Shown here: piece by piece, positions 1 through 64,000 of the stretch
Layout of the letters: every line of letters starts with the position of its first letter
How positions within the stretch are numbered: position 1 is the first letter of the stretch
Assembly: GCA_947501885.1 (NCBI GenBank)
Contig: CANMXN010000001.1
Coordinates: forward strand, 186,001 to 250,000
Source: an uncultured Sphingorhabdus sp.
GTDB lineage: Bacteria > Pseudomonadota > Alphaproteobacteria > Sphingomonadales > Sphingomonadaceae
Length of the DNA stretch: 64,000 bases
Direction: 5' to 3'
Position numbers and translations under genes: made by a program
The notes under the pieces: model-generated
Told to the model about the DNA's origin: nothing
Databases searched by the model: none
The model's input: only the letters and a program-made list of their open reading frames with translations

Positions 1-92
1 ATCAGGACTGGAAGGCCAAAGTTCTCAAGCTCACGCACAGAATACTCGGCTTCAAGAAGCTTATTGCGAGACAATTCGAGGACTTGTTTCAT
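1..92 (-). CDS. 5' end of an unknown gene, truncated by the window edge
   Basis: An open frame starts at ATG 92..90 and stays open to the left edge, giving 30 codons that begin MKQVLELSRNKLLEAE. The start codon lies inside the last codons of the SIR2-like gene in an ATGA overlap (stop TGA at 91..89), the usual sign of translational coupling. The visible residues are polar and look helical or coiled. The family cannot be recognised from 30 residues. By position it should encode the partner of the SIR2-like protein; whether that partner is a nuclease, ATPase or something else is unknown. Confidence 0.6.
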   Translation of the reverse strand, partial: MKQVLELSRNKLLEAEYSVRELENFGLPVL

Positions 93-1417
93 ATGTCTAG
101 CTCCGATTCTGCCGTTTCTCGAGAAAACCAGCGCGTCGCTGCTGCTCTGGCAATTGAGCCCGTTCCACCGACTCTAGCGACGCTAGATGGAAGACTCAGG
201 TCTGCGGCTCCAACAGCAATCACTATATCGGGAGCAAGTATGGGCGACAGCTTCTCTGCTTCAAAAGTGCTCTGTACCTCGGATAAGATTTGGTTCGGTG
301 TTCGGATTACGCGAATTTTTTGGCCATTGAGATTCCAGTAACTGTCGTCTGCATTTGCCCCTTTAGCGCGCAAACGGAGAATCGTCATTCCCAACAACGG
401 TTCGATGACAGGCTCTCTCTTCGTTGACGGTACGCCAGGACTGCAACCTTCCAGATCGCGCCGAATGTGCCATAGCACGTTAGCATCGGAACTCGGATGC
501 TCTAACCAGTCTTCATTGACATTTTCATTCATCGAATCGCTGTATGCATCTTTTCCAGCGTGTAGGACACGCCGGATTAGCGAAGAAGAAAAATTAACTC
601 TCAATTGGTTGAGAAAGACTGCCCCTGATTCTTGCACATGATAAAACTCTGCCGCCCGATTTTGACCTAGTTCATATAAAACTGGGGCTTTCTCTTCGAA
701 TTCGGCTGAATCACATGGGTCAACAACTATGATACGATTGGGATTGGATGCTTCAAGAGACATTGCTAATAAGTCATTGATGTAATCCCAATCTGTCCAG
801 TAACCTACGACAATTAGATCACGATCAAGTAGTTGTTGTGATAGCCACGCAGAACAATCCTCTAACCTCTGCTTCGTTTCTGGTTCGCTCACCTGACCAA
901 CCGCCCAAATTGTTGTGCTCTTATCTGACCAGCATCCGTGAAGTTTCAAAAGTGGCGAAACATCAGGTGGGAAAGCTGCCACCTGATTTCTGGTCAAACC
1001 CGTGGAGACATGTCCGGATAGATGATTGCCAGCCGTTTCTATAAGTATGTCGACATTCGTTGAAACTCCAATTGTGAGTGCATTAGTAATCAACAAATCG
1101 GCGATAGCGAAGTGTCCGTCGTTTGGATAGGCCGCAAAAGCATGATGATCCACATACTGCCTAAGGTATGAAGTAACCAATTCGTTCTGTTCAAAAAAGA
1201 ACTGAGCCTGATCATCTATGCTCTCTGGCAGTGGGGAGCGTGTTGTACCAAAGGTAGCATCATATTTCTGCTTTGCCGTCTTGGCGATACTGGCAGCGCT
1301 AGGCAGCGAGCTTGGGGGAGCCATCGATAACCCTGCTCCACATAACACTGCCAGCCGGTTGCCTAGTATTGCATCCACAGCTTTCTCAACACCTTGAGTG
1401 GGTGTGATCTGTTCCAC
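89..1417 (-). CDS. SIR2-like NAD-binding domain protein, possible defence effector
   Basis: This 442-residue protein has a SIR2-type Rossmann core in its N-terminal half: GAGLS at residues 27-31, an STNVD motif at 119-123 matching the (T)TNxD catalytic/NAD site, LKLHG at 157-161 with the likely catalytic His160, and VVGYWTDWDY near 203-212. Residues from about 240 to 442 match nothing I recognise. Prokaryotic SIR2-like proteins with this TNxD plus KLHG pattern often act as NAD-depleting effectors in anti-phage systems such as SIR2-HerA, DSR and pAgo-SIR2; assignment to any of these is inference. The gene overlaps a second gene at its 3' end, and an AT-rich gap separates it from tRNA-Lys. Its composition looks richer in GC than that gap, which would fit acquisition. 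Confidence 0.75.
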   Translation of the reverse strand: MEQITPTQGVEKAVDAILGNRLAVLCGAGLSMAPPSSLPSAASIAKTAKQKYDATFGTTRSPLPESIDDQAQFFFEQNELVTSYLRQYVDHHAFAAYPNDGHFAIADLLITNALTIGVSTNVDILIETAGNHLSGHVSTGLTRNQVAAFPPDVSPLLKLHGCWSDKSTTIWAVGQVSEPETKQRLEDCSAWLSQQLLDRDLIVVGYWTDWDYINDLLAMSLEASNPNRIIVVDPCDSAEFEEKAPVLYELGQNRAAEFYHVQESGAVFLNQLRVNFSSSLIRRVLHAGKDAYSDSMNENVNEDWLEHPSSDANVLWHIRRDLEGCSPGVPSTKREPVIEPLLGMTILRLRAKGANADDSYWNLNGQKIRVIRTPNQILSEVQSTFEAEKLSPILAPDIVIAVGAADLSLPSSVARVGGTGSIARAAATRWFSRETAESELDI

Positions 1418-1762
1418 TAAAATATCTTACTGAGTTTGATAATATTAAATATAAATTGATCCATACCATAAACTATTAATGAAAAATAAGAATAATTCAA
1501 ATTAGTATAAAGGGTTTAATTCATTTGTTAACCTCTAAAGTTAAAATAAGATGCTAGAATTTAAATAATAATGATCTTAAGCATTGCTGTTAACAGTAAT
1601 TTAAAATTATTGTAGAGTAGGGAAATCAGGGGTCATATACCGCATACTTTCATAAGATAACTAGGAAGGACCCAATGTTCAACTATTGACCTGCACGTGC
1701 TTACTCCGTGATTACCAGAGAAACGAAGCTGAAGCTTGAAAAATATTAAGTTATTGAAAATA
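1418..1762. other. AT-rich intergenic gap between SIR2-like gene and tRNA-Lys
   Basis: This 345-base stretch has no long open frame. It contains a near-palindrome at 1583-1600 centred on CTGTTAACAG, and a strong ribosome-binding-like AGGAAGGA at 1663-1670 before ATG 1675 on the plus strand. That frame stops after four codons (TGA 1687) and then reads on openly to TAA at 1747-1749, which looks like a decayed or tiny gene. No integrase and no duplicated tRNA end were seen. Confidence 0.6.
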
Positions 1763-1838
1763 TGGTGAGCCCTGCTGGGTTCGAACCAGCGACCTACTGA
1801 TTAAAAGTCAGTTGCTCTACCTACTGAGCTAAGGGCCC
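1763..1838 (-). tRNA. tRNA-Lys (anticodon TTT)
   Basis: Read on the minus strand, the 76-base sequence folds as a cloverleaf: acceptor GGGCCCT against AGGGCTC (one G-U pair), anticodon stem ACTGA/TCAGT enclosing the loop CTTTTAA with anticodon TTT, a GGTTCGAACC-type T arm, and a genome-encoded CCA at the 3' end (1765..1763). The 3' end faces the SIR2-like module, which is the side where integrative elements usually insert. Confidence 0.97.
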
Positions 1839-1892
1839 TCACCAACAGCATAATCTATAGATTCGCACTGTTTTTTTCGTTGTTCGGTTCCA

Positions 1893-2420
1893 CTAGAGAC
1901 AGCTTGTCGATCGGTCAACCCGTTTTGGTGCACATTTGCGAAACAAAATATGGTTTATATTCAGATTATATATGGGGTCTCGCCATTTTCCCGCAATCTG
2001 TGCCGCTGGTTTCAGTACGAAATCCCTTTTATGATAATGGGAATGTGGGATAGATAAGTCTTCACTGGCCCAAATGCCTTCTGACCAGAGAATAATATCA
2101 AGATCAAGTGTTCTTGCGCTCCAGCGTTGTCCTCGTCTTTTACCAAACTCTGCTTCGATGGTTTTTAGGCTATTTAGCAGAGTAGGGGGTCTATAAGAGG
2201 TTAAGATAAGAGCGGCGCTATTAGCATAATTTCTCATCGATGGACCAATAGCTGCAGTTTCCATGATATTGCTATGATCATATACAGAGATATTTTTGCG
2301 CTCTAATCTCTCCAAAGCTGCGATTATGACATTTTGAGGTTTGCCATAATATTTGTGCCTGCGATTAGATCCTAGGGCTATGAGATAGAGATATTCAGGG
2401 GTATCTGTGTCATGGCTCAT
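1893..2420 (-). CDS. folK: 2-amino-4-hydroxy-6-hydroxymethyldihydropteridine pyrophosphokinase
   Basis: HPPK transfers pyrophosphate from ATP to 6-hydroxymethyl-7,8-dihydropterin, the step before dihydropteroate synthase in folate synthesis. The 175-residue protein has the opening LIALGSN, the central GQRWSARTLDLDIILW signature that carries the two metal-binding Asp residues, and a PHSHYHKRDFVLKP segment typical of the family. The longer frame would begin at 2438; I prefer ATG 2420 (MSHDTDTPE) because AGGA lies nine bases upstream of it and nothing similar precedes 2438. It stands alone, divergent from the glycosylase gene. Confidence 0.93.
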   Translation of the reverse strand: MSHDTDTPEYLYLIALGSNRRHKYYGKPQNVIIAALERLERKNISVYDHSNIMETAAIGPSMRNYANSAALILTSYRPPTLLNSLKTIEAEFGKRRGQRWSARTLDLDIILWSEGIWASEDLSIPHSHYHKRDFVLKPAAQIAGKWRDPIYNLNINHILFRKCAPKRVDRSTSCL

Positions 2421-2488
2421 TATTATATATCCTAACATTGCGCTTTGCTATGCTTGCTTTGGCGTAACAGGCGAGCTAGCCTATATAG

Positions 2489-3145
2489 ATGAATATTGAA
2501 ATGCCTTTAGCACATAGCGAACCACCGAAAGATTGTAAAAAATGCCCTAGATTGTTTGCATTGCGCGAAAAATGCCAAGTGGATTATTCCGATTGGTATA
2601 ATGCACCTGTACCAGCTTGGGGCGATAAGGATGCTTGGCTTGCTATCATTGGACTTGCGCCTGGTAAACAAGGCGCCAATCGCACTGGGCGACCTTTTAC
2701 AGGGGATTATGCTGGGGATTTACTATTTTCAACATTATCCAAATCAGGCCTTAGCACAGGTTGTTACGACCGGCATGCAAATGATGGACTTGTATTGAAC
2801 GGGGCAATAATTCTGAATTGTGTAAAATGTCTGCCGCCTGAAAATAAACCGACATTGGAAGAAACAATAAATTGCCGTGAATATCTCACGTTACAATTAG
2901 AAGAGTTACATAATTTACAAATATTTATAGCTCTAGGAAAAATAGCGCATGATAGCTTTATTAGGCATATTGGTGGGACATTATCGCATTATAAATTTGC
3001 TCATATGGCTATTCATCGACTGCCTGATAGTAAAATATTAATCGATAGCTATCATTGTAGCAGATATAACACGCAAACTGGGCGCTTAACAGAGACTATG
3101 TTTAAAGATGTTTTTGATAAAGCATTGCAACTACGGAGCGCTTAA
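2489..3145 (+). CDS. Uracil-DNA glycosylase, family 5 (UdgB-like)
   Basis: A cytoplasmic base-excision-repair enzyme that removes uracil, and in this family often hypoxanthine, from DNA. The 218-residue protein shows the family-5 motif GLAPGKQGANRTGRPFTGD near residues 55-73, without the catalytic Asp/Asn of family 1, and the second motif SYHCSRYNTQTGRLT at 187-201 with His189. Four cysteines positioned for a [4Fe-4S] cluster are seen: Cys16 and Cys19, then Cys111 or Cys114, and Cys129. ATG 2489 is used; a second ATG follows at 2501. The redoxin gene begins 22 bases after its stop, so the two may be co-transcribed. Confidence 0.9.
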   Translation: MNIEMPLAHSEPPKDCKKCPRLFALREKCQVDYSDWYNAPVPAWGDKDAWLAIIGLAPGKQGANRTGRPFTGDYAGDLLFSTLSKSGLSTGCYDRHANDGLVLNGAIILNCVKCLPPENKPTLEETINCREYLTLQLEELHNLQIFIALGKIAHDSFIRHIGGTLSHYKFAHMAIHRLPDSKILIDSYHCSRYNTQTGRLTETMFKDVFDKALQLRSA

Positions 3146-3167
3146 TATTTGATAAAGGGGGGAATTC

Positions 3168-4034
3168 ATGGATAGACTCAAACAATATTTTTTGATCCCT
3201 TTCTGGGTAGCTACTGTAATTGGTCTTTTCTATTGCATATATTCTATCGTAACAATCGGTTTGTTGACGCCATGGTTAGGGACATTTGTTGCACTATTCC
3301 CTAGTTTTTTGTTTATTATGTTACATATTAGCAAAACAATAGCGCGCACCAGTAAGAATTTATGGAGTTTAATAATTTTTCCTATTTTGGGAGCGTTACT
3401 TTGCTTATTAATTCAAGGTAATTTCCAAATAGCATTATCATTGACAATTTTTAATTTGGTTGGGAATCTATTATATATATTTTGGTATAGCCGAAATAAC
3501 CGTCCGCCAAATCCTTTATTAGAGGTAGGAAAAATACTACCAGACTTCTCATTGAAAACCATTGATGGGCAGTTGGTTACTTCAACATATATAAAGGCAT
3601 ATCCTTCATTAATTTTGTTTTTTAGAGGAAATTGGTGTCCACTTTGTATCAAGCAGATTGCAGAGATATCTGCGATATCAAATGCTTTACAGGAAGACGG
3701 AATCAATATTTATATTGTTGGTGCTCAGTCGTTAGAAGAAACTCAGAAGATTGCACGTAAATATGAAGGTGGACATATGCAATTTTTGTATGACCCTCAT
3801 TTTAGAGCGTTAGAAACTCTAGACCTGATACATATCAATGGTAAACCACAGGGTATTTATGGCTTTGATAGAGACACAGCCTATCCGACAGTATTGTTTA
3901 TCAACAATGGCGGACAGATAATGTGGTCAGATCAAAGCGATAATTACAGGCTAAGGCCCAAACCTGAGATATTTATGGGCCTAAAGTCAATTATGGATGA
4001 CAATATGTTGAGGTTTCAAATTGCTCAGCCGTAA
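3168..4034 (+). CDS. Membrane-anchored redoxin (AhpC/TSA-type thioredoxin fold)
   Basis: The 288-residue protein has an unusual layout: residues 8-106 hold about four hydrophobic segments, then a thioredoxin-fold domain from about 118 (GKILPDFSLKTIDGQ) with the active-site motif WCPLC (Cys157, Cys160). Redoxins of this type reduce peroxides or disulfides; a substrate cannot be deduced. The start has a strong GGGGGG-containing ribosome-binding site. Its stop overlaps the tail of the convergent L,D-transpeptidase gene by ten bases. The four-segment membrane domain is the odd part, since many AhpC/TSA proteins are soluble or carry only one anchor. Confidence 0.8.
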   Translation: MDRLKQYFLIPFWVATVIGLFYCIYSIVTIGLLTPWLGTFVALFPSFLFIMLHISKTIARTSKNLWSLIIFPILGALLCLLIQGNFQIALSLTIFNLVGNLLYIFWYSRNNRPPNPLLEVGKILPDFSLKTIDGQLVTSTYIKAYPSLILFFRGNWCPLCIKQIAEISAISNALQEDGINIYIVGAQSLEETQKIARKYEGGHMQFLYDPHFRALETLDLIHINGKPQGIYGFDRDTAYPTVLFINNGGQIMWSDQSDNYRLRPKPEIFMGLKSIMDDNMLRFQIAQP

Positions 4035-4564
4035 ACGTCACTCATCCAATTATTCGTGATGAGTACAGGATCGCCAACGCGAGTGTGGCGGAACAATGTA
4101 CGAGCAAATTCAAGCGGAATACCTACACAGCCGTGAGTAGCAGATTCATCATCCACGTCGGCACCATGAATGGCTACACCTTTCCATGTGAGACGTAAAT
4201 TATAAGGCATAGGTGCATTATTATAGGTGCTGCTGTAGTGATCGGCATCTTTTTCAAGGATTTTAAAGGTACCTGTTGGTGTCTGCCAGCGTTGCCATCC
4301 TCGTAATATCTTGGCGCGTGCAATCTCATATCCGCCTCTATAAACATAGAGTTGTTCCGCATTAAGGTCTACGACTACGCGTACTTTACCGCCGCGAGGC
4401 ACGCCTTCCTCATCCCAAAAATAATCACCAAAATATAAAGGATCATCTAATTCAGCAATAGTATGCACATTAGGTGCTGCATAGGCAGTTTGCGGTACTA
4501 ATGTTGAAGATGCTAGAAATGCCGAAGCAATAGCATATGAGAATATTTTGCGAAATTTAGACAT
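4025..4564 (-). CDS. L,D-transpeptidase (YkuD domain), exported
   Basis: This 179-residue protein begins with a Sec signal peptide ending near PQTAYAA (residues 24-30). It has a YkuD catalytic domain: His133 in AIHGA and the THGC motif with nucleophile Cys146. Such enzymes form 3-3 peptidoglycan cross-links or attach proteins to peptidoglycan in the periplasm. RTPTGxF-like WQTPTGTFKI at 93-102 is also typical. The family usually shows SHGCIR; here the residues are THGCVGIP. The gene follows a 170-base gap after aguB and overlaps the redoxin gene tail to tail. Confidence 0.9.
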   Translation of the reverse strand: MSKFRKIFSYAIASAFLASSTLVPQTAYAAPNVHTIAELDDPLYFGDYFWDEEGVPRGGKVRVVVDLNAEQLYVYRGGYEIARAKILRGWQRWQTPTGTFKILEKDADHYSSTYNNAPMPYNLRLTWKGVAIHGADVDDESATHGCVGIPLEFARTLFRHTRVGDPVLITNNWMSDVYG

Positions 4565-4734
4565 AATCTACCCTTATGGTTACCAAAATAATAACTATCT
4601 ATGCCATTGAATGCCGTAATAATCTAGGGCGAGATTCACAATGATCCGAATTGGTACATATATTTTATGAAAAATTACAATTATTAGGATATGTAGCGTC
4701 CAATGATTGGATTGCTTATAATTGTTTAAAATTG

Positions 4735-5592
4735 TCAACGATCTTCTATTATATCATGATATAGGCTTGGTCTACGATCTCGAAAAAACCCCATACCTGC
4801 TCGGTGTTTACGAACTTTGTCTAAGTCAAATTCTGATATTAATACTCCAATATCTTCACTTCCATATTGAGCGATTAAATCACCCCATTCATTGGCAATG
4901 AAACTATGGCCGTAGAATATTTGCTCTCCATTAACGCTGTGCTCATTTCCAATTCTGTTGCTTGCAATAATTGGCATACAGTTTGACACGGCATGTCCTT
5001 GCATGGCTCTGCGCCACATGCGGCTCGTATCTAATTCATCATCATAGGGTTCGCTGCCAATGGCCGTAGGATAGAACAATAGCTCTGCGCCCATTAATGC
5101 CATAATGCGAGCGCATTCAGGATACCATTGATCCCAACATATACCGACGCCGATTTTGATACCCAATATATCCCAAACTTTAAAGCCGCTATTGCCAGGA
5201 CGGAAATAAAATTTCTCTTCATAGCCAGGACCATCAGGAATATGGCTTTTGCGATAAATACCCATGACATCGCCATCAGACCCAATCATAGCCATGCTGT
5301 TATAATAATGCTGTCCATCGCGTTCAAAAAAACTGGTTGGAATAGCCACGTTTAATTGTTTTGCCAATTTTGCCATAGCAATGACCGATGGATGCTCATT
5401 AATCGGATGGGCGAGGGCAAATAAGGATTCATCCTCTACGCTGCAAAAATAAGGAGAAGAAAATAGCTCTGGGGGAAGAATAATTTGTGCGCCTTGATTG
5501 GCTGCGAGCGCAATATGATCGCTAACGGCCTCGATATTTTCTATTTCACTGCCATTAAGCGCCAATTGCATGGCTGCAACGCGGATAGACAT
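4735..5592 (-). CDS. aguB: N-carbamoylputrescine amidase
   Basis: AguB hydrolyses N-carbamoylputrescine to putrescine, CO2 and ammonia. The 285-residue protein is a nitrilase-superfamily enzyme with the full catalytic triad visible: Glu42 in LPPELF, Lys115 in YRKSHIPDGPGY, and Cys152 in GVGICWDQWYPE. The IPDGPGY and CWDQWYPE wording is characteristic of the putrescine-forming branch. It is the last gene of a minus-strand run whose second gene, aguA, makes its substrate, so the pair forms the agmatine-to-putrescine route although four kilobases separate them. Only four bases separate it from the preceding methyltransferase-like gene, supporting co-transcription. Confidence 0.95.
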   Translation of the reverse strand: MSIRVAAMQLALNGSEIENIEAVSDHIALAANQGAQIILPPELFSSPYFCSVEDESLFALAHPINEHPSVIAMAKLAKQLNVAIPTSFFERDGQHYYNSMAMIGSDGDVMGIYRKSHIPDGPGYEEKFYFRPGNSGFKVWDILGIKIGVGICWDQWYPECARIMALMGAELLFYPTAIGSEPYDDELDTSRMWRRAMQGHAVSNCMPIIASNRIGNEHSVNGEQIFYGHSFIANEWGDLIAQYGSEDIGVLISEFDLDKVRKHRAGMGFFRDRRPSLYHDIIEDR

Positions 5593-5596
5593 AATA

Positions 5597-6478
5597 TTAT
5601 TGTGTAGCCTTCAACTTAAACAATATTGTCATGCGGTTGCTCTCACCTATGGCTTCAAATTTAGATTTATCTTCATCATCCGAGCCAAGAGACGGGGGCA
5701 ATGTCCAGACACCATTGGGATAATCAGTTGTATCTTTTGAGTTTTCATTAATATCTGATTCATTGGCCACTTCAAAGCCTTGGGTATCCATAAATGCAAC
5801 CAGATCATCACGCTTCAAATAGCCCTTGTTACCATCAACATATTCAGCGGGGGCATCATCTTTAGCACGGTGCTGAACAATCCCAATCATACCATCAGGC
5901 TTTAACGTTGCTTTTAAGGCTGCTATCTCACTCTCATCAATACCCCAGCGTTTCAAATTATGCATCATGCGAATGATTAAGACACGATCAATTGTACCAT
6001 TAAGTTCAGATGGAATAGTCTTACCAGTATAGAGCGGCAGTTTTTCCGCAGCGATACCAAGGTTTTTGCTTTGAGATTCTGAGAAAGATTCATAACCTTT
6101 GTTGATTCTGTTAACAAAATCTTCGCCCAATGATATGGCTGCTTTGGGCGGAAAGCTTACCGCTGTATAACTGCCATTTTCAGCAACATAAGGCGCCAAT
6201 ATACGTGTGTACCAACCGCCACCAGGAGCATATTCAATGATGTTATGATCTGGGCTAACATTAAATGTCTCTAATGTTTGCTTTGGATTACGAAAGCCAT
6301 CGCGCTGCCTGTCTTGAAAACGAATTTCTGATGCTAATATGGCATCCATAGAAGCAGCATCAAACGAAGATTTGAGGGTTTGGTCAACAACGGCGGCTTC
6401 ATTTTCAGCCAAACAGGCTGTTAATAAGCTGCTGAGAGATATTAAGGCTATTGCTGTTTTAAATTTAATATTCTTCAT
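5597..6478 (-). CDS. Methyltransferase-fold lipoprotein (COG4798-like), copy 2
   Basis: The 293-residue protein starts with a lipoprotein signal peptide, lipobox LLTAC with Cys22. The body has a class I SAM-dependent methyltransferase-like motif I (IIEYAPGGGWYTRILAPYV) and a late VLIIRMMHNL segment, matching predicted exported methyltransferases of COG4798. It is clearly a paralogue of the next gene upstream (6508..7341), sharing RNPKxTLE, GGGWYTRIL, GYLKRxD/GYLKQAH and GVWTLPPxL. An exported SAM enzyme has no obvious source of SAM, so real activity is doubtful. ATG 6478 is preferred over 6493 because a GGG-rich site precedes it. It sits between agmatine-pathway genes in one operon. Confidence 0.75.
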   Translation of the reverse strand: MKNIKFKTAIALISLSSLLTACLAENEAAVVDQTLKSSFDAASMDAILASEIRFQDRQRDGFRNPKQTLETFNVSPDHNIIEYAPGGGWYTRILAPYVAENGSYTAVSFPPKAAISLGEDFVNRINKGYESFSESQSKNLGIAAEKLPLYTGKTIPSELNGTIDRVLIIRMMHNLKRWGIDESEIAALKATLKPDGMIGIVQHRAKDDAPAEYVDGNKGYLKRDDLVAFMDTQGFEVANESDINENSKDTTDYPNGVWTLPPSLGSDDEDKSKFEAIGESNRMTILFKLKATQ

Positions 6479-6507
6479 ATCCCAAACCCTCATTTAGATG
6501 ATAAGTC

Positions 6508-7341
6508 TTACTTGGCTTTGCGGAACAATAATGTCATTCGATCGCTCTCGCCAATGGCAAGATATTTTTCGCGGCCTTCATTTTCTTTGGCCAGAACAGG
6601 CGGCAAGGTCCATACACCAAGCTCATAATCTTTGGTGTCTTTAGGATTTGCATTAATCTCTGAAGATGCCACAAATTCAAAACCGTTTAGTTCGAATAAT
6701 GCAATAACATGGGCTTGTTTTAAATAGCCACGTGCGCCACCAGATAGTTCATATGTTGCATCGGCATCTGCGCGATGTTGTACAACACCAACCATACCAT
6801 CATCAGCCAGCATATTGCGCAATGCTTTTATTTCTGTGTCAGAGCGATCTCCGTTGAGCATACCATGCATGGAGCGGAACACCAGGATACGGTCTACTGT
6901 ACCAGCCATTTCTTCTGGAACTTCATCGCTTTCAATGGCGACAATTTTCTCAGCATCTACACCAGTCCATTCAGCAGCTGCTGCAGGAAAGCGCTCAGGC
7001 CATGATTTTGTCCGCGCTTCTTGTGCTCTGTTGCGGAATTGACGGCCTTCGCTGTCTGCATTTACGGCAATATATTTACCGCCGCCATTCGCAATATAGG
7101 GTAATAATATGCGCGTATACCAACCGCCACCTGGACCATATTCTACGATGGTTTGGTCTGCTTTTACTTGAAAAAATTCAAGCGTTTCTTTGGGGTTACG
7201 ATATTTATCACGCAAGGCGCTATCGCCGCGTACTTCAGAGTTTAGGGCTTCGGTTAACTTTGAATCCGCGCCGCTTTGCGCCAATGCAGGCAAAGAGAGG
7301 CTTAAGCCAACTGCTGCTATAATAGATTTTTTAAACTTCAT
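6508..7341 (-). CDS. Exported methyltransferase-fold protein (COG4798-like), copy 1
   Basis: A 277-residue paralogue of its neighbour, with a Sec signal peptide (MKFKKSIIAAVGLSLSLPAL, cleavage near AQS) but no lipobox. The methyltransferase motif I reads TIVEYGPGGGWYTRILLPYI, followed by a Rossmann-like body and the shared C-terminal GVWTLPPVLAKENEGRE and GESDRMTLLF. One copy is thus predicted soluble in the periplasm and the other lipid-anchored. The start is ATG 7341, five bases after GGAGA; the in-frame TTG 7353 and ATG 7344 are poorer. Gaps of 15-27 bases on both sides place it in the aguA-aguB run. Its substrate is unknown. Confidence 0.75.
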   Translation of the reverse strand: MKFKKSIIAAVGLSLSLPALAQSGADSKLTEALNSEVRGDSALRDKYRNPKETLEFFQVKADQTIVEYGPGGGWYTRILLPYIANGGGKYIAVNADSEGRQFRNRAQEARTKSWPERFPAAAAEWTGVDAEKIVAIESDEVPEEMAGTVDRILVFRSMHGMLNGDRSDTEIKALRNMLADDGMVGVVQHRADADATYELSGGARGYLKQAHVIALFELNGFEFVASSEINANPKDTKDYELGVWTLPPVLAKENEGREKYLAIGESDRMTLLFRKAK

Positions 7342-7368
7342 CATATTCTCCAATCATATAAATTCTGA

Positions 7369-8874
7369 TCATATATTCATATATTTCGACATGGTTTCTG
7401 GTCTTGGATATAGGTCAATCATAGGCACAGATTTACCATCATTTTGGACAATCCTCACGTGCATTCTGCGTAACCTGCGCGGTTCACTGACACCACAGCT
7501 ATGTGCTATAATTTCAACCTCATGTCTCAAACTTTTGCAATAATTAGCAACTTTGACCTTTTTATCGTTTGGATCAAGGCCTTTTTGCAGCCGAACATTA
7601 TGTGTCGTAATCCCCGTAGGGCAAGTATTTTTATTACATTTTAGCGCTTGAATACAACCCAATGAGAACATAAAGCCCCGTGCCGAATTAACAAAGTCAG
7701 CTCCAGCACATAATGCCCATGCGACATCAGAAGGGGTAATGCGTTTACCCGATGCGATGATTTTGATGCGGTCACGCAAATTATATTTGTGTAAAATGTC
7801 AGATAGCATTGGGAGGCTTTCTTTGAGTTTAAGTCCGACATTATCCATAAGCGGCATAGGGGCTGCGCCCGTTCCACCATCACCGCTATCAAGCGTGAAA
7901 AAATCAGGAGCACTATCAATACCGCGCTCATGAATTTTTTCGCATAGATTTTCGATCCAACCATAGGCACCAATAACAGCCTTAATACCCACTGGTTTGC
8001 CCGTAACATCACGGACATGGTTGATGAAATCGAGCAATTCATCAATATTATTAATCTCAGGATGGGCATTAGGCGATATGGAATCTTCACCTACTGCGAT
8101 GCCGCGTGTTTTTGCGATTAATGGAGTAACTTTAGAACCTGGTAATATACCGCCTTTACCTGGTTTAGCGCCTTGACTGAGTTTGATTTCGAACATTCTT
8201 ACTTGTTCAATTTCAGCAACCTTTTTTAATTTCTCATCGGAAAGACTCCCATTCTCATCGCGTACGCCATATTTTGCTGTACCAATTTGGAAAACAATAT
8301 CACAACCACCTTCTAAATGATAAGGTGATATTGCCCCTTCGCCTGTATTGAGCCAGCATCCTGCCATTTTTGCACCATGGCTTAAGGCGCGAACCGCAGG
8401 GACTGATAGAGCGCCAAAACTCATACCTGAAATATTAAAAAAGGAAGGGGCATTATAAGGGGTTTTGCAATTAGGGCCAATGAGCATAGGCTGTGTAACG
8501 GCGGCATCTTCTTCTAATGTGGGGAAAGGGCAGTTCACAAAAATAGGAGTGCCAGTAGGCTCTAAGCTCTTAGTAGAACCAAAGGCTACAGTATTATCTT
8601 TGCCTTTGGCAGCGTTTCCAACCCAATCACGCTCTGCACGGTTAAAGGGCATTTCCTCGCGGTCCATAGCAAAGAAATATTGACGGAAAAATTCACCCAA
8701 TTCGCTCAGTACACTGCGGAAGCGCCCGATAACTGGGTAATTGCGCCGAATGGCGTCCTGCGTTTGGCTAATGTCCATGATAAACATGACTATAACGCCA
8801 GCTAGTATCAACCCCATGATGAATACCAATATATATACTAAGGTACTGATGATACCGATTATATCGCCTAACAT
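7369..8874 (-). CDS. FMN-binding glutamate synthase-like protein (GltB2-type domain)
   Basis: The 501-residue protein has an N-terminal membrane anchor (residues 5-32) and then a domain like the FMN/3Fe-4S half of glutamate synthase: FNISGMSFGALS, NTGEGAISPYH, RMFEIKLSQGAKPGKGGILPG, TLDSGDGGTGAAP and a cysteine cluster C-x5-C-x4-C near LKCNKNTCPTG. It lacks the glutaminase domain, so it cannot hydrolyse glutamine alone. Stand-alone proteins of this family are widespread and their reaction is poorly known. It lies 29 bases after aguA, which suggests a link to agmatine nitrogen, but that is inference. A GAGGGA site precedes ATG 8874. Confidence 0.85.
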   Translation of the reverse strand: MLGDIIGIISTLVYILVFIMGLILAGVIVMFIMDISQTQDAIRRNYPVIGRFRSVLSELGEFFRQYFFAMDREEMPFNRAERDWVGNAAKGKDNTVAFGSTKSLEPTGTPIFVNCPFPTLEEDAAVTQPMLIGPNCKTPYNAPSFFNISGMSFGALSVPAVRALSHGAKMAGCWLNTGEGAISPYHLEGGCDIVFQIGTAKYGVRDENGSLSDEKLKKVAEIEQVRMFEIKLSQGAKPGKGGILPGSKVTPLIAKTRGIAVGEDSISPNAHPEINNIDELLDFINHVRDVTGKPVGIKAVIGAYGWIENLCEKIHERGIDSAPDFFTLDSGDGGTGAAPMPLMDNVGLKLKESLPMLSDILHKYNLRDRIKIIASGKRITPSDVAWALCAGADFVNSARGFMFSLGCIQALKCNKNTCPTGITTHNVRLQKGLDPNDKKVKVANYCKSLRHEVEIIAHSCGVSEPRRLRRMHVRIVQNDGKSVPMIDLYPRPETMSKYMNI

Positions 8875-8903
8875 TAAATTTATCCCTCTTATATTATGCT
8901 ATG

Positions 8904-9887
8904 TTACTGTACAGCCAATTGTTGACTAGCGCAGTGAAAACTACCGCCGCCGCTCAATAATGCAACAGATGAAAGCCCGATACAATTTTTATTCGGAAAA
9001 ATATGTGAAATAGTTTCAAGGGCTATGGCATCACTGTCCACATTATAGTGCGGTATTATGACTGTATCGTTGGCGATCATGAAATTCATATAGCTTGCAG
9101 GGGCAATATTTCCATCAATTTCATATAATCCAGTCGATATTATGCGGCTTAATTTGAAACCATGTTCTAAAACGCGCTTTGCAGCATCTTCATATTGCGC
9201 ATGATTAGGATCATTTGATGAGCTAGCTTGTGGAACCAAGACATGTCCAGGGGCTATGAAACGCGCCAAATTATCGATATGGCCATCGGTATGATCGCCA
9301 GCAAGCCCTTGGTTCAGCCAGAGAATATTCTGTGCGCCCAAATCTGTCTTTAGACATGTTTCAATATCTTCTTTTGAAAGATTTGGATTACGATTAGGAT
9401 GCAGCAAGCATTGTTCTGTCGTTATAATATTGCCGTTTCCATCACAATCAATAGCACCGCCTTCTAATATATAGGGTGATATATTGGTTGTTAGACTTTG
9501 AAGCTTGGCAATGGCTGCACCAATATCCTGATCACCATCCATTAAAAATTTACCGCCCCAACCGTTAAATTGGAACAATTGGGCGCACAATATATCACCA
9601 TACCATAGGGATAGTGGCCCCGTATCGCGCAGCCAAATATCACCGTATTTTGTGATGTGATAGTTGATATTGCTATTGCCAATCATCTGTTTGGCTAGGT
9701 TTTTTACTGTATCATTGCGGCATAGCAATTCGACTTTTTGACCATTTTCTGACAAGGTACGAGCAAATGCCGCTATTTCTAGCTGCGCTGCATGTAGCTG
9801 ATTATGCCATTCATCACGATCAAATGGGAATGCGATCCAAGTTGATTGCTGTTTTTCCCATTCAGCAGGGAGCCTGATAGCAGTCAT
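8904..9887 (-). CDS. aguA: Agmatine deiminase
   Basis: AguA hydrolyses agmatine to N-carbamoylputrescine and ammonia; AguB, encoded four genes downstream, completes the route to putrescine. The 327-residue protein belongs to the PAD_porph / amidinotransferase fold family: LPAEWEKQQSTWIAFP at the N-terminus, RDTGPL at the substrate site, GGAIDCDGNGNI, LNQGLAGDHTDGHIDNLARF in the middle, and the C-terminal GGGSFHCASQQ with nucleophile Cys319. It is slightly shorter than the usual 340-370 residues. No arginine decarboxylase gene lies in the window, so agmatine must come from elsewhere in the genome or from outside. Confidence 0.95.
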   Translation of the reverse strand: MTAIRLPAEWEKQQSTWIAFPFDRDEWHNQLHAAQLEIAAFARTLSENGQKVELLCRNDTVKNLAKQMIGNSNINYHITKYGDIWLRDTGPLSLWYGDILCAQLFQFNGWGGKFLMDGDQDIGAAIAKLQSLTTNISPYILEGGAIDCDGNGNIITTEQCLLHPNRNPNLSKEDIETCLKTDLGAQNILWLNQGLAGDHTDGHIDNLARFIAPGHVLVPQASSSNDPNHAQYEDAAKRVLEHGFKLSRIISTGLYEIDGNIAPASYMNFMIANDTVIIPHYNVDSDAIALETISHIFPNKNCIGLSSVALLSGGGSFHCASQQLAVQ

Positions 9888-9911
9888 CTTAAGATCGCAT
9901 CTTTACTAAAT

Positions 9912-11603
9912 TTATTTACGGCTTTTGTCGCGTGCTTCTTTAAACTCATCGCCTTCGTTCCAATTGGGCCAATCTTCGCTCATAGCGAGCATACGGCCAA
10001 CACGATAATAAAGACGTAGGTCATTCATAACACCTGACCAATCCCAATCTTCATTATATTCGTCTTTCGGTCCATGATAGTGATTTGTGGTATAGTCTTC
10101 TGACACTTTAGCGCCTGCTTCACGGCCGCCATTTACCAGATCTTCGCCGCCTTCAAAATAAAGCATTGGCACACCCAATTTGGCAAAGCTAAAATGGTCT
10201 GAGCGATAATAAAAGCCTTTTTCTGGTGTGGGTTCAGCTTCTGGTGTGCGTTCTTCTAATTTTGCAGCCGCTTCAAGATAAATATCAAGCTGCGATTTGC
10301 CTTTGCCAATTACGGTTAGATTTTTTGCTGGACCAGCCATTGAAAAAGCATCCATATTCACGCCGCCAACGGTTTGTGATAGCGGGTAAACAGGGTTTTC
10401 AGCATAATATTTTGAACCAAGTAAACCTGATTCTTCGGCTGTTACGGCAAGAAATATAATGCTGCGGTCGGGCGCACCTGCTTTTGCATGGGCATCTGCT
10501 AATGCTACTAGTGCTGCTGTTCCTGTGGCATTATCAATCGCACCATTGCAGATATTATCACCATCAGGAGCAGGTTTACAAATACCCAAATGATCCCAAT
10601 GACCTGTGTATAATATATATTCATCAGGGCGTTTGGCACCTTTTAAGACACCAACCACATTTTTGCTTTGCAAAGAGTCAAATTCATTAGAAAAGTTAAG
10701 CGTTGCTCTGGTACTTAGAGGTACAGCTTTAAAATCTTTTTCTTTAGCGGCCTTGAACAGCGCATCCATATCTTGTCCTGATGCTGATAATATATCGCGC
10801 GCTTTTTCTTTTTGAATCCAGCCATTGGCTAAAGTCTGATCAGAGCCGCCATTGGATGTTTGGGCATAAAATTGCGGACCAGACCAGCTGGATTCAACCA
10901 CGCCCCAACCATAAGCTGCAGGGGCTTCATCATGAATAATGATGGCTGCCGCAGCACCTTGGCGCGCCGCTTCTTCATATTTATAGGTCCATCGGCCATA
11001 ATAGGTCATGGCGCGACCGCCAAATTCGCCTTCTAGCGATTCTGTACCAAAATCGGGGTCATTGACTAATATGACTACGGTTTTGCCTTTTACATCAATA
11101 CCCTCATAATCGTTCCAATCGCGTTCTGGTGCATTGATGCCATAACCAACAAATACCATTTCACTGTCGGTAATGTTGATGGTATCCTGTTCTTGATAGG
11201 TAACAGCGACAAAGTCACTGCCTGGTTTCAGTGAAATTGTCTCGCCGCTCTCGGTTGCAATATCCAAATTGCTCTGATCTTTGGCATTAATCTCTACCAA
11301 AGGTACGTCTTGAAACCAGCTGTCACCATTGCCAGGTTCTAGGCCAGCTGATTTAAACTGGCTAACAAGCAATTCTAATGTTTTTTCTTCACCAATGGTG
11401 CCAGGTGCGCGCCCTTGAAATTCATCAGAGGATAATTCTTTGGTGATATCTTTCATTAAAGTCTCAGAGATTTCAGGAACTTCAACCTCAGGCAATGCGC
11501 TGGCATCAATGGCAGAGTCTTCTGCTGAACCGCTAGCATCAGGGTTACATGCTGTTACTGCTAATGATAGGGCGGCTACACCTAATAATAATCTGAACTT
11601 CAT
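9912..11603 (-). CDS. M28 family zinc peptidase, lipoprotein
   Basis: The 563-residue protein has a lipoprotein signal (MKFRLLLGVAALSLAVTAC, Cys19), a PA-type insertion near residues 130-270 and an M28 aminopeptidase domain. Visible zinc-site elements are YTGHWDHLG, GAIDNATGTAALVALA, TAEESGLLGSKYY, NMDAFS and the final His in NHYHGPKDEY. It should cleave N-terminal residues from peptides at the cell surface or in the periplasm. A longer frame begins at 11672, but ATG 11603 has GAGGATGG just upstream and gives a clean lipoprotein signal. It heads the run that includes aguA, 24 bases away, and could supply peptides or arginine; that link is speculative. Confidence 0.9.
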   Translation of the reverse strand: MKFRLLLGVAALSLAVTACNPDASGSAEDSAIDASALPEVEVPEISETLMKDITKELSSDEFQGRAPGTIGEEKTLELLVSQFKSAGLEPGNGDSWFQDVPLVEINAKDQSNLDIATESGETISLKPGSDFVAVTYQEQDTINITDSEMVFVGYGINAPERDWNDYEGIDVKGKTVVILVNDPDFGTESLEGEFGGRAMTYYGRWTYKYEEAARQGAAAAIIIHDEAPAAYGWGVVESSWSGPQFYAQTSNGGSDQTLANGWIQKEKARDILSASGQDMDALFKAAKEKDFKAVPLSTRATLNFSNEFDSLQSKNVVGVLKGAKRPDEYILYTGHWDHLGICKPAPDGDNICNGAIDNATGTAALVALADAHAKAGAPDRSIIFLAVTAEESGLLGSKYYAENPVYPLSQTVGGVNMDAFSMAGPAKNLTVIGKGKSQLDIYLEAAAKLEERTPEAEPTPEKGFYYRSDHFSFAKLGVPMLYFEGGEDLVNGGREAGAKVSEDYTTNHYHGPKDEYNEDWDWSGVMNDLRLYYRVGRMLAMSEDWPNWNEGDEFKEARDKSRK

Positions 11604-11737
11604 AATTTTTCCATCCTCATAGTGATTTCTCTTATGGTCAGGATTTATGGCAGAGCTATTCTTTGTAAGCAAGGCTTGTGATAGTGAATTATAAGATATA
11701 TTTAGCGCTATATATACTCAATATAACGAGTGTTTTT

Positions 11738-11770
11738 ATAAAAAAAGGCGGCTCGTAATGGCCGCCTTAT
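11738..11770 (-). terminator. Rho-independent terminator of rpsD
   Basis: On the minus strand an eight-base-pair stem AAGGCGGC/GCCGCCTT closes an eight-base loop and runs straight into seven T residues. It lies 20 bases after the rpsD stop codon. Confidence 0.9.
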
Positions 11771-11789
11771 ATTTTTATATATTCGAAAA

Positions 11790-12404
11790 TTAGCGTGAGT
11801 AAAATTCGACCACAAGATTGGGTTCCATTTTTACGGGATAAGGAACCTCATCCAATGTAGGGATACGTGCGAAGATTGCTTTTGAAGTTCCATCAACGCT
11901 AACATATTCTGGAACATCACGCTCTGGAAGGCTTTGAGCTTCAATAACAAGTGCCATTTGTTGCGCTTTATCAGACAATGAAATCTCTTCACCAACATTG
12001 ATACGGCGTGATGCAATATTACATTTTGTGCCATTTACACGAACATGGCCGTGGCTAACCAATTGACGAGCTGCGAAGATTGTTGGTGCAAATTTAGCGC
12101 GATAAACGATCATATCCAAACGACGCTCAAGCAAACCGATTAAGTTCTGGCTGGTATCGCCTTTAATTTTGGTGGCTTCGGTATAACAGCGCTTAAATTG
12201 CTTCTCGGTTACATCGCCATAATAGCCTTTAAGCTTTTGTTTGGCGCGAAGTTGCGTGCCATAATCTGATAATTTGCCTTTACGGCGCTGACCATGTTGA
12301 CCAGGTCCATAATCGCGGCGGTTAACAGGTGATTTGGGGCGACCCCAAATATTTTCGCCCATGCGGCGGTCTAATTTATATTTCGATGCTGTACGCTTCG
12401 TCAT
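11790..12404 (-). CDS. rpsD: 30S ribosomal protein uS4
   Basis: The 204-residue protein is full length for S4, a primary 16S rRNA binding protein that nucleates assembly of the small subunit. Seen are [19 protein letters not shown], the [28 protein letters not shown] block, and the S4 RNA-binding domain [14 protein letters not shown]...[14 protein letters not shown]. It is the zinc-free type, as the N-terminal cysteines of some S4 proteins are absent. It is a single-gene unit with its own terminator, as usual in alphaproteobacteria. The 217-base leader holds a hairpin-capable stretch AAGCGC/GCGCTT at about 12511-12529, which might be regulatory. Confidence 0.98.
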
Positions 12405-12621
12405 TTAAAAACTCCAATTTGCTGTTTCAATCTATGTTCCGGAATCGCACCATCAAGGATGTCTATCTATGATGCGGCCATCGCTTCACCGGAGTGCGCG
12501 GCCAATTACGAAGCGCTCCTTTGGCGCTTTCATGTCTATAAGTCAAGCCATTTAGATGATTTATGGATATTCAAATAATAAGGCACTCGACATAAGCGAT
12601 GATGTTGATTAACGAGCAGCC

Positions 12622-12945
12622 ATGAGTGATCACAATATCCAAAATATTAAACCGCCGCCGCATTGTGAAACTATGGCTGAAGTGCGCAATGGCGTGGATG
12701 AAGTTGATAGACAGTTAGTGGAGTTGTTGGCGCTGCGTTTTGGTTATATGGATGCCGCTGCCCGCATTAAAGACGAAAAATCTGATGTGCGCGATGAAGA
12801 GCGCAAAGCACAAGTTATAGCCAATGCTATGGATTTGGCGCAAAAATATGGGTTGCCGATTGAGCAATTATCTAAAATATGGGATGATTTGGTTGAAGCC
12901 TCTATTGCCCATGAAAGTGATAAATGGGACGATTTGCATCGCTAG
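12622..12945 (+). CDS. Chorismate mutase, AroQ class, monofunctional
   Basis: This 107-residue all-helical protein fits the CM type 2 domain: a first helix VDEVDRQLVELLALRFGYMDAAARIK, the conserved R-x-EERKAQV segment and a last helix that could carry the catalytic Gln/Glu. It should convert chorismate to prephenate for phenylalanine and tyrosine synthesis in the cytoplasm. No fused prephenate dehydratase or dehydrogenase is present. Its stop lies four bases from the convergent trmJ gene. A related isochorismate-pyruvate lyase role (PchB-like) cannot be excluded from sequence, but no siderophore genes are nearby. Confidence 0.85.
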   Translation: MSDHNIQNIKPPPHCETMAEVRNGVDEVDRQLVELLALRFGYMDAAARIKDEKSDVRDEERKAQVIANAMDLAQKYGLPIEQLSKIWDDLVEASIAHESDKWDDLHR

Positions 12946-12949
12946 ATGT

Positions 12950-13678
12950 TTACTTGTCCCGCTTTGCTTTCCTACTATCTTTATCAAGTGCGTTAATGAT
13001 GCCTCGCAATGTTCGTATTTCGAGCGCATTCCAAGCTGGTTTCGTTAATATATTGCGCAACGTGCGCTGCGTCGCGCTGGTGCGTTCTTCGGGATAAAAA
13101 TAACCCTTTTTATCAAGAGCAGCATAAAGCTGCTTAATCATACCGTCCAATTCGCTCTGCGGGGCAGGGGATATAATCTCGTTTTTAGGAGGAATGGCTA
13201 AATTTTGCGTCTTTGACCATTCATAGGCACATAAGATCACAGCTTGCGCCAGATTAAGCGAACCAAAGTCTGGGTTAATAGGTACGGTGATAATATGACG
13301 TGCGATGGTGACATCATCGCTTTCTAATCCTGATCGCTCAGGCCCGAACATGATGATTGATTTGCCGCTATCTCTATGGATATGTTGTGATGCTTCTTGC
13401 GGCGTTATAACGGGTTTTGTAACACCGCGTTTGCGCACTGTTGTGGCATATATATGTTCGCAATCGGCAACTGCGCTCGCCATATCATCATAAACAATTG
13501 CTTTTTCTAATATTATATCAGCACCTGCTGCTGATGGGCCTGCATCGACATTGGGCCAACCATCGCGCGGCGCAACCATCCGCAATTCGGTTAGACCAAA
13601 ATTAAGCATAGCGCGGGCGACTTTACCTATATTTTCGCCCAATTGCGGACGGACCAATAATATGATGGGTTTGTTCAT
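12950..13678 (-). CDS. trmJ: tRNA 2'-O-methyltransferase, TrmJ/LasT type (SPOUT)
   Basis: The 242-residue protein has the trefoil-knot SPOUT motifs: RPQLGENIGKVARAMLNFGL at the N-terminus, IIMFGPERSGLESDDVTIARHIITVPINPDFGSLNLAQAV in the centre, then an all-helical tail. TrmJ methylates the ribose of nucleotide 32 in several tRNAs. Members of this TrmH-like group are hard to separate from LasT by eye. It is the last gene of the rpiB-glyA-zinc ribbon-nrdR run, 17 bases after nrdR. Confidence 0.88.
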   Translation of the reverse strand: MNKPIILLVRPQLGENIGKVARAMLNFGLTELRMVAPRDGWPNVDAGPSAAGADIILEKAIVYDDMASAVADCEHIYATTVRKRGVTKPVITPQEASQHIHRDSGKSIIMFGPERSGLESDDVTIARHIITVPINPDFGSLNLAQAVILCAYEWSKTQNLAIPPKNEIISPAPQSELDGMIKQLYAALDKKGYFYPEERTSATQRTLRNILTKPAWNALEIRTLRGIINALDKDSRKAKRDK

Positions 13679-13695
13679 ACAAAGCGTCTTAAGCG

Positions 13696-14163
13696 TTAAT
13701 CTGGGTCTTTGCCAACCTTTTGAACGCTGCCTGCAAAATCCTCGAAATCCCTAGCTTCGGTGAAATCTTTATAAACTGACGCAAAGCGAATATAGGCAAC
13801 ACTATCTAACTCTTTAAGGCTATCCATGACCATTTCGCCAATACGCTGAGAGGGAATTTCATTTTCCCCGCTGGTTTCCAATTGGCGCTGAATGCCAGAT
13901 ACCAATTGTTCAATTTGCTCACTTTCAATCCCGCGTTTTTGACAGGCCAATGATATACTACGGTGTAATTTACTGCGATCAAATCTTTCGCGCTTATCGC
14001 CATTTTTGGAAATAAATATTTCGCGTAATTGAATACGTTCAAAAGTGGTGAAGCGCGCCGCACAACTCTCACATTGTCGGCGGCGTCTTATGGTGGCGCC
14101 ATCTTCGGTAGGACGGCTATCTTTGACTTGGCTATCTTCATGAGCGCAAAATGGACAGCGCAT
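13696..14163 (-). CDS. nrdR: Transcriptional repressor NrdR
   Basis: NrdR represses ribonucleotide reductase genes by binding NrdR boxes, with an ATP-cone sensing ATP/dATP. The 155-residue protein is full length: zinc ribbon [17 protein letters not shown]...[18 protein letters not shown] in the first 45 residues, then the ATP-cone from about residue 50 ([17 protein letters not shown]). It follows glyA in many alphaproteobacteria, but here two zinc-ribbon genes lie between. The upstream gene ends only three bases before its start. Confidence 0.97.
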
Positions 14164-14166
14164 AAA

Positions 14167-14514
14167 TTATTTATTTTCTTTTTCTTTGTTTTTTTGAACA
14201 TGGCGATAGGCGACGATGCCTGCGCCTAACGCTGCGCCTGCTGCCCAACCAACCACTGGTATACCGAGCACAGCACCAATAGCTGCGCCGCCAGCGACTT
14301 TTTTGGCGCTATCTTTGTCAGCTAAATGCTTACCATTCGAATAGGCATCTTTGGCTGCACCATAAAATTCTGATGCGGCTTCGCCAACATAATGCTTTGC
14401 TTGCGATCCGAAGCTCTCAGCAGCCCGTTGTTCAGCAGTTTTTTCTCCGCATTGCGGACAAAATTTTGTGCCTTCGCTTAATTCACTGTCACATATGGTG
14501 CAATTTAGCGTCAT
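14167..14514 (-). CDS. Zinc-ribbon protein with glycine-rich hydrophobic tail, paralogue 1
   Basis: A 115-residue protein of unknown function. It opens with a zinc ribbon (CTICDSELSEGTKFCPQCGEKT, two CxxC pairs at Cys5/Cys8 and Cys19/Cys22), continues with a charged helix, and ends in a glycine/alanine-rich hydrophobic stretch (residues 76-105) followed by a Lys-rich tail, so it may associate with the membrane. It resembles the next gene upstream in domain order and tail. It sits between glyA and nrdR. The AT palindrome at 14535-14550 precedes it. Confidence 0.75.
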   Translation of the reverse strand: MTLNCTICDSELSEGTKFCPQCGEKTAEQRAAESFGSQAKHYVGEAASEFYGAAKDAYSNGKHLADKDSAKKVAGGAAIGAVLGIPVVGWAAGAALGAGIVAYRHVQKNKEKENK

Positions 14515-14534
14515 AAATAAACCTTTCTTATCTG

Positions 14535-14550
14535 TATTATGTGCATAATA
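14535..14550. promoter_or_regulatory. Perfect AT-rich palindrome upstream of zinc-ribbon gene
   Basis: TATTATG-TG-CATAATA has seven-base arms and lies about 20 bases upstream of the start at 14514. A near copy, ATTATCTGCATAAT, covers the start region of the paralogous gene (14926-14939). The shared position suggests a protein-binding site, but chance is not excluded in AT-rich DNA. Confidence 0.35.
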
Positions 14551-14588
14551 CGGCGAAATGTCAAGGGAATATAGTGTATTTTAGGTTG

Positions 14589-14927
14589 CTAGTCTCTGAT
14601 ATTTCCTCGGAAATGTTGAAAGGTACCTTTGCCAATACCAGCAATAATACCCGCTGTAACGCCAACAACAGAAAGACCAACAAGTGCAGTTGCCGCGGCG
14701 CCCGTTACAATGATGCGACCTACATCATTTTGGGTTATTTTGCCGCCGCTCTCAATTATCTCTTCAGCAGCTTGATAGACATAATATTCGGTTTGGTCTG
14801 AAATTTCTGCATCTTTTATATGTTCATTCTTAAGCGTAAAATAAGCGCCGCAGTGCGAACAATATTTGCCAATATCAGGAACCGTTTCCTGACATGCTTG
14901 GCATTGTATGAATATATTATCGTTCAT
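14589..14927 (-). CDS. Zinc-ribbon protein with hydrophobic tail, paralogue 2
   Basis: A 112-residue protein with an N-terminal zinc ribbon (CQACQETVPDIGKYCSHCGAYF), an acidic middle and a hydrophobic glycine/alanine-rich C-terminal segment (ATALVGLSVVGVTAGIIAGIG), the same order as its neighbour at 14167..14514. Similarity between the two is in layout and the ribbon rather than in long identical stretches. Start choice is uncertain: GTG 14945, ATG 14936 and ATG 14927 are all in frame and none has a clear ribosome-binding site; 14927 places the ribbon close to the N-terminus as in the paralogue. It lies 41 bases after glyA. Function unknown. Confidence 0.7.
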   Translation of the reverse strand: MNDNIFIQCQACQETVPDIGKYCSHCGAYFTLKNEHIKDAEISDQTEYYVYQAAEEIIESGGKITQNDVGRIIVTGAAATALVGLSVVGVTAGIIAGIGKGTFQHFRGNIRD

Positions 14928-14968
14928 TATCTGCATAATATACACAGAATGAATGAAAAATATAGAGA

Positions 14969-16246
14969 CTACAATTCAGGATAAATTGGGAAGCGATCAC
15001 ACAAGGCTTCAACGCGTTTCTTAACATCTGCTTCAACAGCAGGGTCACCATTTTCGCCTTTATCGCGCAATCCATCCAATACATCGGCAATCATATCGGC
15101 AATTTCTTCAAATTCAGCAATGCCAAAGCCGCGCGTTGTGCCAGCGGGAGACCCCACTCTTATGCCACTTGTTTTCGTAGGGGGTAGAGGATCAAAGGGA
15201 ATACCATTTTTATTACAAGTGATGCTTGCGCGCTCTAATGCTTCATCAGCGTCGCGCCCCGTGACGCCCAATGGGGTGAGGTCTATTAATGCTAAATGCG
15301 TATCTGTACCACCCGCCACCACATCTGCACCGCGTGCTTTTAGGCGATTGGCTAGAGCCTGTGCATTGGCAACAACCGCTTTGCTATAATCTTTAAAACC
15401 TGGGCGTAATGCTTCACCAAAAGCAACCGCTTTGGCGGCGATGACATGCATTAATGGACCACCTTGTAAGCCAGGGAATACAGCGGAATTAAACTTCTTA
15501 CCCAAAGCTTCGTCGTTGGATAATATCATACCACCGCGTGGCCCACGCAATGTTTTATGCGTTGTTGTGGTGACAACATGCGCATGGGGTAGGGGGGATG
15601 GATGGATGCCTGCGGCTACTAAGCCAGCGAAATGCGCCATATCAACATGCAAATAAGCGCCAACCATATCGGCAATTTCGCGGAATCGTTTGAAATCAAT
15701 GATACGCGGATAGGCGCTGCCGCCCGCAATGATGATGGCAGGTTTATGCTCTTTTGCGAGACGCTCGACCTCGTCATAATCAATCAAATGATCTTCTTTG
15801 CGCACGCCATATTGCACCGCGTTAAACCATTTGCCCGACATAGCAGGTTTCGCACCATGGGTAAGATGTCCGCCCGCATCAAGGCTCATGCCCAAAACAG
15901 TATCACCCGGTTTTACGAGTGCTAGCATCACTGCGCCATTGGCTTGCGCACCACTATGTGGTTGTACATTGATATATTTACAATCAAACAATTGTTTAGC
16001 ACGTTCTATTGCTAATGTTTCTACCCCATCAGAAGGCGCACACCCTTGGTAATAGCGTTTGCCGGGATAGCCTTCGGCATATTTGTTGGTAAAGACGCTG
16101 CCTTGGGCTTCTAAGACGGCTTTAGAAACAATATTTTCTGATGCAATAAGCTCAATCTGCTTTTTCTCGCGATTTATCTCTTCGCCAAGATGTTTGGCAA
16201 CATCAGGATCAGACTGATTCAGCGATTGAGAGAAAAAATTGCTCAT
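14969..16246 (-). CDS. glyA: Serine hydroxymethyltransferase
   Basis: GlyA interconverts serine and glycine with tetrahydrofolate, feeding the one-carbon pool. The 425-residue cytoplasmic protein has the full family pattern: [52 protein letters not shown], and the PLP lysine motif [16 protein letters not shown], plus [15 protein letters not shown] near the C-terminus. It follows rpiB with a 39-base gap and precedes the zinc-ribbon genes and nrdR, a common alphaproteobacterial arrangement. Confidence 0.98.
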
Positions 16247-16285
16247 ATTATGTCCTTATAATAGCAGATATTATGCGGGTTTGGA

Positions 16286-16720
16286 TTATGTAGGCTTGGA
16301 TAATTTATCGACGCGGCGCCTGTGACGATCCCCGCCAAATTCTGTGCTTAAAAATTGTGTGATGCAATCTTTTGCGATTTCGATGCCAACTAAGCGTGCG
16401 CCCATAGCAATAACATTGGCGTCATTATGTTCGCGGCATAATTTAGCGGATAAACTCTCTGATACAAGAGCGCATCGGCATGCGGAGTTGCGGTTTACGG
16501 CGATAGATATACCAATGCCCGATCCGCATAGGGCTATGCCGCGCTCAGCATCACCATTCGCAATGCTATTTGCTAATTTATAACCATAATCGGGATAATC
16601 GACGCTATCGCTTCCTTGTGGTCCCAAGTCTGTTACGTCATGGTTATTTTCTTTCAGCCATTCGACAATGAGTGCTTTCATGTCGGTGGCTGCATGATCA
16701 GAAGCAATGGCAATGCGCAT
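16286..16720 (-). CDS. rpiB: Ribose-5-phosphate isomerase B
   Basis: RpiB interconverts ribose-5-phosphate and ribulose-5-phosphate. The 144-residue protein has IASDHAATDMK at the N-terminus, the DYPDYGY segment, and the active-site loop IALCGSGIGISIAVNR with the catalytic Cys, followed by REHNDANVIAMGARLVG. Length fits the family. It is the first gene of the minus-strand run through glyA and nrdR to trmJ. Confidence 0.96.
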   Translation of the reverse strand: MRIAIASDHAATDMKALIVEWLKENNHDVTDLGPQGSDSVDYPDYGYKLANSIANGDAERGIALCGSGIGISIAVNRNSACRCALVSESLSAKLCREHNDANVIAMGARLVGIEIAKDCITQFLSTEFGGDRHRRRVDKLSKPT

Positions 16721-16849
16721 AGTGTCAAATCCTTGGATCGATTCGTAATGGCAACTGTTTATGCGAGCGCCTCCTAAAGACCAAGGATAAAGCTATTTTG
16801 TCCACAAAAAACTCTACACTTTCGAAACAAGCCCCTTTAAGAACCATAT

Positions 16850-17059
16850 ATGACCAATTTTATTCTCACTATCATGATGTTTGCAGCCTTTATTTTGCTG
16901 TGGGGCGCTTGGAAAATGCGCGATGATAAGGAATTGCGCGTTAAAATGCTCCTTATGATCATTACGGCTCTGGTTATCATTGGGAATATTGCAATTTGGA
17001 CGCTACCGACCAAGAGCGGCAAAACGCTGGCCGATGATGAGATCGAACGGGTTGAGTGA
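16850..17059 (+). CDS. Small two-segment membrane protein, unknown
   Basis: A 69-residue protein with two hydrophobic segments (about residues 3-21 and 33-52) joined by a charged loop (KMRDDKELRVK) and an acidic tail. It starts at ATG 16850 after AAGAACC and is not overlapped by another likely gene. I do not recognise the family; it looks like one of the small conserved inner-membrane proteins of this lineage. Confidence 0.65.
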   Translation: MTNFILTIMMFAAFILLWGAWKMRDDKELRVKMLLMIITALVIIGNIAIWTLPTKSGKTLADDEIERVE

Positions 17060-17092
17060 AATATTAATATTACTAATTCTTTCTTATAAGCT

Positions 17093-18067
17093 TTAACTGT
17101 AATTATTAAAATCTAAATATTCTGGATACCATCTTTCTTGCCATGTAGTGTCAGGTATATAATATTCTTCTGCTTTCCAGTGAGGATATGAACGAAATTC
17201 AAACATGTTATCCCTGCTAAAAGAGGTCTCAAGCTTATTCGGACCCATCTGAGATCCCGCTAATATTATAAGTGCAGCCATAGTCTCAAATGCAGTTTCT
17301 AGCGTGGCACTTGATAGTTTATTTTCTCTATCGTGTTTAATTTCATTGTATGTTTTATAAAACTCCAATGATTCAGTTGGTTTGTTTGCGTCCCATTTTT
17401 CAAAGGGCTTAAAGTTTTTGAGATTAGGATACTCAGGGAATTTGACCGAATAAGTTCCTAATTGTAGAGGGTGCATTAACTTGCAATAATCATTTGTCGT
17501 CATTTTTTCATCATCGCCAGAGTGATTGTTTGCTCTCAATACACCTTTCCACAAAGCTTCGATTTCAGTACATATTAATATTATTAATTCTCTAATTGCT
17601 ACCCCATATGCTTGTAGATTATTTTTATGCGGCCATATATTAGTACATATGTCATCTAACAGATGAAACATTCTTTTAATCTGTTTTCTCGTGATGACAT
17701 TGTAATCAGCGTTGTAAAAATATTCATCCCAACTAACTTGCCTATGTTTATCAGTTATTATTGTAGGACGATATATTCTAGGGTAGCAGCTACCTTGATT
17801 GGGTAAATTAGCTTTTTTTAAATGATAATTGCCTTCTGAAGAAATGCCATTCCACAGGCCATATTTATTCTTTATAATGTCGCTTTTTTCACATTCATTT
17901 AAATCATTAAAACCTTCAAAATCAACGAAACCACTTGACTCTAAGTTATCAGGAAGTGGGGTTAATCGACTTTTGATATTGCCATTTTCTAGACGACCAA
18001 TTTCTGAGAAAGTAAACAAATGTAGAGGTAGGCTATCACCTTTTGTTAATATGCGGATATCAGTCAT
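17093..18067 (-). CDS. Unknown protein with a KHDR-containing helical region
   Basis: A 324-residue protein that I cannot assign. The N-terminal third is rich in aromatic and polar residues; the middle is helical (ITRKQIKRMFHLLDDICTNIW, then AIRELIILICTEIEALWKG) and contains FYKTYNEIKHDRENKLSSAT at about 237-256. The helical bundle followed by an xxIKHDR motif recalls HEPN-like proteins, but this is a resemblance seen by eye only. No signal peptide. The DNA is visibly more AT-rich than its neighbours. It starts nine bases after the stop of the alpha/beta hydrolase gene, so it may have been inserted downstream of it and be co-transcribed. Confidence 0.7.
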   Translation of the reverse strand: MTDIRILTKGDSLPLHLFTFSEIGRLENGNIKSRLTPLPDNLESSGFVDFEGFNDLNECEKSDIIKNKYGLWNGISSEGNYHLKKANLPNQGSCYPRIYRPTIITDKHRQVSWDEYFYNADYNVITRKQIKRMFHLLDDICTNIWPHKNNLQAYGVAIRELIILICTEIEALWKGVLRANNHSGDDEKMTTNDYCKLMHPLQLGTYSVKFPEYPNLKNFKPFEKWDANKPTESLEFYKTYNEIKHDRENKLSSATLETAFETMAALIILAGSQMGPNKLETSFSRDNMFEFRSYPHWKAEEYYIPDTTWQERWYPEYLDFNNYS

Positions 18068-18076
18068 TCGAACCGA

Positions 18077-18733
18077 TTACTTAATCGGTGAATTGGGGTC
18101 TAGGCGCATGTTGAGATAATTATCGACGCTGCCCATCATAAGTTCCATTTCGGTTTCATAAAAATGATTCGCACGCGGAATTTCATCATGATGCACAGTG
18201 ATATGCTTTTGAGTGCGGAGTTTATCGACCAATTTCTGTACGCTGTTTGGTGTAACAATTTCATCATTCACCCCTTGGATTATGATGCCTGATGAAGGGC
18301 AAGGCGCAAGGAAACTGAAATCATACATATTGGCGGGAGGAGAAACGGAGATAAAACCGCGAATCTCTGGGCGGCGCATCAAAAGCTGCATTCCGATCCA
18401 TGCGCCAAAGCTAAAGCCTGCTATCCAAGTGGTTTGTGCTTCGGGATGGATGCTTTGCACCCAATCAAGCGCGGATGCGGCGTCGGATAATTCACCAATG
18501 CCATTATCAAACTCGCCTTGTGATCGGCCAACGCCGCGGAAATTAAAACGCAAAGTGGCGAATCCGCGATCCACAAAGGTTTTATACATGGCTTGAGTGA
18601 TGCGATCATTCATCGTGCCGCCTGCTTTTGGATGCGGGTGAAGGATCATTGCGACGGGAGCGCGCGGTTTTGGTGGGGGGCTAAAGCGTCCTTCTAAACG
18701 ACCTTCGGGACCTGGAATAATGACTGATGGCAT
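18077..18733 (-). CDS. Alpha/beta hydrolase (dienelactone hydrolase-like)
   Basis: The 218-residue protein starts with IIPGPEGRLEGRF, then ILHPHPKAGGTMNDRITQ with the oxyanion-side HPHP motif, a Rossmann-like FRGVGRSQG turn, the nucleophile elbow AGFSFGAWIG (Ser), the acid in IIIQGVNDEIV and the late His in RANHFYETE. Proteins of this length and layout are common in alphaproteobacteria and are annotated only as hydrolases. It diverges from the first cysteine desulfurase gene across 151 bases. The following AT-rich unknown gene is close behind it. Confidence 0.85.
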   Translation of the reverse strand: MPSVIIPGPEGRLEGRFSPPPKPRAPVAMILHPHPKAGGTMNDRITQAMYKTFVDRGFATLRFNFRGVGRSQGEFDNGIGELSDAASALDWVQSIHPEAQTTWIAGFSFGAWIGMQLLMRRPEIRGFISVSPPANMYDFSFLAPCPSSGIIIQGVNDEIVTPNSVQKLVDKLRTQKHITVHHDEIPRANHFYETEMELMMGSVDNYLNMRLDPNSPIK

Positions 18734-18884
18734 AATATATTCGCTTTTTATAGATGCTGTGGCGAGCGTTAACGCACCAATGCAATTTACTTTTCAATGT
18801 GCCTATATAGAAAGATGCAGCAATTTCGCAACAAAAGGATTATCAAGCTTTACAATTATCGATTATCTGGACAAGAAAACTATA

Positions 18885-19976
18885 ATGAATAAGCAAAACC
18901 GCCTATATTTAGATCATGCTGCCACCACGCCTATCATTGATGCCGCACGTCAAGCTATGGCGGAAGAGGCTTCGATATGGGCCAATCCCTCATCGCCCCA
19001 TGCAGAAGGGCGCGCAAGCAAAGCAAGATTAGAGGAATACCGTAAAGAGATAAAAACGGCCCTTGGTTGGGATGGACATCTGCTATTTACCAGCGGGGCT
19101 AGTGAAGCAATAGATATGGTGATGCGAGCCTGTCGTCATGATATATATGTCAGTGCAGGGGAACATGAGGCCGTTTTGACTAGTAGTGGTGCAAAAGGTT
19201 ATGATGATCCAAATAGCCATATATTGGCATTGCAATCGGATGGCTATGTTGATGAAGAGGCGCTTATAAAAGCCCTCAGCGGCACAGAAGGTTCATTAGT
19301 GGCCATACAATCGGTGAATAATGAAACAGGGGTTATTCAACCTTGGGATAGGCTGGTTGATATTATCCATGCGCATGAAGGTATAGCTTTTGCCGATTGT
19401 TCGCAAAGCGCAGGCAAAATGCCATTACCCAATACGGACATTATTGCGCTTTCTGGGCATAAGCTTGGTGGTCCGCCAGGTATTGGTTTATTGTTGATCA
19501 AAGATTTATCATGGCTCAACCCCACTGGCGGTCAAGAGCAAGGCTATCGGCGAGGGACAGAAAATGGCCCCTATGTTGCGGCCTTAGCAGCGGCTCTGAC
19601 ACATGGATATGATTGGATGGATAATGCAAGAGAATTGCGTTCTTATCTGGATGAACGGATAATAGCATTGGGCGGTGAGATTATAGCAAGTGATAGTGAG
19701 CGATTACCGACTATTGCGGGTTATAGAATGGCTGGTGTTGGAGCTTCTGCACAGCTTATCGAATTTGACATAAAGGGGATATCGGTCTCTGCAGGCAGTG
19801 CTTGTTCATCTGGTACGTTGAAAACCAGTCATGTCCTCAGGGCTATGGGGTATGATGATGCAGTGGCATCAGAAGTGATAAGGGTTAGTTTTGGTCCTGA
19901 TACTATTAAAGCTGATATCATGCGTTTCTTAGATGTGTGGGAAGCTTTATATAAAAGGCATAAGAATGGCCGCTGA
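18885..19976 (+). CDS. Cysteine desulfurase, class V aminotransferase fold (first of two)
   Basis: The 363-residue PLP enzyme should release sulfur from cysteine as a persulfide. It has YLDHAATTPI at the N-terminus, His of SAGEHEAVL, the PLP lysine Lys193 in ALSGHKLGGPPGIG, and the catalytic loop SAGSACSSG with Cys307. ATG 18885 is chosen because the MNKQNRLYLDHAATTP opening matches the family; the frame extends upstream to 18720 but that part overlaps the divergent hydrolase start. The next desulfurase gene overlaps it by 11 bases. It is shorter than IscS (about 400 residues). Confidence 0.92.
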   Translation: MNKQNRLYLDHAATTPIIDAARQAMAEEASIWANPSSPHAEGRASKARLEEYRKEIKTALGWDGHLLFTSGASEAIDMVMRACRHDIYVSAGEHEAVLTSSGAKGYDDPNSHILALQSDGYVDEEALIKALSGTEGSLVAIQSVNNETGVIQPWDRLVDIIHAHEGIAFADCSQSAGKMPLPNTDIIALSGHKLGGPPGIGLLLIKDLSWLNPTGGQEQGYRRGTENGPYVAALAAALTHGYDWMDNARELRSYLDERIIALGGEIIASDSERLPTIAGYRMAGVGASAQLIEFDIKGISVSAGSACSSGTLKTSHVLRAMGYDDAVASEVIRVSFGPDTIKADIMRFLDVWEALYKRHKNGR

Positions 19977-21111
19977 TATTTATCTCGACTATCAGGCGAG
20001 CACACCGCTTGTGCCAGAGGTGTATGAAGTAATGAAGCCTTGGCTAAGCCAGCATTTTGCCAATCCGCATAGTATGCATAAGATGGGGCGTAAGGCGAGT
20101 GCTGCGGTTGAGGCCGCTCGTGCTAGCGTCAGCGCATTTTTCCCCGATGGTGAAATTATCTTTACTAGCGGAGCAACAGAAGCGCTTAATCTTGCTATAA
20201 TAGGGAGTTTGCAAAAGTGCGCCCCGCATCGTAACAAGATTGTCACCTTACCTAGCGAACATGCTGCTGTATTGGATGTGCTGCACCATATAGAGAAATA
20301 TGGTGTGATTGACCAAGCAGGTCAACATAGGCATTTTAAACTCTATATTGTGCCGCTTCACAATGATGGCCTTGTTGATTGGGAGGCTTACCGCAACTCT
20401 CTGGATGGTGATTGCGCTTTAGTTGCGGCTATGTTGGTGAATAATGAAATAGGGGTTGTTCAACCCATTGAGAAAATGGCTGATGCCGCCCATGAGCATG
20501 GCGCGCTCTTTTTATGTGATATGGTACAGGGTTTTGGCCGTACCAATATGCCAAGCAATGTTGATCTGGCAGCTATCTCTGGACATAAAATATATGGGCC
20601 AAAAGGCATTGGCGCTTTGTGGATGAAAAAAGACATTGCGCTATCATCTATCATGCATGGTGGCGGTCAAGAAAAAGGATTGCGTTCAGGGACTTTGTCA
20701 CCTGCTTTATGCGCAAGCCTTGGAGAGGCTGCAAGCCTGATGCGAAGCCATGCACAAGTTGACCAAGATCATATTGAAAAGCTTATCAATGCTATAAAGC
20801 CATATATTGCGGATTGGACCATCAATGGTTCAACTGATATTCGCTATCAGGGTAATCTTAATATGCGTATGGATGGATTAGATGTAGCTAGGCTTATGTC
20901 CGATTTGCGGCATATTGCTTTTTCAGCAGGCAGCGCCTGTGCCAGCGGTTCGGGTCGTACCAGTCATGTTTTAGAGGCAATAGGATTAAGTGAGAGCCAA
21001 GCAAAAAACTCTATTCGTTTGGGTATAGGCCGTTATACGCAAGAGGATGAATGGGTCGCAGCTATCAAGGCAATTGATAAAGCGGCCAAAGCACAATTAT
21101 ATGGAATTTAG
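19966..21111 (+). CDS. Cysteine desulfurase (second of two)
   Basis: A 381-residue paralogue of the preceding gene, also with all key residues: YLDYQASTPL, His of PSEHAAVLD, PLP lysine Lys208 in ISGHKIYGPKGIG, and Cys325 in SAGSACASGSGRTSHVL. The start at ATG 19966 lies inside the end of the first gene; the further upstream TTG/ATG options lengthen the overlap. A ferredoxin gene follows after two bases. Having two intact desulfurases translationally coupled, with no IscU scaffold or chaperone beside them, is unusual. They may form a heterodimer or serve different acceptors such as tRNA thiolation; the sequence does not say which. Confidence 0.92.
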   Translation: MAADIYLDYQASTPLVPEVYEVMKPWLSQHFANPHSMHKMGRKASAAVEAARASVSAFFPDGEIIFTSGATEALNLAIIGSLQKCAPHRNKIVTLPSEHAAVLDVLHHIEKYGVIDQAGQHRHFKLYIVPLHNDGLVDWEAYRNSLDGDCALVAAMLVNNEIGVVQPIEKMADAAHEHGALFLCDMVQGFGRTNMPSNVDLAAISGHKIYGPKGIGALWMKKDIALSSIMHGGGQEKGLRSGTLSPALCASLGEAASLMRSHAQVDQDHIEKLINAIKPYIADWTINGSTDIRYQGNLNMRMDGLDVARLMSDLRHIAFSAGSACASGSGRTSHVLEAIGLSESQAKNSIRLGIGRYTQEDEWVAAIKAIDKAAKAQLYGI

Positions 21112-21113
21112 AG

Positions 21114-21446
21114 ATGAAGATTAAATTTATTGCAGCGGATCAAGAAACAGAGACCATAGTTGATGCGGATGTCGGTCAGAATTTATTAGCATTGGGGCAG
21201 TTACATGATCAGCCTCTAGAAGGAACATGTGAAGGGCAAATGGCTTGTTCAACCTGTCATGTTATTATTGGACGTGATTGGTTTGATAAATTACCTGCTG
21301 CCAGTGAAATGGAAGAAGATATGCTGGATATGGCTGCATCGCCAAAACGTACGAGCCGGCTGGCTTGTCAGATTGATTTAACGCAAGATTTGGATGGTAT
21401 GAGCGTTTACATGCCCAAAGAGGTACGAAATATGGAAGGTTTTTGA
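21114..21446 (+). CDS. fdx: [2Fe-2S] ferredoxin, adrenodoxin type
   Basis: The 110-residue protein has the vertebrate/bacterial adrenodoxin-like cluster motif C-x5-C-x2-C in GTCEGQMACSTCHV, with the fourth ligand in SRLACQI. An acidic stretch (ASEMEEDMLDMA) matches the partner-binding helix of this class. Such ferredoxins donate electrons for Fe-S cluster assembly or to cytochromes P450; next to two cysteine desulfurases the former is more likely. It begins two bases after the second desulfurase stop. Confidence 0.95.
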   Translation: MKIKFIAADQETETIVDADVGQNLLALGQLHDQPLEGTCEGQMACSTCHVIIGRDWFDKLPAASEMEEDMLDMAASPKRTSRLACQIDLTQDLDGMSVYMPKEVRNMEGF

Positions 21447-21470
21447 CCTTTTTATTCACTATTTGGCATT

Positions 21471-21500
21471 TTGATGAAACAGATGCTTTATATTTATAAA
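21471..21500 (+). promoter_or_regulatory. Possible promoter of ssrA
   Basis: TTGATG at 21471-21476 and TATAAA at 21495-21500 are 18 bases apart, a reasonable sigma-70-like pair about 50 bases upstream of the tmRNA acceptor piece. This is a weak call from sequence alone. Confidence 0.3.
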
Positions 21501-21550
21501 TTATAGCCTATATGGATAGTGCTGGCTTTGGCTAGCTATAGCAATAAATG

Positions 21551-21862
21551 ACACTGTGTAATAGGCACAGCGGACCCGGGGGCAGTACCCGGCGGCTCCA
21601 CCATAAATATGCAGCAATGCAGCTTTTTGAAGGGGCCGAACCAGGATCGACGTGTGTTCAAAGGCTTTGTTTTTGCTCGGGCTGAGTAACCCGTAAAAGG
21701 CTTACAACTTATAAGTGCAAACGATAATGAAGCACTTGCTCTAGCAGCATAATTGATGGGCTAACGCCCTGACATTACACTAATAGAACGCGGCTGGATC
21801 TGCCGGGCAACAGGAAGATTACGGCGGTCCGGAGGTACCGAGCAACAGAAACCTCCACTTTT
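21551..21862 (+). ncRNA. ssrA: tmRNA, circularly permuted two-piece form
   Basis: tmRNA with SmpB rescues stalled ribosomes and tags the nascent peptide. The gene is permuted as in alphaproteobacteria: the acceptor piece comes first, ending CGGCTCCACCA at 21603, then a 28-base spacer, then the coding piece starting GGGGCCGAACCAGG at 21632. The acceptor stem forms between GGGGCCG and CGGCTCC across the two pieces. The reading frame 21717-21749 encodes ANDNEALALAA followed by TAA. The hairpin GGAGGT/ACCTCC at 21831-21856 followed by TTTT probably closes the transcript. The exact 5' end of the acceptor piece is estimated. smpB lies far away at 49.6 kb. Confidence 0.95.
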
Positions 21863-21870
21863 ATATATAA

Positions 21871-22098
21871 TTAATCATCGCCGATCATTTGTGAAAGTTC
21901 AACGGCTTGTAGCATTTTTGCTGCTGCTAAAAATACAGCGCCTGTACAACAGAGAAATAGCAACAGTCCGCCCATACCTGGATACTGGAATAGATATTCC
22001 TCGCCGCGTTTTACTGCGCCTAATGCTAAAGCATAGGTGATTAAGAAAACCTCAAGCTTGGTTTTTATCTTAAACAATCGAGATATTTTATTCCACAT
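21871..22098 (-). CDS. Small membrane protein, unknown
   Basis: A 75-residue protein with one clear hydrophobic segment (residues 43-63, GLLLFLCCTGAVFLAAAKML) and a weaker one around 16-28, a basic N-terminus and an acidic C-terminus (SQMIGDD). It is convergent with ssrA. I do not recognise the family. Upstream lies TTAACCTTTTACTAAC (22100-22115), which resembles the CtrA site TTAA-N7-TTAAC with one mismatch, but this is weak. Confidence 0.6.
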   Translation of the reverse strand: MWNKISRLFKIKTKLEVFLITYALALGAVKRGEEYLFQYPGMGGLLLFLCCTGAVFLAAAKMLQAVELSQMIGDD

Positions 22099-22256
22099 AT
22101 TAACCTTTTACTAACCATTATTATGATTAGCAACCATTATGCCAATTCAGTATCTCTGCGATAAATTATGATTAATAATCAATAGATTGTAAGAATAACC
22201 GACATTAACTATAATATGATGATATAGGCGAATTATGCTCATATTTTGCATAATAA

Positions 22257-23102
22257 TTATGCGCTTAATGCATCTAAATATCGTGCTAATTCAATATATT
22301 GCTCAACAGTGATAACCTCTGCGCGATCTGTGGGCGATATGCCGACTGTTTCAAGAGCTTTCGTAATGTTTGCAATTGGTTTTAGGCTCTGACGTAGCAT
22401 TTTGCGCCTTTGTCCAAATGCTAATGCTGTAATATTCTCTAATGTTTTATGGCGGATATTATCAGGTGCTTTTTTAGGCACAATATGCACAACAGCAGAC
22501 ATTATTTTTGGCGGCGGTGTAAAGGCTGATCTATGAACGTTCATAGCTATTTTAGCATTACTGCGCCAACCCGCCAAAATAGAGAGTCTGCCATATGGTT
22601 TAGTAGCAGCTTTGGCGACAATACGCATTGCAACCTCTTTTTGAAACATCAGGCTTAGAGATAACCATTTGGGCGGCCATATTTCCTCAGATAGCCATTT
22701 AACCGCCAAGGCTGAGCCAATATTATAAGGAAGGTTTGATAATAAATGAAAATTACCTTCAATATAATCATTGGGATTAATCTTGAGGGCATCATCTTCT
22801 ATAATGGTGAGTCGATTTGGGAAATATGTTGATAATTCTTCTAAAGCTGGAATACACCTGGAATCGCGTTCAACAACAGTAACATAAGCGCCTGCGCGTA
22901 ATAATGCTCTTGTGAGACCACCTGGACCTGGACCAACCTCGAATACCTGTTGATCATGCAATGGGCCTGGGATAGCCGCAATACGGTCCAACAATTGTTC
23001 GTCGAGTAAAAAATTTTGCCCTAATGCTTTATTGGCGTCTAATCCATATTTTGAGATAACTTCGCGCAATGCTGGCAGCGAAGGTGGGTTAGGGGATATC
23101 AT
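22257..23102 (-). CDS. rsmA: 16S rRNA (adenine1518/1519-N6) dimethyltransferase
   Basis: RsmA (KsgA) dimethylates two adjacent adenines in helix 45 of 16S rRNA. The 281-residue protein shows ALGQNFLLDEQLLDRIA, motif I VFEVGPGPGGLTRALL, the catalytic NLPYNIGSAL and the C-terminal AFGQRRKMLRQSLK. Its ATG overlaps the pdxA stop in an ATGA junction, so translation is probably coupled. A palindrome GCATAATAATTATGC covers its stop codon (22248-22262). Confidence 0.98.
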   Translation of the reverse strand: MISPNPPSLPALREVISKYGLDANKALGQNFLLDEQLLDRIAAIPGPLHDQQVFEVGPGPGGLTRALLRAGAYVTVVERDSRCIPALEELSTYFPNRLTIIEDDALKINPNDYIEGNFHLLSNLPYNIGSALAVKWLSEEIWPPKWLSLSLMFQKEVAMRIVAKAATKPYGRLSILAGWRSNAKIAMNVHRSAFTPPPKIMSAVVHIVPKKAPDNIRHKTLENITALAFGQRRKMLRQSLKPIANITKALETVGISPTDRAEVITVEQYIELARYLDALSA

Positions 23103-24124
23103 CGCGGTGCAACCAGACTCTGCTCATATTTATCTCTATGTTGCGCAATATTTTCCGCCATATGGATAGCAGCTATCATGGAGTCGGCTCTTGCAATATT
23201 TTGCCCTGCTATATCAAAGGCTGTCCCATGATCGGGAGATGTTCTAATGATTGGAAGGCCCAAGGTAAGGTTGACTGCCTCATGAAAATATAATGTTTTA
23301 AGCGGGATAAGCGCTTGATCATGATAACAGCATATAGCAGCGTCATAATGTGTGCGAGCCTCAGCATGAAAGATAGTATCTGCTGGCAAAGGACCAAGAA
23401 TTTTATATCCTTCCCGATTTAATTCTTCAATGACGGGCCTAAGCAGCGTAATTTCTTCATGACCCATTGCACCATCTTCTCCTGCGTGAGGATTAACCCC
23501 GGCAAAGGCGATAATGGGGTCATCTATGCCAAAAGACCGTATTAGACCATTTCTGGTAGATATTATGCAATTTTTGACCATATCAAAGGTTAATGTTTCG
23601 GATATTTTATGCAGAGGGATATGAGTTGTAACAGGAACAACGCGCAAAGTTGGTCCTGCCAACATCATGATAGCATTGCTTTTTGATACACCGCAACGTT
23701 CGGCTATAAATTCGGTTTGTCCAGCATGTGTAAAACCAACATCATATAATTGTTTTTTGCAAACTGGAGCCGTTATAACAGCGCTTGCATGACCAGCTCG
23801 CGCTAGTCCAACCGCATGTTCTAAGGCTTGAAAAGCAATGTGCGCCCCTGATATATTGGGTTTCCCAGCATGAATATTATTGCAACTACCAATATCTATA
23901 ATGGGTAGGGCATCATCAAAAATTTCTATTGCCTCGCTTGGGTTAGAGATGACAGAAATAGGGCCGTGCCAATGTAAGGGAAATATATCTGCATCCCCAA
24001 TAGCAAAAAAAGGATGAAGTTTCTGGTTATTGCGTTCTTGCCAAGCCTTGCCGATAATCTCTGGGCCAATTCCAGCAGGGTCTCCCGCTGATATTGCGAA
24101 AGGAGCAGTCTGTGCCGCTACCAT
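23099..24124 (-). CDS. pdxA: 4-hydroxythreonine-4-phosphate dehydrogenase
   Basis: PdxA oxidises 4-phosphohydroxy-L-threonine with NAD in the DXP-dependent route to pyridoxal phosphate. The 341-residue protein has ISAGDPAGIGPEI at the start, THAGQTEFIAE and CYHDQALIPLKTL with metal-binding His residues, and the late RTSPDHGTAFDIAG. It sits in the alphaproteobacterial order lptD-surA-pdxA-rsmA, 14 bases after surA. Confidence 0.98.
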   Translation of the reverse strand: MVAAQTAPFAISAGDPAGIGPEIIGKAWQERNNQKLHPFFAIGDADIFPLHWHGPISVISNPSEAIEIFDDALPIIDIGSCNNIHAGKPNISGAHIAFQALEHAVGLARAGHASAVITAPVCKKQLYDVGFTHAGQTEFIAERCGVSKSNAIMMLAGPTLRVVPVTTHIPLHKISETLTFDMVKNCIISTRNGLIRSFGIDDPIIAFAGVNPHAGEDGAMGHEEITLLRPVIEELNREGYKILGPLPADTIFHAEARTHYDAAICCYHDQALIPLKTLYFHEAVNLTLGLPIIRTSPDHGTAFDIAGQNIARADSMIAAIHMAENIAQHRDKYEQSLVAPR

Positions 24125-24138
24125 ATTTACGCCATCCT

Positions 24139-25479
24139 TTAATTATATTCAATAATAGCATCACGCCTTAGGTCACGGAGGTAAATTTGTGCGCGCCTAT
24201 CAATACGCTCATTCTCCATAGGAATCATCACTTCATCAAAAGTTGGAAGCTTTGCTTCTTCAGGTTGATCACGTCCGCATAATACGAATGCAGTTACACC
24301 TTGCTGATCTCTAAAAGGTGGGGTCACTTGACCTATTTGAATATTGAGCAATAAGTCTTGTAATTGAGGGGGCAATCGCCTTGCTACCAAATTGGGGTCA
24401 CTACCAACCACTGCCGATATTGTTGAGGCAACATCTTCAACTTGTCCACAACCTTTAATTGTTTGGGTTGTTGCTGCAAAATTATCCACCAATTGCGTAG
24501 CACTTTGCGGTTCAGTATCTGCAGGTATGACGAGCGATATTTGTTTTAAGTTTAATATACTATCTCTTATGTCCGTGGTTAAGATTTGTCTTTTATCAAC
24601 CAATAGCATGATCGATAATCCGCCAGGGACAGGGACAGTAGCTATTTGGCCGCTTTCCATAGTTTTCAAAGCATCGGACATTGACGCAGGTAGTGTTTCG
24701 GGCCTTACAAAGCCAAGGTCACCACCAACGCTTTTCGTCGTTGCTTCAGAAAATTGTGAAGCTAGGGTCCCAAAATTACCGCCTTGTTGTAATCGATCAA
24801 CTATTCTTTTCGCATTGGCTACAACGGCATCTTGGTTTTGTGCCGTAAATGATAAATATATCTCACCGACATGATATTCGACTTTGCCTTTGTCGGCTTT
24901 CAATTTATCCAAATGCGCATTAACCTCTTTTTCGCTAACATTAACACGAATATTGCGCCTTAATAATCGATTCCAAGCTATTTGGCCTCTAACCAATCGC
25001 ATGAATGATTCTGAGGATGAACCAAGTTCTTTCAAATATGGTCCTAGTTCATCGAGTGGGCGGTTAAACATTTGTTGAGACCGGCTTTCGGCACGACGTT
25101 TCAGGTCTATAGCTGATACATCAATTTCGTTGGCGCTAGCTTCTTGAATCTGCAATGTTTCATCAATTAAGTCAGCCAGTATCTGCGGTCTTAGTGCTTG
25201 CCTCTGTTCGTCAGTGGGTTGAGCATTCCTAAGAGCGAGCAGCAAGGCAAGCCTATGGTCGACGTCTGTACCGGTTAATATCTCTCCGTTAATAATGGCG
25301 GTTGCGCGCCGTGTGTTGGGATCTGTAGCGCCAAAAAACTTCTGTCCATTAGGAAGTTGTAGTCCTGCTTCAACAGGTGTTTCATCTTGAACAGTCTGAG
25401 CAGATAATGGTGCATATGCGCTCCCCATTAATGCAAAAGTGCCTAAAATGAATGAAGATATTTGAATTTTGTTTTTCAT
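24139..25479 (-). CDS. surA: Periplasmic chaperone and peptidyl-prolyl isomerase SurA
   Basis: SurA escorts unfolded outer-membrane proteins, including LptD, through the periplasm. The 446-residue protein has a signal peptide (cleavage near APLSAQT), an N-terminal SurA_N helical domain with ILADLIDETLQIQEA, and one clear parvulin domain around residues 205-300 (YHVGEIYLS...GGDLGFVRPETLP). The second parvulin domain is degenerate, as in many alphaproteobacteria. It is 82 bases downstream of lptD. Confidence 0.92.
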   Translation of the reverse strand: MKNKIQISSFILGTFALMGSAYAPLSAQTVQDETPVEAGLQLPNGQKFFGATDPNTRRATAIINGEILTGTDVDHRLALLLALRNAQPTDEQRQALRPQILADLIDETLQIQEASANEIDVSAIDLKRRAESRSQQMFNRPLDELGPYLKELGSSSESFMRLVRGQIAWNRLLRRNIRVNVSEKEVNAHLDKLKADKGKVEYHVGEIYLSFTAQNQDAVVANAKRIVDRLQQGGNFGTLASQFSEATTKSVGGDLGFVRPETLPASMSDALKTMESGQIATVPVPGGLSIMLLVDKRQILTTDIRDSILNLKQISLVIPADTEPQSATQLVDNFAATTQTIKGCGQVEDVASTISAVVGSDPNLVARRLPPQLQDLLLNIQIGQVTPPFRDQQGVTAFVLCGRDQPEEAKLPTFDEVMIPMENERIDRRAQIYLRDLRRDAIIEYN

Positions 25480-25519
25480 TTTTCAGTCCAAAAAATATTT
25501 TACTCATACTGGTATATTC

Positions 25520-25541
25520 AACAAGAGCTGAACAAGAGCTG
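25520..25541. repeat. Tandem 11-base duplication between lptD and surA
   Basis: AACAAGAGCTG occurs twice back to back in the 82-base gap. It looks like a recent slippage or duplication event with no visible function. Confidence 0.7.
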
Positions 25542-25561
25542 AAAATCAACTCTATACCCCT

Positions 25562-27943
25562 TTACACCCCTAAATTGCGGAAAGCTACCCGAAATAAGAA
25601 TGTATTACCGCGCCGTGCATCACCATTGTCTATAAAGTCTCTTCGCCACGTAAAACCAATTGTTAAACAGCAATCATCATTATATTCTAACCCTATTCTA
25701 TGGCGGATAGGATCAAAACCATCCGCAAGACTAAGTGGATCTTCTGCAAAATCGGTTAAATCTACAATAGCAGAACCAAACATTGACCAATATTGTGCCA
25801 ATTGTATACGGCCACCTACTCTTATTTCTTCTTTGTCGGATAGATCCTCAACCTCGGGACTAATATCTCTATTTAGTCTTAAATAACTGGCTTGGAAATA
25901 GTTTCTATCGCTCCCAATGGTTGTGTCAATTTCATTGCGGCGTACAGCGAAATTATCTTTATCTACTCTATATCTGTGGGTTACTTTGATATAATCTTTA
26001 TATCGAAATTGCGTGCGTCCCGTAAAATCTGATGTTCTTTCTGAAAGTCCAGTTCCATCAGGAAATATACTACTACGCTCGGAGAGCCTATAGCTCTGAC
26101 CAATGGTTGCATCAATCGCAATATCATTTAATTTCAACCCCCAATCAATCCCAAGAGTGATACGGTAATTATCTTCTACTCGATCAAAACCTGGGAAGCG
26201 ATTGAGAGCAAATAAATTGGTATCTTCTAGATCGACAGCGCGCGAATCTTCATTAGGTATTCTTAAATTTGCAACGGTAGGCGTGCCTACGATTTGTACA
26301 CGCGGAGTGAATGTTTGAATGCCGCCGAAAGCCTTACCTGCAAAGGGCCATTTAATGTCTACAGCTGCGCTACCAATGGCACGTCCTTGAACACCGCTCT
26401 CGCCTCGATTGAAAAGTACTGGGGTAAGGTTATTCTCATCACTATTATAGATATCACCGCGTCCAAGCAGCGTGAATTTAACCTCTTGACCTAAAGGAGT
26501 AAGATATCGTTTGTCCCATTGCAATTGAGCGAAAGCACGTTGCGTATCTTGGCCACTAGTGCGCCCGATAGCGAGTGTATTAGCGCGAAATTCAAAGTTA
26601 CCGCCAAGAGCTGGGTCTTTAAAGCGCCTTCTATAATCAAAAACAGGGAGCGCTATTGGGTTTTGACCTTGCGGTGTATTGATACGAAGCGTTTGGACGG
26701 CATAACCGCTGAATGAAAAATAACTATTTTTATTGATGCGCTCTATAGCAACAGTAGAACGCAAACGATCTTCATCACTAATATCATAGCGCCGCAGAAA
26801 TGTCCTATCAGTAGCCACTCTTATCGATGAGGATATTGACCATTCTGGCGATAATTGAAATTTACCATTGGCATCCAGATACCCGCGAAATTGAGAGCTT
26901 TGTGTTAATTCAGGTTCGTCAATATCGATCGGTCGCCCCACAGTCCCATAACCCGTAATTTGAAAAGCCCCTGTTTTTTCTAAGCTTCTAAATTGTGCTT
27001 TAACTAAGGGAGCCACACGAGAGAATATTCTTCCTGTAACAGTCAAATCCCTATTGTCTGAAATGCGCCAATAATAGGGTATTTCAATTTCAGCGCCGTT
27101 GACGCGTCCTACGCGAGCATTGGGTACCAAAAAACCGCTACCAACAACCAAATCCGCAGGGTGTGATAATCCTGGTAAGGGAACGACGGGTAAGCCAAAT
27201 AACTCAATGCGTGCCCCTTCATACTTTACGCGATTTTTCTTTTTATCAAAAAATACTTTTACAGCCCTTATTTGCCAACTTGGTCGCTTTGGGCAACCAG
27301 GTGATTTTTCTACGCGGCAAGGACTGTAGGCGGCATTTTCTAATATAATAATGCCATCTTCGCTATTGCTTTTGGATGCGGCTAAACGTGCGCCATTGTC
27401 AAGAACCAGTAATAAATTATCTACCGCCCCGTCGCGTAAATTATCGGATAATATAATCTTATCACCATAAGCAATTTCACCGCTCGGGCCCAGTGAACGA
27501 ATATTACCATTGGCCTCTACAACACCAGATATGCGGTTCCACACAACATTATCGGCAAATAATGTATATCCATCACGATTTAGAACTACATTTCCTGATG
27601 CTTTCACTATTTGTGTGTCTGCATCATAATCTAAATTGTCAGCGGCAAACTCTATTTCAGGGTCGCTAAATGGTAGTGTCTTTTCGCTATCAGTTTTGTC
27701 TTCATCGCTGATGTTATTATTGCGTATATCTTGGTCAGACTGTTTCTTATTTTGATCAATATCTTCAACTGCAATAGATTTAACCGCATCATTGCTCTCG
27801 CCATTGATTAGCGCCTCTGGGCTTACATATACATCATTAATAGCTGATATATTGCTGAAATCATTAATGACAGAAGCTGATGCTTGGCTTGGTGATGCTA
27901 AAATAGTAGCCGTGCACAATATGGCGGTTTTATATTTTTGCAT
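25562..27943 (-). CDS. lptD: LPS-assembly outer-membrane protein LptD
   Basis: LptD is the beta-barrel that inserts lipopolysaccharide into the outer leaflet together with LptE. From ATG 27943 it has 793 residues: a Sec signal (MQKYKTAILCTATILASPSQ), an acidic low-complexity linker rich in Asp, Asn, Lys and Ser (about residues 45-90), an OstA/LptA-like beta-jellyroll domain (EFAADNLDYDADTQIVKASG) and a C-terminal barrel. An in-frame TTG at 28006 lies upstream with AGGTG before it, but it would bury the signal peptide 21 residues inside; the ATG is preferred. Conserved cysteines of the gammaproteobacterial protein are few here. Confidence 0.92.
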   Translation of the reverse strand: MQKYKTAILCTATILASPSQASASVINDFSNISAINDVYVSPEALINGESNDAVKSIAVEDIDQNKKQSDQDIRNNNISDEDKTDSEKTLPFSDPEIEFAADNLDYDADTQIVKASGNVVLNRDGYTLFADNVVWNRISGVVEANGNIRSLGPSGEIAYGDKIILSDNLRDGAVDNLLLVLDNGARLAASKSNSEDGIIILENAAYSPCRVEKSPGCPKRPSWQIRAVKVFFDKKKNRVKYEGARIELFGLPVVPLPGLSHPADLVVGSGFLVPNARVGRVNGAEIEIPYYWRISDNRDLTVTGRIFSRVAPLVKAQFRSLEKTGAFQITGYGTVGRPIDIDEPELTQSSQFRGYLDANGKFQLSPEWSISSSIRVATDRTFLRRYDISDEDRLRSTVAIERINKNSYFSFSGYAVQTLRINTPQGQNPIALPVFDYRRRFKDPALGGNFEFRANTLAIGRTSGQDTQRAFAQLQWDKRYLTPLGQEVKFTLLGRGDIYNSDENNLTPVLFNRGESGVQGRAIGSAAVDIKWPFAGKAFGGIQTFTPRVQIVGTPTVANLRIPNEDSRAVDLEDTNLFALNRFPGFDRVEDNYRITLGIDWGLKLNDIAIDATIGQSYRLSERSSIFPDGTGLSERTSDFTGRTQFRYKDYIKVTHRYRVDKDNFAVRRNEIDTTIGSDRNYFQASYLRLNRDISPEVEDLSDKEEIRVGGRIQLAQYWSMFGSAIVDLTDFAEDPLSLADGFDPIRHRIGLEYNDDCCLTIGFTWRRDFIDNGDARRGNTFLFRVAFRNLGV

Positions 27944-28223
27944 GCCCGCAGCAAGCATGCGCCAATCATAGTTTATGGGATCAGATATTTTTACTGAGAA
28001 AAGCAAAATTTAAACACCTAAAATGACAGAGTCCGATGCAGACTGATGACGCTATTACACTCTATTGCGAGCATATCAATCTTTGAAAGCCAATTATTAG
28101 GATAAACTGCATAATGTTACCTTAATATAGAATGACAAAATCATGAAAGGGGTAAACTTAGGGTTTATTTTTGTGTGAAATCGCATAAGTAATCAACATA
28201 GTCCAAAGGATAAGGAACGATAT

Positions 28224-29681
28224 ATGGAAATAGGTTTTGAAGATTCGCGCCCAGCATCAGCTGAAATCATTGGTTTCATTATGGGAAAAGATGAAATTGA
28301 TAATTTTGATTTTCCACTTGATAATCCTGAATTTGCGCGGCGTACTGCTAAAGAAGCCAAATTTAAAGGTTCAGATGGTCAAAGTTTCCTGTTCTTTGCG
28401 GAGCAAGGCGGTGAAAGCGTTCGCATTGTTGTTCTGGGTGTGGGTGATGGCGATACACTTAGTTATGAAAAAGCAGGCGGCACCTTAATTAGCAAGGTGC
28501 AAACCTGCGGAGCAAAAACCATTGCGCTTCACACGGAAAATTTAACGGGAATTCAAGCAGCAAGCGCTGCTTACGGCGTCAAAACAAAAAATTGGCGTAT
28601 GGACACCTATCGTACCAAATTGCCTAAATCACAAAAACCAACGATTGAAAAATTAGTGGTCGTAGGAGCCAATACAGAATCAAAAACGGCATGGCCTGAA
28701 ATGGCGGCTGTTGCAGATGGCGTTATGCTGACCCGTGAATTGGTCGCGGAACCCGCTAACATCATTTATCCCGAGACTTTTGTGGAACGCTGTGAGCATT
28801 TAAAAGAGTTAGGCGTTAAGGTCACTGTATTGGGTGATGAGGAAATGGAAAAGCTAGGAATGGGTGCGCTGCTTGGCGTTTCCCAAGGTTCCATTCGTCC
28901 TGCGCGTTTGCTTGTAATGCATTGGGATGGCACCAATGGCGCGCAAGAGCGTCCTATAGCTTTTGTAGGCAAAGGTGTGACATTTGATACGGGCGGTATC
29001 TCGATCAAGCCTGCGGGCGGCATGGAAGATATGAAATGGGATATGGGCGGTGCTGGTGCTGTTGCGGGTGCGATGAAAGCGCTTGCGGGCCGCAAAGCCA
29101 AAGCGAATGTTGTCGGTGTTTGCGGTCTTGTTGAGAATATGCCCGATGGTAATGCGCAGCGCCCAGGTGATGTGGTGACATCTATGTCGGGCCAAACCAT
29201 CGAAGTTATTAACACCGATGCTGAAGGGCGTTTGGTGCTATGTGATGCGCTGCATTGGACTCAAGAAACCTATAATCCTGAATATATTGTCGATCTGGCC
29301 ACGTTAACGGGCGCGATCATCATATCTCTGGCGCATGAATATGCGGGATTATTTTCAAACAGCGAAGAACTTTGTGATAAATTACTGGCTTCTGCTGAAA
29401 CTTCTGGTGATGCATTATGGCGTTTCCCCATTGGTAAGGCCTATGACAAGATGATTAATTCGCCGATAGCCGATATGAAAAATGTCGGACCTAGAGGAGG
29501 CGGCTCTATTACGGCGGCCCAATTTTTGCACCGCTTCATCCAAAAGGATGTGAAATGGGCGCATTTGGATATTGCTGGCATGGCTTGGGATGATAAAGCA
29601 GGGCCAACCTATGCAAAAGGTGCAACGGGCTATGGTGTTAAATTGCTCAACAATTTGATTGCTGAGAATTTTGAAGTCTAA
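28224..29681 (+). CDS. pepA: Leucyl aminopeptidase (M17)
   Basis: A cytoplasmic dimetal aminopeptidase of the PepA family. The 485-residue protein has a variable N-terminal domain and a catalytic C-terminal half with VGKGVTFDTGGISIKPAG, MKWDMGGAGAV, and the family signature NTDAEGRLVLCDAL. AAGGA precedes the ATG. holC follows after 24 bases, an order common in alphaproteobacteria. Confidence 0.96.
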   Translation: MEIGFEDSRPASAEIIGFIMGKDEIDNFDFPLDNPEFARRTAKEAKFKGSDGQSFLFFAEQGGESVRIVVLGVGDGDTLSYEKAGGTLISKVQTCGAKTIALHTENLTGIQAASAAYGVKTKNWRMDTYRTKLPKSQKPTIEKLVVVGANTESKTAWPEMAAVADGVMLTRELVAEPANIIYPETFVERCEHLKELGVKVTVLGDEEMEKLGMGALLGVSQGSIRPARLLVMHWDGTNGAQERPIAFVGKGVTFDTGGISIKPAGGMEDMKWDMGGAGAVAGAMKALAGRKAKANVVGVCGLVENMPDGNAQRPGDVVTSMSGQTIEVINTDAEGRLVLCDALHWTQETYNPEYIVDLATLTGAIIISLAHEYAGLFSNSEELCDKLLASAETSGDALWRFPIGKAYDKMINSPIADMKNVGPRGGGSITAAQFLHRFIQKDVKWAHLDIAGMAWDDKAGPTYAKGATGYGVKLLNNLIAENFEV

Positions 29682-29705
29682 TCCTAGAACATATGAGGCG
29701 GATTG

Positions 29706-30170
29706 ATGCGTATTGATTTTTATCAATTAACCCGTGATCCGCCGTATAGAGTTTTGCCTGCTATTGCGCAAAATATTATGAAGCTTCAGGAAAAACTTCA
29801 TGTGGTTTCATCGGCTGATAGCTTAGGTCTATTATCAAAAGCGCTCTGGACATATCGGGATGATAGTTTTTTGGCGCATAGCATTTTGGGTGTTGAAGAC
29901 GATGAAGAAGAGCAAGATAATGCCTTGCAGCCTATATTGCTAAGCTCGCAAATAGATCATAGCAATGAAGCGCAAATGCTTGCTATTTGCGATGGCATAT
30001 GGCGCGAGGAGGCCAAAAAATTCGCGCGGACATTCTTCCTCTTTGAACCCGATAAAACCGACGAAGCGCGCAGCTTATGGCGTACCTTGTCGGCTAAAGA
30101 TGATACTGAACTTCATTATTGGAAACAGGAAGGCCGTAAATGGATCGAGGGGCCATCAAAAGCATCTTGA
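29706..30170 (+). CDS. holC: DNA polymerase III chi subunit
   Basis: HolC links the replicative polymerase clamp loader to SSB. The 154-residue protein begins MRIDFYQLTRDP as usual and has the KALWTYRDDSFLAH segment and a late FARTFFLFEPDKTDEARSLWR. An in-frame TTG is at 29703 but ATG 29706 is more likely. It follows pepA closely. Confidence 0.9.
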   Translation: MRIDFYQLTRDPPYRVLPAIAQNIMKLQEKLHVVSSADSLGLLSKALWTYRDDSFLAHSILGVEDDEEEQDNALQPILLSSQIDHSNEAQMLAICDGIWREEAKKFARTFFLFEPDKTDEARSLWRTLSAKDDTELHYWKQEGRKWIEGPSKAS

Positions 30171-30241
30171 TGTAATAAGGCTTGCGCCCAATGCCCCTTA
30201 ATTGTAGGGGCAGCGCATAATTTAACTTAAGGAAAACTCTC

Positions 30242-30664
30242 ATGGCTGGAAATCGTACATTTTCTATCATTAAACCTGATGCAACACGCCGCAATCTAAC
30301 GGGTGCTGTCACTGCAAAGTTGGAAGAAGCAGGCCTTCGCGTTGTGGCATCGAAACGTATTCATATGAGCAAAGATCAAGCCGAGGGTTTTTATGCCGTA
30401 CATAAAGAGCGTCCTTTCTTTGGTGATTTGGTAGCATTTATGACTAGTGGTCCTTGCGTTGTGCAGGTTCTAGAAGGTGATAATGCGATGCAGCGCAATC
30501 GTGACATTATGGGCGCTACCAATCCTGCGGATGCCGATGCTGGGACAATCCGTGCTGAATTTGCGGAAAGCATCGAAGCGAACAGCGTGCATGGCAGCGA
30601 CAGCGATGAAAATGCAGCGATTGAAATCGCTTATTTCTTTAGCGATGACGAGATTGTCGGCTAA
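30242..30664 (+). CDS. ndk: Nucleoside diphosphate kinase
   Basis: Ndk transfers phosphate from ATP to other nucleoside diphosphates through a phosphohistidine. The 140-residue protein is full length, with [16 protein letters not shown] at the start and the active-site His in [25 protein letters not shown] precedes the ATG. Its 3' end overlaps the acetyltransferase start by 20 bases. Confidence 0.98.
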
Positions 30665-31199
30665 TCAATCTTCTTTGCCGTCTGATATAGTCATACGGCG
30701 CGCGACCCCTGATGATGCGGCACTATTGTCGCTCATCGGCGGGGCGACATTTTTAGAAACTTTCTATGACAGTATCAAAGCGTGCGACATATTGGCGCAT
30801 GCATCTGGCCCGCACAGCGAGGCTTATTACCGCAAAGCATTAGAAGCAGGGGCCGCAATATGGCTTGCGATGCATCATGAGACAGATACGCCGATTGGCT
30901 ATCAAATGCTATCCAAGCCCGACCTTCCTGTTGATACATCCAAAGATGATATTGAATTAAAGCGCATTTATATATTCTCGCGCCATCATGGTAGCGGTAT
31001 AGCCGCCGAATTTGAGCGATTAGCCTACGAAGAAGCCTGCGTAAGAGGATGCAAGCGCCTATTATTGGGGGTTTATTCACAAAATCATCGCGGTATAGCC
31101 TTTTACGAAAAATACGGTTTTGAAATCATATCCGATCGTATTTTTACCGTTGGCGATACCGATTATAAAGACTGGATTATGGCAAAAAATTTGGTTTGA
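30645..31199 (+). CDS. GNAT family N-acetyltransferase
   Basis: The 184-residue protein fits a GNAT fold: [17 protein letters not shown] at the N-terminus, a central beta-strand [29 protein letters not shown] containing the acetyl-CoA pyrophosphate-binding turn (RHHGSG), and [16 protein letters not shown] at the C-terminus. It resembles the group acting on protein or polyamine amines; the substrate is unknown. The ATG at 30645 gives an overlap with ndk; the frame is open further upstream within ndk, but that part is a shadow. Confidence 0.85.
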
Positions 31200-31253
31200 A
31201 CGGTTAAGGTTTTGAACGTCATTTCAATTTTCTTGTAACCACAAGCACTACCT

Positions 31254-31392
31254 CGTCATCCCCGCGTAGGCGGGGATCCAGTATCTAATCTATGGTCGCA
31301 AAAAACCCTTTGTAAAATTACGGCATAAGATAATTGACCAATGATTATAAGGAAATTTCCGTCACTGGATTCCCGCCTACGCGGGAATGACG
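31254..31392. repeat. Pair of inverted palindromic repeats (REP/MITE-like)
   Basis: A 29-base unit CGTCATCCCCGCGTAGGCGG... (31254-31282) reappears in inverted orientation at 31364-31392 with compensating C/T changes. Each unit is itself a hairpin of the form TCCCGC-GTAG-GCGGGA, and the two ends together form a longer stem around an 81-base AT-rich middle. The GTCATTCCCGCG...GGCGGGAATCCAG wording is a well-known dispersed repeat type in proteobacteria. It separates the acetyltransferase gene from an unknown gene and may serve as a terminator for both directions. Confidence 0.85.
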
Positions 31393-31450
31393 GATGTGTA
31401 GCTTTAACTGGCATATTGATTGTATTCATCATTTGTACCAAAGTAATTAT

Positions 31451-31972
31451 ATGGATAATGAAATTACTATTGTTTTAGCTATTATTGGTGCCGTAACTGG
31501 CGTTTCTGGTGTTTTTTTAGGATTAATTAATACTTGGTATAATATTAACGATAAAAAAATTCGTGTTAAAGTTCGGTTTGTCGCTAATTGTAAGACTCCT
31601 CGAGAAACTGCTCCTTATATCTCGACCTCTAATAAATTAACCTCTGAACTAGAGCCATATGGTTATTCAATTGAAGTGATAAATTTGAGTTCATTTCCAA
31701 TTAACATACAAGAAGTTGGGTTTTCATTCTCACCTTTTTGGATTAGAAATATTGAGAGGGGGGCTATATCTCCTCATGCGCTTACTGATTGTTTAATCCC
31801 TTGCAAATTAGAATCAAGAGAACGGGCTAGCTTCAATTTTTCTCCAAGCCTTATCAATTCTTCTTTTGAGAAAATATATTCTACATATGTGAAGACTAGT
31901 TGTGGACAATACTTTAAAGGAAGTACACCTGCACTTAAAAGCCTTGTTAAACAAATATATATACATAACTAA
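31451..31972 (+). CDS. Unknown protein with N-terminal membrane anchor
   Basis: A 173-residue protein, family not recognised. Residues 3-27 (EITIVLAIIGAVTGVSGVFLGLINT) form one membrane segment; the rest is a polar, probably beta-rich domain facing the cytoplasm or periplasm, with SIEVINLSSFPINIQEVGFSF and a Cys pair in DCLIPCKLE. The DNA is AT-rich. The start at 31451 is chosen because the upstream extension runs into the repeat. It overlaps the purN stop by four bases tail to tail. Together with the repeat it looks like an insertion between ndk and purN. Similar anchored proteins accompany some phage-defence loci, but nothing here proves that. Confidence 0.65.
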   Translation: MDNEITIVLAIIGAVTGVSGVFLGLINTWYNINDKKIRVKVRFVANCKTPRETAPYISTSNKLTSELEPYGYSIEVINLSSFPINIQEVGFSFSPFWIRNIERGAISPHALTDCLIPCKLESRERASFNFSPSLINSSFEKIYSTYVKTSCGQYFKGSTPALKSLVKQIYIHN

Positions 31973-32934
31973 AACTCATTGGCTATATCAATCAATTTGG
32001 TAAGGCGTTTCGGGGCAACAATGCGCCAGCTTTTGGCGAGCATAGCCTCAATATGGTCCCAATCGGTGCTATCATGGTCTAATCGCACCGCAATCCATCC
32101 TGATTTGCCATAAAATTTAGGCAAGAAATAAAGCTCTGGGTCGGCGTCTAATAAAGCTTCTTGCTCATCGCTGCCGCTGGTTTTGACAAAGACAGAGATA
32201 CCATTTTCGCCAAAATGTCGATGCGAGAAATAGGCAAAATATTTACCGCTTTTTTCATTGCCTACGCGCCAAGCGGGCGTCCCAAAACTTGGCCTCTCCA
32301 ATGTTTCCTCTAATGCCAATGCGCGTTTGCGCACTTGATCCAATATCCAATCGGGGTTTTGGTGGCGCGTTACATAAGCGGCAATGGTCGCGGGATATAA
32401 TTGATGCTCTGCATATATTATGCGCTCGGCCAAGCTATCGGCATCATCATCGGGCAATATTTTGACTTTGGTTTGACCCAATACTTCGCCATCGTCTAGT
32501 TCGGTGGTAACCAAATGTACGCTGCACCCTGCATAATCATCGCCAGCCTCTATCGCACGTTTATGCGTATGTAGTCCTTTATATTTGGGTAGCAAACTCG
32601 GATGGATATTGAGCATCTTATCGACCCATTTTTGTACAAAAGCATCGCTTAATATACGCATATAGCCTGCTAATATTATATAATCAGCGCCTGATTTGAT
32701 AACTGCATCATGCATGATCATATCATGCTCTTCGCGGTTCATGCCCTTATGGTCATGGGCAAAGGTTTCCACTCCCTCTGCTTTAGCGAGCTCAAGGCCT
32801 TTGGCATGGGGGTTATTAGAAGCCACAAGGGTAATTTCATAAGGACAATCTGGTAATTTTGAGGCATATAATAGTGCAGCCATATTGCTGCCGCGACCAG
32901 AAATTAAAACCGCTATCTTGGCTTTATCAGCCAT
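31969..32934 (-). CDS. purN: Phosphoribosylglycinamide formyltransferase fused to a YjbR/MmcQ domain
   Basis: Residues 1-190 are a full PurN, which formylates GAR in purine synthesis: [14 protein letters not shown], catalytic Asn109 and His111 in [20 protein letters not shown], and [12 protein letters not shown]. Residues from about 210 to 321 match a YjbR/MmcQ-type (DUF419) domain: [51 protein letters not shown]. The usual PurN has about 200 residues, so this is a fusion with no stop in between. The true ATG is at 32934 and overlaps the purM stop by eight bases; the upstream extension in the same frame is within purM. The role of the added domain is unknown. Confidence 0.92.
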
Positions 32935-34033
32935 GATGTGAGCAGCTCCAATCGCTTTCACTACCCCAAGTTTGCGCCTTGCCATTGACGGTGCATCCTT
33001 TGTCACCATTGATAATTTCGCCAATGATAGTGGGTTCTTCATCGGCAGCTATTAACGCAGCCATGACAGAATCAACATTAGATGAAGTGACAGCGATTAC
33101 CATGCCCATGCCGCAATTGAATGTTTTTGCCATTTCTTGTGTTTCGATATTACCTTGCTCTTGTAAGAAAGTCATTAAGGCGGGTAATTTCCATGCGCTA
33201 CTATCGATTATAGCGTGGCAGCCTTCGGGCAATACGCGGGGGATATTTTCGAGCAATCCGCCGCCCGTAATATGGGCGAGGGCGTTGATTTTCTTGTCGC
33301 GGATGATGGGTAACAAAGATTTTACATAAATACGCGTGGGGGCGATCAGTGCGTCAATCAATGTGCGCGAATCATCAAAAGGAGCTGATTCTTGCAAAGC
33401 CCAGTCTTTATCGCTGGCTAGGCGCCTTACCAATGAATATCCATTAGAGTGCACGCCTGATGAGGAAAGACCGATGAGAATATCGCCTGCGCTTACTTCT
33501 TCGCCTACTAAAGCTTCGCTTCGTTCTACTGCACCAACGCAAAAACCCGCCAAATCATAATCACCATCAGCATACATGCCAGGCATTTCCGCCGTCTCTC
33601 CGCCTATTAATGCACATCCAGACATTTTACATCCTTCGGCGATTCCTGTGACTACGCGTTCAGCGACGCCGTTTTCTAAGCGGCCTGTGGCGAAATAATC
33701 GAGGAAAAAGAGCGGTTCTGCCCCTTGGACAATCAAATCATTAACGCACATTGCTACCAAATCTATGCCAATTGTTTCGTGTAAGTCATGATCAATTGCT
33801 AGTTTAACTTTGGTACCGACACCATCATTAGCAGCCACCAGCAGTGGGTCTGTGTAACCCGCCGCTTTTAAGTCGAAAAAACCGCCAAATCCGCCAAGTT
33901 CAGCGTTGGCACCTGGACGAGCGGTAGCTTTTGCTAAGGGCGCTATAGCCTTAATAAGTGCATTGCCCGCGTCAATGGAAACACCAGCTTTGGCATAGGT
34001 GTATGATGAATCTTGATCTACTTTTTTTGTCAT
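32927..34033 (-). CDS. purM: Phosphoribosylformylglycinamidine cyclo-ligase
   Basis: PurM closes the imidazole ring of AIR with ATP. The 368-residue protein has [50 protein letters not shown], and the [17 protein letters not shown] segment. purN follows with an eight-base overlap. It diverges from the DUF2066 gene, leaving 61 bases for both promoters. Confidence 0.97.
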
Positions 34034-34094
34034 TATTTGCTGCCTAGCGATTTCTTACTTGGATTTCTACGTCAATATCGCCAAAAGGGCTGCA

Positions 34095-35360
34095 ATGATG
34101 AAAAGATTCCTTCATTATCGCATTTCTGCGGCGCTGATTATAATAGTTGCATTGATTTGTAGCGCGCTTGTCTATGCACAAATAGAAGGGCCATCACGCG
34201 GCGTACTGCCTATTGCAAGCAATGGTGATTTCGAAGTGAGCGGTATCGAAGTCGATGTTGAAGCCAGCAACTCTTTTGAAGCGCGTACAAAAGGTTGGCA
34301 ATTGGCGCAGAGACTTGGTTGGAAAAAACTATATAGCCGCACAAGAGGTGGCGATGGTGGCGGTCTGTCTGATGCAACGCTTGATTCTCTGGTTTCCTCT
34401 ATCGTTGTTGAAGAAGAACAAATCGGCCCATATCGCTATATCGCAAAGCTTGGTGTTATATTTGATCGCGCACGTGCAGGTCAGATATTAGGTGTAGGCG
34501 CTATCAAAAGACGCAGCGCTCCTTTATTAATCTTACCTGTTAGTATCTCAGGAGGTGCGCCTGCACTCTATGAACGGCGCAGCGAATGGCAAAAAGCTTG
34601 GGCGCGATATAGAACGTCGGACAGCAGCATAGATTATGTGCGGCCAAGTGGTTCTGGTGCAGAATCATTATTGCTCAATGCAGGGCAGATAAATCGCCGT
34701 TCTCGATCTTGGTGGCGTATAATTTTGGATGAGTTTGGCGCAGCAGACATTGTATCGGCCAGTGTTCGCTTTGAGCGTAGCTATCCCGGAGGTCCTATTA
34801 AAGCACATTATACGGCGCGTTATGGCCCAGATAATGTATTTATCGATCGTTTTTCACTCAGCGTTTCCAATAAAGATGCCATCCCTACTATGATGGATGA
34901 GGCCGTTAAGCGGATGGATGATATTTTTGAACGTGCGCTGGCTGCTGGACGTTTGCGGTTAGACAGAAGCTTGGTATTAGAAGATGTCGCTATCGAAGAG
35001 GTGGAAGATACCGAAGAAATTGATAGTGATGAAACTAGTGATAATGAAGATCGCTCTAGCAGTGAGAATGTGCGTAATAGTGAGAATAGGCCAGAGGCGC
35101 CAGCCGCGCCTGTCGCTGCCCCTATACAAACATTTTCAGTTCAATTTGTAACACCCGATACAGGCGCCGTTGATAGCGGTGAACGCGCACTGCGCGGTAT
35201 TCCAGGCGTGAGTTCTGCATCAACCACTAGTCTTGCTCTTGGCGGTACATCGGTTATGCGGGTTCGTTTTGCAGGGGATGCTGCGGCGCTACGCAATGCA
35301 TTGGCATCACAAGGATGGAATGTTGGCGGAGCAGGTAATACTCTCACAATATCGCGCTAG
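34095..35360 (+). CDS. DUF2066 family exported protein
   Basis: The 421-residue protein has a signal peptide or N-terminal anchor (RISAALIIIVALICSALVYA) and a DUF2066-like body starting with the FEVSGIEVDVEASNSFEARTKGW segment. A long acidic linker (EEVEDTEEIDSDETSDNEDRSSSEN) and a Pro/Ala stretch separate it from a small C-terminal alpha/beta module (about 355-421). Its position before hdaA is conserved in sphingomonads as far as I know. Function unknown. ATG 34095 has AAAGGG six bases upstream; a TTG at 34059 is less likely. Confidence 0.8.
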   Translation: MMKRFLHYRISAALIIIVALICSALVYAQIEGPSRGVLPIASNGDFEVSGIEVDVEASNSFEARTKGWQLAQRLGWKKLYSRTRGGDGGGLSDATLDSLVSSIVVEEEQIGPYRYIAKLGVIFDRARAGQILGVGAIKRRSAPLLILPVSISGGAPALYERRSEWQKAWARYRTSDSSIDYVRPSGSGAESLLLNAGQINRRSRSWWRIILDEFGAADIVSASVRFERSYPGGPIKAHYTARYGPDNVFIDRFSLSVSNKDAIPTMMDEAVKRMDDIFERALAAGRLRLDRSLVLEDVAIEEVEDTEEIDSDETSDNEDRSSSENVRNSENRPEAPAAPVAAPIQTFSVQFVTPDTGAVDSGERALRGIPGVSSASTTSLALGGTSVMRVRFAGDAAALRNALASQGWNVGGAGNTLTISR

Positions 35361-35381
35361 TGATCGTACAGCCATTTTATT

Positions 35382-35957
35382 ATGCGTCAAATTCCACTGC
35401 CATTATATAAAGATGAAGCTCCTCAAGAGCTGATAATTACGAGCTGTAATGAAGCTATCTTTAATCGTCTGTCGCTTATTCAAGCACAGGAAAACGTGCG
35501 TTTATTATTAATAGGTGACAGCCATTCGGGTAAAAAATTATTTGGCCGTTATTTTAAACAAAACTGCGGCGGCTTATATGTCGATCATGCTGATACATTA
35601 TCTGATAATGACTTATTCTTTCTTTGGAATCAAGCGCATGATGAACAACGACCTTTGCTGTTTTCCAGCGCAAAGCAAGTAGGTGATTGGGACATGAAAT
35701 TACCAGATTTGCAATCGCGAATAGCATCAATGGAATTGCTATCGATATTACCGCCCGATGATGAATTGATCGCAGAATTAATTAAGCAGAAATTATTGTA
35801 TAATGATATTGCCATTTCATCAAAAGCATTTTCCTATAGTATCAAACGTATCGAGAGAAGCTATACTATGATATATGAATTTATTGTGGGATGCGTGCGT
35901 ATTGCAAAAGAAGAAAATAGCGCGATAAAGCTAGGACATGTAAAGTCGTTGCTATGA
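35382..35957 (+). CDS. hdaA: HdaA-like DnaA homologue (regulatory inactivation of DnaA)
   Basis: The 191-residue protein aligns by eye with Hda/HdaA, which with the sliding clamp promotes hydrolysis of DnaA-bound ATP after initiation. It begins with a clamp-binding-like RQIPLPL, then a Walker A region reading GDSHSGKKLF, a degenerate Walker B (YVDHADTL), and the sensor-containing DLQSRIASME and helical lid. The usual Walker A ends GKS or GKT; here it is GKK, so nucleotide binding may be altered. It follows DUF2066 by 21 bases and precedes ppk1. Confidence 0.85.
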   Translation: MRQIPLPLYKDEAPQELIITSCNEAIFNRLSLIQAQENVRLLLIGDSHSGKKLFGRYFKQNCGGLYVDHADTLSDNDLFFLWNQAHDEQRPLLFSSAKQVGDWDMKLPDLQSRIASMELLSILPPDDELIAELIKQKLLYNDIAISSKAFSYSIKRIERSYTMIYEFIVGCVRIAKEENSAIKLGHVKSLL

Positions 35958-36068
35958 GATATGTGTGATATATTTCGCAATATTTTAATAATAGATTCAT
36001 AATTCTGACACAGCATTATGCCATTTTTGGCGTCTAATTATGCCTTATAGTGCATCTAGGAGTCTGCT

Positions 36069-38177
36069 TTGACACTACAAAATGATAATATTTATATAAA
36101 CCGTGAATTGAGTTGGATTAAATTTAATGAACGTGTTTTAAGTGAAGCGGAAAATAGAAACCATCCTCTGTTAGAACGTCTAAGATTTTTGTCCATTTCT
36201 GGTAATAATTTGGATGAATTTTTCATGGTACGTGTTGCTGGATTAATTGGGCAGGTTAATCAAGCTATTGATGTGGTTACGGTTGATGGCATGACACCGC
36301 AGCAACAGCTCGATGCTATTTATAAAGAAACTGATATCTTAATTGAAAAACAACAAGATATTTGGAACGATCTTCAATCACAATTAGAAGTCGAAAATAT
36401 TCGCATTATTACAGCTGATAATTTGGATAGAGACCAAAGGTCATGGCTTAAAGATTATTTTTTAAATGAATTATTTCCAATTTTAACGCCTCAAGCTCTG
36501 GACCCTTCGCATCCGTTTCCTTTCATTCCTAATTTAGGGATTTCGATGGTGATGGATTTTGAGCGACGATCGGATAAAAGGGTTGTACGCGAATTGTTGA
36601 TGCTACCATTATCTTCAAAACGCTTTGTTCGTTTGCCAGGCGATAAAGCCGATTATATATCTTTGGATAATATCATATTGGCTTTTACAGATTTGCTGTT
36701 TCCTGGGCATGATCTGTTAGGATATGGTAATTTTAGGGTAATCCGAGACAGTGATTTAGAGGTTGAGGAGGAAGCCGAGGATTTGGTTCGCTATTTTAAA
36801 AGCGCAATTAAACGCCGCCGTAAAGGCCAGATTGTGCGCTTAGAATTGGCCGATGGACTGTCTAAGCCCGTTGAGCATTTACTCGAAGAAATAGGGCAGG
36901 GGATTAGTATTTCTAAAAGCCAAATTCAGGGCTTTATCGGCATTGCGGACCTTGCCGAATTGGTTTCTGAAGATCGTAATGACCTTAAGTTTATTAATTT
37001 TACACCGCGATTTCCCGAACGAATAAGAGAATATGATGGTGACTGTTTTGCCGCCATCAAAGCCAAAGATATATTGGTACACCATCCTTATGAGTCATTC
37101 GAAGTTGTGGTGGCATTTTTACAGCAAGCCGCTGCAGACCCCAATGTGATAGCAATAAAACAAACGCTTTATCGCGCTGGCAGGCAGTCTAAGATTATCC
37201 GTGCCTTAATTGATGCTGCTGAAGCTGGTAAATCTGTAACGGCCGTTGTTGAGCTGCGTGCACGTTTTGATGAAGAACAAAATATTTATTGGGCTGATGC
37301 GCTGGAGCGTGCTGGTGTGCAGGTTGTATATGGCTTTATAGAACTTAAGACCCATGCAAAAGTATCGATGGTTGTGCGTCACGAAGAAACCGGAGTTACG
37401 ACCTATTGTCATTTCGGTACGGGCAATTACCATCCTATAAATGCGCTAATTTATACTGACTTAAGCTATTTTACAGCGGATCCTATTTTGGCAAATGATG
37501 CAGTGCAATTGTTCAATTATATTACAGGATATGTTGCACCCAATAATCAAAAGCTACTTAAAATGTCGCCGCTTAATATGCGCAGTGAGCTTAGCAAGTT
37601 GATACAAGCCGAGGTTAATAACGCCAAAGATGGCAAGCCTGCTGCGATTTGGGCTAAGATGAACTCATTGGTTGATGCCAATATTATCGATAAATTGTAC
37701 AAAGCTAGTCAAGCAGGCGTGCAGATTGATTTGGTTGTCAGAGGCATTTGTTGTTTACGTCCATGCGTTGCAGGGCTTTCGGATAATATTAGAGTGAAAT
37801 CTATTGTTGGGCGATATTTGGAACATAGCCGAATTTGGGCTTTTGCAAATGGCAGTAAAATGCCGCATGGTGGAGCCAAATTATATATAAGTTCGGCTGA
37901 TTGGATGCCGCGTAATTTAGACCGCCGAGTCGAATATATGCTGCCTATTGAAAATGAAACGGTGCATGAACAAATATTAGAGCAAGTTTTGTTGGCTAAT
38001 TTAATCGACAATCAACAAAGTTGGCAATTACAGAGCGATGGCACATATTGCCGTGTGAAAATTGGCAAGAAGAAGTTTAATCTGCATGATTATTTTATGA
38101 ACAATCCATCGCTATCAGGGCGTGGTAAAGCATTGAAGAAAAGAAAAACTGTCCCTAAGCTCTATTTAGGAGACTGA
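36069..38177 (+). CDS. ppk1: Polyphosphate kinase 1
   Basis: PPK1 makes polyphosphate from ATP through a phosphohistidine. The 702-residue protein is full length: N-domain INRELSWIKFNERVLSEA, head domain GNNLDEFFMVRVAG, then the catalytic halves with YRAGRQSKIIRALIDAAEAGKSVTAVVELRARFDEEQN and the likely phosphorylated His429 in ELKTHAKVSMV, followed by CHFGTGNYH. The start is TTG 36069, six bases after AGGAG, as no suitable ATG lies nearby. ppx follows 14 bases later, so synthesis and degradation of polyphosphate are probably co-transcribed. Confidence 0.95.
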   Translation: MTLQNDNIYINRELSWIKFNERVLSEAENRNHPLLERLRFLSISGNNLDEFFMVRVAGLIGQVNQAIDVVTVDGMTPQQQLDAIYKETDILIEKQQDIWNDLQSQLEVENIRIITADNLDRDQRSWLKDYFLNELFPILTPQALDPSHPFPFIPNLGISMVMDFERRSDKRVVRELLMLPLSSKRFVRLPGDKADYISLDNIILAFTDLLFPGHDLLGYGNFRVIRDSDLEVEEEAEDLVRYFKSAIKRRRKGQIVRLELADGLSKPVEHLLEEIGQGISISKSQIQGFIGIADLAELVSEDRNDLKFINFTPRFPERIREYDGDCFAAIKAKDILVHHPYESFEVVVAFLQQAAADPNVIAIKQTLYRAGRQSKIIRALIDAAEAGKSVTAVVELRARFDEEQNIYWADALERAGVQVVYGFIELKTHAKVSMVVRHEETGVTTYCHFGTGNYHPINALIYTDLSYFTADPILANDAVQLFNYITGYVAPNNQKLLKMSPLNMRSELSKLIQAEVNNAKDGKPAAIWAKMNSLVDANIIDKLYKASQAGVQIDLVVRGICCLRPCVAGLSDNIRVKSIVGRYLEHSRIWAFANGSKMPHGGAKLYISSADWMPRNLDRRVEYMLPIENETVHEQILEQVLLANLIDNQQSWQLQSDGTYCRVKIGKKKFNLHDYFMNNPSLSGRGKALKKRKTVPKLYLGD

Positions 38178-38191
38178 ATCAGTAGGGGGAT

Positions 38192-39688
38192 TTGCCATCG
38201 TGCGGCTTAAGACTAACTTATATGCGTGGTAAGGCACCTCGATCAGCGGTCATTGATATTGGCTCTAACTCCGTACGTTTGGTTGTTTATGCAGGACATA
38301 AACGGATTCCTGCGGTTATTTTCAATGAAAAAGTTCTGGCTGGGTTGGGCAGTGAATTGTCGACGAGCGGCAATATAGGGACGAAAAGTTTTGATCGCGC
38401 TATACAAGCACTACGGCGGTTTAAAATATTATGCGATGAATTTCAGGTTGATACTATTGACGTCATAGCGACGGCGGCAGTGCGTGATGCTCATAATGGA
38501 ACAAATTTTGTACAAGCTGCTCGCAATATTGGGTTGGATATTATGATTATTGATGGGCATCAAGAGGCGGAATATTCTGCACTTGGTGTGATGTCAGCCT
38601 TTCCAAATCAAAATGGGATTATGGCCGACTTAGGGGGTGGGAGCCTTGAAGTTGCACAAATATTTGATGGGAGGATAATACAAAAAACTAGCCTTCCTAT
38701 GGGAGTGCTTCGTATCGAGAAATGGTTTGATGAGGGATATGATATTATCAAAGCCAAATTCCAAAAATATTTAATAGAAGCAGGTTGGCAAAATATTAAT
38801 GGGTCCACGACGCTATTTTTAGTGGGCGGTTCATGGCGCTCTCTTGCTCGTATTGATATGGACAGGAAAAACTATCCTCTGCGCGTTGTCGATCATTATG
38901 AAATCGACTCGCATATGGTGGGTAATATGGAAGAGACAATTTTTACGGATAGCAGCCAAGACCATTACAGTGATTTGGGTATTTCTTATTCGCGAATCAA
39001 AACATTACCCAAGGCAGCTGCATTATTAAAAGCTGTTGCTGAAAGTTTTGAAGCATCTCAGATTTATACTTCCGCATTTGGGCTTCGAGAAGGATTATTA
39101 TTCTCGAAATTAAATGATGAAGAGAGACGATTAGACCCGCTTCTTATTACGACCGATGAGTTTGCAAGAACGCAACGACGTTTTCACGACAAAAGAGCAG
39201 ATCCTTTCGACTGGATATCGACATTATTCGACAATGAAGGCACATCTGAGAAACGTATTCGGCGTGCTTTTTGCAATTTGAGTGATGTAGCATGGATGGC
39301 CAACCCTGATTTTAGAGCGGAATGGGCGTTAGAAATTGGCCTGCATGGGCGTTGGTCTGCTATCTCTGGACGCGAGAGGGATATGTTAGGGCAGGCTCTA
39401 TTTAGCTGTTTTGGTGGAGGGGCTAAATTATACCCAAATGGAGGGAAGCTGGCTAATGCCGCGGAAATGCGGCGTGCTATTATCTGGGGACTATCGGCAA
39501 GATTGGCGCAAAGATTGAGTGGTGGTCGGATCGAAACATTGTCCAAGACGAGACTATTATCTAACGAAAATATGCTGATATTAAAATGCGATAAGGATTA
39601 TTTAAATTTGATTGGAGAGAGTGTTTCCAAGCGATTATCTCAATTGGCATCATTTATGAATAAAGATATACAGGTTATTGAATATTAA
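38192..39688 (+). CDS. ppx: Exopolyphosphatase (Ppx/GppA)
   Basis: The 498-residue protein belongs to the ASKHA-fold Ppx/GppA phosphatases that release phosphate from polyphosphate ends or act on pppGpp. It shows SAVIDIGSNSVRLVVY near residue 16, ATAAVRDAHNG, GIMADLGGGSLEVAQI and the C-terminal helical HD-like region. The start is probably TTG 38192 because AGGGGGA precedes it; ATG 38222 would also keep the fold but has no ribosome-binding site. It follows ppk1 in the same direction. Confidence 0.92.
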   Translation: MPSCGLRLTYMRGKAPRSAVIDIGSNSVRLVVYAGHKRIPAVIFNEKVLAGLGSELSTSGNIGTKSFDRAIQALRRFKILCDEFQVDTIDVIATAAVRDAHNGTNFVQAARNIGLDIMIIDGHQEAEYSALGVMSAFPNQNGIMADLGGGSLEVAQIFDGRIIQKTSLPMGVLRIEKWFDEGYDIIKAKFQKYLIEAGWQNINGSTTLFLVGGSWRSLARIDMDRKNYPLRVVDHYEIDSHMVGNMEETIFTDSSQDHYSDLGISYSRIKTLPKAAALLKAVAESFEASQIYTSAFGLREGLLFSKLNDEERRLDPLLITTDEFARTQRRFHDKRADPFDWISTLFDNEGTSEKRIRRAFCNLSDVAWMANPDFRAEWALEIGLHGRWSAISGRERDMLGQALFSCFGGGAKLYPNGGKLANAAEMRRAIIWGLSARLAQRLSGGRIETLSKTRLLSNENMLILKCDKDYLNLIGESVSKRLSQLASFMNKDIQVIEY

Positions 39689-39691
39689 GAA

Positions 39692-40006
39692 TTAACCACA
39701 ATTAATTTTCTCAATAATATTATCATTATTGTAATGGATATTAATCCTATCATTTCGAAGATCGCGCGTAATAGCAGTGTTGGGAGGAATCCAACGTAAT
39801 TTTTGTGCACCTGATAGATTGATAATCATTTGTCCAATTTCTGTACTTACTTTTTTACCAATAAGAGATTGAGAAGATTGTGCATTGCACAGAAAACCGC
39901 CCGCTTCTTCAATGGGAATTTGTTCAACCGTTATCGGGCTGGATTTGGGCGGTTCCTTGACCGTACATCCCGTTAATAGCAGCAGGAGAGCTAAGTTTCT
40001 AAGCAT
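39692..40006 (-). CDS. Lipoprotein of the peptidase inhibitor I78 family
   Basis: The 104-residue protein has a lipobox (LLLLLTGC, Cys14) and a short C-terminal domain with the I78 features: a first Cys in CNAQ, LIGKKVSTE, RWIPPNTAITRDLRNDRINIHYNNDN and the final CG. Members of this family inhibit serine peptidases such as elastase; the target here is unknown. It overlaps the rnd stop by eight bases and is convergent with ppx, three bases away. Confidence 0.82.
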   Translation of the reverse strand: MLRNLALLLLLTGCTVKEPPKSSPITVEQIPIEEAGGFLCNAQSSQSLIGKKVSTEIGQMIINLSGAQKLRWIPPNTAITRDLRNDRINIHYNNDNIIEKINCG

Positions 40007-41201
40007 TATTACCTTCAGTAATTATTTGATTTTCATTATTATTGGTTCTTGTCATCTGTAACTGACCATCAACTACGGCAAAGGCAAGGCGGCCTTCGAC
40101 AAGATCAAGGGCATCTTTACCAAATTGTTCATATCTCCATCCTTTTAATACATTAAGATCATCGCGTTCGCCGCATGCAAGGCGCTCTAATTCATCTGCT
40201 TTGGTAATCAGGCGTGATGCAACATTAATTTCGCGTGATCTAATTTTCAGTAATAGTTTCAATAAGTCAGTAACTAATGCACCATTACGTCCACCATTGG
40301 GTGATCGTTTTTTATCGGGCATCTCGTCTTTAGTGAGTGCTTTACTTTTTGTAATGGCCTTCATCAAACGTTCGCCAATATCATTATTTTTCCATGATGA
40401 TGATAAGCCTCTTACGCGCCCTAGATCAGCTTGTTTCTTGGGAGGGTGGATCGCGATGTCGGCCAATGTTTCATCCTTTACTACCCGTCCGCGCGGGATA
40501 TTTTTATGTTGTGCTTCTCTCTCTCGCCATGCCGCAAGAGCCTTAACGCGGCCTAATACATCGGGTGCGCGAGATCTAACTTTGACTCTGCGCCACATCT
40601 CATCGGGATCATTAATATATTGATTTGCATTGGCTATTTTTTCCATTTCATCATTAAGCCAATTGCCTCGACCTGTTTCTTTGAGTTTTTCGAGCATCAT
40701 CGGAAATAATTTTGACAGATGTGTTACATCAGCAATTGCATAATCAATCTGGCGTTTATCAAGCGGTCTGCGCGACCAATCGGTAAACCTTGCGCCTTTA
40801 TCGATCTGAATATTGAGCCATAAGTCAACCAAATTGCTATAACCTATTTGCTCTCCTTGTCCCAATGCCATAGCCGCAATTTGCGTATCAAAAATGGGGG
40901 AAGGTGTTTTGCCTGCCATATTGACAAAAATTTCAATATCTTGCCCGGCAGCATGGAAAACCTTCAATACGTCATGATTATCGGTCAATAATTCTAATAA
41001 TGGCGAGAGATCGATGCCTTCTGCCATAGGATCAATAGCAACTGCTTCTTCATCATTGGCGATTTGTATTAAACAAAGTTCTGAATAATAGGTATTTTCT
41101 CGCATAAACTCGGTATCGACAGTTACAAATGGAGAAGAGGCGAGGCGTTTGCATAGTGATGCCAAACTTTCGCTATCGGAAATAAGTGGAAGAATCTTCA
41201 T
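39999..41201 (-). CDS. rnd: Ribonuclease D
   Basis: RNase D trims 3' ends of tRNA and other structured RNA. The 400-residue protein has the DEDDy residues TVDTEFMRENTYY, FHAAGQDIEIF and the final DYAIADVTHL in the first 170 residues, then an HRDC domain (LAAWREREAQHKNIPRGRVVKDETLADIA) and a second C-terminal HRDC-like region. The frame opens at GTG 41219, but ATG 41201 has GGGG upstream and gives the normal MKILPLISD start. It diverges from aspS. Confidence 0.95.
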   Translation of the reverse strand: MKILPLISDSESLASLCKRLASSPFVTVDTEFMRENTYYSELCLIQIANDEEAVAIDPMAEGIDLSPLLELLTDNHDVLKVFHAAGQDIEIFVNMAGKTPSPIFDTQIAAMALGQGEQIGYSNLVDLWLNIQIDKGARFTDWSRRPLDKRQIDYAIADVTHLSKLFPMMLEKLKETGRGNWLNDEMEKIANANQYINDPDEMWRRVKVRSRAPDVLGRVKALAAWREREAQHKNIPRGRVVKDETLADIAIHPPKKQADLGRVRGLSSSWKNNDIGERLMKAITKSKALTKDEMPDKKRSPNGGRNGALVTDLLKLLLKIRSREINVASRLITKADELERLACGERDDLNVLKGWRYEQFGKDALDLVEGRLAFAVVDGQLQMTRTNNNENQIITEGNNA

Positions 41202-41306
41202 ATAATAACCCCATAACACTCATTCTGAACTTGACAAACTATGCTCTCATCTGTGTAGCGGCATCACAGATTTTTATTCCACAATAATATTCAGGAATTT
41301 TGCGCT

Positions 41307-43091
41307 ATGCACGCTTATCGTACACATAATTGTTCTGCCCTTAGGTCCGCAAACGTAGGGGATATCGTTAAATTATCAGGATGGGTACATCGTAAAAGAG
41401 ACCATGGTAATTTGCTATTTATAGATTTGCGCGATCATTTTGGGTTGACGCAAATTGTGACGGATATTGATAGCGAAGCTTTTAAATCGCTTGAGCATAT
41501 TCGTAGCGAATCGGTTATTTGTATCACAGGTGATGTTGTTGCCCGTGATGCGGAAGCAATTAATAGCAATCTACCAACGGGTGAGATTGAGGTTCGTGCA
41601 AATGAAGTAGAAATTCTATCCGCTGCTGCAGAATTGCCGATGCCTGTGGCGGGTGAACAAGAATATCCCGAAGATATTCGTCTGCGTAATCGTTTTCTCG
41701 ATCTACGCCGTGAAAAAGTCCATGCCAATATGATGTTGCGTTCTAATGTAATTTCATCCTTGCGCAATCGTATGGTGGAACAAGGTTTTACCGAATATCA
41801 AACCCCCATTTTAACCGCATCATCGCCCGAGGGCGCGCGCGATTATCTTGTTCCTAGCCGTGTGCACCCTGGTAAGTTTTATGCGCTACCGCAAGCCCCG
41901 CAAATGTTTAAGCAGCTTTTGATGATGGCTGGCTTTGACCGTTATTTCCAAATTGCGCCTTGTTTCCGCGATGAAGATGCGCGTGCAGACAGAAGTCCAG
42001 GTGAATTTTATCAACTTGATCTTGAGATGAGCTTTGTCACGCAAGATGACGTGTTTGATGCTTTAGAGCCTGTATTGGCGGGCGTGTTTGAAGAATTTGC
42101 AAATGGTAAAACTGTAACGCCATCGGGCGAATTTCCGCGCATTCCCTACAGAGAAGCGATGCTAAGATATGGCAGTGATAAACCAGATTTGCGCAATCCG
42201 ATCATCATCAAAGATGTGACTGAGCATTTCAAAGGTTCTGGCTTTGGTTTGTTTGATAAAATCACATCTGGTGGCGGCACTGTGCGCGCTATTCCTGCTC
42301 CTGATGCTGGTAAAAATAGCCGTAAGTTCTTTGACGATATGAATGAATGGGCGCGCGGCGAGGGCTTTGCTGGTCTTGGCTATATCAATATTAAAGATGG
42401 CGTTCCCGCCGGTCCTATTGCCAAAAATCATGGCGAAGAAGCCACCAAGAAATTGCTCGAAGAATTGGGCTGTGGTCCTGATGATGGTGTTTTCTTTGCC
42501 GCTGGTAAAGAGGGCGATGCTGCAAAATTAGCAGGAGCGGCTAGAACGCGCGTCGGTGAAAAATTAGAGATTATCGAGCAAGGTTGCTTTAAGTTTTGCT
42601 GGATCGTTGATTTCCCAATGTTTGAATATGATGAAGAGCATAAGAAAATTGATTTCTCGCATAATCCATTTTCCATGCCGCAAGGCGAAATGGAGGCGCT
42701 CGAAAGTAAAGATCCGCTCGATATTCTCGCATGGCAATATGATATTGTCTGTAATGGCGTTGAATTATCATCGGGTGCTATTCGTAATCATCGTCCTGAT
42801 ATTATGTATAAAGCCTTTGAGATTGCGGGTTATAGCCAAGAAGAAGTGGATGCTAATTTCTCGGGCATGATTAATGCGCTGAAATTTGGTGCACCGCCGC
42901 ATGGTGGGTCTGCACCAGGTGTTGATCGTATTGTGATGTTGCTGGCGGATGAGCCTAATATTCGTGAGGTTGTGTTATTCCCCATGAACCAGCGCGCCGA
43001 AGATTTGATGATGGGCGCGCCCAATCATGCAACGGCGGCGCAATTACGCGAGCTGAATCTGCGGATTATTGAGCCTCCAAAAGGCGGATAA
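41307..43091 (+). CDS. aspS: Aspartyl-tRNA synthetase
   Basis: The 594-residue bacterial-type class II synthetase has an OB anticodon domain ([30 protein letters not shown]), motif 2 ([24 protein letters not shown]), a GAD insertion and motif 3 ([23 protein letters not shown]). It charges tRNA-Asp, and in lineages with GatCAB may be non-discriminating; I cannot tell from the residues. AGGA precedes the ATG. Confidence 0.98.
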
Positions 43092-43172
43092 AATCCAAGA
43101 TATACTTGGCTATTGTACAAAATGATTTTCTGAATATACTATTTGCTATTACATTTATATGTAGGGGTATTT

Positions 43173-44147
43173 ATGAGGAAGATAGGGTTAGCACTCTTAG
43201 CAAGCTTATTTGTCGCATCAATTAGTGGCTCTGCTTTGGCTGAGACCATAGAAGTGCAGAGTTTAATTCCTGCTCGCTCTGTAGATATGGAAAGAATACT
43301 CAATATTGCTATTGAACCCTTCACAGGGAATGCTGGTGGAGATGTCTCATTCGAGGCAGAGCAGCGTTTGGAGAGCTTAACTATCGATGGGCAACCTTAT
43401 TTTGTGATGATTGCCACTAATGCAGCCATAGAAGCTGATGCTATTTTATCTGGGTCCGCAAATTCTACTATTGATGAATATGATACTTATAAAAGTGAGA
43501 GAAAATGCGTAAAGAAAAATGAAGATGGAAAGTGCAAAAAACATGAAAATGTAAAAATTCCATGTGTAGGTCGAACCACTACATTAAGTGCGCAGTTTAA
43601 ATTGTCTCAATATAATGATGGCCGTACGATTTACTTGGATGAGAAAAGAGATAGCGATAAACAAGTTATTTGCAGTAAATATGCTAGCTTTAAGAGCAGA
43701 GATTATGTTGTGTCGACAATGTTAAAAGGACTTGTATCTTCTTTGCGCCGTGATTTGGCCCCTACAGAATTTTCCAAAAGAGTTAAGGTTTTAGATAAGC
43801 GTAAAGGTATGGAAAAGGCATTTGGCAAGGAGTTTAAAGCATCTGTAAAATTAACAAAAACAGATGTAGATGCTGCCTGTATGCAATGGAAGACTATGTC
43901 AGAAACAGTAGAGCATGGTTCTATTCTCTATAATTTAGGGATATGCGAAGAGAGAAAAGGCAATCTGCCTTATGCATTATCCTATTATTCGCGTTCTTTA
44001 CCAATGGTAAAAAGCCAGAGAAGGGTGAATGAGAGTATTGCACGCGTGGAAAGACATATTGAAGCGAAAGAGCAATATGCATCGCGTGAAGCCTATTTTA
44101 ATGGTCAGTCTTATTCCGATGGCCCTGACGTAAATTCACAACAATAA
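43173..44147 (+). CDS. Exported protein, unknown, with Cys-rich insert and TPR-like tail
   Basis: The 324-residue protein begins with a Sec signal (LLASLFVASISGSALA) after AGGGG. The body has a predicted beta-rich domain, then an insert with paired cysteines in KCVKKNEDGKCKKHENVKIPC that looks like a small disulfide or metal knuckle, and a helical C-terminal region (LYNLGICEERKGNLPYALSYYSRSL) like a tetratricopeptide repeat. I do not recognise the family. A TTG at 43143 in the same frame is less likely as a start. It stands between aspS and an alpha/beta hydrolase. Confidence 0.75.
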   Translation: MRKIGLALLASLFVASISGSALAETIEVQSLIPARSVDMERILNIAIEPFTGNAGGDVSFEAEQRLESLTIDGQPYFVMIATNAAIEADAILSGSANSTIDEYDTYKSERKCVKKNEDGKCKKHENVKIPCVGRTTTLSAQFKLSQYNDGRTIYLDEKRDSDKQVICSKYASFKSRDYVVSTMLKGLVSSLRRDLAPTEFSKRVKVLDKRKGMEKAFGKEFKASVKLTKTDVDAACMQWKTMSETVEHGSILYNLGICEERKGNLPYALSYYSRSLPMVKSQRRVNESIARVERHIEAKEQYASREAYFNGQSYSDGPDVNSQQ

Positions 44148-44194
44148 TATTTGCTTTCAAACAGATAAGAAAAGTAAATATCAGAGAGTAAGTG

Positions 44195-45076
44195 ATGAAA
44201 GAACCTAAACAACATCACTATAAATCTGATGATATTGATCTTTGCTATTTTGAATGGGGCGATCCATCGCGTCAAACTATGATTATGCTTCATGCAACTG
44301 GTTTTCATGCGCGTTGTTGGGATCGGGTTATTGAGCATTTGGTCGATGAATATCACGTTATTGCTATTGATCACCGTGGTCATGGTTGCAGCGGTAAACC
44401 ACAGTCCCTATCAGATTGGAGTCTGCAAGCGCGTGATATCGAACGATTATTAGTTCATTTGAATATCTGTAATATTATTGGTGTTGGGCATAGTATGGGC
44501 GGTAATGTTTTGGTGCAAATCTGTGCATCCAACCCGCAATATTTTGATAGGCTGGTACTGGTCGATCCGACAATTATGGCTGAAGAATATTATAATAATG
44601 TACCAGACCCCGCAAAAATTGATGCTTCGATTCATCCAATATCACGACGCAGAAATAGTTGGAAATCGGCTGATGAAATGTTTGAACATTTTAAAAATCG
44701 CATGCCTTATTGTTTGTGGCAGAAAGATGTACTGCTAGATTATTGCGAACATGGGTTATTGCCCAATGATGGGGATGGTCATGGGAAGGCTGCTTATCAA
44801 TTGGCATGCCCGCCGATATTAGAAGCTTCTGTTTACATGGGTTTTAACTGTGTAAACCCTTATCCATTTGTCAAAAAAGTAGCATGCGATGTCCATATTT
44901 TACGAGCGCCAGGTCAAAAAGAAGAAGGTGAAATGGACTTTACCATTAGCCCAACATGGCAAGGGCTAACAGGATGTTTTGCCAATGCACATGAGACATA
45001 TTTGTCTGACCTCACCCATTTTATGCCAATGCAAGACCCAGAAAAAGTAGCACAGTTAATTCAAAAACAAGGTTAA
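44195..45076 (+). CDS. Alpha/beta hydrolase
   Basis: The 293-residue cytoplasmic protein has LHATGFHARCWDRVIEHL (oxyanion side), AIDHRGHGCSGKP, the nucleophile elbow GVGHSMGGNVL (Ser) and the likely catalytic His in DLTHFMPMQDPE. The fold is clear; the substrate is not. GTG 44192 is also in frame; ATG 44195 follows GAGAGTAAGTG. It is followed by the PPK2 gene 40 bases later. Confidence 0.85.
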   Translation: MKEPKQHHYKSDDIDLCYFEWGDPSRQTMIMLHATGFHARCWDRVIEHLVDEYHVIAIDHRGHGCSGKPQSLSDWSLQARDIERLLVHLNICNIIGVGHSMGGNVLVQICASNPQYFDRLVLVDPTIMAEEYYNNVPDPAKIDASIHPISRRRNSWKSADEMFEHFKNRMPYCLWQKDVLLDYCEHGLLPNDGDGHGKAAYQLACPPILEASVYMGFNCVNPYPFVKKVACDVHILRAPGQKEEGEMDFTISPTWQGLTGCFANAHETYLSDLTHFMPMQDPEKVAQLIQKQG

Positions 45077-45116
45077 TGGGTTAGCGCTTATTTGCGATAT
45101 AAGGTAAATAAGCATA

Positions 45117-45887
45117 ATGACTATTAGATTATCAGATTATGAAAATTGCCAACCTTATGAAGGCAATTATGGTAAAGACCTCAAAAAACTACAAAAGCGT
45201 CTTGCTCGTTTGCAGGCTTTGCTGATTGTACATTCGCGCAAGGCAATGATTGTCTTTGAAGGTTGGGATGCTGCGGGCAAAGGCGGCGCAATTAAACGCA
45301 TGAGTACATTTTGGGACCCGCGATATTATCAGGTTCATTCTATAGCTGCACCGACCAAAGAAGAGAAAGAAAAGCATTTTTTGTGGCGCTTTTGGAATAA
45401 ATTACCATGTACGCAAGAGATTGCGGTTCTGGATCGTAGCTATTATGGGCGCGTGTTAGTGGAGCGTGTGGAGGGCTTTGCCAGTGAGAAAGAATGGCGA
45501 CGCGGTTATGATGAGATTAATGAATTTGAAGCGCAACAGTGCGATATAGATACAAAGATAATTAAGATATTTCTACATATCACTCAAGAATCACAAGATG
45601 AGCGGCTTAAAGAGCGTATGGAAGAACCTTCAAAGCGATGGAAGTTGACCGCTGATGATTTTCGCAACCGTAGCAAACGTGCAGCCTATCAAGAGGCTAT
45701 CGAGGATATGTTCGCGCACAATGATACGCGGTGGGCGCCGTGGAAAGTGATCGATAGTAATGACCAAAAAACTGCGAGATTGGCAATCCTGAAATATGTT
45801 GCTGATCAATTAGAGGATTATTTGCCTTCTGAATTTCCAGATGTGGATGATGATGTCGCTGCATTAGCACGTGAAGCTTTTGATTAA
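45117..45887 (+). CDS. ppk2: Polyphosphate:nucleotide phosphotransferase, PPK2 family
   Basis: PPK2 enzymes phosphorylate nucleotides with polyphosphate. The 256-residue protein has the single PPK2 domain: Walker A FEGWDAAGKGGAIKRM, RFWNKLPCTQEIAVLDRSYYGR with Walker B and lid residues, and the C-terminal WKVIDSNDQKTARL. Whether it prefers ADP or AMP cannot be told from sequence. It is the third polyphosphate gene in ten kilobases. Its stop abuts that of the convergent Cys-rich gene. Confidence 0.93.
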   Translation: MTIRLSDYENCQPYEGNYGKDLKKLQKRLARLQALLIVHSRKAMIVFEGWDAAGKGGAIKRMSTFWDPRYYQVHSIAAPTKEEKEKHFLWRFWNKLPCTQEIAVLDRSYYGRVLVERVEGFASEKEWRRGYDEINEFEAQQCDIDTKIIKIFLHITQESQDERLKERMEEPSKRWKLTADDFRNRSKRAAYQEAIEDMFAHNDTRWAPWKVIDSNDQKTARLAILKYVADQLEDYLPSEFPDVDDDVAALAREAFD

Positions 45888-46082
45888 TCAGCCGTTACAG
45901 GCGCAGCCCTTACCTTTTTTACAAGCACGGTCTTTTGCTATGCAGCTATTGCCGCAAGCCTTACCCTTTTTACATGTTTTACAGCAACTTTGTGCATAAG
46001 CAGGGGCATATTCACACGGAACCAAAAATGAACCGCCGCCAAGTGCGACCAATATAAATGCTGAGATGATAGTTTTCTTCAT
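45888..46082 (-). CDS. Small secreted Cys-rich protein
   Basis: A 64-residue protein with a signal peptide ending near AYAQS and a mature part of about 34 residues carrying eight cysteines (CCKTCKKGKACGNSCI, RACKKGKGCAC). The CGNSCI...C...CAC pattern occurs in other small exported proteobacterial proteins, and suggests a disulfide knot or metal site. Lysine is also abundant. It is the only recognisable gene in its interval and uses ATG 46082. Function unknown. Confidence 0.75.
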   Translation of the reverse strand: MKKTIISAFILVALGGGSFLVPCEYAPAYAQSCCKTCKKGKACGNSCIAKDRACKKGKGCACNG

Positions 46083-46100
46083 TATGGTTTGTTATAATAT

Positions 46101-46577
46101 TTAATAACTTATCGCAATGACCTCCCACCATTTCGGACCAGATGGTAAATTCACTTGGCACACATCACCTATTGCCGCGCGGCGCAATGCACGAGCGAGG
46201 GGGCTGTTCCATCCGATACGGTTCTGATCGGCATCGCTCTCATCATCGCCAACAATAGTGATAAATATCTCATTATCATCTTCATCAGCAAGGGCGACTT
46301 TCGCACCGAAATAGATATGATCTTTATCGTGTTGTTGCGAAGGGTCTATGACTTGTGCAGCTTTTATTTTCTTGGATAATTGCCCCAAGCGATAGTCGAT
46401 AGAGCGCAGCTTTTGTTTGCCATAAATATAATCGCCATTTTCGCTGCGATCACCATTGCCCGCGGCCCAACTTACGATTTCAACGACTTTGGGACGCTCA
46501 ACACGGAATAATTGATCATATTCTGCTTTGAGCGCCGCATAACCTGTTGGTGTTATTGGACGATTCTTTTCTTGCAT
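46101..46577 (-). CDS. greB: Transcription elongation factor GreB
   Basis: GreB stimulates RNA cleavage by backtracked RNA polymerase. The 158-residue protein has the N-terminal coiled coil (ITPTGYAALKAEYDQLFR...VVEIVSWAAGNGDRSENGDYIYGK) with the acidic tip, and the C-terminal FKBP-like domain (IGWNSPLARALRRAAIGDVCQV). The RSENGDYIYGK wording and length favour GreB over GreA. It follows slt by 19 bases, in the upstream direction of transcription. Confidence 0.92.
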   Translation of the reverse strand: MQEKNRPITPTGYAALKAEYDQLFRVERPKVVEIVSWAAGNGDRSENGDYIYGKQKLRSIDYRLGQLSKKIKAAQVIDPSQQHDKDHIYFGAKVALADEDDNEIFITIVGDDESDADQNRIGWNSPLARALRRAAIGDVCQVNLPSGPKWWEVIAISY

Positions 46578-46596
46578 AATATTATATGCAAATTAT

Positions 46597-48612
46597 TCAG
46601 CCTGGTTTTTTGTTCAAATAGGTGCTGAGCGGTGTATCGGAACGAATACGGGCTTTGTCAGGGTTAAGATGGTCATACATGACTGCATTTTCCAGAACAC
46701 GTTGCACATAATTTTTGGTTTCATAGACGGGGATATTCTCAATCCAATCCAAAATATCAACCTGCGGTGTACGCGGATCGCCATTACGGCGTAGCCATTT
46801 GTTCACATTACCAGGGCCAGCATTATAGGCGGCAACTGCCAATGGATAACTACCACCAAAATAGCGCAACATCTGCTTAATATAGCTAGAACCGAGCATG
46901 ATGTTATAATCGGGGTTGCTGGTTAATTTGCTGCGCGCATAACTCAGGCGCAATTTCCCAGATACTTCACGTGCAGTAGATGGGATGAGTTGCATGAGTC
47001 CGCGTGCATTGGCATGACTAACGGCTTCGCGGTCAAATTGGCTTTCTTGTCGCGTAATAGAATGAACTAACGTAAAATTATCTTCATCACTACTAGGAAT
47101 TGATATTTCTGGGAAACCATAGGCTATCAGATTACTATGGCCCTCGACCCGTGCATTTCGGGCCGCCATCACTTGTAAATCAGGACGATTAAGGCGCTTT
47201 GATAAAGCTATGGCATCAAGAAATTCTTTTTCGCTCTCAGCGGCATTGGCAATAGCACGTAAGAAAGAGCTTTGCTCTTTCCAGCCGCCATAACGCGGCG
47301 CGATTTGTGCTGCAAGATAAACGCTAGGAACCTCGCCATTATTTGGAGCATTGCTAACAGGTGGAGGTGCGGTGCGTGTTGGCAGTTTGCGCCCTAACGC
47401 TTCAATAGAAAGTTGCCCGTAAAATTGATCATAATATGCTGCTGCTTGTTCAAAATATGCATTGGCACCAGCAAAGTCACCCGCCTCGCGCAATGATTTT
47501 CCTGCCCAATATAGCCCTTTGGTACGGGTTTGCGGAGAACGCGCCGATAAACCATATTTTTCAAACATTTTGGCCGCATCCGTTGGGCGGTTTAAATTAT
47601 TGAGTGCGACCTGTCCCGCTAACCATGTGAGGCTTGTATAATCATCACGAACACCAAGTGATTGATCAATTGGTTTTTCTCCTGTCGGAATGGCATCATC
47701 CACCTTAGATGCAATATCATAGGCCAATTTATATTGTTTGTCATTGTGAGCAGATCGCGCATTTTTTAGTAGAATTTCATACCATTCTTCTGGATCCGCT
47801 GGTGCATAAGCAAGGCTTTGGCGATTGGCGAGCATTTGCCGTGCACTCCAGCTATTGCCTGCGTTGCGTAATTGATTAGCACGTGCCCCTATTAATCCTG
47901 CATCTCGTAATCCAGCATCACCGGCGGCTGTAATCTTTGCATCTGCATCTGATGACTTGCTTCGAACTGCTAGTTGTGCATCAAATAGATTACGACGCTC
48001 TGCTGATGCTCGAGATAAATTATTACGCGCACTGCGCACTGCACCTTGCCAGAGAAGCGCATCGATTCGGGTATCATGATCATTACTGTTTAAATCACTC
48101 CCCATAATATTAGCCAATCTACTCTCAATATTATCGGGAAGAGCACCTCCGCGCCATGCTTGTTTTGCGATGGGAATGGCCTCTGCACGGCGGCCATTAT
48201 TGGCTAAGATGATTGCATATTTGGCTTTACCAACATTGGTAAGTGGTTTTATGCGGTCAAAGTAATCAAGCGCTTGAGAGGCAGAATAATTATCGATACT
48301 CAATGATTGTTCGGCATAGCGTTTGATCCGTGCTTCATTTGGCCAACCGCCATAAGTCATTAAGAAACTGCTATATTCTGAGAAATTATAATTACCACCT
48401 CTGGACAAATCACGCCAACGTGACAAAGCTGCGGGAATATTCCCTTTGCTAATATCAACGGCATTATTGGGTACACCTGTACCTGGAGAAAATGTGATCT
48501 CTTGCGATACATTTAGTGCAGCAGAGGAATCATTATCATCACTTGCTGCATAGGCATGTGCTGGACCGATTAATAGTGATGCTAAAATAATATGTGATAC
48601 CATGCTGGACAT
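46597..48612 (-). CDS. slt: Soluble lytic murein transglycosylase
   Basis: The 671-residue periplasmic enzyme cleaves glycan strands to 1,6-anhydro ends. It has a signal peptide (LLIGPAHAYA), a long helical superhelix of repeats in the first 460 residues, and a C-terminal goose-lysozyme-like SLT domain with the catalytic Glu in ITRQESQFDREAVSHANARGLMQLIPST and AVAAYNAGPGNVNKW. greB follows 19 bases later. Confidence 0.93.
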   Translation of the reverse strand: MSSMVSHIILASLLIGPAHAYAASDDNDSSAALNVSQEITFSPGTGVPNNAVDISKGNIPAALSRWRDLSRGGNYNFSEYSSFLMTYGGWPNEARIKRYAEQSLSIDNYSASQALDYFDRIKPLTNVGKAKYAIILANNGRRAEAIPIAKQAWRGGALPDNIESRLANIMGSDLNSNDHDTRIDALLWQGAVRSARNNLSRASAERRNLFDAQLAVRSKSSDADAKITAAGDAGLRDAGLIGARANQLRNAGNSWSARQMLANRQSLAYAPADPEEWYEILLKNARSAHNDKQYKLAYDIASKVDDAIPTGEKPIDQSLGVRDDYTSLTWLAGQVALNNLNRPTDAAKMFEKYGLSARSPQTRTKGLYWAGKSLREAGDFAGANAYFEQAAAYYDQFYGQLSIEALGRKLPTRTAPPPVSNAPNNGEVPSVYLAAQIAPRYGGWKEQSSFLRAIANAAESEKEFLDAIALSKRLNRPDLQVMAARNARVEGHSNLIAYGFPEISIPSSDEDNFTLVHSITRQESQFDREAVSHANARGLMQLIPSTAREVSGKLRLSYARSKLTSNPDYNIMLGSSYIKQMLRYFGGSYPLAVAAYNAGPGNVNKWLRRNGDPRTPQVDILDWIENIPVYETKNYVQRVLENAVMYDHLNPDKARIRSDTPLSTYLNKKPG

Positions 48613-48740
48613 ATTGGTGTATTGCTCCTTATCAGGTGATTGTTTAATAATTTAGATTCATATGTTGCTACTTAATGGTTCCTTAATAACCATATTCGAA
48701 CAGATGCATATATATGTTTCAAGTTGAAGGAAAAAAATCC

Positions 48741-49616
48741 ATGTTTTCTGGCTCAATACCAGCTCTAGTGACTCCTTTTTGCGACGGATCGTTTGATGAA
48801 GCTCATTTTCGTAATTTAGTTGATTGGCAAATCGAACAAGGCAGCAGTGCTTTGGTACCATGCGGCACCACTGGCGAGAGTTCCACATTGTCTAATGCAG
48901 AGCATCATCGCGTTATAGAAATTTGTGTTGAACAAGCCGCAGGGCGTGTTCCTATTATTGCAGGCTGCGGTTCTAACGATACAACCAATGCTCTTTTACA
49001 TATGAATTTTTCTAAAAAATGCGGTGCTAAGGCTGCCCTGGTTGTCGCGCCATATTATAATCGTCCCAATCAAGATGGTATTTTTGCGCATTTTGAAAAA
49101 TTGACGCAAGAGTGTGATCTTCCGATTATTCTATATAATGTGCCAGCGCGTACCGTTACAGATATGCTTCCTGATACTGTAAATCGCCTTTCTCAAATCC
49201 CTAATATAAAAGGGATTAAAGATGCGAGCGGTGATGTATCTCGAGTAACGGAACATGGTCTGGGATGCGATGATGATTTCTGTCAACTATCTGGCGTTGA
49301 TGAATTATCACTTGCCTTTAATGCTACTGGAGGGGGTGGAGCTATATCGGTAACGGCCAATGTCGCACCTAAATTATGCGCAGAGTTTCAAGCGGCCTGT
49401 ATTTCAGGTGATTATAATACAGCTCACTCTATAAATGATAGACTCTATCCATTACATAAAGCGCTTTTCTCTGATGCATCTCCTGGGCCTGTAAAATATG
49501 CTCTGTCACGTGTTTTGAGCGATTTTCCAACAGAAGTGCGCCTACCAATGACGCAGCCTAGTAAAGAGAGCCGTGCATTAGTAGATGCGGCACTGGAGAA
49601 TGCAGGTTTGATATAA
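48741..49616 (+). CDS. dapA: 4-hydroxy-tetrahydrodipicolinate synthase
   Basis: DapA condenses pyruvate and aspartate semialdehyde in lysine and diaminopimelate synthesis. The 291-residue protein has [13 protein letters not shown] at the start, [10 protein letters not shown], Tyr132 in [12 protein letters not shown] and the Schiff-base lysine Lys160 in [13 protein letters not shown] 48741 is chosen: AAGG lies just upstream and the product starts as the family does, while ATG 48714 adds nine unneeded residues. smpB starts at its stop codon. Confidence 0.97.
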
Positions 49617-50098
49617 TGGCAAGGCCTAGGCATATAGAATTTGATAAGGTTAAAAATGTCGCCGAAAACAGACGGGCACGCTATGATTATCATATCGATG
49701 ATAAGTTTGAAGCGGGAATCGCGCTGACGGGCACAGAAGTGAAATCTTTGCGCTTTGGTGAGGGGTCAATAGTGGAGAGCTATGCCGAAGTAAAAGAAGG
49801 GCAGGTTTGGTTGGTTAATGCTAATATACCCGAATTTAGTCATGGTAATCGCCATAATCATGAGGCTAAACGTCCTAGAAAGCTGTTACTCAACAAGCGT
49901 GAGATTGCGAAGTTGCATGGGGCTGTTGAACGCAAAGGTATGACGCTTGTACCACTCAGTATGTATTTTAACGGAAAAGGGCGTGCAAAGGTTGAATTAG
50001 CGCTAGCAAAAGGTAAGAAGGCTCATGATAAGCGGGCAACCGAAAAGGCGCGAGATTGGAAACGTGAACAAGGACGAATATTAAGGGAAAATGGCTAA
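49616..50098 (+). CDS. smpB: SsrA-binding protein SmpB
   Basis: SmpB delivers tmRNA to stalled ribosomes. The 160-residue protein has [32 protein letters not shown], the [23 protein letters not shown] stretch and a basic C-terminal tail that extends into the ribosomal mRNA channel. Its ATG shares one base with the dapA stop (TAATG). The tmRNA gene itself is 28 kb away in this window. Confidence 0.97.
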
Positions 50099-50651
50099 AA
50101 AAGAGGAAAAGAATTGGCTGCAGAGAAATCTGCCTGATAGAAAAATTCTATCAGAAAACCCTCTGCTGCGTCCGTTTAAAGATCGTTTTTTATCAGCCGA
50201 ATTATGGCGATTTACGCGAAGGTCGGTACCTGTGGGCGTTGCTATAGGCTTTTTAACGGCAATAATTGTATTAGTACCCGGTTTTCAAATGTTTGTTGCG
50301 GTTCTTTTGTGCCCATTATTCCGTGGCAATATCCCCTCTGCGCTAATAGCAACATTTATTAACACTCCAATTACGACACCGCCTCTGATTTACTTATCCT
50401 ATCTCTTGGGCAGTACAATTTTAGGTAAAGAACATAATATTCCGTTCGCAGATGGTGAGAGACTAACGGATATGAGTATTTCAGATTGGTGGAGTTGGTT
50501 GATCAGCGCTGGGCAACCTATGCTGGTGGGATTATTTGCTATTGCGGTTGTCACAGCAAGCATAGGATATTTGCTCACCAACTGGCTTTGGGCACGCTGG
50601 ATATTTAGAAAATATCGCCGTCGGTCGAAAGCTAATGTCGCTCGTCGATAG
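50091..50651 (+). CDS. DUF2062 membrane protein
   Basis: The 186-residue protein has hydrophobic segments at about residues 49-75, 83-110 and 144-166 between charged ends, matching the DUF2062 family whose members sit in the inner membrane with no known function. It overlaps smpB by eight bases, so translation is probably coupled. The [17 protein letters not shown] stretch is typical of the family. Confidence 0.85.
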
Positions 50652-50713
50652 AAGTCTTTGCGGATAGAGGCTAATGTTTAGTTTCATCTGTGTTTAGTTT
50701 TGGGAAAAATATT

Positions 50714-52738
50714 ATGAAAAATAAATTATTGGCTATATTATTATCAACATCGATAATTGGTGTAACGGCTGCATATTCGCAAAGTGAGAACTATGATGCA
50801 GTGGAAACTATTGGAAGTTTTGGTTTCGATATATCTGGTATGGACAAAAATATATCCGCAGGTGAAGATTTCTATCAATATGCAAGCGGTACTTGGGCAA
50901 AAAATACAGTCATACCTGATGACAAATCAAACTATGGTATGTTCAATGTTCTAACGGATTTATCGCAAGAGCGTGTTAAAGCTATTTTAGAAGAAGCGAA
51001 AGACGAGAGTAGCAGTAAGATTGGCAATGCTTATGCCAGCTATTTGGACACAGAAACGATTGAGTCAAAAGGGCTTGAGCCTATTAAACCATGGCTAGAT
51101 TCTATTCGTACTCTTAACAATAAAGAAGATTATACTAAGCTTTTAATTGAAGCACGTAAAAATGGTGTTGGAACACCAGTTGGAAGTTTTGTTGGTCAAG
51201 ATAGCAAAAACCCAGATCAATATATATTTATCTTATCGCAAAGCGGTACAGGACTGCCTGATCGTGATATGTATATCAAAGAAGGTGAAAAATTAGAAAA
51301 GAACCGCGTTGAATATGTAAAGTTTTTGACGAAATTACTGGAATTGGCTGGAGAAGATGATGCCAACAACCGTGCAAAAGCAATTTTTGAACTTGAGAAG
51401 TCTATTGCGCAGGTTCAATGGAATCGTGAAGATAATAGCGATGCGACCAAGACATATAATAAAATGAGTCTGGCCGAATTAGACGCTGCTACTCCAGGTA
51501 TGGATTTTAAAACTATCATAACTGGTTTTAACGATAATATTGAAAATGTGATTGTGCGTCAGCCTAGTGCGATCACAGCGATTTCTAAAATTATAGGTGG
51601 TGCTGATTTGGCTACGCTGAAAGACATGCTTATTGTGCGTTCGCTTAGTGGTTTTTCAAATGCTCTGCCTGATAGTATAGCGGACACAAATTTCGCATTT
51701 TATGGTACAACATTATCTGGAACACCAGAGCGCGAAGTGCGTTGGAAACGCGGTGTTAGCTTTACTGAGCGTATGCTTGGTGAAGAAGTAGGGCAAAAGT
51801 ATGTTGAAAGACATTATCCGCCTGAAACGAAAGCTGCTATGGATAAATTGGTACAAAATGTACTTGCTGCTATGGGGCGACGTATAGATAATTTGGATTG
51901 GATGCAGCCAGAAACAAAAACGAAAGCTAAGCAAAAGCTTGATAATTTTACAGTTAAAATCGGACATACCGATAAATGGCGTGATTATTCGTCGCTTGAA
52001 ATTAAACGTGATGATGCTTTTGGCAATCAATTGCGTTCCAATCGTTTTGAATTTGCCGATGATATGTCAAAATTGGGTGCGCCTATTCGCCGTTATGAAT
52101 GGGGTATGTTCCCACAAACAGTGAATGCTTATGCTAATTTTAGTATGAATGAAATTGTGTTCCCAGCGGCTATATTACAACCACCATTTTTTGACCCTAA
52201 TGCCGATGATGCTATTAACTATGGCGGGATTGGTGCTGTGATTGGTCATGAGATTAGCCATCATTTTGATGATCAAGGTGCTAAATTTGATGAAAATGGT
52301 CGTTTGTCTGATTGGTGGACAGCCGCCGACGTTGCCGCTTTTGACCAAGCTGGTAAAAAGTTAATCGCACAATATGACAAATATGAACCTTTACCAGGTG
52401 AATTTGTCAAAGGTGAATTCACATTGGGTGAAAATATTGGAGATCTAGCTGGCCTTACAATGGCTTATGACGCCTATAAGGCATCCTTGGATGGTAAAGA
52501 GGCCCCTGTACTAGACGGTTTTACTGGAGATCAACGCTTTTTCCTAGGTTGGGCACAAGTTTGGCGTCGTAATTACCGTAAAGAAGAATTGAGCCGTCGT
52601 TTATTGACGGACTCGCACAGTCCATCAATTCAAAGAACTTGGGTAGTGCGCAACCTTGACAAATGGTATGATGCGTACAAACCATCTGATAAAGATTCGC
52701 TATACCTTGCTCCAGAGGATCGCGTAAAAATCTGGTAA
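50714..52738 (+). CDS. M13 family zinc metallopeptidase (neprilysin/PepO-like)
   Basis: The 674-residue exported protein has a signal peptide (KLLAILLSTSIIGVTAAYS), an M13 N-terminal domain (GEDFYQYASGTWAKNTVIPDD) and the peptidase domain with the zinc site HEISHHFDDQG and the third ligand in GENIGDLAGL. VNAYANFSMNEIVFPAAILQPPFF is the substrate-side NAY motif. It likely cleaves peptides in the periplasm. The start is ATG 50714; GTG 50690 is less likely. cckA follows nine bases after its stop, an unexpected closeness. Confidence 0.92.
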   Translation: MKNKLLAILLSTSIIGVTAAYSQSENYDAVETIGSFGFDISGMDKNISAGEDFYQYASGTWAKNTVIPDDKSNYGMFNVLTDLSQERVKAILEEAKDESSSKIGNAYASYLDTETIESKGLEPIKPWLDSIRTLNNKEDYTKLLIEARKNGVGTPVGSFVGQDSKNPDQYIFILSQSGTGLPDRDMYIKEGEKLEKNRVEYVKFLTKLLELAGEDDANNRAKAIFELEKSIAQVQWNREDNSDATKTYNKMSLAELDAATPGMDFKTIITGFNDNIENVIVRQPSAITAISKIIGGADLATLKDMLIVRSLSGFSNALPDSIADTNFAFYGTTLSGTPEREVRWKRGVSFTERMLGEEVGQKYVERHYPPETKAAMDKLVQNVLAAMGRRIDNLDWMQPETKTKAKQKLDNFTVKIGHTDKWRDYSSLEIKRDDAFGNQLRSNRFEFADDMSKLGAPIRRYEWGMFPQTVNAYANFSMNEIVFPAAILQPPFFDPNADDAINYGGIGAVIGHEISHHFDDQGAKFDENGRLSDWWTAADVAAFDQAGKKLIAQYDKYEPLPGEFVKGEFTLGENIGDLAGLTMAYDAYKASLDGKEAPVLDGFTGDQRFFLGWAQVWRRNYRKEELSRRLLTDSHSPSIQRTWVVRNLDKWYDAYKPSDKDSLYLAPEDRVKIW

Positions 52739-52747
52739 GGAAATACA

Positions 52748-55153
52748 TTGTCACAATTGCATTTTTCATCACAATTAAAACTATTTGGTGAAAGTGTCGA
52801 TGACGATAGAAAATATAGCCATTTGCTTATCTTAGGATTAGCAGCGGCTATTTTACTATCAGTTATCATTTTATGGTTTGTTTCTGAAAATATAGTGTTG
52901 GTAGGAAGTTTTGGCGCTGCATTTGTTGCGACTGTCAGTACCATATTATATTTTCAAAACCTCACAAATAGTAAGCAAGGCGTTGATCAATTGCCGCCTG
53001 ATTGGGCTGTTACACGAACAATTATAGATCAGTCTAATATGGCGGTTGTTATTTGTGATCGGGCAGGGCGGATGTCTTGCGCGAATGAACGGTTTGATAA
53101 ATGGTTTGCTGGATTAAAGCCCCCGCCTGATTTAAATGTTGGTGAGAATGAACGTGAAATGCTTGTAAATGCTGGGCGAATGGCCTGGCGTGAAGGCATT
53201 GGTATCGTTGAATCGCTCAAACATAATGGTCAAGACTTTCAAGTGAAAGCTGTGAAAGCGGGTAGCGCTGATGAATATTTGATATGGACCTTTGAACCCG
53301 TTGTTGAACAGAGTCTGTCCACATTAGCCGTTGAAACATTTACAGGACAAATTGGCCAGCGTATGGGCGAATCTGGTATTATGTCACTCATTATTGGTGG
53401 TGAGGGACGCATTAGAGGATGTAATAGCGCTTTTGCAGCACGAGCGACGGGGCGCTCCGAAGCAAATATCGTTAGCCGTGATTTCGCAACTTTTTTGCGG
53501 TCTGATGAAAAAGGACGCATTTACTTTGAACGTGAAGGCCGGCGCGGCGTGCCGCTGAGGTTGATGCATATTCCTCTCAGGCCAGACGATAATAATAGTC
53601 CAGCCATTATTTTTGCTCTTGATGAAGATAGTGCGCAGATTGATAGGCAAAGCGCTCTTGTTCATGTTGAGAATCTATTGACGGACCTTCCGCTTGGCCT
53701 TGCATTAGCTGATCGTGATGGGCGCTTTCTCTTTGCTAATAATAGTTTTGCGCGAGTTGCGGGTATGCCACTAGAAAACTTACCCCCTTATCCGGGGGAT
53801 TTGGTTATTAAAGAAGATAAAGCTGCCGTTGCTGATACGGTTCGACGCTATGCATCAGGACAACCAATGTCAGGAGATATTGCTGTTCGCTTGAAAGAAA
53901 CACCTGAAGAAGTGGTATCCTTATCAATTGCGGGCGTTCGCGGTTTGGGCGATGCTTCTGTGCTTATTGGCCTTAAGGATAATAGTGAGGAATCAAAACT
54001 TAAACGCCAGGTCGCGCAAGCCACTAAGATGCAAGCCGTTGGGCAATTGGCAGGCGGCGTTGCGCATGATTTCAATAATATATTGACTGCAATTATTGGC
54101 TATTGTGATTTAATGTTACTGCGCCATTCTCCTGGTGACAGTGATTATGATGATATTCAGCAAATCAAAAATAACAGCAATCGTGCTGCGAGCTTAACCC
54201 GTCAATTGTTGGCCTTTTCGCGTCAACAAACCTTGCGGCCGCAAATATTGCAGCTTCCTGATGTGGTGTCCGAAGTATCTGCGCTGCTTAAGCGGTTATT
54301 AGGTGAGAAAATACGCTTAGAAGTCCAACATGGTAGAAGCATTGGTACTGTTCGGGCCGACCCTGGGCAATTGGAACAAGTCATTATTAATCTTGGTGTA
54401 AATGCGCGAGATGCAATGCCAGAAGGTGGTGTGCTAACATTGGAAACCAAAGCTGTCTCAGTGGCCGATGTGCGAGCGATGAACAGTGATATATTGCCAT
54501 TGGGTGATTATGCCATGCTTTCTGTCATCGATATGGGATCGGGTATATCAAAAGATAATTTAAGCAAAATATTTGAACCGTTTTTCACGACCAAAGAAGT
54601 CGGGAAGGGGACTGGCCTAGGACTTTCAACAGTTTATGGGATTGTGAAACAATCTGGCGGGTTTATCTTTGCTGACTCAAAAGAAGGGGTAGGGACACGT
54701 TTTGATGTTTATTTGCCTGTTCATATAAGCGAAGAAAGCAGTGATTTGCCTGCCATCTCACAAGCTCCTGATAAATCAGAGCTGTGGGGTAGCGGCCGTA
54801 TTTTAATTGTTGAGGATGAAGATATGGTTCGTGCCGTTGCGGAACGCGCTTTGGTTCGTCAAGGGTATCAAGTGGAGACGGCCTGCGATGGTGAAGAAGC
54901 GCTCGAAATTCTCTCAAAAAGCCGCAAATTTGATCTTATTGTATCGGATGTTGTGATGCCCAACATGGATGGACCGACTATGGCCCGTAAGGTCCGTGAT
55001 ACTTATGGTGATATTAGAATATTGTTCATGTCAGGTTATGCTGAAGAACAATTGCGCAAATCGATCAATATCGACAATATGTTCTTTTTGCCTAAACCAT
55101 TTTCAGTACAACAAATTTCTAAGGCGGTTAAGCATGCAATGACATTTGATTGA
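52748..55153 (+). CDS. cckA: CckA-like hybrid sensor histidine kinase
   Basis: CckA is the membrane kinase that feeds the ChpT-CtrA cell-cycle pathway. The 801-residue protein has two membrane segments (about residues 24-75), PAS-like domains, a HisKA domain with phospho-His440 in GQLAGGVAHDFNNILTAI, HATPase (NLGVNARDAMPEGG, GTGLGLSTVYG), and a C-terminal receiver domain with phosphoacceptor Asp734 in IVSDVVMPNMDG. The start is TTG 52748, six bases after AAGGA. Its place before recA is typical of sphingomonads. Confidence 0.9.
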   Translation: MSQLHFSSQLKLFGESVDDDRKYSHLLILGLAAAILLSVIILWFVSENIVLVGSFGAAFVATVSTILYFQNLTNSKQGVDQLPPDWAVTRTIIDQSNMAVVICDRAGRMSCANERFDKWFAGLKPPPDLNVGENEREMLVNAGRMAWREGIGIVESLKHNGQDFQVKAVKAGSADEYLIWTFEPVVEQSLSTLAVETFTGQIGQRMGESGIMSLIIGGEGRIRGCNSAFAARATGRSEANIVSRDFATFLRSDEKGRIYFEREGRRGVPLRLMHIPLRPDDNNSPAIIFALDEDSAQIDRQSALVHVENLLTDLPLGLALADRDGRFLFANNSFARVAGMPLENLPPYPGDLVIKEDKAAVADTVRRYASGQPMSGDIAVRLKETPEEVVSLSIAGVRGLGDASVLIGLKDNSEESKLKRQVAQATKMQAVGQLAGGVAHDFNNILTAIIGYCDLMLLRHSPGDSDYDDIQQIKNNSNRAASLTRQLLAFSRQQTLRPQILQLPDVVSEVSALLKRLLGEKIRLEVQHGRSIGTVRADPGQLEQVIINLGVNARDAMPEGGVLTLETKAVSVADVRAMNSDILPLGDYAMLSVIDMGSGISKDNLSKIFEPFFTTKEVGKGTGLGLSTVYGIVKQSGGFIFADSKEGVGTRFDVYLPVHISEESSDLPAISQAPDKSELWGSGRILIVEDEDMVRAVAERALVRQGYQVETACDGEEALEILSKSRKFDLIVSDVVMPNMDGPTMARKVRDTYGDIRILFMSGYAEEQLRKSINIDNMFFLPKPFSVQQISKAVKHAMTFD

Positions 55154-55196
55154 TGAAACATATATTTATATATTTTTTAAAATATAAAATAATTTT

Positions 55197-55220
55197 GTTC
55201 CCCTCTTGTTCTTTGAGAAC
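55197..55220 (+). promoter_or_regulatory. LexA (SOS) box upstream of recA, overlapping a palindrome
   Basis: GTTC-CCCTCTT-GTTC at 55197-55211 is an exact match to the alphaproteobacterial LexA site GTTC-N7-GTTC, 76 bases before the recA start. The second half-site also begins an inverted repeat TTGTTCT-TTG-AGAACAA (55206-55222). Confidence 0.85.
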
Positions 55221-55286
55221 AAATATAGTACATGATGATTCTATCGACTATAACGATAGTCATAATTCAGGCAAAGGAGTGGGAAA

Positions 55287-56360
55287 ATGGCCGCAGGACT
55301 CAAAGCAGTAGAAACAGGAAAACAGGCAAATACTATGGATCGTGAAAAAGCATTAGAAGCCGCATTGGCGCAAATTGATAGGGCATTTGGTAAAGGCTCC
55401 GCCATGAAATTGGGTAGCCGAGAAACTATGAATGTTGAGGCGGTGTCTACCGGATCAATTGGTTTGGATATTGCGCTTGGTATTGGCGGACTACCCAAAG
55501 GCCGTATCATTGAAATATATGGTCCAGAAAGTTCTGGTAAAACAACGCTAGCATTACATGCAATCGCAGAAGTTCAAAAAGCAGGCGGTACGGCTGCTTT
55601 TGTTGATGCCGAACATGCTTTAGACCCTGTTTATGCTAAAAAAGTTGGTGTTGATATTGATGAATTGGTAATTTCACAACCTGATACGGGTGAGCAAGCT
55701 TTGGAGATTACTGATACGTTGGTGCGTTCAAACGCAATTGATGTGTTGGTTGTCGATTCGGTGGCGGCTTTGGTGCCTCGTGCAGAAATTGAAGGTGAAA
55801 TGGGCGATACGCATGTTGGTTTACAGGCGCGTCTTATGAGCCAAGCTTTGCGTAAATTAACGGGTTCTATCAATCGCTCTAAATGTATGGTTATTTTCAT
55901 CAACCAAGTGCGTATGAAAATTGGTGTTATGTATGGTAATCCAGAAACAACATCTGGGGGTAATGCCTTGAAATTCTATGCATCGGTGCGCTTGGATATT
56001 CGCCGTACAGGGCAAATTAAAGACAAAGATGAAATTATTGGTAACAGTACGCGTGTAAAAATTGTTAAAAACAAAGTAGCTCCTCCTTTCAAACAAGTTG
56101 AATTCGATATTATGTATGGCAAGGGTATCTCCAAAGTTGGCGAGATGATCGACCTTGGGGTGAAAGCTGGATTGGTCGAGAAATCAGGGGCTTGGTTTAG
56201 CTATGATTCTGTTCGTATTGGACAGGGTCGCGAAAATTCAAAGCAATTCCTCTTAGACAATGAAGAATTATATAATAAGCTGGAAGATGCTATTCGCGGG
56301 AAAACTGAAGAAGTAGCCGAAGATATGTTGGCTGGCGAAATAGAAACAGAAAAAGAATAA
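55287..56360 (+). CDS. recA: Recombinase RecA
   Basis: RecA forms filaments on single-stranded DNA for strand exchange and triggers LexA self-cleavage. The 357-residue protein has Walker [64 protein letters not shown] and the acidic C-terminus. GGAGTGGG precedes ATG 55287, and an SOS box lies upstream. Confidence 0.99.
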
Positions 56361-56442
56361 ATTCTCATATTTTTATATGTGATGCGCTGATTTGATTCAG
56401 CATATTATTATTTATGTGACGGTTGCCTGTATACCGTCATAA

Positions 56443-56472
56443 GGCTCGCCTCTACCCACCCAGAGGCGGGCC
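56443..56472 (+). terminator. Likely recA terminator hairpin
   Basis: GGCTCGCCTCT and AGAGGCGGGCC form an 11-base-pair stem with one T-G pair around an eight-base loop, 82 bases after recA. The following run ATTTCC is poor in T, so termination strength is uncertain. The rest of 56361-56591 shows nothing else recognisable. Confidence 0.55.
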
Positions 56473-56591
56473 ATTTCCTATTGATATATAGGTATATTTT
56501 TTCAATATTTTGATCTATCAATCAATCTAATTACTAAAACCATTCAATATTGTTATTTTACAAGCTTGTAAGCAGCGCATTGCTAGCCTAA

Positions 56592-59246
56592 ATGAGCAAG
56601 ATGACTTCTACAAATGATATAAGACGCTCCTTTTTGGAATATTTTGGTAATATGGATCATGACATGGTGCCTTCGTCGCCATTGGTTCCTTATAATGACC
56701 CTACTTTAATGTTTGTAAATGCAGGGATGGTGCCGTTTAAAAATATTTTTACTGGCCTAGAAAAACGTGAAATAAATCGGGCAACCTCAAGCCAAAAATG
56801 TGTACGTGCAGGCGGCAAACATAATGATTTGGACAATGTCGGATATACTGCTCGCCACCATACATTTTTTGAAATGCTCGGAAACTTTTCTTTTGGTGAT
56901 TATTTCAAAGAAGATGCGATAAAACATTCATGGGCATTGCTAACAAATGTTTGGGGCATTGACCCAAATAAATTGACTGTTACTGTTTATCATACGGATG
57001 ATGAAGCTTATAATTTATGGAAAAAAATTGCTAACCTTCCTGATGAACGTATTATTCGTATCGCAACAGATGACAATTTTTGGTCGATGGGTGATACGGG
57101 ACCATGTGGCCCTTGCAGTGAAATTTTTTATGATCATGGTGATCATATTGAGGGCGGTCCTCCAGCTAGTCCCAATGAGGATGGTGATCGCTTTGTTGAA
57201 ATTTGGAATTTGGTATTCATGCAATATGACCGCCAAGAGGATGGAACGCAATTAGACTTACCAAAGCCTAGTATAGACACAGGTATGGGATTAGAACGTA
57301 TTGCTGCGGTTCTTCAAGGCGTACATGATAATTATGATACAGATATATTTCGGACATTAATTACAGCATCAGAGGCCTTAACCAATACAAAGGCTATTGG
57401 TGATCAAATGGCAAGCCATCGTGTGATTGCCGATCATTTACGCTCTTCTAGTTTTTTAATTGCAGATGGAGTGCTGCCCTCTAATGAAGGGCGCGGTTAT
57501 GTGCTGCGCCGTATCATGCGTCGTGCTATGCGCCATGCGCATATTTTGGGAACAAAAGAACCGCTCATGTACCGCTTGGTCAGTAGCCTTATTGCTGAAA
57601 TGGGCGCTGCTTATCCTGAATTGGTGCGTGCGCAGGCCTTAATTGAAGAGACATTAGAGCAAGAAGAAACGCGATTCCGCAAAACGCTAGATAAGGGATT
57701 GAAGCTTCTTGATGAAGCAACGACCAATATGCAGCAAGGTGATATATTATCTGGTGATATTGTCTTCAAACTTTATGATACATATGGTTTTCCATATGAT
57801 TTGACCGAAGATGCTCTTCGCGCCAATGGCTTTACAATTGATAAAGCGGGTTTTGATGCTGCTATGCAAGCCCAAAAAGACCGTGCGCGAGCAGCGTGGA
57901 AAGGCTCTGGAGCTAAGGCATCAGACGATATTTGGTTCGATATTGCTGAGCGCGTAGCCGCTACCGAATTTACGGGCTATAACGCAGACATTGGGGAAGG
58001 GCAGGTCGTTAGCATTATTAAAGATGGTGCTGAAACTAAGACCGCATCGCATGGCGATACAATCACTCTCATTACCAATCAAACTCCATTTTATGGCGAG
58101 TCTGGTGGGCAAATGGGTGATACTGGTACGATAAAATCAACAAATGGTCTCGATGCAAAAGTAAATGATACATCAAAACCATTGGGTAAATTGCATGCTC
58201 ATCATATGGAGATATTAAACGGCAATGTAAGCGTTGGTGATATCATTTCAATGGCGATTGATACGCATAGGCGTGATAATATGCGCTCGAACCATAGTGC
58301 GACGCATTTATTGCATGCTGCATTGCGTAAACAATTAGGATCACATGTTACGCAAAAAGGGAGTATGGTAGCAGCCGACCGATTGCGCTTTGATTTTTCA
58401 CATAATAAAGCGCTTGATGCCGATGAAATTGCCAATATTGAAGCAGAGGTAAATGCTCAAATTCGCGGGAATGATAAGGTCGAGACACGAATCATGTCAC
58501 CTGACGATGCAGTAGAGGCTGGTGCTCTGGCACTTTTTGGAGAGAAATATGGTGATGAAGTTCGCGTACTCTCTATGGGTAAAGAAGAGAATCAGAATTA
58601 TTCTGTCGAACTTTGCGGTGGTACTCATGTTAATGCATTGGGTGATATCGCATTATTTACTATTATTTCTGAAGGAGCTGTTGCGAGTGGTATTCGCCGT
58701 ATCGAGGCGCTCACAGGTGAAGCTGCACGACAACATTTATCAGGCCGCGAAGGGCAATTAAAGCAAATATCTGCGCTTCTTAAAACAGGTATAGAAGATA
58801 GCGTTGATCGGGTTGAAACATTATTGGCTGATAAAAAACGTTTAGAAAAAGAACTAGCCGACATTAAAACCAAATTGGCGATGTCGGGCGGTGCAGGACC
58901 AAAAGCGGAAATAGAAACTATAAATGATATAAAATTTTTGGGACAAGTTATTGAAGGTGTTGAACCAAAAGCCTTACGCGGTCTAGCCGATGAGCAGTTA
59001 AAAACGTTTGATAGCGGTATCATCACTATCATTGCGGCGAACGAAGGGGCGAATACCGTGGTGGTGGCTATCACAGCGGATTTACTAGAAACGCTACAAG
59101 CCCCAGATTTTGTGCGCATAGCAACCGAGGCTATGGGCGGGAAAGGCGGCGGCGGGCGTCCTGAAATGGCGCAAGGCGGTGGTCCTGCTGGATTGGATCA
59201 AGCCAATGCTGCGATAGAAGCCATTAAAGCCAAAATTGCAGCTTAA
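56592..59246 (+). CDS. alaS: Alanyl-tRNA synthetase
   Basis: The 884-residue protein is full length: class II catalytic core ([41 protein letters not shown]), tRNA-recognition helices, the editing domain with zinc ligands HSATHLLH and CGGTHV, and a C-terminal DHHA1 oligomerisation domain with a glycine-rich [16 protein letters not shown] segment. It charges tRNA-Ala and clears mischarged Ser and Gly. Confidence 0.99.
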
Positions 59247-59294
59247 TATATTTCTAAAATTCCCACACTATCTTGTGCGCATAAATTTAATGGT

Positions 59295-59325
59295 AAGGAC
59301 GGGCTTATTTCCCGTCCTTTAATTT
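59295..59325 (+). terminator. alaS terminator overlapping the 3' end of the prolyl oligopeptidase gene
   Basis: A perfect nine-base-pair stem AAGGACGGG/CCCGTCCTT around a seven-base loop is followed by TTAATTTTT on the plus strand, about 50 bases after alaS. Its loop and right arm contain the last codons and stop of the convergent peptidase gene (stop at 59307..59305). Confidence 0.85.
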
Positions 59326-61476
59326 TTGCATTAGATAGACATGTTGTAATGCAAGGCGTTTCGCTGTCTCTTTCAGATTTGCAGCGGCGCTGTGGCCTCC
59401 ATCAATATTTTCATAATAAAGAAAATCATGACCTTGGTCTTCAAAGCGTTTGGCTGTCTTACGTGCATGGCCAGGGTGAACACGATCATCTTTAGTGGAT
59501 GTGACGAAAAACACTTCAGGATATTCTGTATCGGCTTTAATATTATGGTAGGGAGATATTGCTTGTAAAAATTTACGTTCTTCATCAATTGCAGGACTAC
59601 CATATTCACCAACCCAGCTAGCACCTGCTAATAATTTATCATATCGAAGCATATCGAGTAATGGAACCGCACAAATTACTGCATTAAATAGATCAGGTCG
59701 CTGTGTGAACATAACGCCCATCAGTAAGCCGCCGTTAGAACCACCTTCAATCCCTAAATGTTTGGGGGAGGTTAGTTTTTTACTTATTAAATCCTCTGCC
59801 ACGGATATAAAATCATCATAAATGACCTGCCGATTGGTTTTTAATCCAGCTTGATGCCATTTCGGGCCATATTCACCGCCACCACGGATATTGGCTAACA
59901 CATAAATACCATCATTTTCTAACCATAATTTACCGCGTGTTGCTGAATAACTTGGGTTTAGAGAAACCTCAAAACCGCCATACCCATAGAGTAAAGTTGG
60001 GTTACTTCCATCCATTTTCAGACCTTTTTTACGAACAACAAAATATGGAACTTGTGTGCCATCTTTTGAAGTTGCAAAAAATTGATCGGCTACCATTTTA
60101 CTAGAATCAAACCAATCAGGTAGAGCTTTTGCCTCCGCCTTTTGCTGTACCGATGTATCATATGTCCATAATGTGCTTGGCTTTAAGAAGGACTGACTGT
60201 TGATAAAGGCAATATCTTCTTTATCATTAGTAGCGCCAATAGATATGGTTCCATTTTCGGGGAAATCAAGTTTTTGAGATGTCCATTTTTCACCATCCCA
60301 ATCAAAGGAATAGGCCGAACTTTTTACATCGCGAGAGATGCTCATTAAAACTTTTGATTTGGTAACGCCATAACCGTTTAATGATGATTTCTCATCGGGA
60401 CTATACACCAAATCTACGCTGGAGATTTTACCATCGGCCATAAAATCATCTAATGAGAAACTAACTAAGTCACCGCTTTTATAACCGCGCCAATCTTCAT
60501 TTAAGGACAATAAAATCTGTCCTTTAAATTCGCTTCCCAATCCTGATTTGGCAGGGATAGGGAATTTAACAGCTTCCTTTAACGTATCACCATCACGCGG
60601 AACCCAATATGTTTCAGATTCATAGAATGTCTTAGCACGAGTTACTATGATTTCGCGGCTATTATCAGCACGCAATATTGTGCCAGCAAAAAGGCCAACA
60701 TCTTTTTTATCTCCGCGCATAAATTCGGTGGCTTGCTCTATGCTCTGACCACGTTTCCATAATTTGGCAACCATTGGATAGCCTGATTCGGTTAAACTAC
60801 CCTCGCCAAAATCTATACCTATGAGTTGCGTATCTTTATCAAGCCAACTCGTGCCTCCTTTACTTTCTGGTGTTATGAATCCATCTGTTACCCATGTTTT
60901 GGTTTTACTGTTGAATTCACGCTGTACATTTGCATCTTTACCGCCATCGGATAGGGATATTATGCAAAGTTCATAATCAGGTGCGAGGCAGTTATTGCCT
61001 TGATAAACCCAGTTTTTGCCTTCAGATTTTGCAAGTGCGTCAATATCTAAGATAGTTTCCCATTTTGTATCGGTAGATAAATAACTATCTAATGTCGTTT
61101 GTCGCCAAATGCCGCGAACATGATCAGCATCTTGCCAAAAATTATGAGCAAAGCCTCCGCGATAAGAAACATAGGCTATCTTATCTTTAGAATTTAAAAT
61201 CTCTAATGCATCTGCTTCCATCTTTGTATAACGAGGATCAGAGGTAAGCCGCTTTAGGGTGCGTTGATTCCAATTTTCAACTTCTCCAAGAGCTTTTTCT
61301 CCTAATACCTCCTCTAAGTAGAGATGATCAGTATCGCTTTGCCCTGTTTTATTATATTCGGTCACACCAGACTTTCTATCTTGATTGTTTACATTATTAC
61401 TAGCCGCAATCAGCGCTGTTGAAGCCGTTCCAAGAAATAGGGCATTAATAATTCTGTTCCAAACCTTATGGTGCAT
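59305..61476 (-). CDS. Prolyl oligopeptidase family protein (S9A), exported
   Basis: The 723-residue protein has an N-terminal signal (ALFLGTASTALIAAS), a seven-bladed propeller (about 70-440) and an alpha/beta hydrolase domain with nucleophile Ser in GIEGGSNGGLLMG, Asp in TSTKDDRVHPGHA and His in IDGGHSAA. It would cleave short peptides after proline in the periplasm. The next gene upstream, the antiporter, ends 17 bases before its start. Confidence 0.92.
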   Translation of the reverse strand: MHHKVWNRIINALFLGTASTALIAASNNVNNQDRKSGVTEYNKTGQSDTDHLYLEEVLGEKALGEVENWNQRTLKRLTSDPRYTKMEADALEILNSKDKIAYVSYRGGFAHNFWQDADHVRGIWRQTTLDSYLSTDTKWETILDIDALAKSEGKNWVYQGNNCLAPDYELCIISLSDGGKDANVQREFNSKTKTWVTDGFITPESKGGTSWLDKDTQLIGIDFGEGSLTESGYPMVAKLWKRGQSIEQATEFMRGDKKDVGLFAGTILRADNSREIIVTRAKTFYESETYWVPRDGDTLKEAVKFPIPAKSGLGSEFKGQILLSLNEDWRGYKSGDLVSFSLDDFMADGKISSVDLVYSPDEKSSLNGYGVTKSKVLMSISRDVKSSAYSFDWDGEKWTSQKLDFPENGTISIGATNDKEDIAFINSQSFLKPSTLWTYDTSVQQKAEAKALPDWFDSSKMVADQFFATSKDGTQVPYFVVRKKGLKMDGSNPTLLYGYGGFEVSLNPSYSATRGKLWLENDGIYVLANIRGGGEYGPKWHQAGLKTNRQVIYDDFISVAEDLISKKLTSPKHLGIEGGSNGGLLMGVMFTQRPDLFNAVICAVPLLDMLRYDKLLAGASWVGEYGSPAIDEERKFLQAISPYHNIKADTEYPEVFFVTSTKDDRVHPGHARKTAKRFEDQGHDFLYYENIDGGHSAAANLKETAKRLALQHVYLMQKLKDGK

Positions 61477-61493
61477 ATCAAATATCTCCTAAT

Positions 61494-63257
61494 TTACTCA
61501 CTGGCCTTTAAAGCTGGCGCTTTATCTAAATCACCATCTTGCATAATTTGTTTTCGGTAAAAGTCACGTTTTTCGTGAATAGATGATATAACAGGCCCCA
61601 TTGCGATACCCAAATCGACCAAAACAGCTTCAGATAATTGTAGGCTGCTCTCTAATGTCTCGGGAACAGCATCACTCGCACCTGCACGATATAAGTTGGC
61701 TGCATTTTCAGTGTCACGAGCACGTGCAACAATTTTGATATGTGGTAACCAAGCTCTAACGCGGCGAACAGTTCTCTCCGCTAATACAGGGTTATCCATA
61801 GTTAAAATCAATGCTTTTGCGTGACCCAATTCTAACTTATCAAGTGTTTCTGGCCTTGTTATATCACCGAATATTACAGGATAACCATTGCGGCGTGCTT
61901 CTGCAACGGCATCAATATCTGATTCAACTGCAACATAATGTTGATCATGATAGGTCAGCATGTCCGCTACCAAACGACCGACACGACCAAAGCCAATAAT
62001 GACAGTGCGACCCTTGCTTTCTATATTATTTTCCTCAAGAGGGTCACTTGTATCACGCATTTCAATACGCCGCGCCATGTCATGTCCAATACGCGCCAAT
62101 ATAGGGGTGATAGTGAGGCCAATGGCCGTTGCTATTTGCCAGAAAGCTGCTGTTTCAGAATTAATAAGCTGCGCAGCGCTAGCCGCCGCTAATACGATCA
62201 ATGTGGTTTCAGAAGGACTAGACATTAAGACACCAGCCTCGGTCGCTGTTCCCGTTCGTGCTCCGCTTAATTTTAATAGGCTGCCAGTTACCGCAGATTT
62301 TACGATGATAATGCCAATAATGGCGGTCAATAAAGACACCCAATTTTCGATTACAAAATATATATCAATCTGCATACCGATACTGATCAAAAATACACCC
62401 AATGCTAAGCCCTTAAAAGGCGCAGTCATAACCTCGACTTCACCATGATAGTCGGTTTCTGCGATTAACATACCAGCAATTATGGCTCCTACGATGGGTG
62501 ATAGACCTACGGCACCAGTTATTAGACTTGCTATGATTACTACCAATAGGCTGATTGCCAAAAATAACTCGGGGCTTTTGGTGCGGGCCGCTTGACCAAA
62601 TAATGGCGGTAATAGAATACGCCCCAATATTAGCATTGCGATAATGACAGCAGCGCCTTGCCATAATATGGTGACAAGATTATCGACGGTGTCATTGGTG
62701 GCATAGGGTGCTAATGCGCCCAATATGAAGATGATTGGTACGATAGCAATATCTTCAAATAATAGCATAGCGAGTGCGGATTTCCCTACCGCAGATTTTG
62801 TACCAGAAATAGGCAATACCAATGCAGTGGAGGATAAAGCGAGTGCAATACCGAGGCCCATAGAACCTGCAAATGATAGGCCAGCAAAATAATGAATTGC
62901 GAGACCAATGATGAAACCGCTGCCAATTAATTCGGCGGCACCTACACCAAACACCAATTTACGCATCGTCCATAGACGCTTGAAACTTAATTCTAACCCA
63001 ATAGTGAATAGCAGTAGAATGATACCATATTCACCAAATGGTTTTATAGACTCTGCATCGGATATAGTGACCCATTCGAGCCATTGATACTGACTTGAAA
63101 GCGCCCCTAAGCCAAAGGGGCCAACCAATATTCCAACCAATATGAAACCAATGATAGGTGTAATGCGAAAGCGTGCAAAGGTTGGGATGATGATACCCGC
63201 AGCACCCAAAATAACGAGCGCATTATTCATACCATCAATTTGTAATTCTCCAGCCAT
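61494..63257 (-). CDS. Monovalent cation:proton antiporter, CPA2/KefB type with RCK domain
   Basis: The 587-residue inner-membrane protein has about twelve hydrophobic segments in residues 8-385 (FILVGILVGPFGLGAL, FTIGLELSF, ALALSSTALVLPI) and a C-terminal TrkA-N domain (VIIGFGRVGRLVADML...VAVESDIDAVAEARRNGYPVIFGD) that binds NAD(H). It resembles KefB/KefC and YbaL; the ligand-gating Kef-specific region is not certain, so the ion (K+ or Na+) stays open. It precedes the prolyl oligopeptidase gene. Confidence 0.9.
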   Translation of the reverse strand: MAGELQIDGMNNALVILGAAGIIIPTFARFRITPIIGFILVGILVGPFGLGALSSQYQWLEWVTISDAESIKPFGEYGIILLLFTIGLELSFKRLWTMRKLVFGVGAAELIGSGFIIGLAIHYFAGLSFAGSMGLGIALALSSTALVLPISGTKSAVGKSALAMLLFEDIAIVPIIFILGALAPYATNDTVDNLVTILWQGAAVIIAMLILGRILLPPLFGQAARTKSPELFLAISLLVVIIASLITGAVGLSPIVGAIIAGMLIAETDYHGEVEVMTAPFKGLALGVFLISIGMQIDIYFVIENWVSLLTAIIGIIIVKSAVTGSLLKLSGARTGTATEAGVLMSSPSETTLIVLAAASAAQLINSETAAFWQIATAIGLTITPILARIGHDMARRIEMRDTSDPLEENNIESKGRTVIIGFGRVGRLVADMLTYHDQHYVAVESDIDAVAEARRNGYPVIFGDITRPETLDKLELGHAKALILTMDNPVLAERTVRRVRAWLPHIKIVARARDTENAANLYRAGASDAVPETLESSLQLSEAVLVDLGIAMGPVISSIHEKRDFYRKQIMQDGDLDKAPALKASE

Positions 63258-63331
63258 GAGATGGCATTAATATATTTTAAGAGACTTTGAAATTACTATT
63301 ATGGTTTGAAACAAAATAGTGCAGATAATAC

Positions 63332-63369
63332 ACAAAATAAAACCCCCAACATATTATCTGTTGAGGGTT
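63332..63369 (-). terminator. Rho-independent terminator of icd
   Basis: On the minus strand AACCCTCAACA and TGTTGGGGGTT pair over 11 bases (one U-G) around a seven-base loop and lead into TTTATTTTG, 24 bases after the icd stop. Confidence 0.85.
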
Positions 63370-63393
63370 AAATTATTTACAGTCTGTAAGGGT

Positions 63394-64000
63394 TTACCAA
63401 TTGCCCATTGCTGTTTCTAGATTGTTTACAATGGCCTCAAAGAATTGTTCTGTGGTCATCCACGCTTGATCGGGACCAATTAGAATAGCCAAATCTTTGG
63501 TCATTTGGCCATTTTCAACCGTTTCAACGCATACGCGTTCTAATGTTTCGGCAAAGCGTGTGACTTCTGGCGTGTCATCAAATTTACCGCGGTTTTTCAA
63601 ACCACCTGTCCACGCAAAGATTGATGCGATAGGATTGGTAGATGTTGCCTTGCCTTGCTGGTGCTGGCGATAGTGACGTGTAACTGTGCCATGCGCTGCT
63701 TCTGATTCGACTGTTTTGCCATCAGGGCTCATCAACACAGATGTCATGAGACCAAGCGAACCAAACCCTTGTGCCACAGTGTCAGATTGCACGTCGCCAT
63801 CATAATTTTTACAGGCCCAAATGAATTTTCCAGACCATTTAAGCGCACTAGCTACCATGTCATCAATCAAACGATGCTGATACTCAATGCCCAATTCATC
63901 AAATTTTTCTTTAAACTCAGCTTGATAAATTTCTTCAAACAAGTCTTTGAAACGCCCATCATACGCTTTCATGATGGTGTTCTTGGTGGATAAGTAAACT
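63394..64000 (-). CDS. icd: NADP-dependent isocitrate dehydrogenase, C-terminal part
   Basis: The frame enters from the right edge (VYLSTKNTI before [12 protein letters not shown]) and gives about 201 residues of the C-terminal half. It contains [48 protein letters not shown] and [23 protein letters not shown]. This wording belongs to the homodimeric eukaryote-like type II enzyme, as in many alphaproteobacteria. It converts isocitrate to 2-oxoglutarate in the citric acid cycle. The N-terminal part is outside the window. Confidence 0.95.

What the first reader, a model, noticed from the sequence alone, without database searches (positions are those of the whole stretch)
1..1417. SIR2-like protein translationally coupled to an unseen partner at the window edge
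The SIR2-like protein keeps GAGLS, STNVD and LKLHG motifs and has an unassigned 200-residue C-terminal part. A second gene starts inside its stop (ATGA) and is cut by the edge. Two-gene SIR2 modules are often anti-phage NAD-depletion systems, and neither the C-terminal domain nor the visible 30 residues of the partner match a named system by eye. This is the best candidate for something undescribed.
Basis: partly seen in the sequence, partly recalled or inferred. Interest (0 to 1): 0.7.

Follow-up and report, generated by a model that had tools for sequence, protein, structure and literature searches.

The report
SIR2-armed Lamassu anti-invader operon
The SIR2 gene at the window's edge is the first of three overlapping genes that look like a Lamassu-type bacterial defence system, in which a DNA-sensing machine is predicted to unleash an enzyme that destroys the cell's NAD; the general type is known, but this branch of it is poorly annotated.

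Summary
A 442-aa SIR2 protein (window 89-1417, minus) shares ATGA with the next gene. Extending leftwards shows three genes: SIR2, a 178-aa protein (Pfam MComp1, PADLOC LmuC) and a 672-aa Rad50/SMC-like ATPase (PADLOC LmuB, E 4.6e-36): a Lamassu/ABC-3C system with a SIR2 effector. The trio is found in order in 70 of 72 related loci; in plasmids each protein picks the same 10 of 72,556 records. The SIR2 model (pLDDT 90) ranks anti-phage NADases first and the active-site N, D and H are conserved, though by sequence plain sirtuins score best. It rides a 15.9-kb tRNA-Lys element with an integrase and RNA-repair genes. SIR2 effectors of Lamassu are listed in print, so the type is known. Less described is the effector's C-terminal region: no named ABC-3C docking domain in 44 members. 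A nuclease-like fold of the middle component is a lead only. Activity is untested.

The parts
89..1417 (-). LmuA-like effector: N-terminal SIR2 domain (about residues 1-281, NADase-type active-site residues N121, D123, H160) plus an unassigned C-terminal region (about 285-442)
1..92 (-). First 30 codons of the middle component LmuC/MComp1 (178 aa in full, L003:17556-18092); ATG overlaps the SIR2 stop by 4 bases. The gene continues to the left of the window and is followed by the LmuB ATPase (672 aa, L003:15541-17559)
1762..1808 (.). attR of the carrying element: perfect 47-bp direct repeat of L003:3864-3910, lying in the 3' part of tRNA-Lys
1763..1838 (-). tRNA-Lys(TTT), insertion site of the 15.9-kb element

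Best explanation
This is a three-gene Lamassu/ABC-3C defence operon, lmuA(SIR2)-lmuC-lmuB, carried on an integrative element in tRNA-Lys. Most likely mechanism: the Rad50-like LmuB (dimerised through its CPxC hook) and LmuC form a sensor that holds the SIR2 protein inactive through the effector's C-terminal region. When LmuB meets abnormal DNA made by a replicating phage or plasmid (ends, hairpins), the SIR2 subunits are released or clustered, assemble, and hydrolyse NAD, so the infected cell stops or dies before the invader spreads. Shown here: gene order, conservation, family matches, active-site residues, the predicted SIR2 fold ranking nearest to defence NADases, and the mobile setting. 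Inferred from published Lamassu and SIR2 systems: sensing of DNA structure, sequestration, activation by oligomerisation, NAD loss, anti-invader effect.
Against: No activity data. By sequence profile the best PDB matches are plain archaeal sirtuins (1m2k E 1.6e-5) ahead of DSR2 (1.9e-4), ThsA (4.3e-4) and KomC (7e-4), and the single protein also finds plain sirtuins first (E 0.16); the sirtuins align with lower rmsd over fewer residues, so the NADase reading is not settled by ranking. No PADLOC LmuA model among the 16 families matched by 44 members at E<=0.01, and no named ABC-3C CTD. The MComp1 match is weak: over its cut-off in the window's own protein, but 8 of 40 relatives do not match even at E<=0.1. 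At E<=1e-10 single-sequence tblastn finds no LmuB outside this clade in plasmids. LmuB has Asp, not the Gln reported as general for LmuB, in Walker B. The 65 loci were collected by SIR2 motifs, and some come from the same isolate, so only the plasmid search tests co-occurrence from the ATPase and LmuC side. Neighbour and control sets differ in size and source, one protein can match several models, and some hits are generic (a MobA protein counted as typeIV_RecD).
Confidence: 0.8

Rival explanations
1. A SIR2-LmuC-LmuB system whose natural targets are plasmids and other conjugative elements rather than phages (as DdmABC restricts plasmids), used mainly in contests between mobile elements.
For: 10 plasmid records carry it, 7 of them typed conjugative. 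The window's copy sits on an integrative element. Vibrio Lamassu acts on both plasmids and phages (PMC10586767 section 8).
Against: Neighbours include anti-phage genes (R-M, PglZ, DrmMII, Dsr1; among the 25 of 84 families shown). The two readings are not exclusive and cannot be separated by sequence.
Confidence: 0.3
2. The SIR2 protein is a protein deacylase or ADP-ribosyl transferase that regulates the ATPase, and the operon serves DNA repair rather than defence.
Against: Top structure matches are defence NADases; no CxxC in 42 of 44; patchy distribution (1 of 398 phylum genomes); mobile and defence context; several interrupted copies.
Confidence: 0.1
3. The SIR2 is an effector of another SIR2 defence type (SIR2-HerA, Thoeris, DSR, SPARSA, AVAST) and the ATPase is an accidental neighbour.
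For: The SIR2 domain resembles those effectors in fold; the same genome holds a SIR2-HerA pair elsewhere (L004).
Against: The downstream pair is LmuC and LmuB; the trio is found in order in 70 of 72 loci and co-diverges.
Confidence: 0.03

Closest known systems
Lamassu superfamily / ABC-3C systems (LmuA-LmuC-LmuB; Lamassu type II; DdmABC)
   Same: Gene order effector - middle component - SMC-like ATPase; LmuB of about 650 aa with CPxC hook (review); LmuC in Pfam MComp1; effector = enzymatic N-terminus plus a separate C-terminal part. The review PMC10586767 lists SIR2 among LmuA N-terminal domains. A 'Lamassu-Sir2' subtype exists in DefenseFinder (recalled, not seen in any call).
   Different: No PADLOC LmuA model and no named Pfam CTD matches the effector; Walker B has Asp rather than the Gln described for LmuB (Asp is also present in 7 of 8 other MComp1-linked ATPases examined).
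SIR2 NADase effectors of ThsA, DSR2, SPARSA (SIR2-APAZ), KomC, Avs5, SIR2-HerA
   Same: Predicted fold of the N-terminal domain and conserved Asn, Asp and His of the active site.
   Different: Different sensor: here a Rad50-like ATPase and middle component, not a SLOG domain, Ago, STAND or HerA (partner types recalled or from PDB titles).

Membership tests
Lamassu / ABC-3C | SMC/Rad50-like ATPase LmuB (about 650 aa, Walker A, hook, signature) | tested here: met
   672 aa; PADLOC LmuB E 4.6e-36; motifs in 58-61 of 61 sequences (2 of 63 short ones dropped, and 8 split rows not used)
Lamassu / ABC-3C | Small middle component LmuC between effector and ATPase (absent in some systems) | tested here: met
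   Pfam MComp1 29.6 bits over cut-off 27.3; PADLOC LmuC E 1.9e-5; 32 of 40 relatives match MComp1 at E<=0.1
Lamassu / ABC-3C | Effector with an enzymatic N-terminal domain of a listed type (SIR2 is listed) and a further C-terminal part | tested here: met
   SIR2_2 in 42 of 44 members; list in PMC10586767 section 9
Lamassu / ABC-3C | Effector C-terminal part matches a named Pfam ABC-3C CTD (common, not obligatory: the review calls these domains variable) | tested here: not met
   0 of 44 at E<=0.1; hhalign to CTD1-4 effectors, probability at most 1% (groups of 1-3 sequences). Control: 8 of 9 effectors of other MComp1 systems do match CTD1-4
Lamassu / ABC-3C | PADLOC LmuA model match (annotation criterion, not a biological one) | tested here: not met
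   None among the 16 families matched by 44 members at E<=0.01
Lamassu / ABC-3C | Walker B Glu-to-Gln change (described as general for LmuB, not as defining) | tested here: not met
   LDDP (Asp) in 58 of 61; other MComp1 ATPases also Asp, 7 of 8
Lamassu / ABC-3C | Restricts phages or plasmids | not testable with these tools
   needs bench work
Defence SIR2 NADase | Active-site Asn, Asp and His conserved | tested here: met
   43/43, 44/44, 44/44 (one of 44 lacks the N-terminal part). These residues are shared with deacylase sirtuins, so they do not separate the two (recalled)
Defence SIR2 NADase | Closer to defence NADases than to deacylase sirtuins | tested here: inconclusive
   By structure yes; by sequence profile plain sirtuins score best
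Defence SIR2 NADase | NAD hydrolysis | not testable with these tools
   needs an assay
SIR2-HerA | HerA helicase gene beside the SIR2 gene | tested here: not met
   Neighbours are LmuC and LmuB; a SIR2-HerA pair lies elsewhere in the genome (L004)

The most novel reading that the evidence does not exclude
A distinct, self-contained branch of Lamassu in which the SIR2 NADase carries its own docking domain, unrelated to the named CTDs, and in which the middle component is a catalytically dead restriction-endonuclease-like (PD-(D/E)XK) fold, so that a former nuclease has become the clamp or adaptor between a Rad50-like sensor and a NAD-destroying effector.
Probability: 0.35. Interest if true: 0.55.

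Novelty: new member of a known kind. Interest (0 to 1): 0.38.

Why it matters
It gives a compact, well-conserved SIR2 version of Lamassu with relatives in many Proteobacteria, a good test of whether the Lamassu sensor can drive any effector by release and clustering, here with NAD loss as a simple readout. It also shows a gap in PADLOC's 2023 models: none for LmuA sees this effector family. If the middle component really has a dead nuclease fold, it would tie Lamassu to Rad50-nuclease complexes.

Tried and rejected
Housekeeping partner: rejected. SIR2-HerA and other SIR2 systems: rejected on adjacent gene content. The VIA list for the SIR2 model mostly tests residues 1-318. Phage records: no match at E<=1e-4. 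IMG/VR: one relative. BFVD: 3 matches at E<=0.001, two named as sirtuins and one unnamed. Promoter-like sites in L003:15000-20000: 10 found against 7.2 (sd 2.8) in shuffles, not informative. Rfam on L003: only the tRNA. G+C of the operon 0.469; sliding windows of the rest of the window mean 0.425, maximum 0.456: slightly high. No PDB relative of LmuC by sequence at E<=0.05. Papers: 'Lamassu-Sir2' and similar spellings gave 0 papers; four papers sought by id are not held, so statements about LmuA tetramers rest on recall plus one sentence in PMC12799240 (passage seen). DefenseFinder was not available. Labels from no call (read by eye or recalled): PepSY, folK, PhyH, transporter, UDG, type III restriction, cysteine desulfurase, sirtuin zinc module, the fold class of most rows.

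Full report
What is there. The window is G000:C1:186001-250000 of a 2.65-Mb genome in 21 contigs, so the sequence could be extended leftwards (L003; window position + 18000 = L003 position). The SIR2 gene is at window 89-1417 minus (442 aa, GTG). Its stop overlaps the start of a 178-aa gene (L003:17556-18092 minus) by 4 bases, and that gene overlaps a 672-aa gene (L003:15541-17559 minus) by 4 bases. The module therefore has three genes.

Identity of the genes. The 178-aa protein matches Pfam MComp1, 'ABC-3C system Middle Component 1' (29.6 bits, cut-off 27.3) and PADLOC LmuC (E 1.9e-5). The 672-aa protein matches PADLOC LmuB (E 4.6e-36) and Pfam SMC_N and AAA_23. In the SIR2 protein only SIR2_2 (residues 118-241) passes its Pfam cut-off. 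A review states that Lamassu systems usually consist of LmuA, LmuC ('middle component') and an SMC-like LmuB of about 650 aa, often with a CPxCG hook, and lists sirtuin (SIR2) among LmuA N-terminal domains (PMC10586767; sections 8 and 9 read; further passages). LmuC-bearing 'Lamassu type II' protected E. coli from phages (PMC8565338, passages).

Conservation. An alignment of 7 SIR2 proteins (A1) found 64 loci in genome contigs and 1 in IMG/VR; with 7 plasmid loci fetched (of 10 plasmid records hit) that makes 72 (L006-L077). Some come from one isolate (for example L017 and L037, L053 and L060, L023 and L063), so they are not 72 independent cases. An HMM search of their ORFs finds LmuC and LmuB directly downstream in 70 of 72. 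The exceptions are L063, whose contig ends inside the SIR2 gene, and L076, a 50-residue fragment. In the 63 rows with unsplit hits (the window's own included) the SIR2/LmuC overlap is 4 bases in 36, 1 base in 26 and 17 in one; the LmuC/LmuB overlap is 4 bases in 62 and 11 in one (the start codon nearest the upstream stop was chosen, which favours such overlaps). Eight of the 71 rows with all three genes had split hits, and the ATPase is short in two more (L056 at a locus end, L068). In L009 an IS21 element is annotated between the two LmuC pieces; in L057 there is only a small second hit; the others look interrupted. From the other side, LmuC (E<=1), the C-terminal 158 residues of the SIR2 protein (E<=1) and the ATPase (E<=1e-10) each hit the same 10 of 72,556 plasmid records as the SIR2 protein (E<=1e-4). 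At E<=1e-3 the ATPase hits 110 records, all beyond those ten weaker than 1e-10. Pairwise identities of the three proteins correlate at r 0.954-0.972 over 32 loci, 0 of 2000 permutations as high. The system is rare: 1 of 398 genomes of the phylum sample, the own genome.

Setting. A perfect 47-bp repeat (L003:3864-3910 and 19762-19808, the second in tRNA-Lys) bounds 15.9 kb that begins with a tyrosine integrase (L003:4058-5320; Pfam Phage_integrase) and ends with this operon. Of five stretches around tRNA-Lys in congeners, all five carry tRNA-Lys with one match to the repeat and folK beside it, and one (G409, L107) also shows the far side: the PepSY gene about 260 bases away, where in the window's genome it lies about 19 kb away, beyond attL. 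The other four gave no match to the left-flank genes queried. The transporter and PhyH genes between PepSY and attL also have no match in L107, so more than the element differs. Cargo: Pnkp-RlaP-Hen1 RNA repair and a HEC-05/GmrSD-like gene. Around 28 of 30 representative loci (two gave no neighbours), 97 neighbouring ORFs of 200 aa or more (98 picked, one LmuB piece dropped) match 84 PADLOC families at E<=1e-20; the 25 shown include Dsr1, PglZ, DrmMII, IIG R-M and TIR-pAgo, and 6 of 97 are integrases. By 38 control ORFs from the window, 2 families are matched, by 2 members each, both of the cysteine-desulfurase type. The tool counts families, not proteins with a hit, so this contrast is rough.

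Mechanism. Shown: composition, order, co-divergence, active-site residues, predicted fold, mobile setting. Inferred: LmuB and LmuC hold the SIR2 protein through its C-terminal region; abnormal DNA triggers release and assembly; NAD is destroyed. Supporting knowledge: the review's statements on DNA-structure sensing and NAD as a possible target, a sentence that oligomerisation activates Lamassu effectors (PMC12799240, passage), and helical assemblies of ThsA, KomC and Avs5 in PDB titles. The structural papers on Lamassu were not readable here.

Verdict. The finding is real, and its partner is the known Lamassu middle component. The general type is known; this branch is a new member with an unassigned docking region. 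I rate interest 0.38.

Noticed in passing
L003:8080-12840 (outside the window, to the left): A bacterial RNA-repair set, Pnkp ligase (850 aa), RlaP (270 aa) and Hen1 (468 aa), lies on the same tRNA-Lys element as the Lamassu operon; it may mend RNA cut by ribotoxins (the role is recalled).
   Followed up: partly
L003:13355-15154: A 599-aa GmrSD_N protein, PADLOC HEC-05 (E 6e-225), between the RNA-repair genes and the Lamassu operon, on the opposite strand.
   Followed up: partly
L004:9039-12514 (G000:C1 about 1.903 Mb): A second SIR2 system in the genome: a SIR2-HerA pair (PADLOC SIR2 E 1e-207, HerA E 0) directly behind two genes that read by eye like a type III restriction pair (not scanned).
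   Followed up: partly
L003:1316-3759: Transporter and PhyH-type genes (labels by eye) between PepSY and attL have no match beside tRNA-Lys in congener G409, which hints at a second insertion or loss at the same place.
   Followed up: no
L009:8694-11448: An IS21 element sits inside the LmuC gene of a Rhizobium plasmid copy; other copies have split hits (L012, L027, L037, L048, L055, L064).
   Followed up: no
L003:5317-6069: A 250-aa gene overlapping the integrase end has no Pfam or NCBIfam match at E<=1.
   Followed up: no
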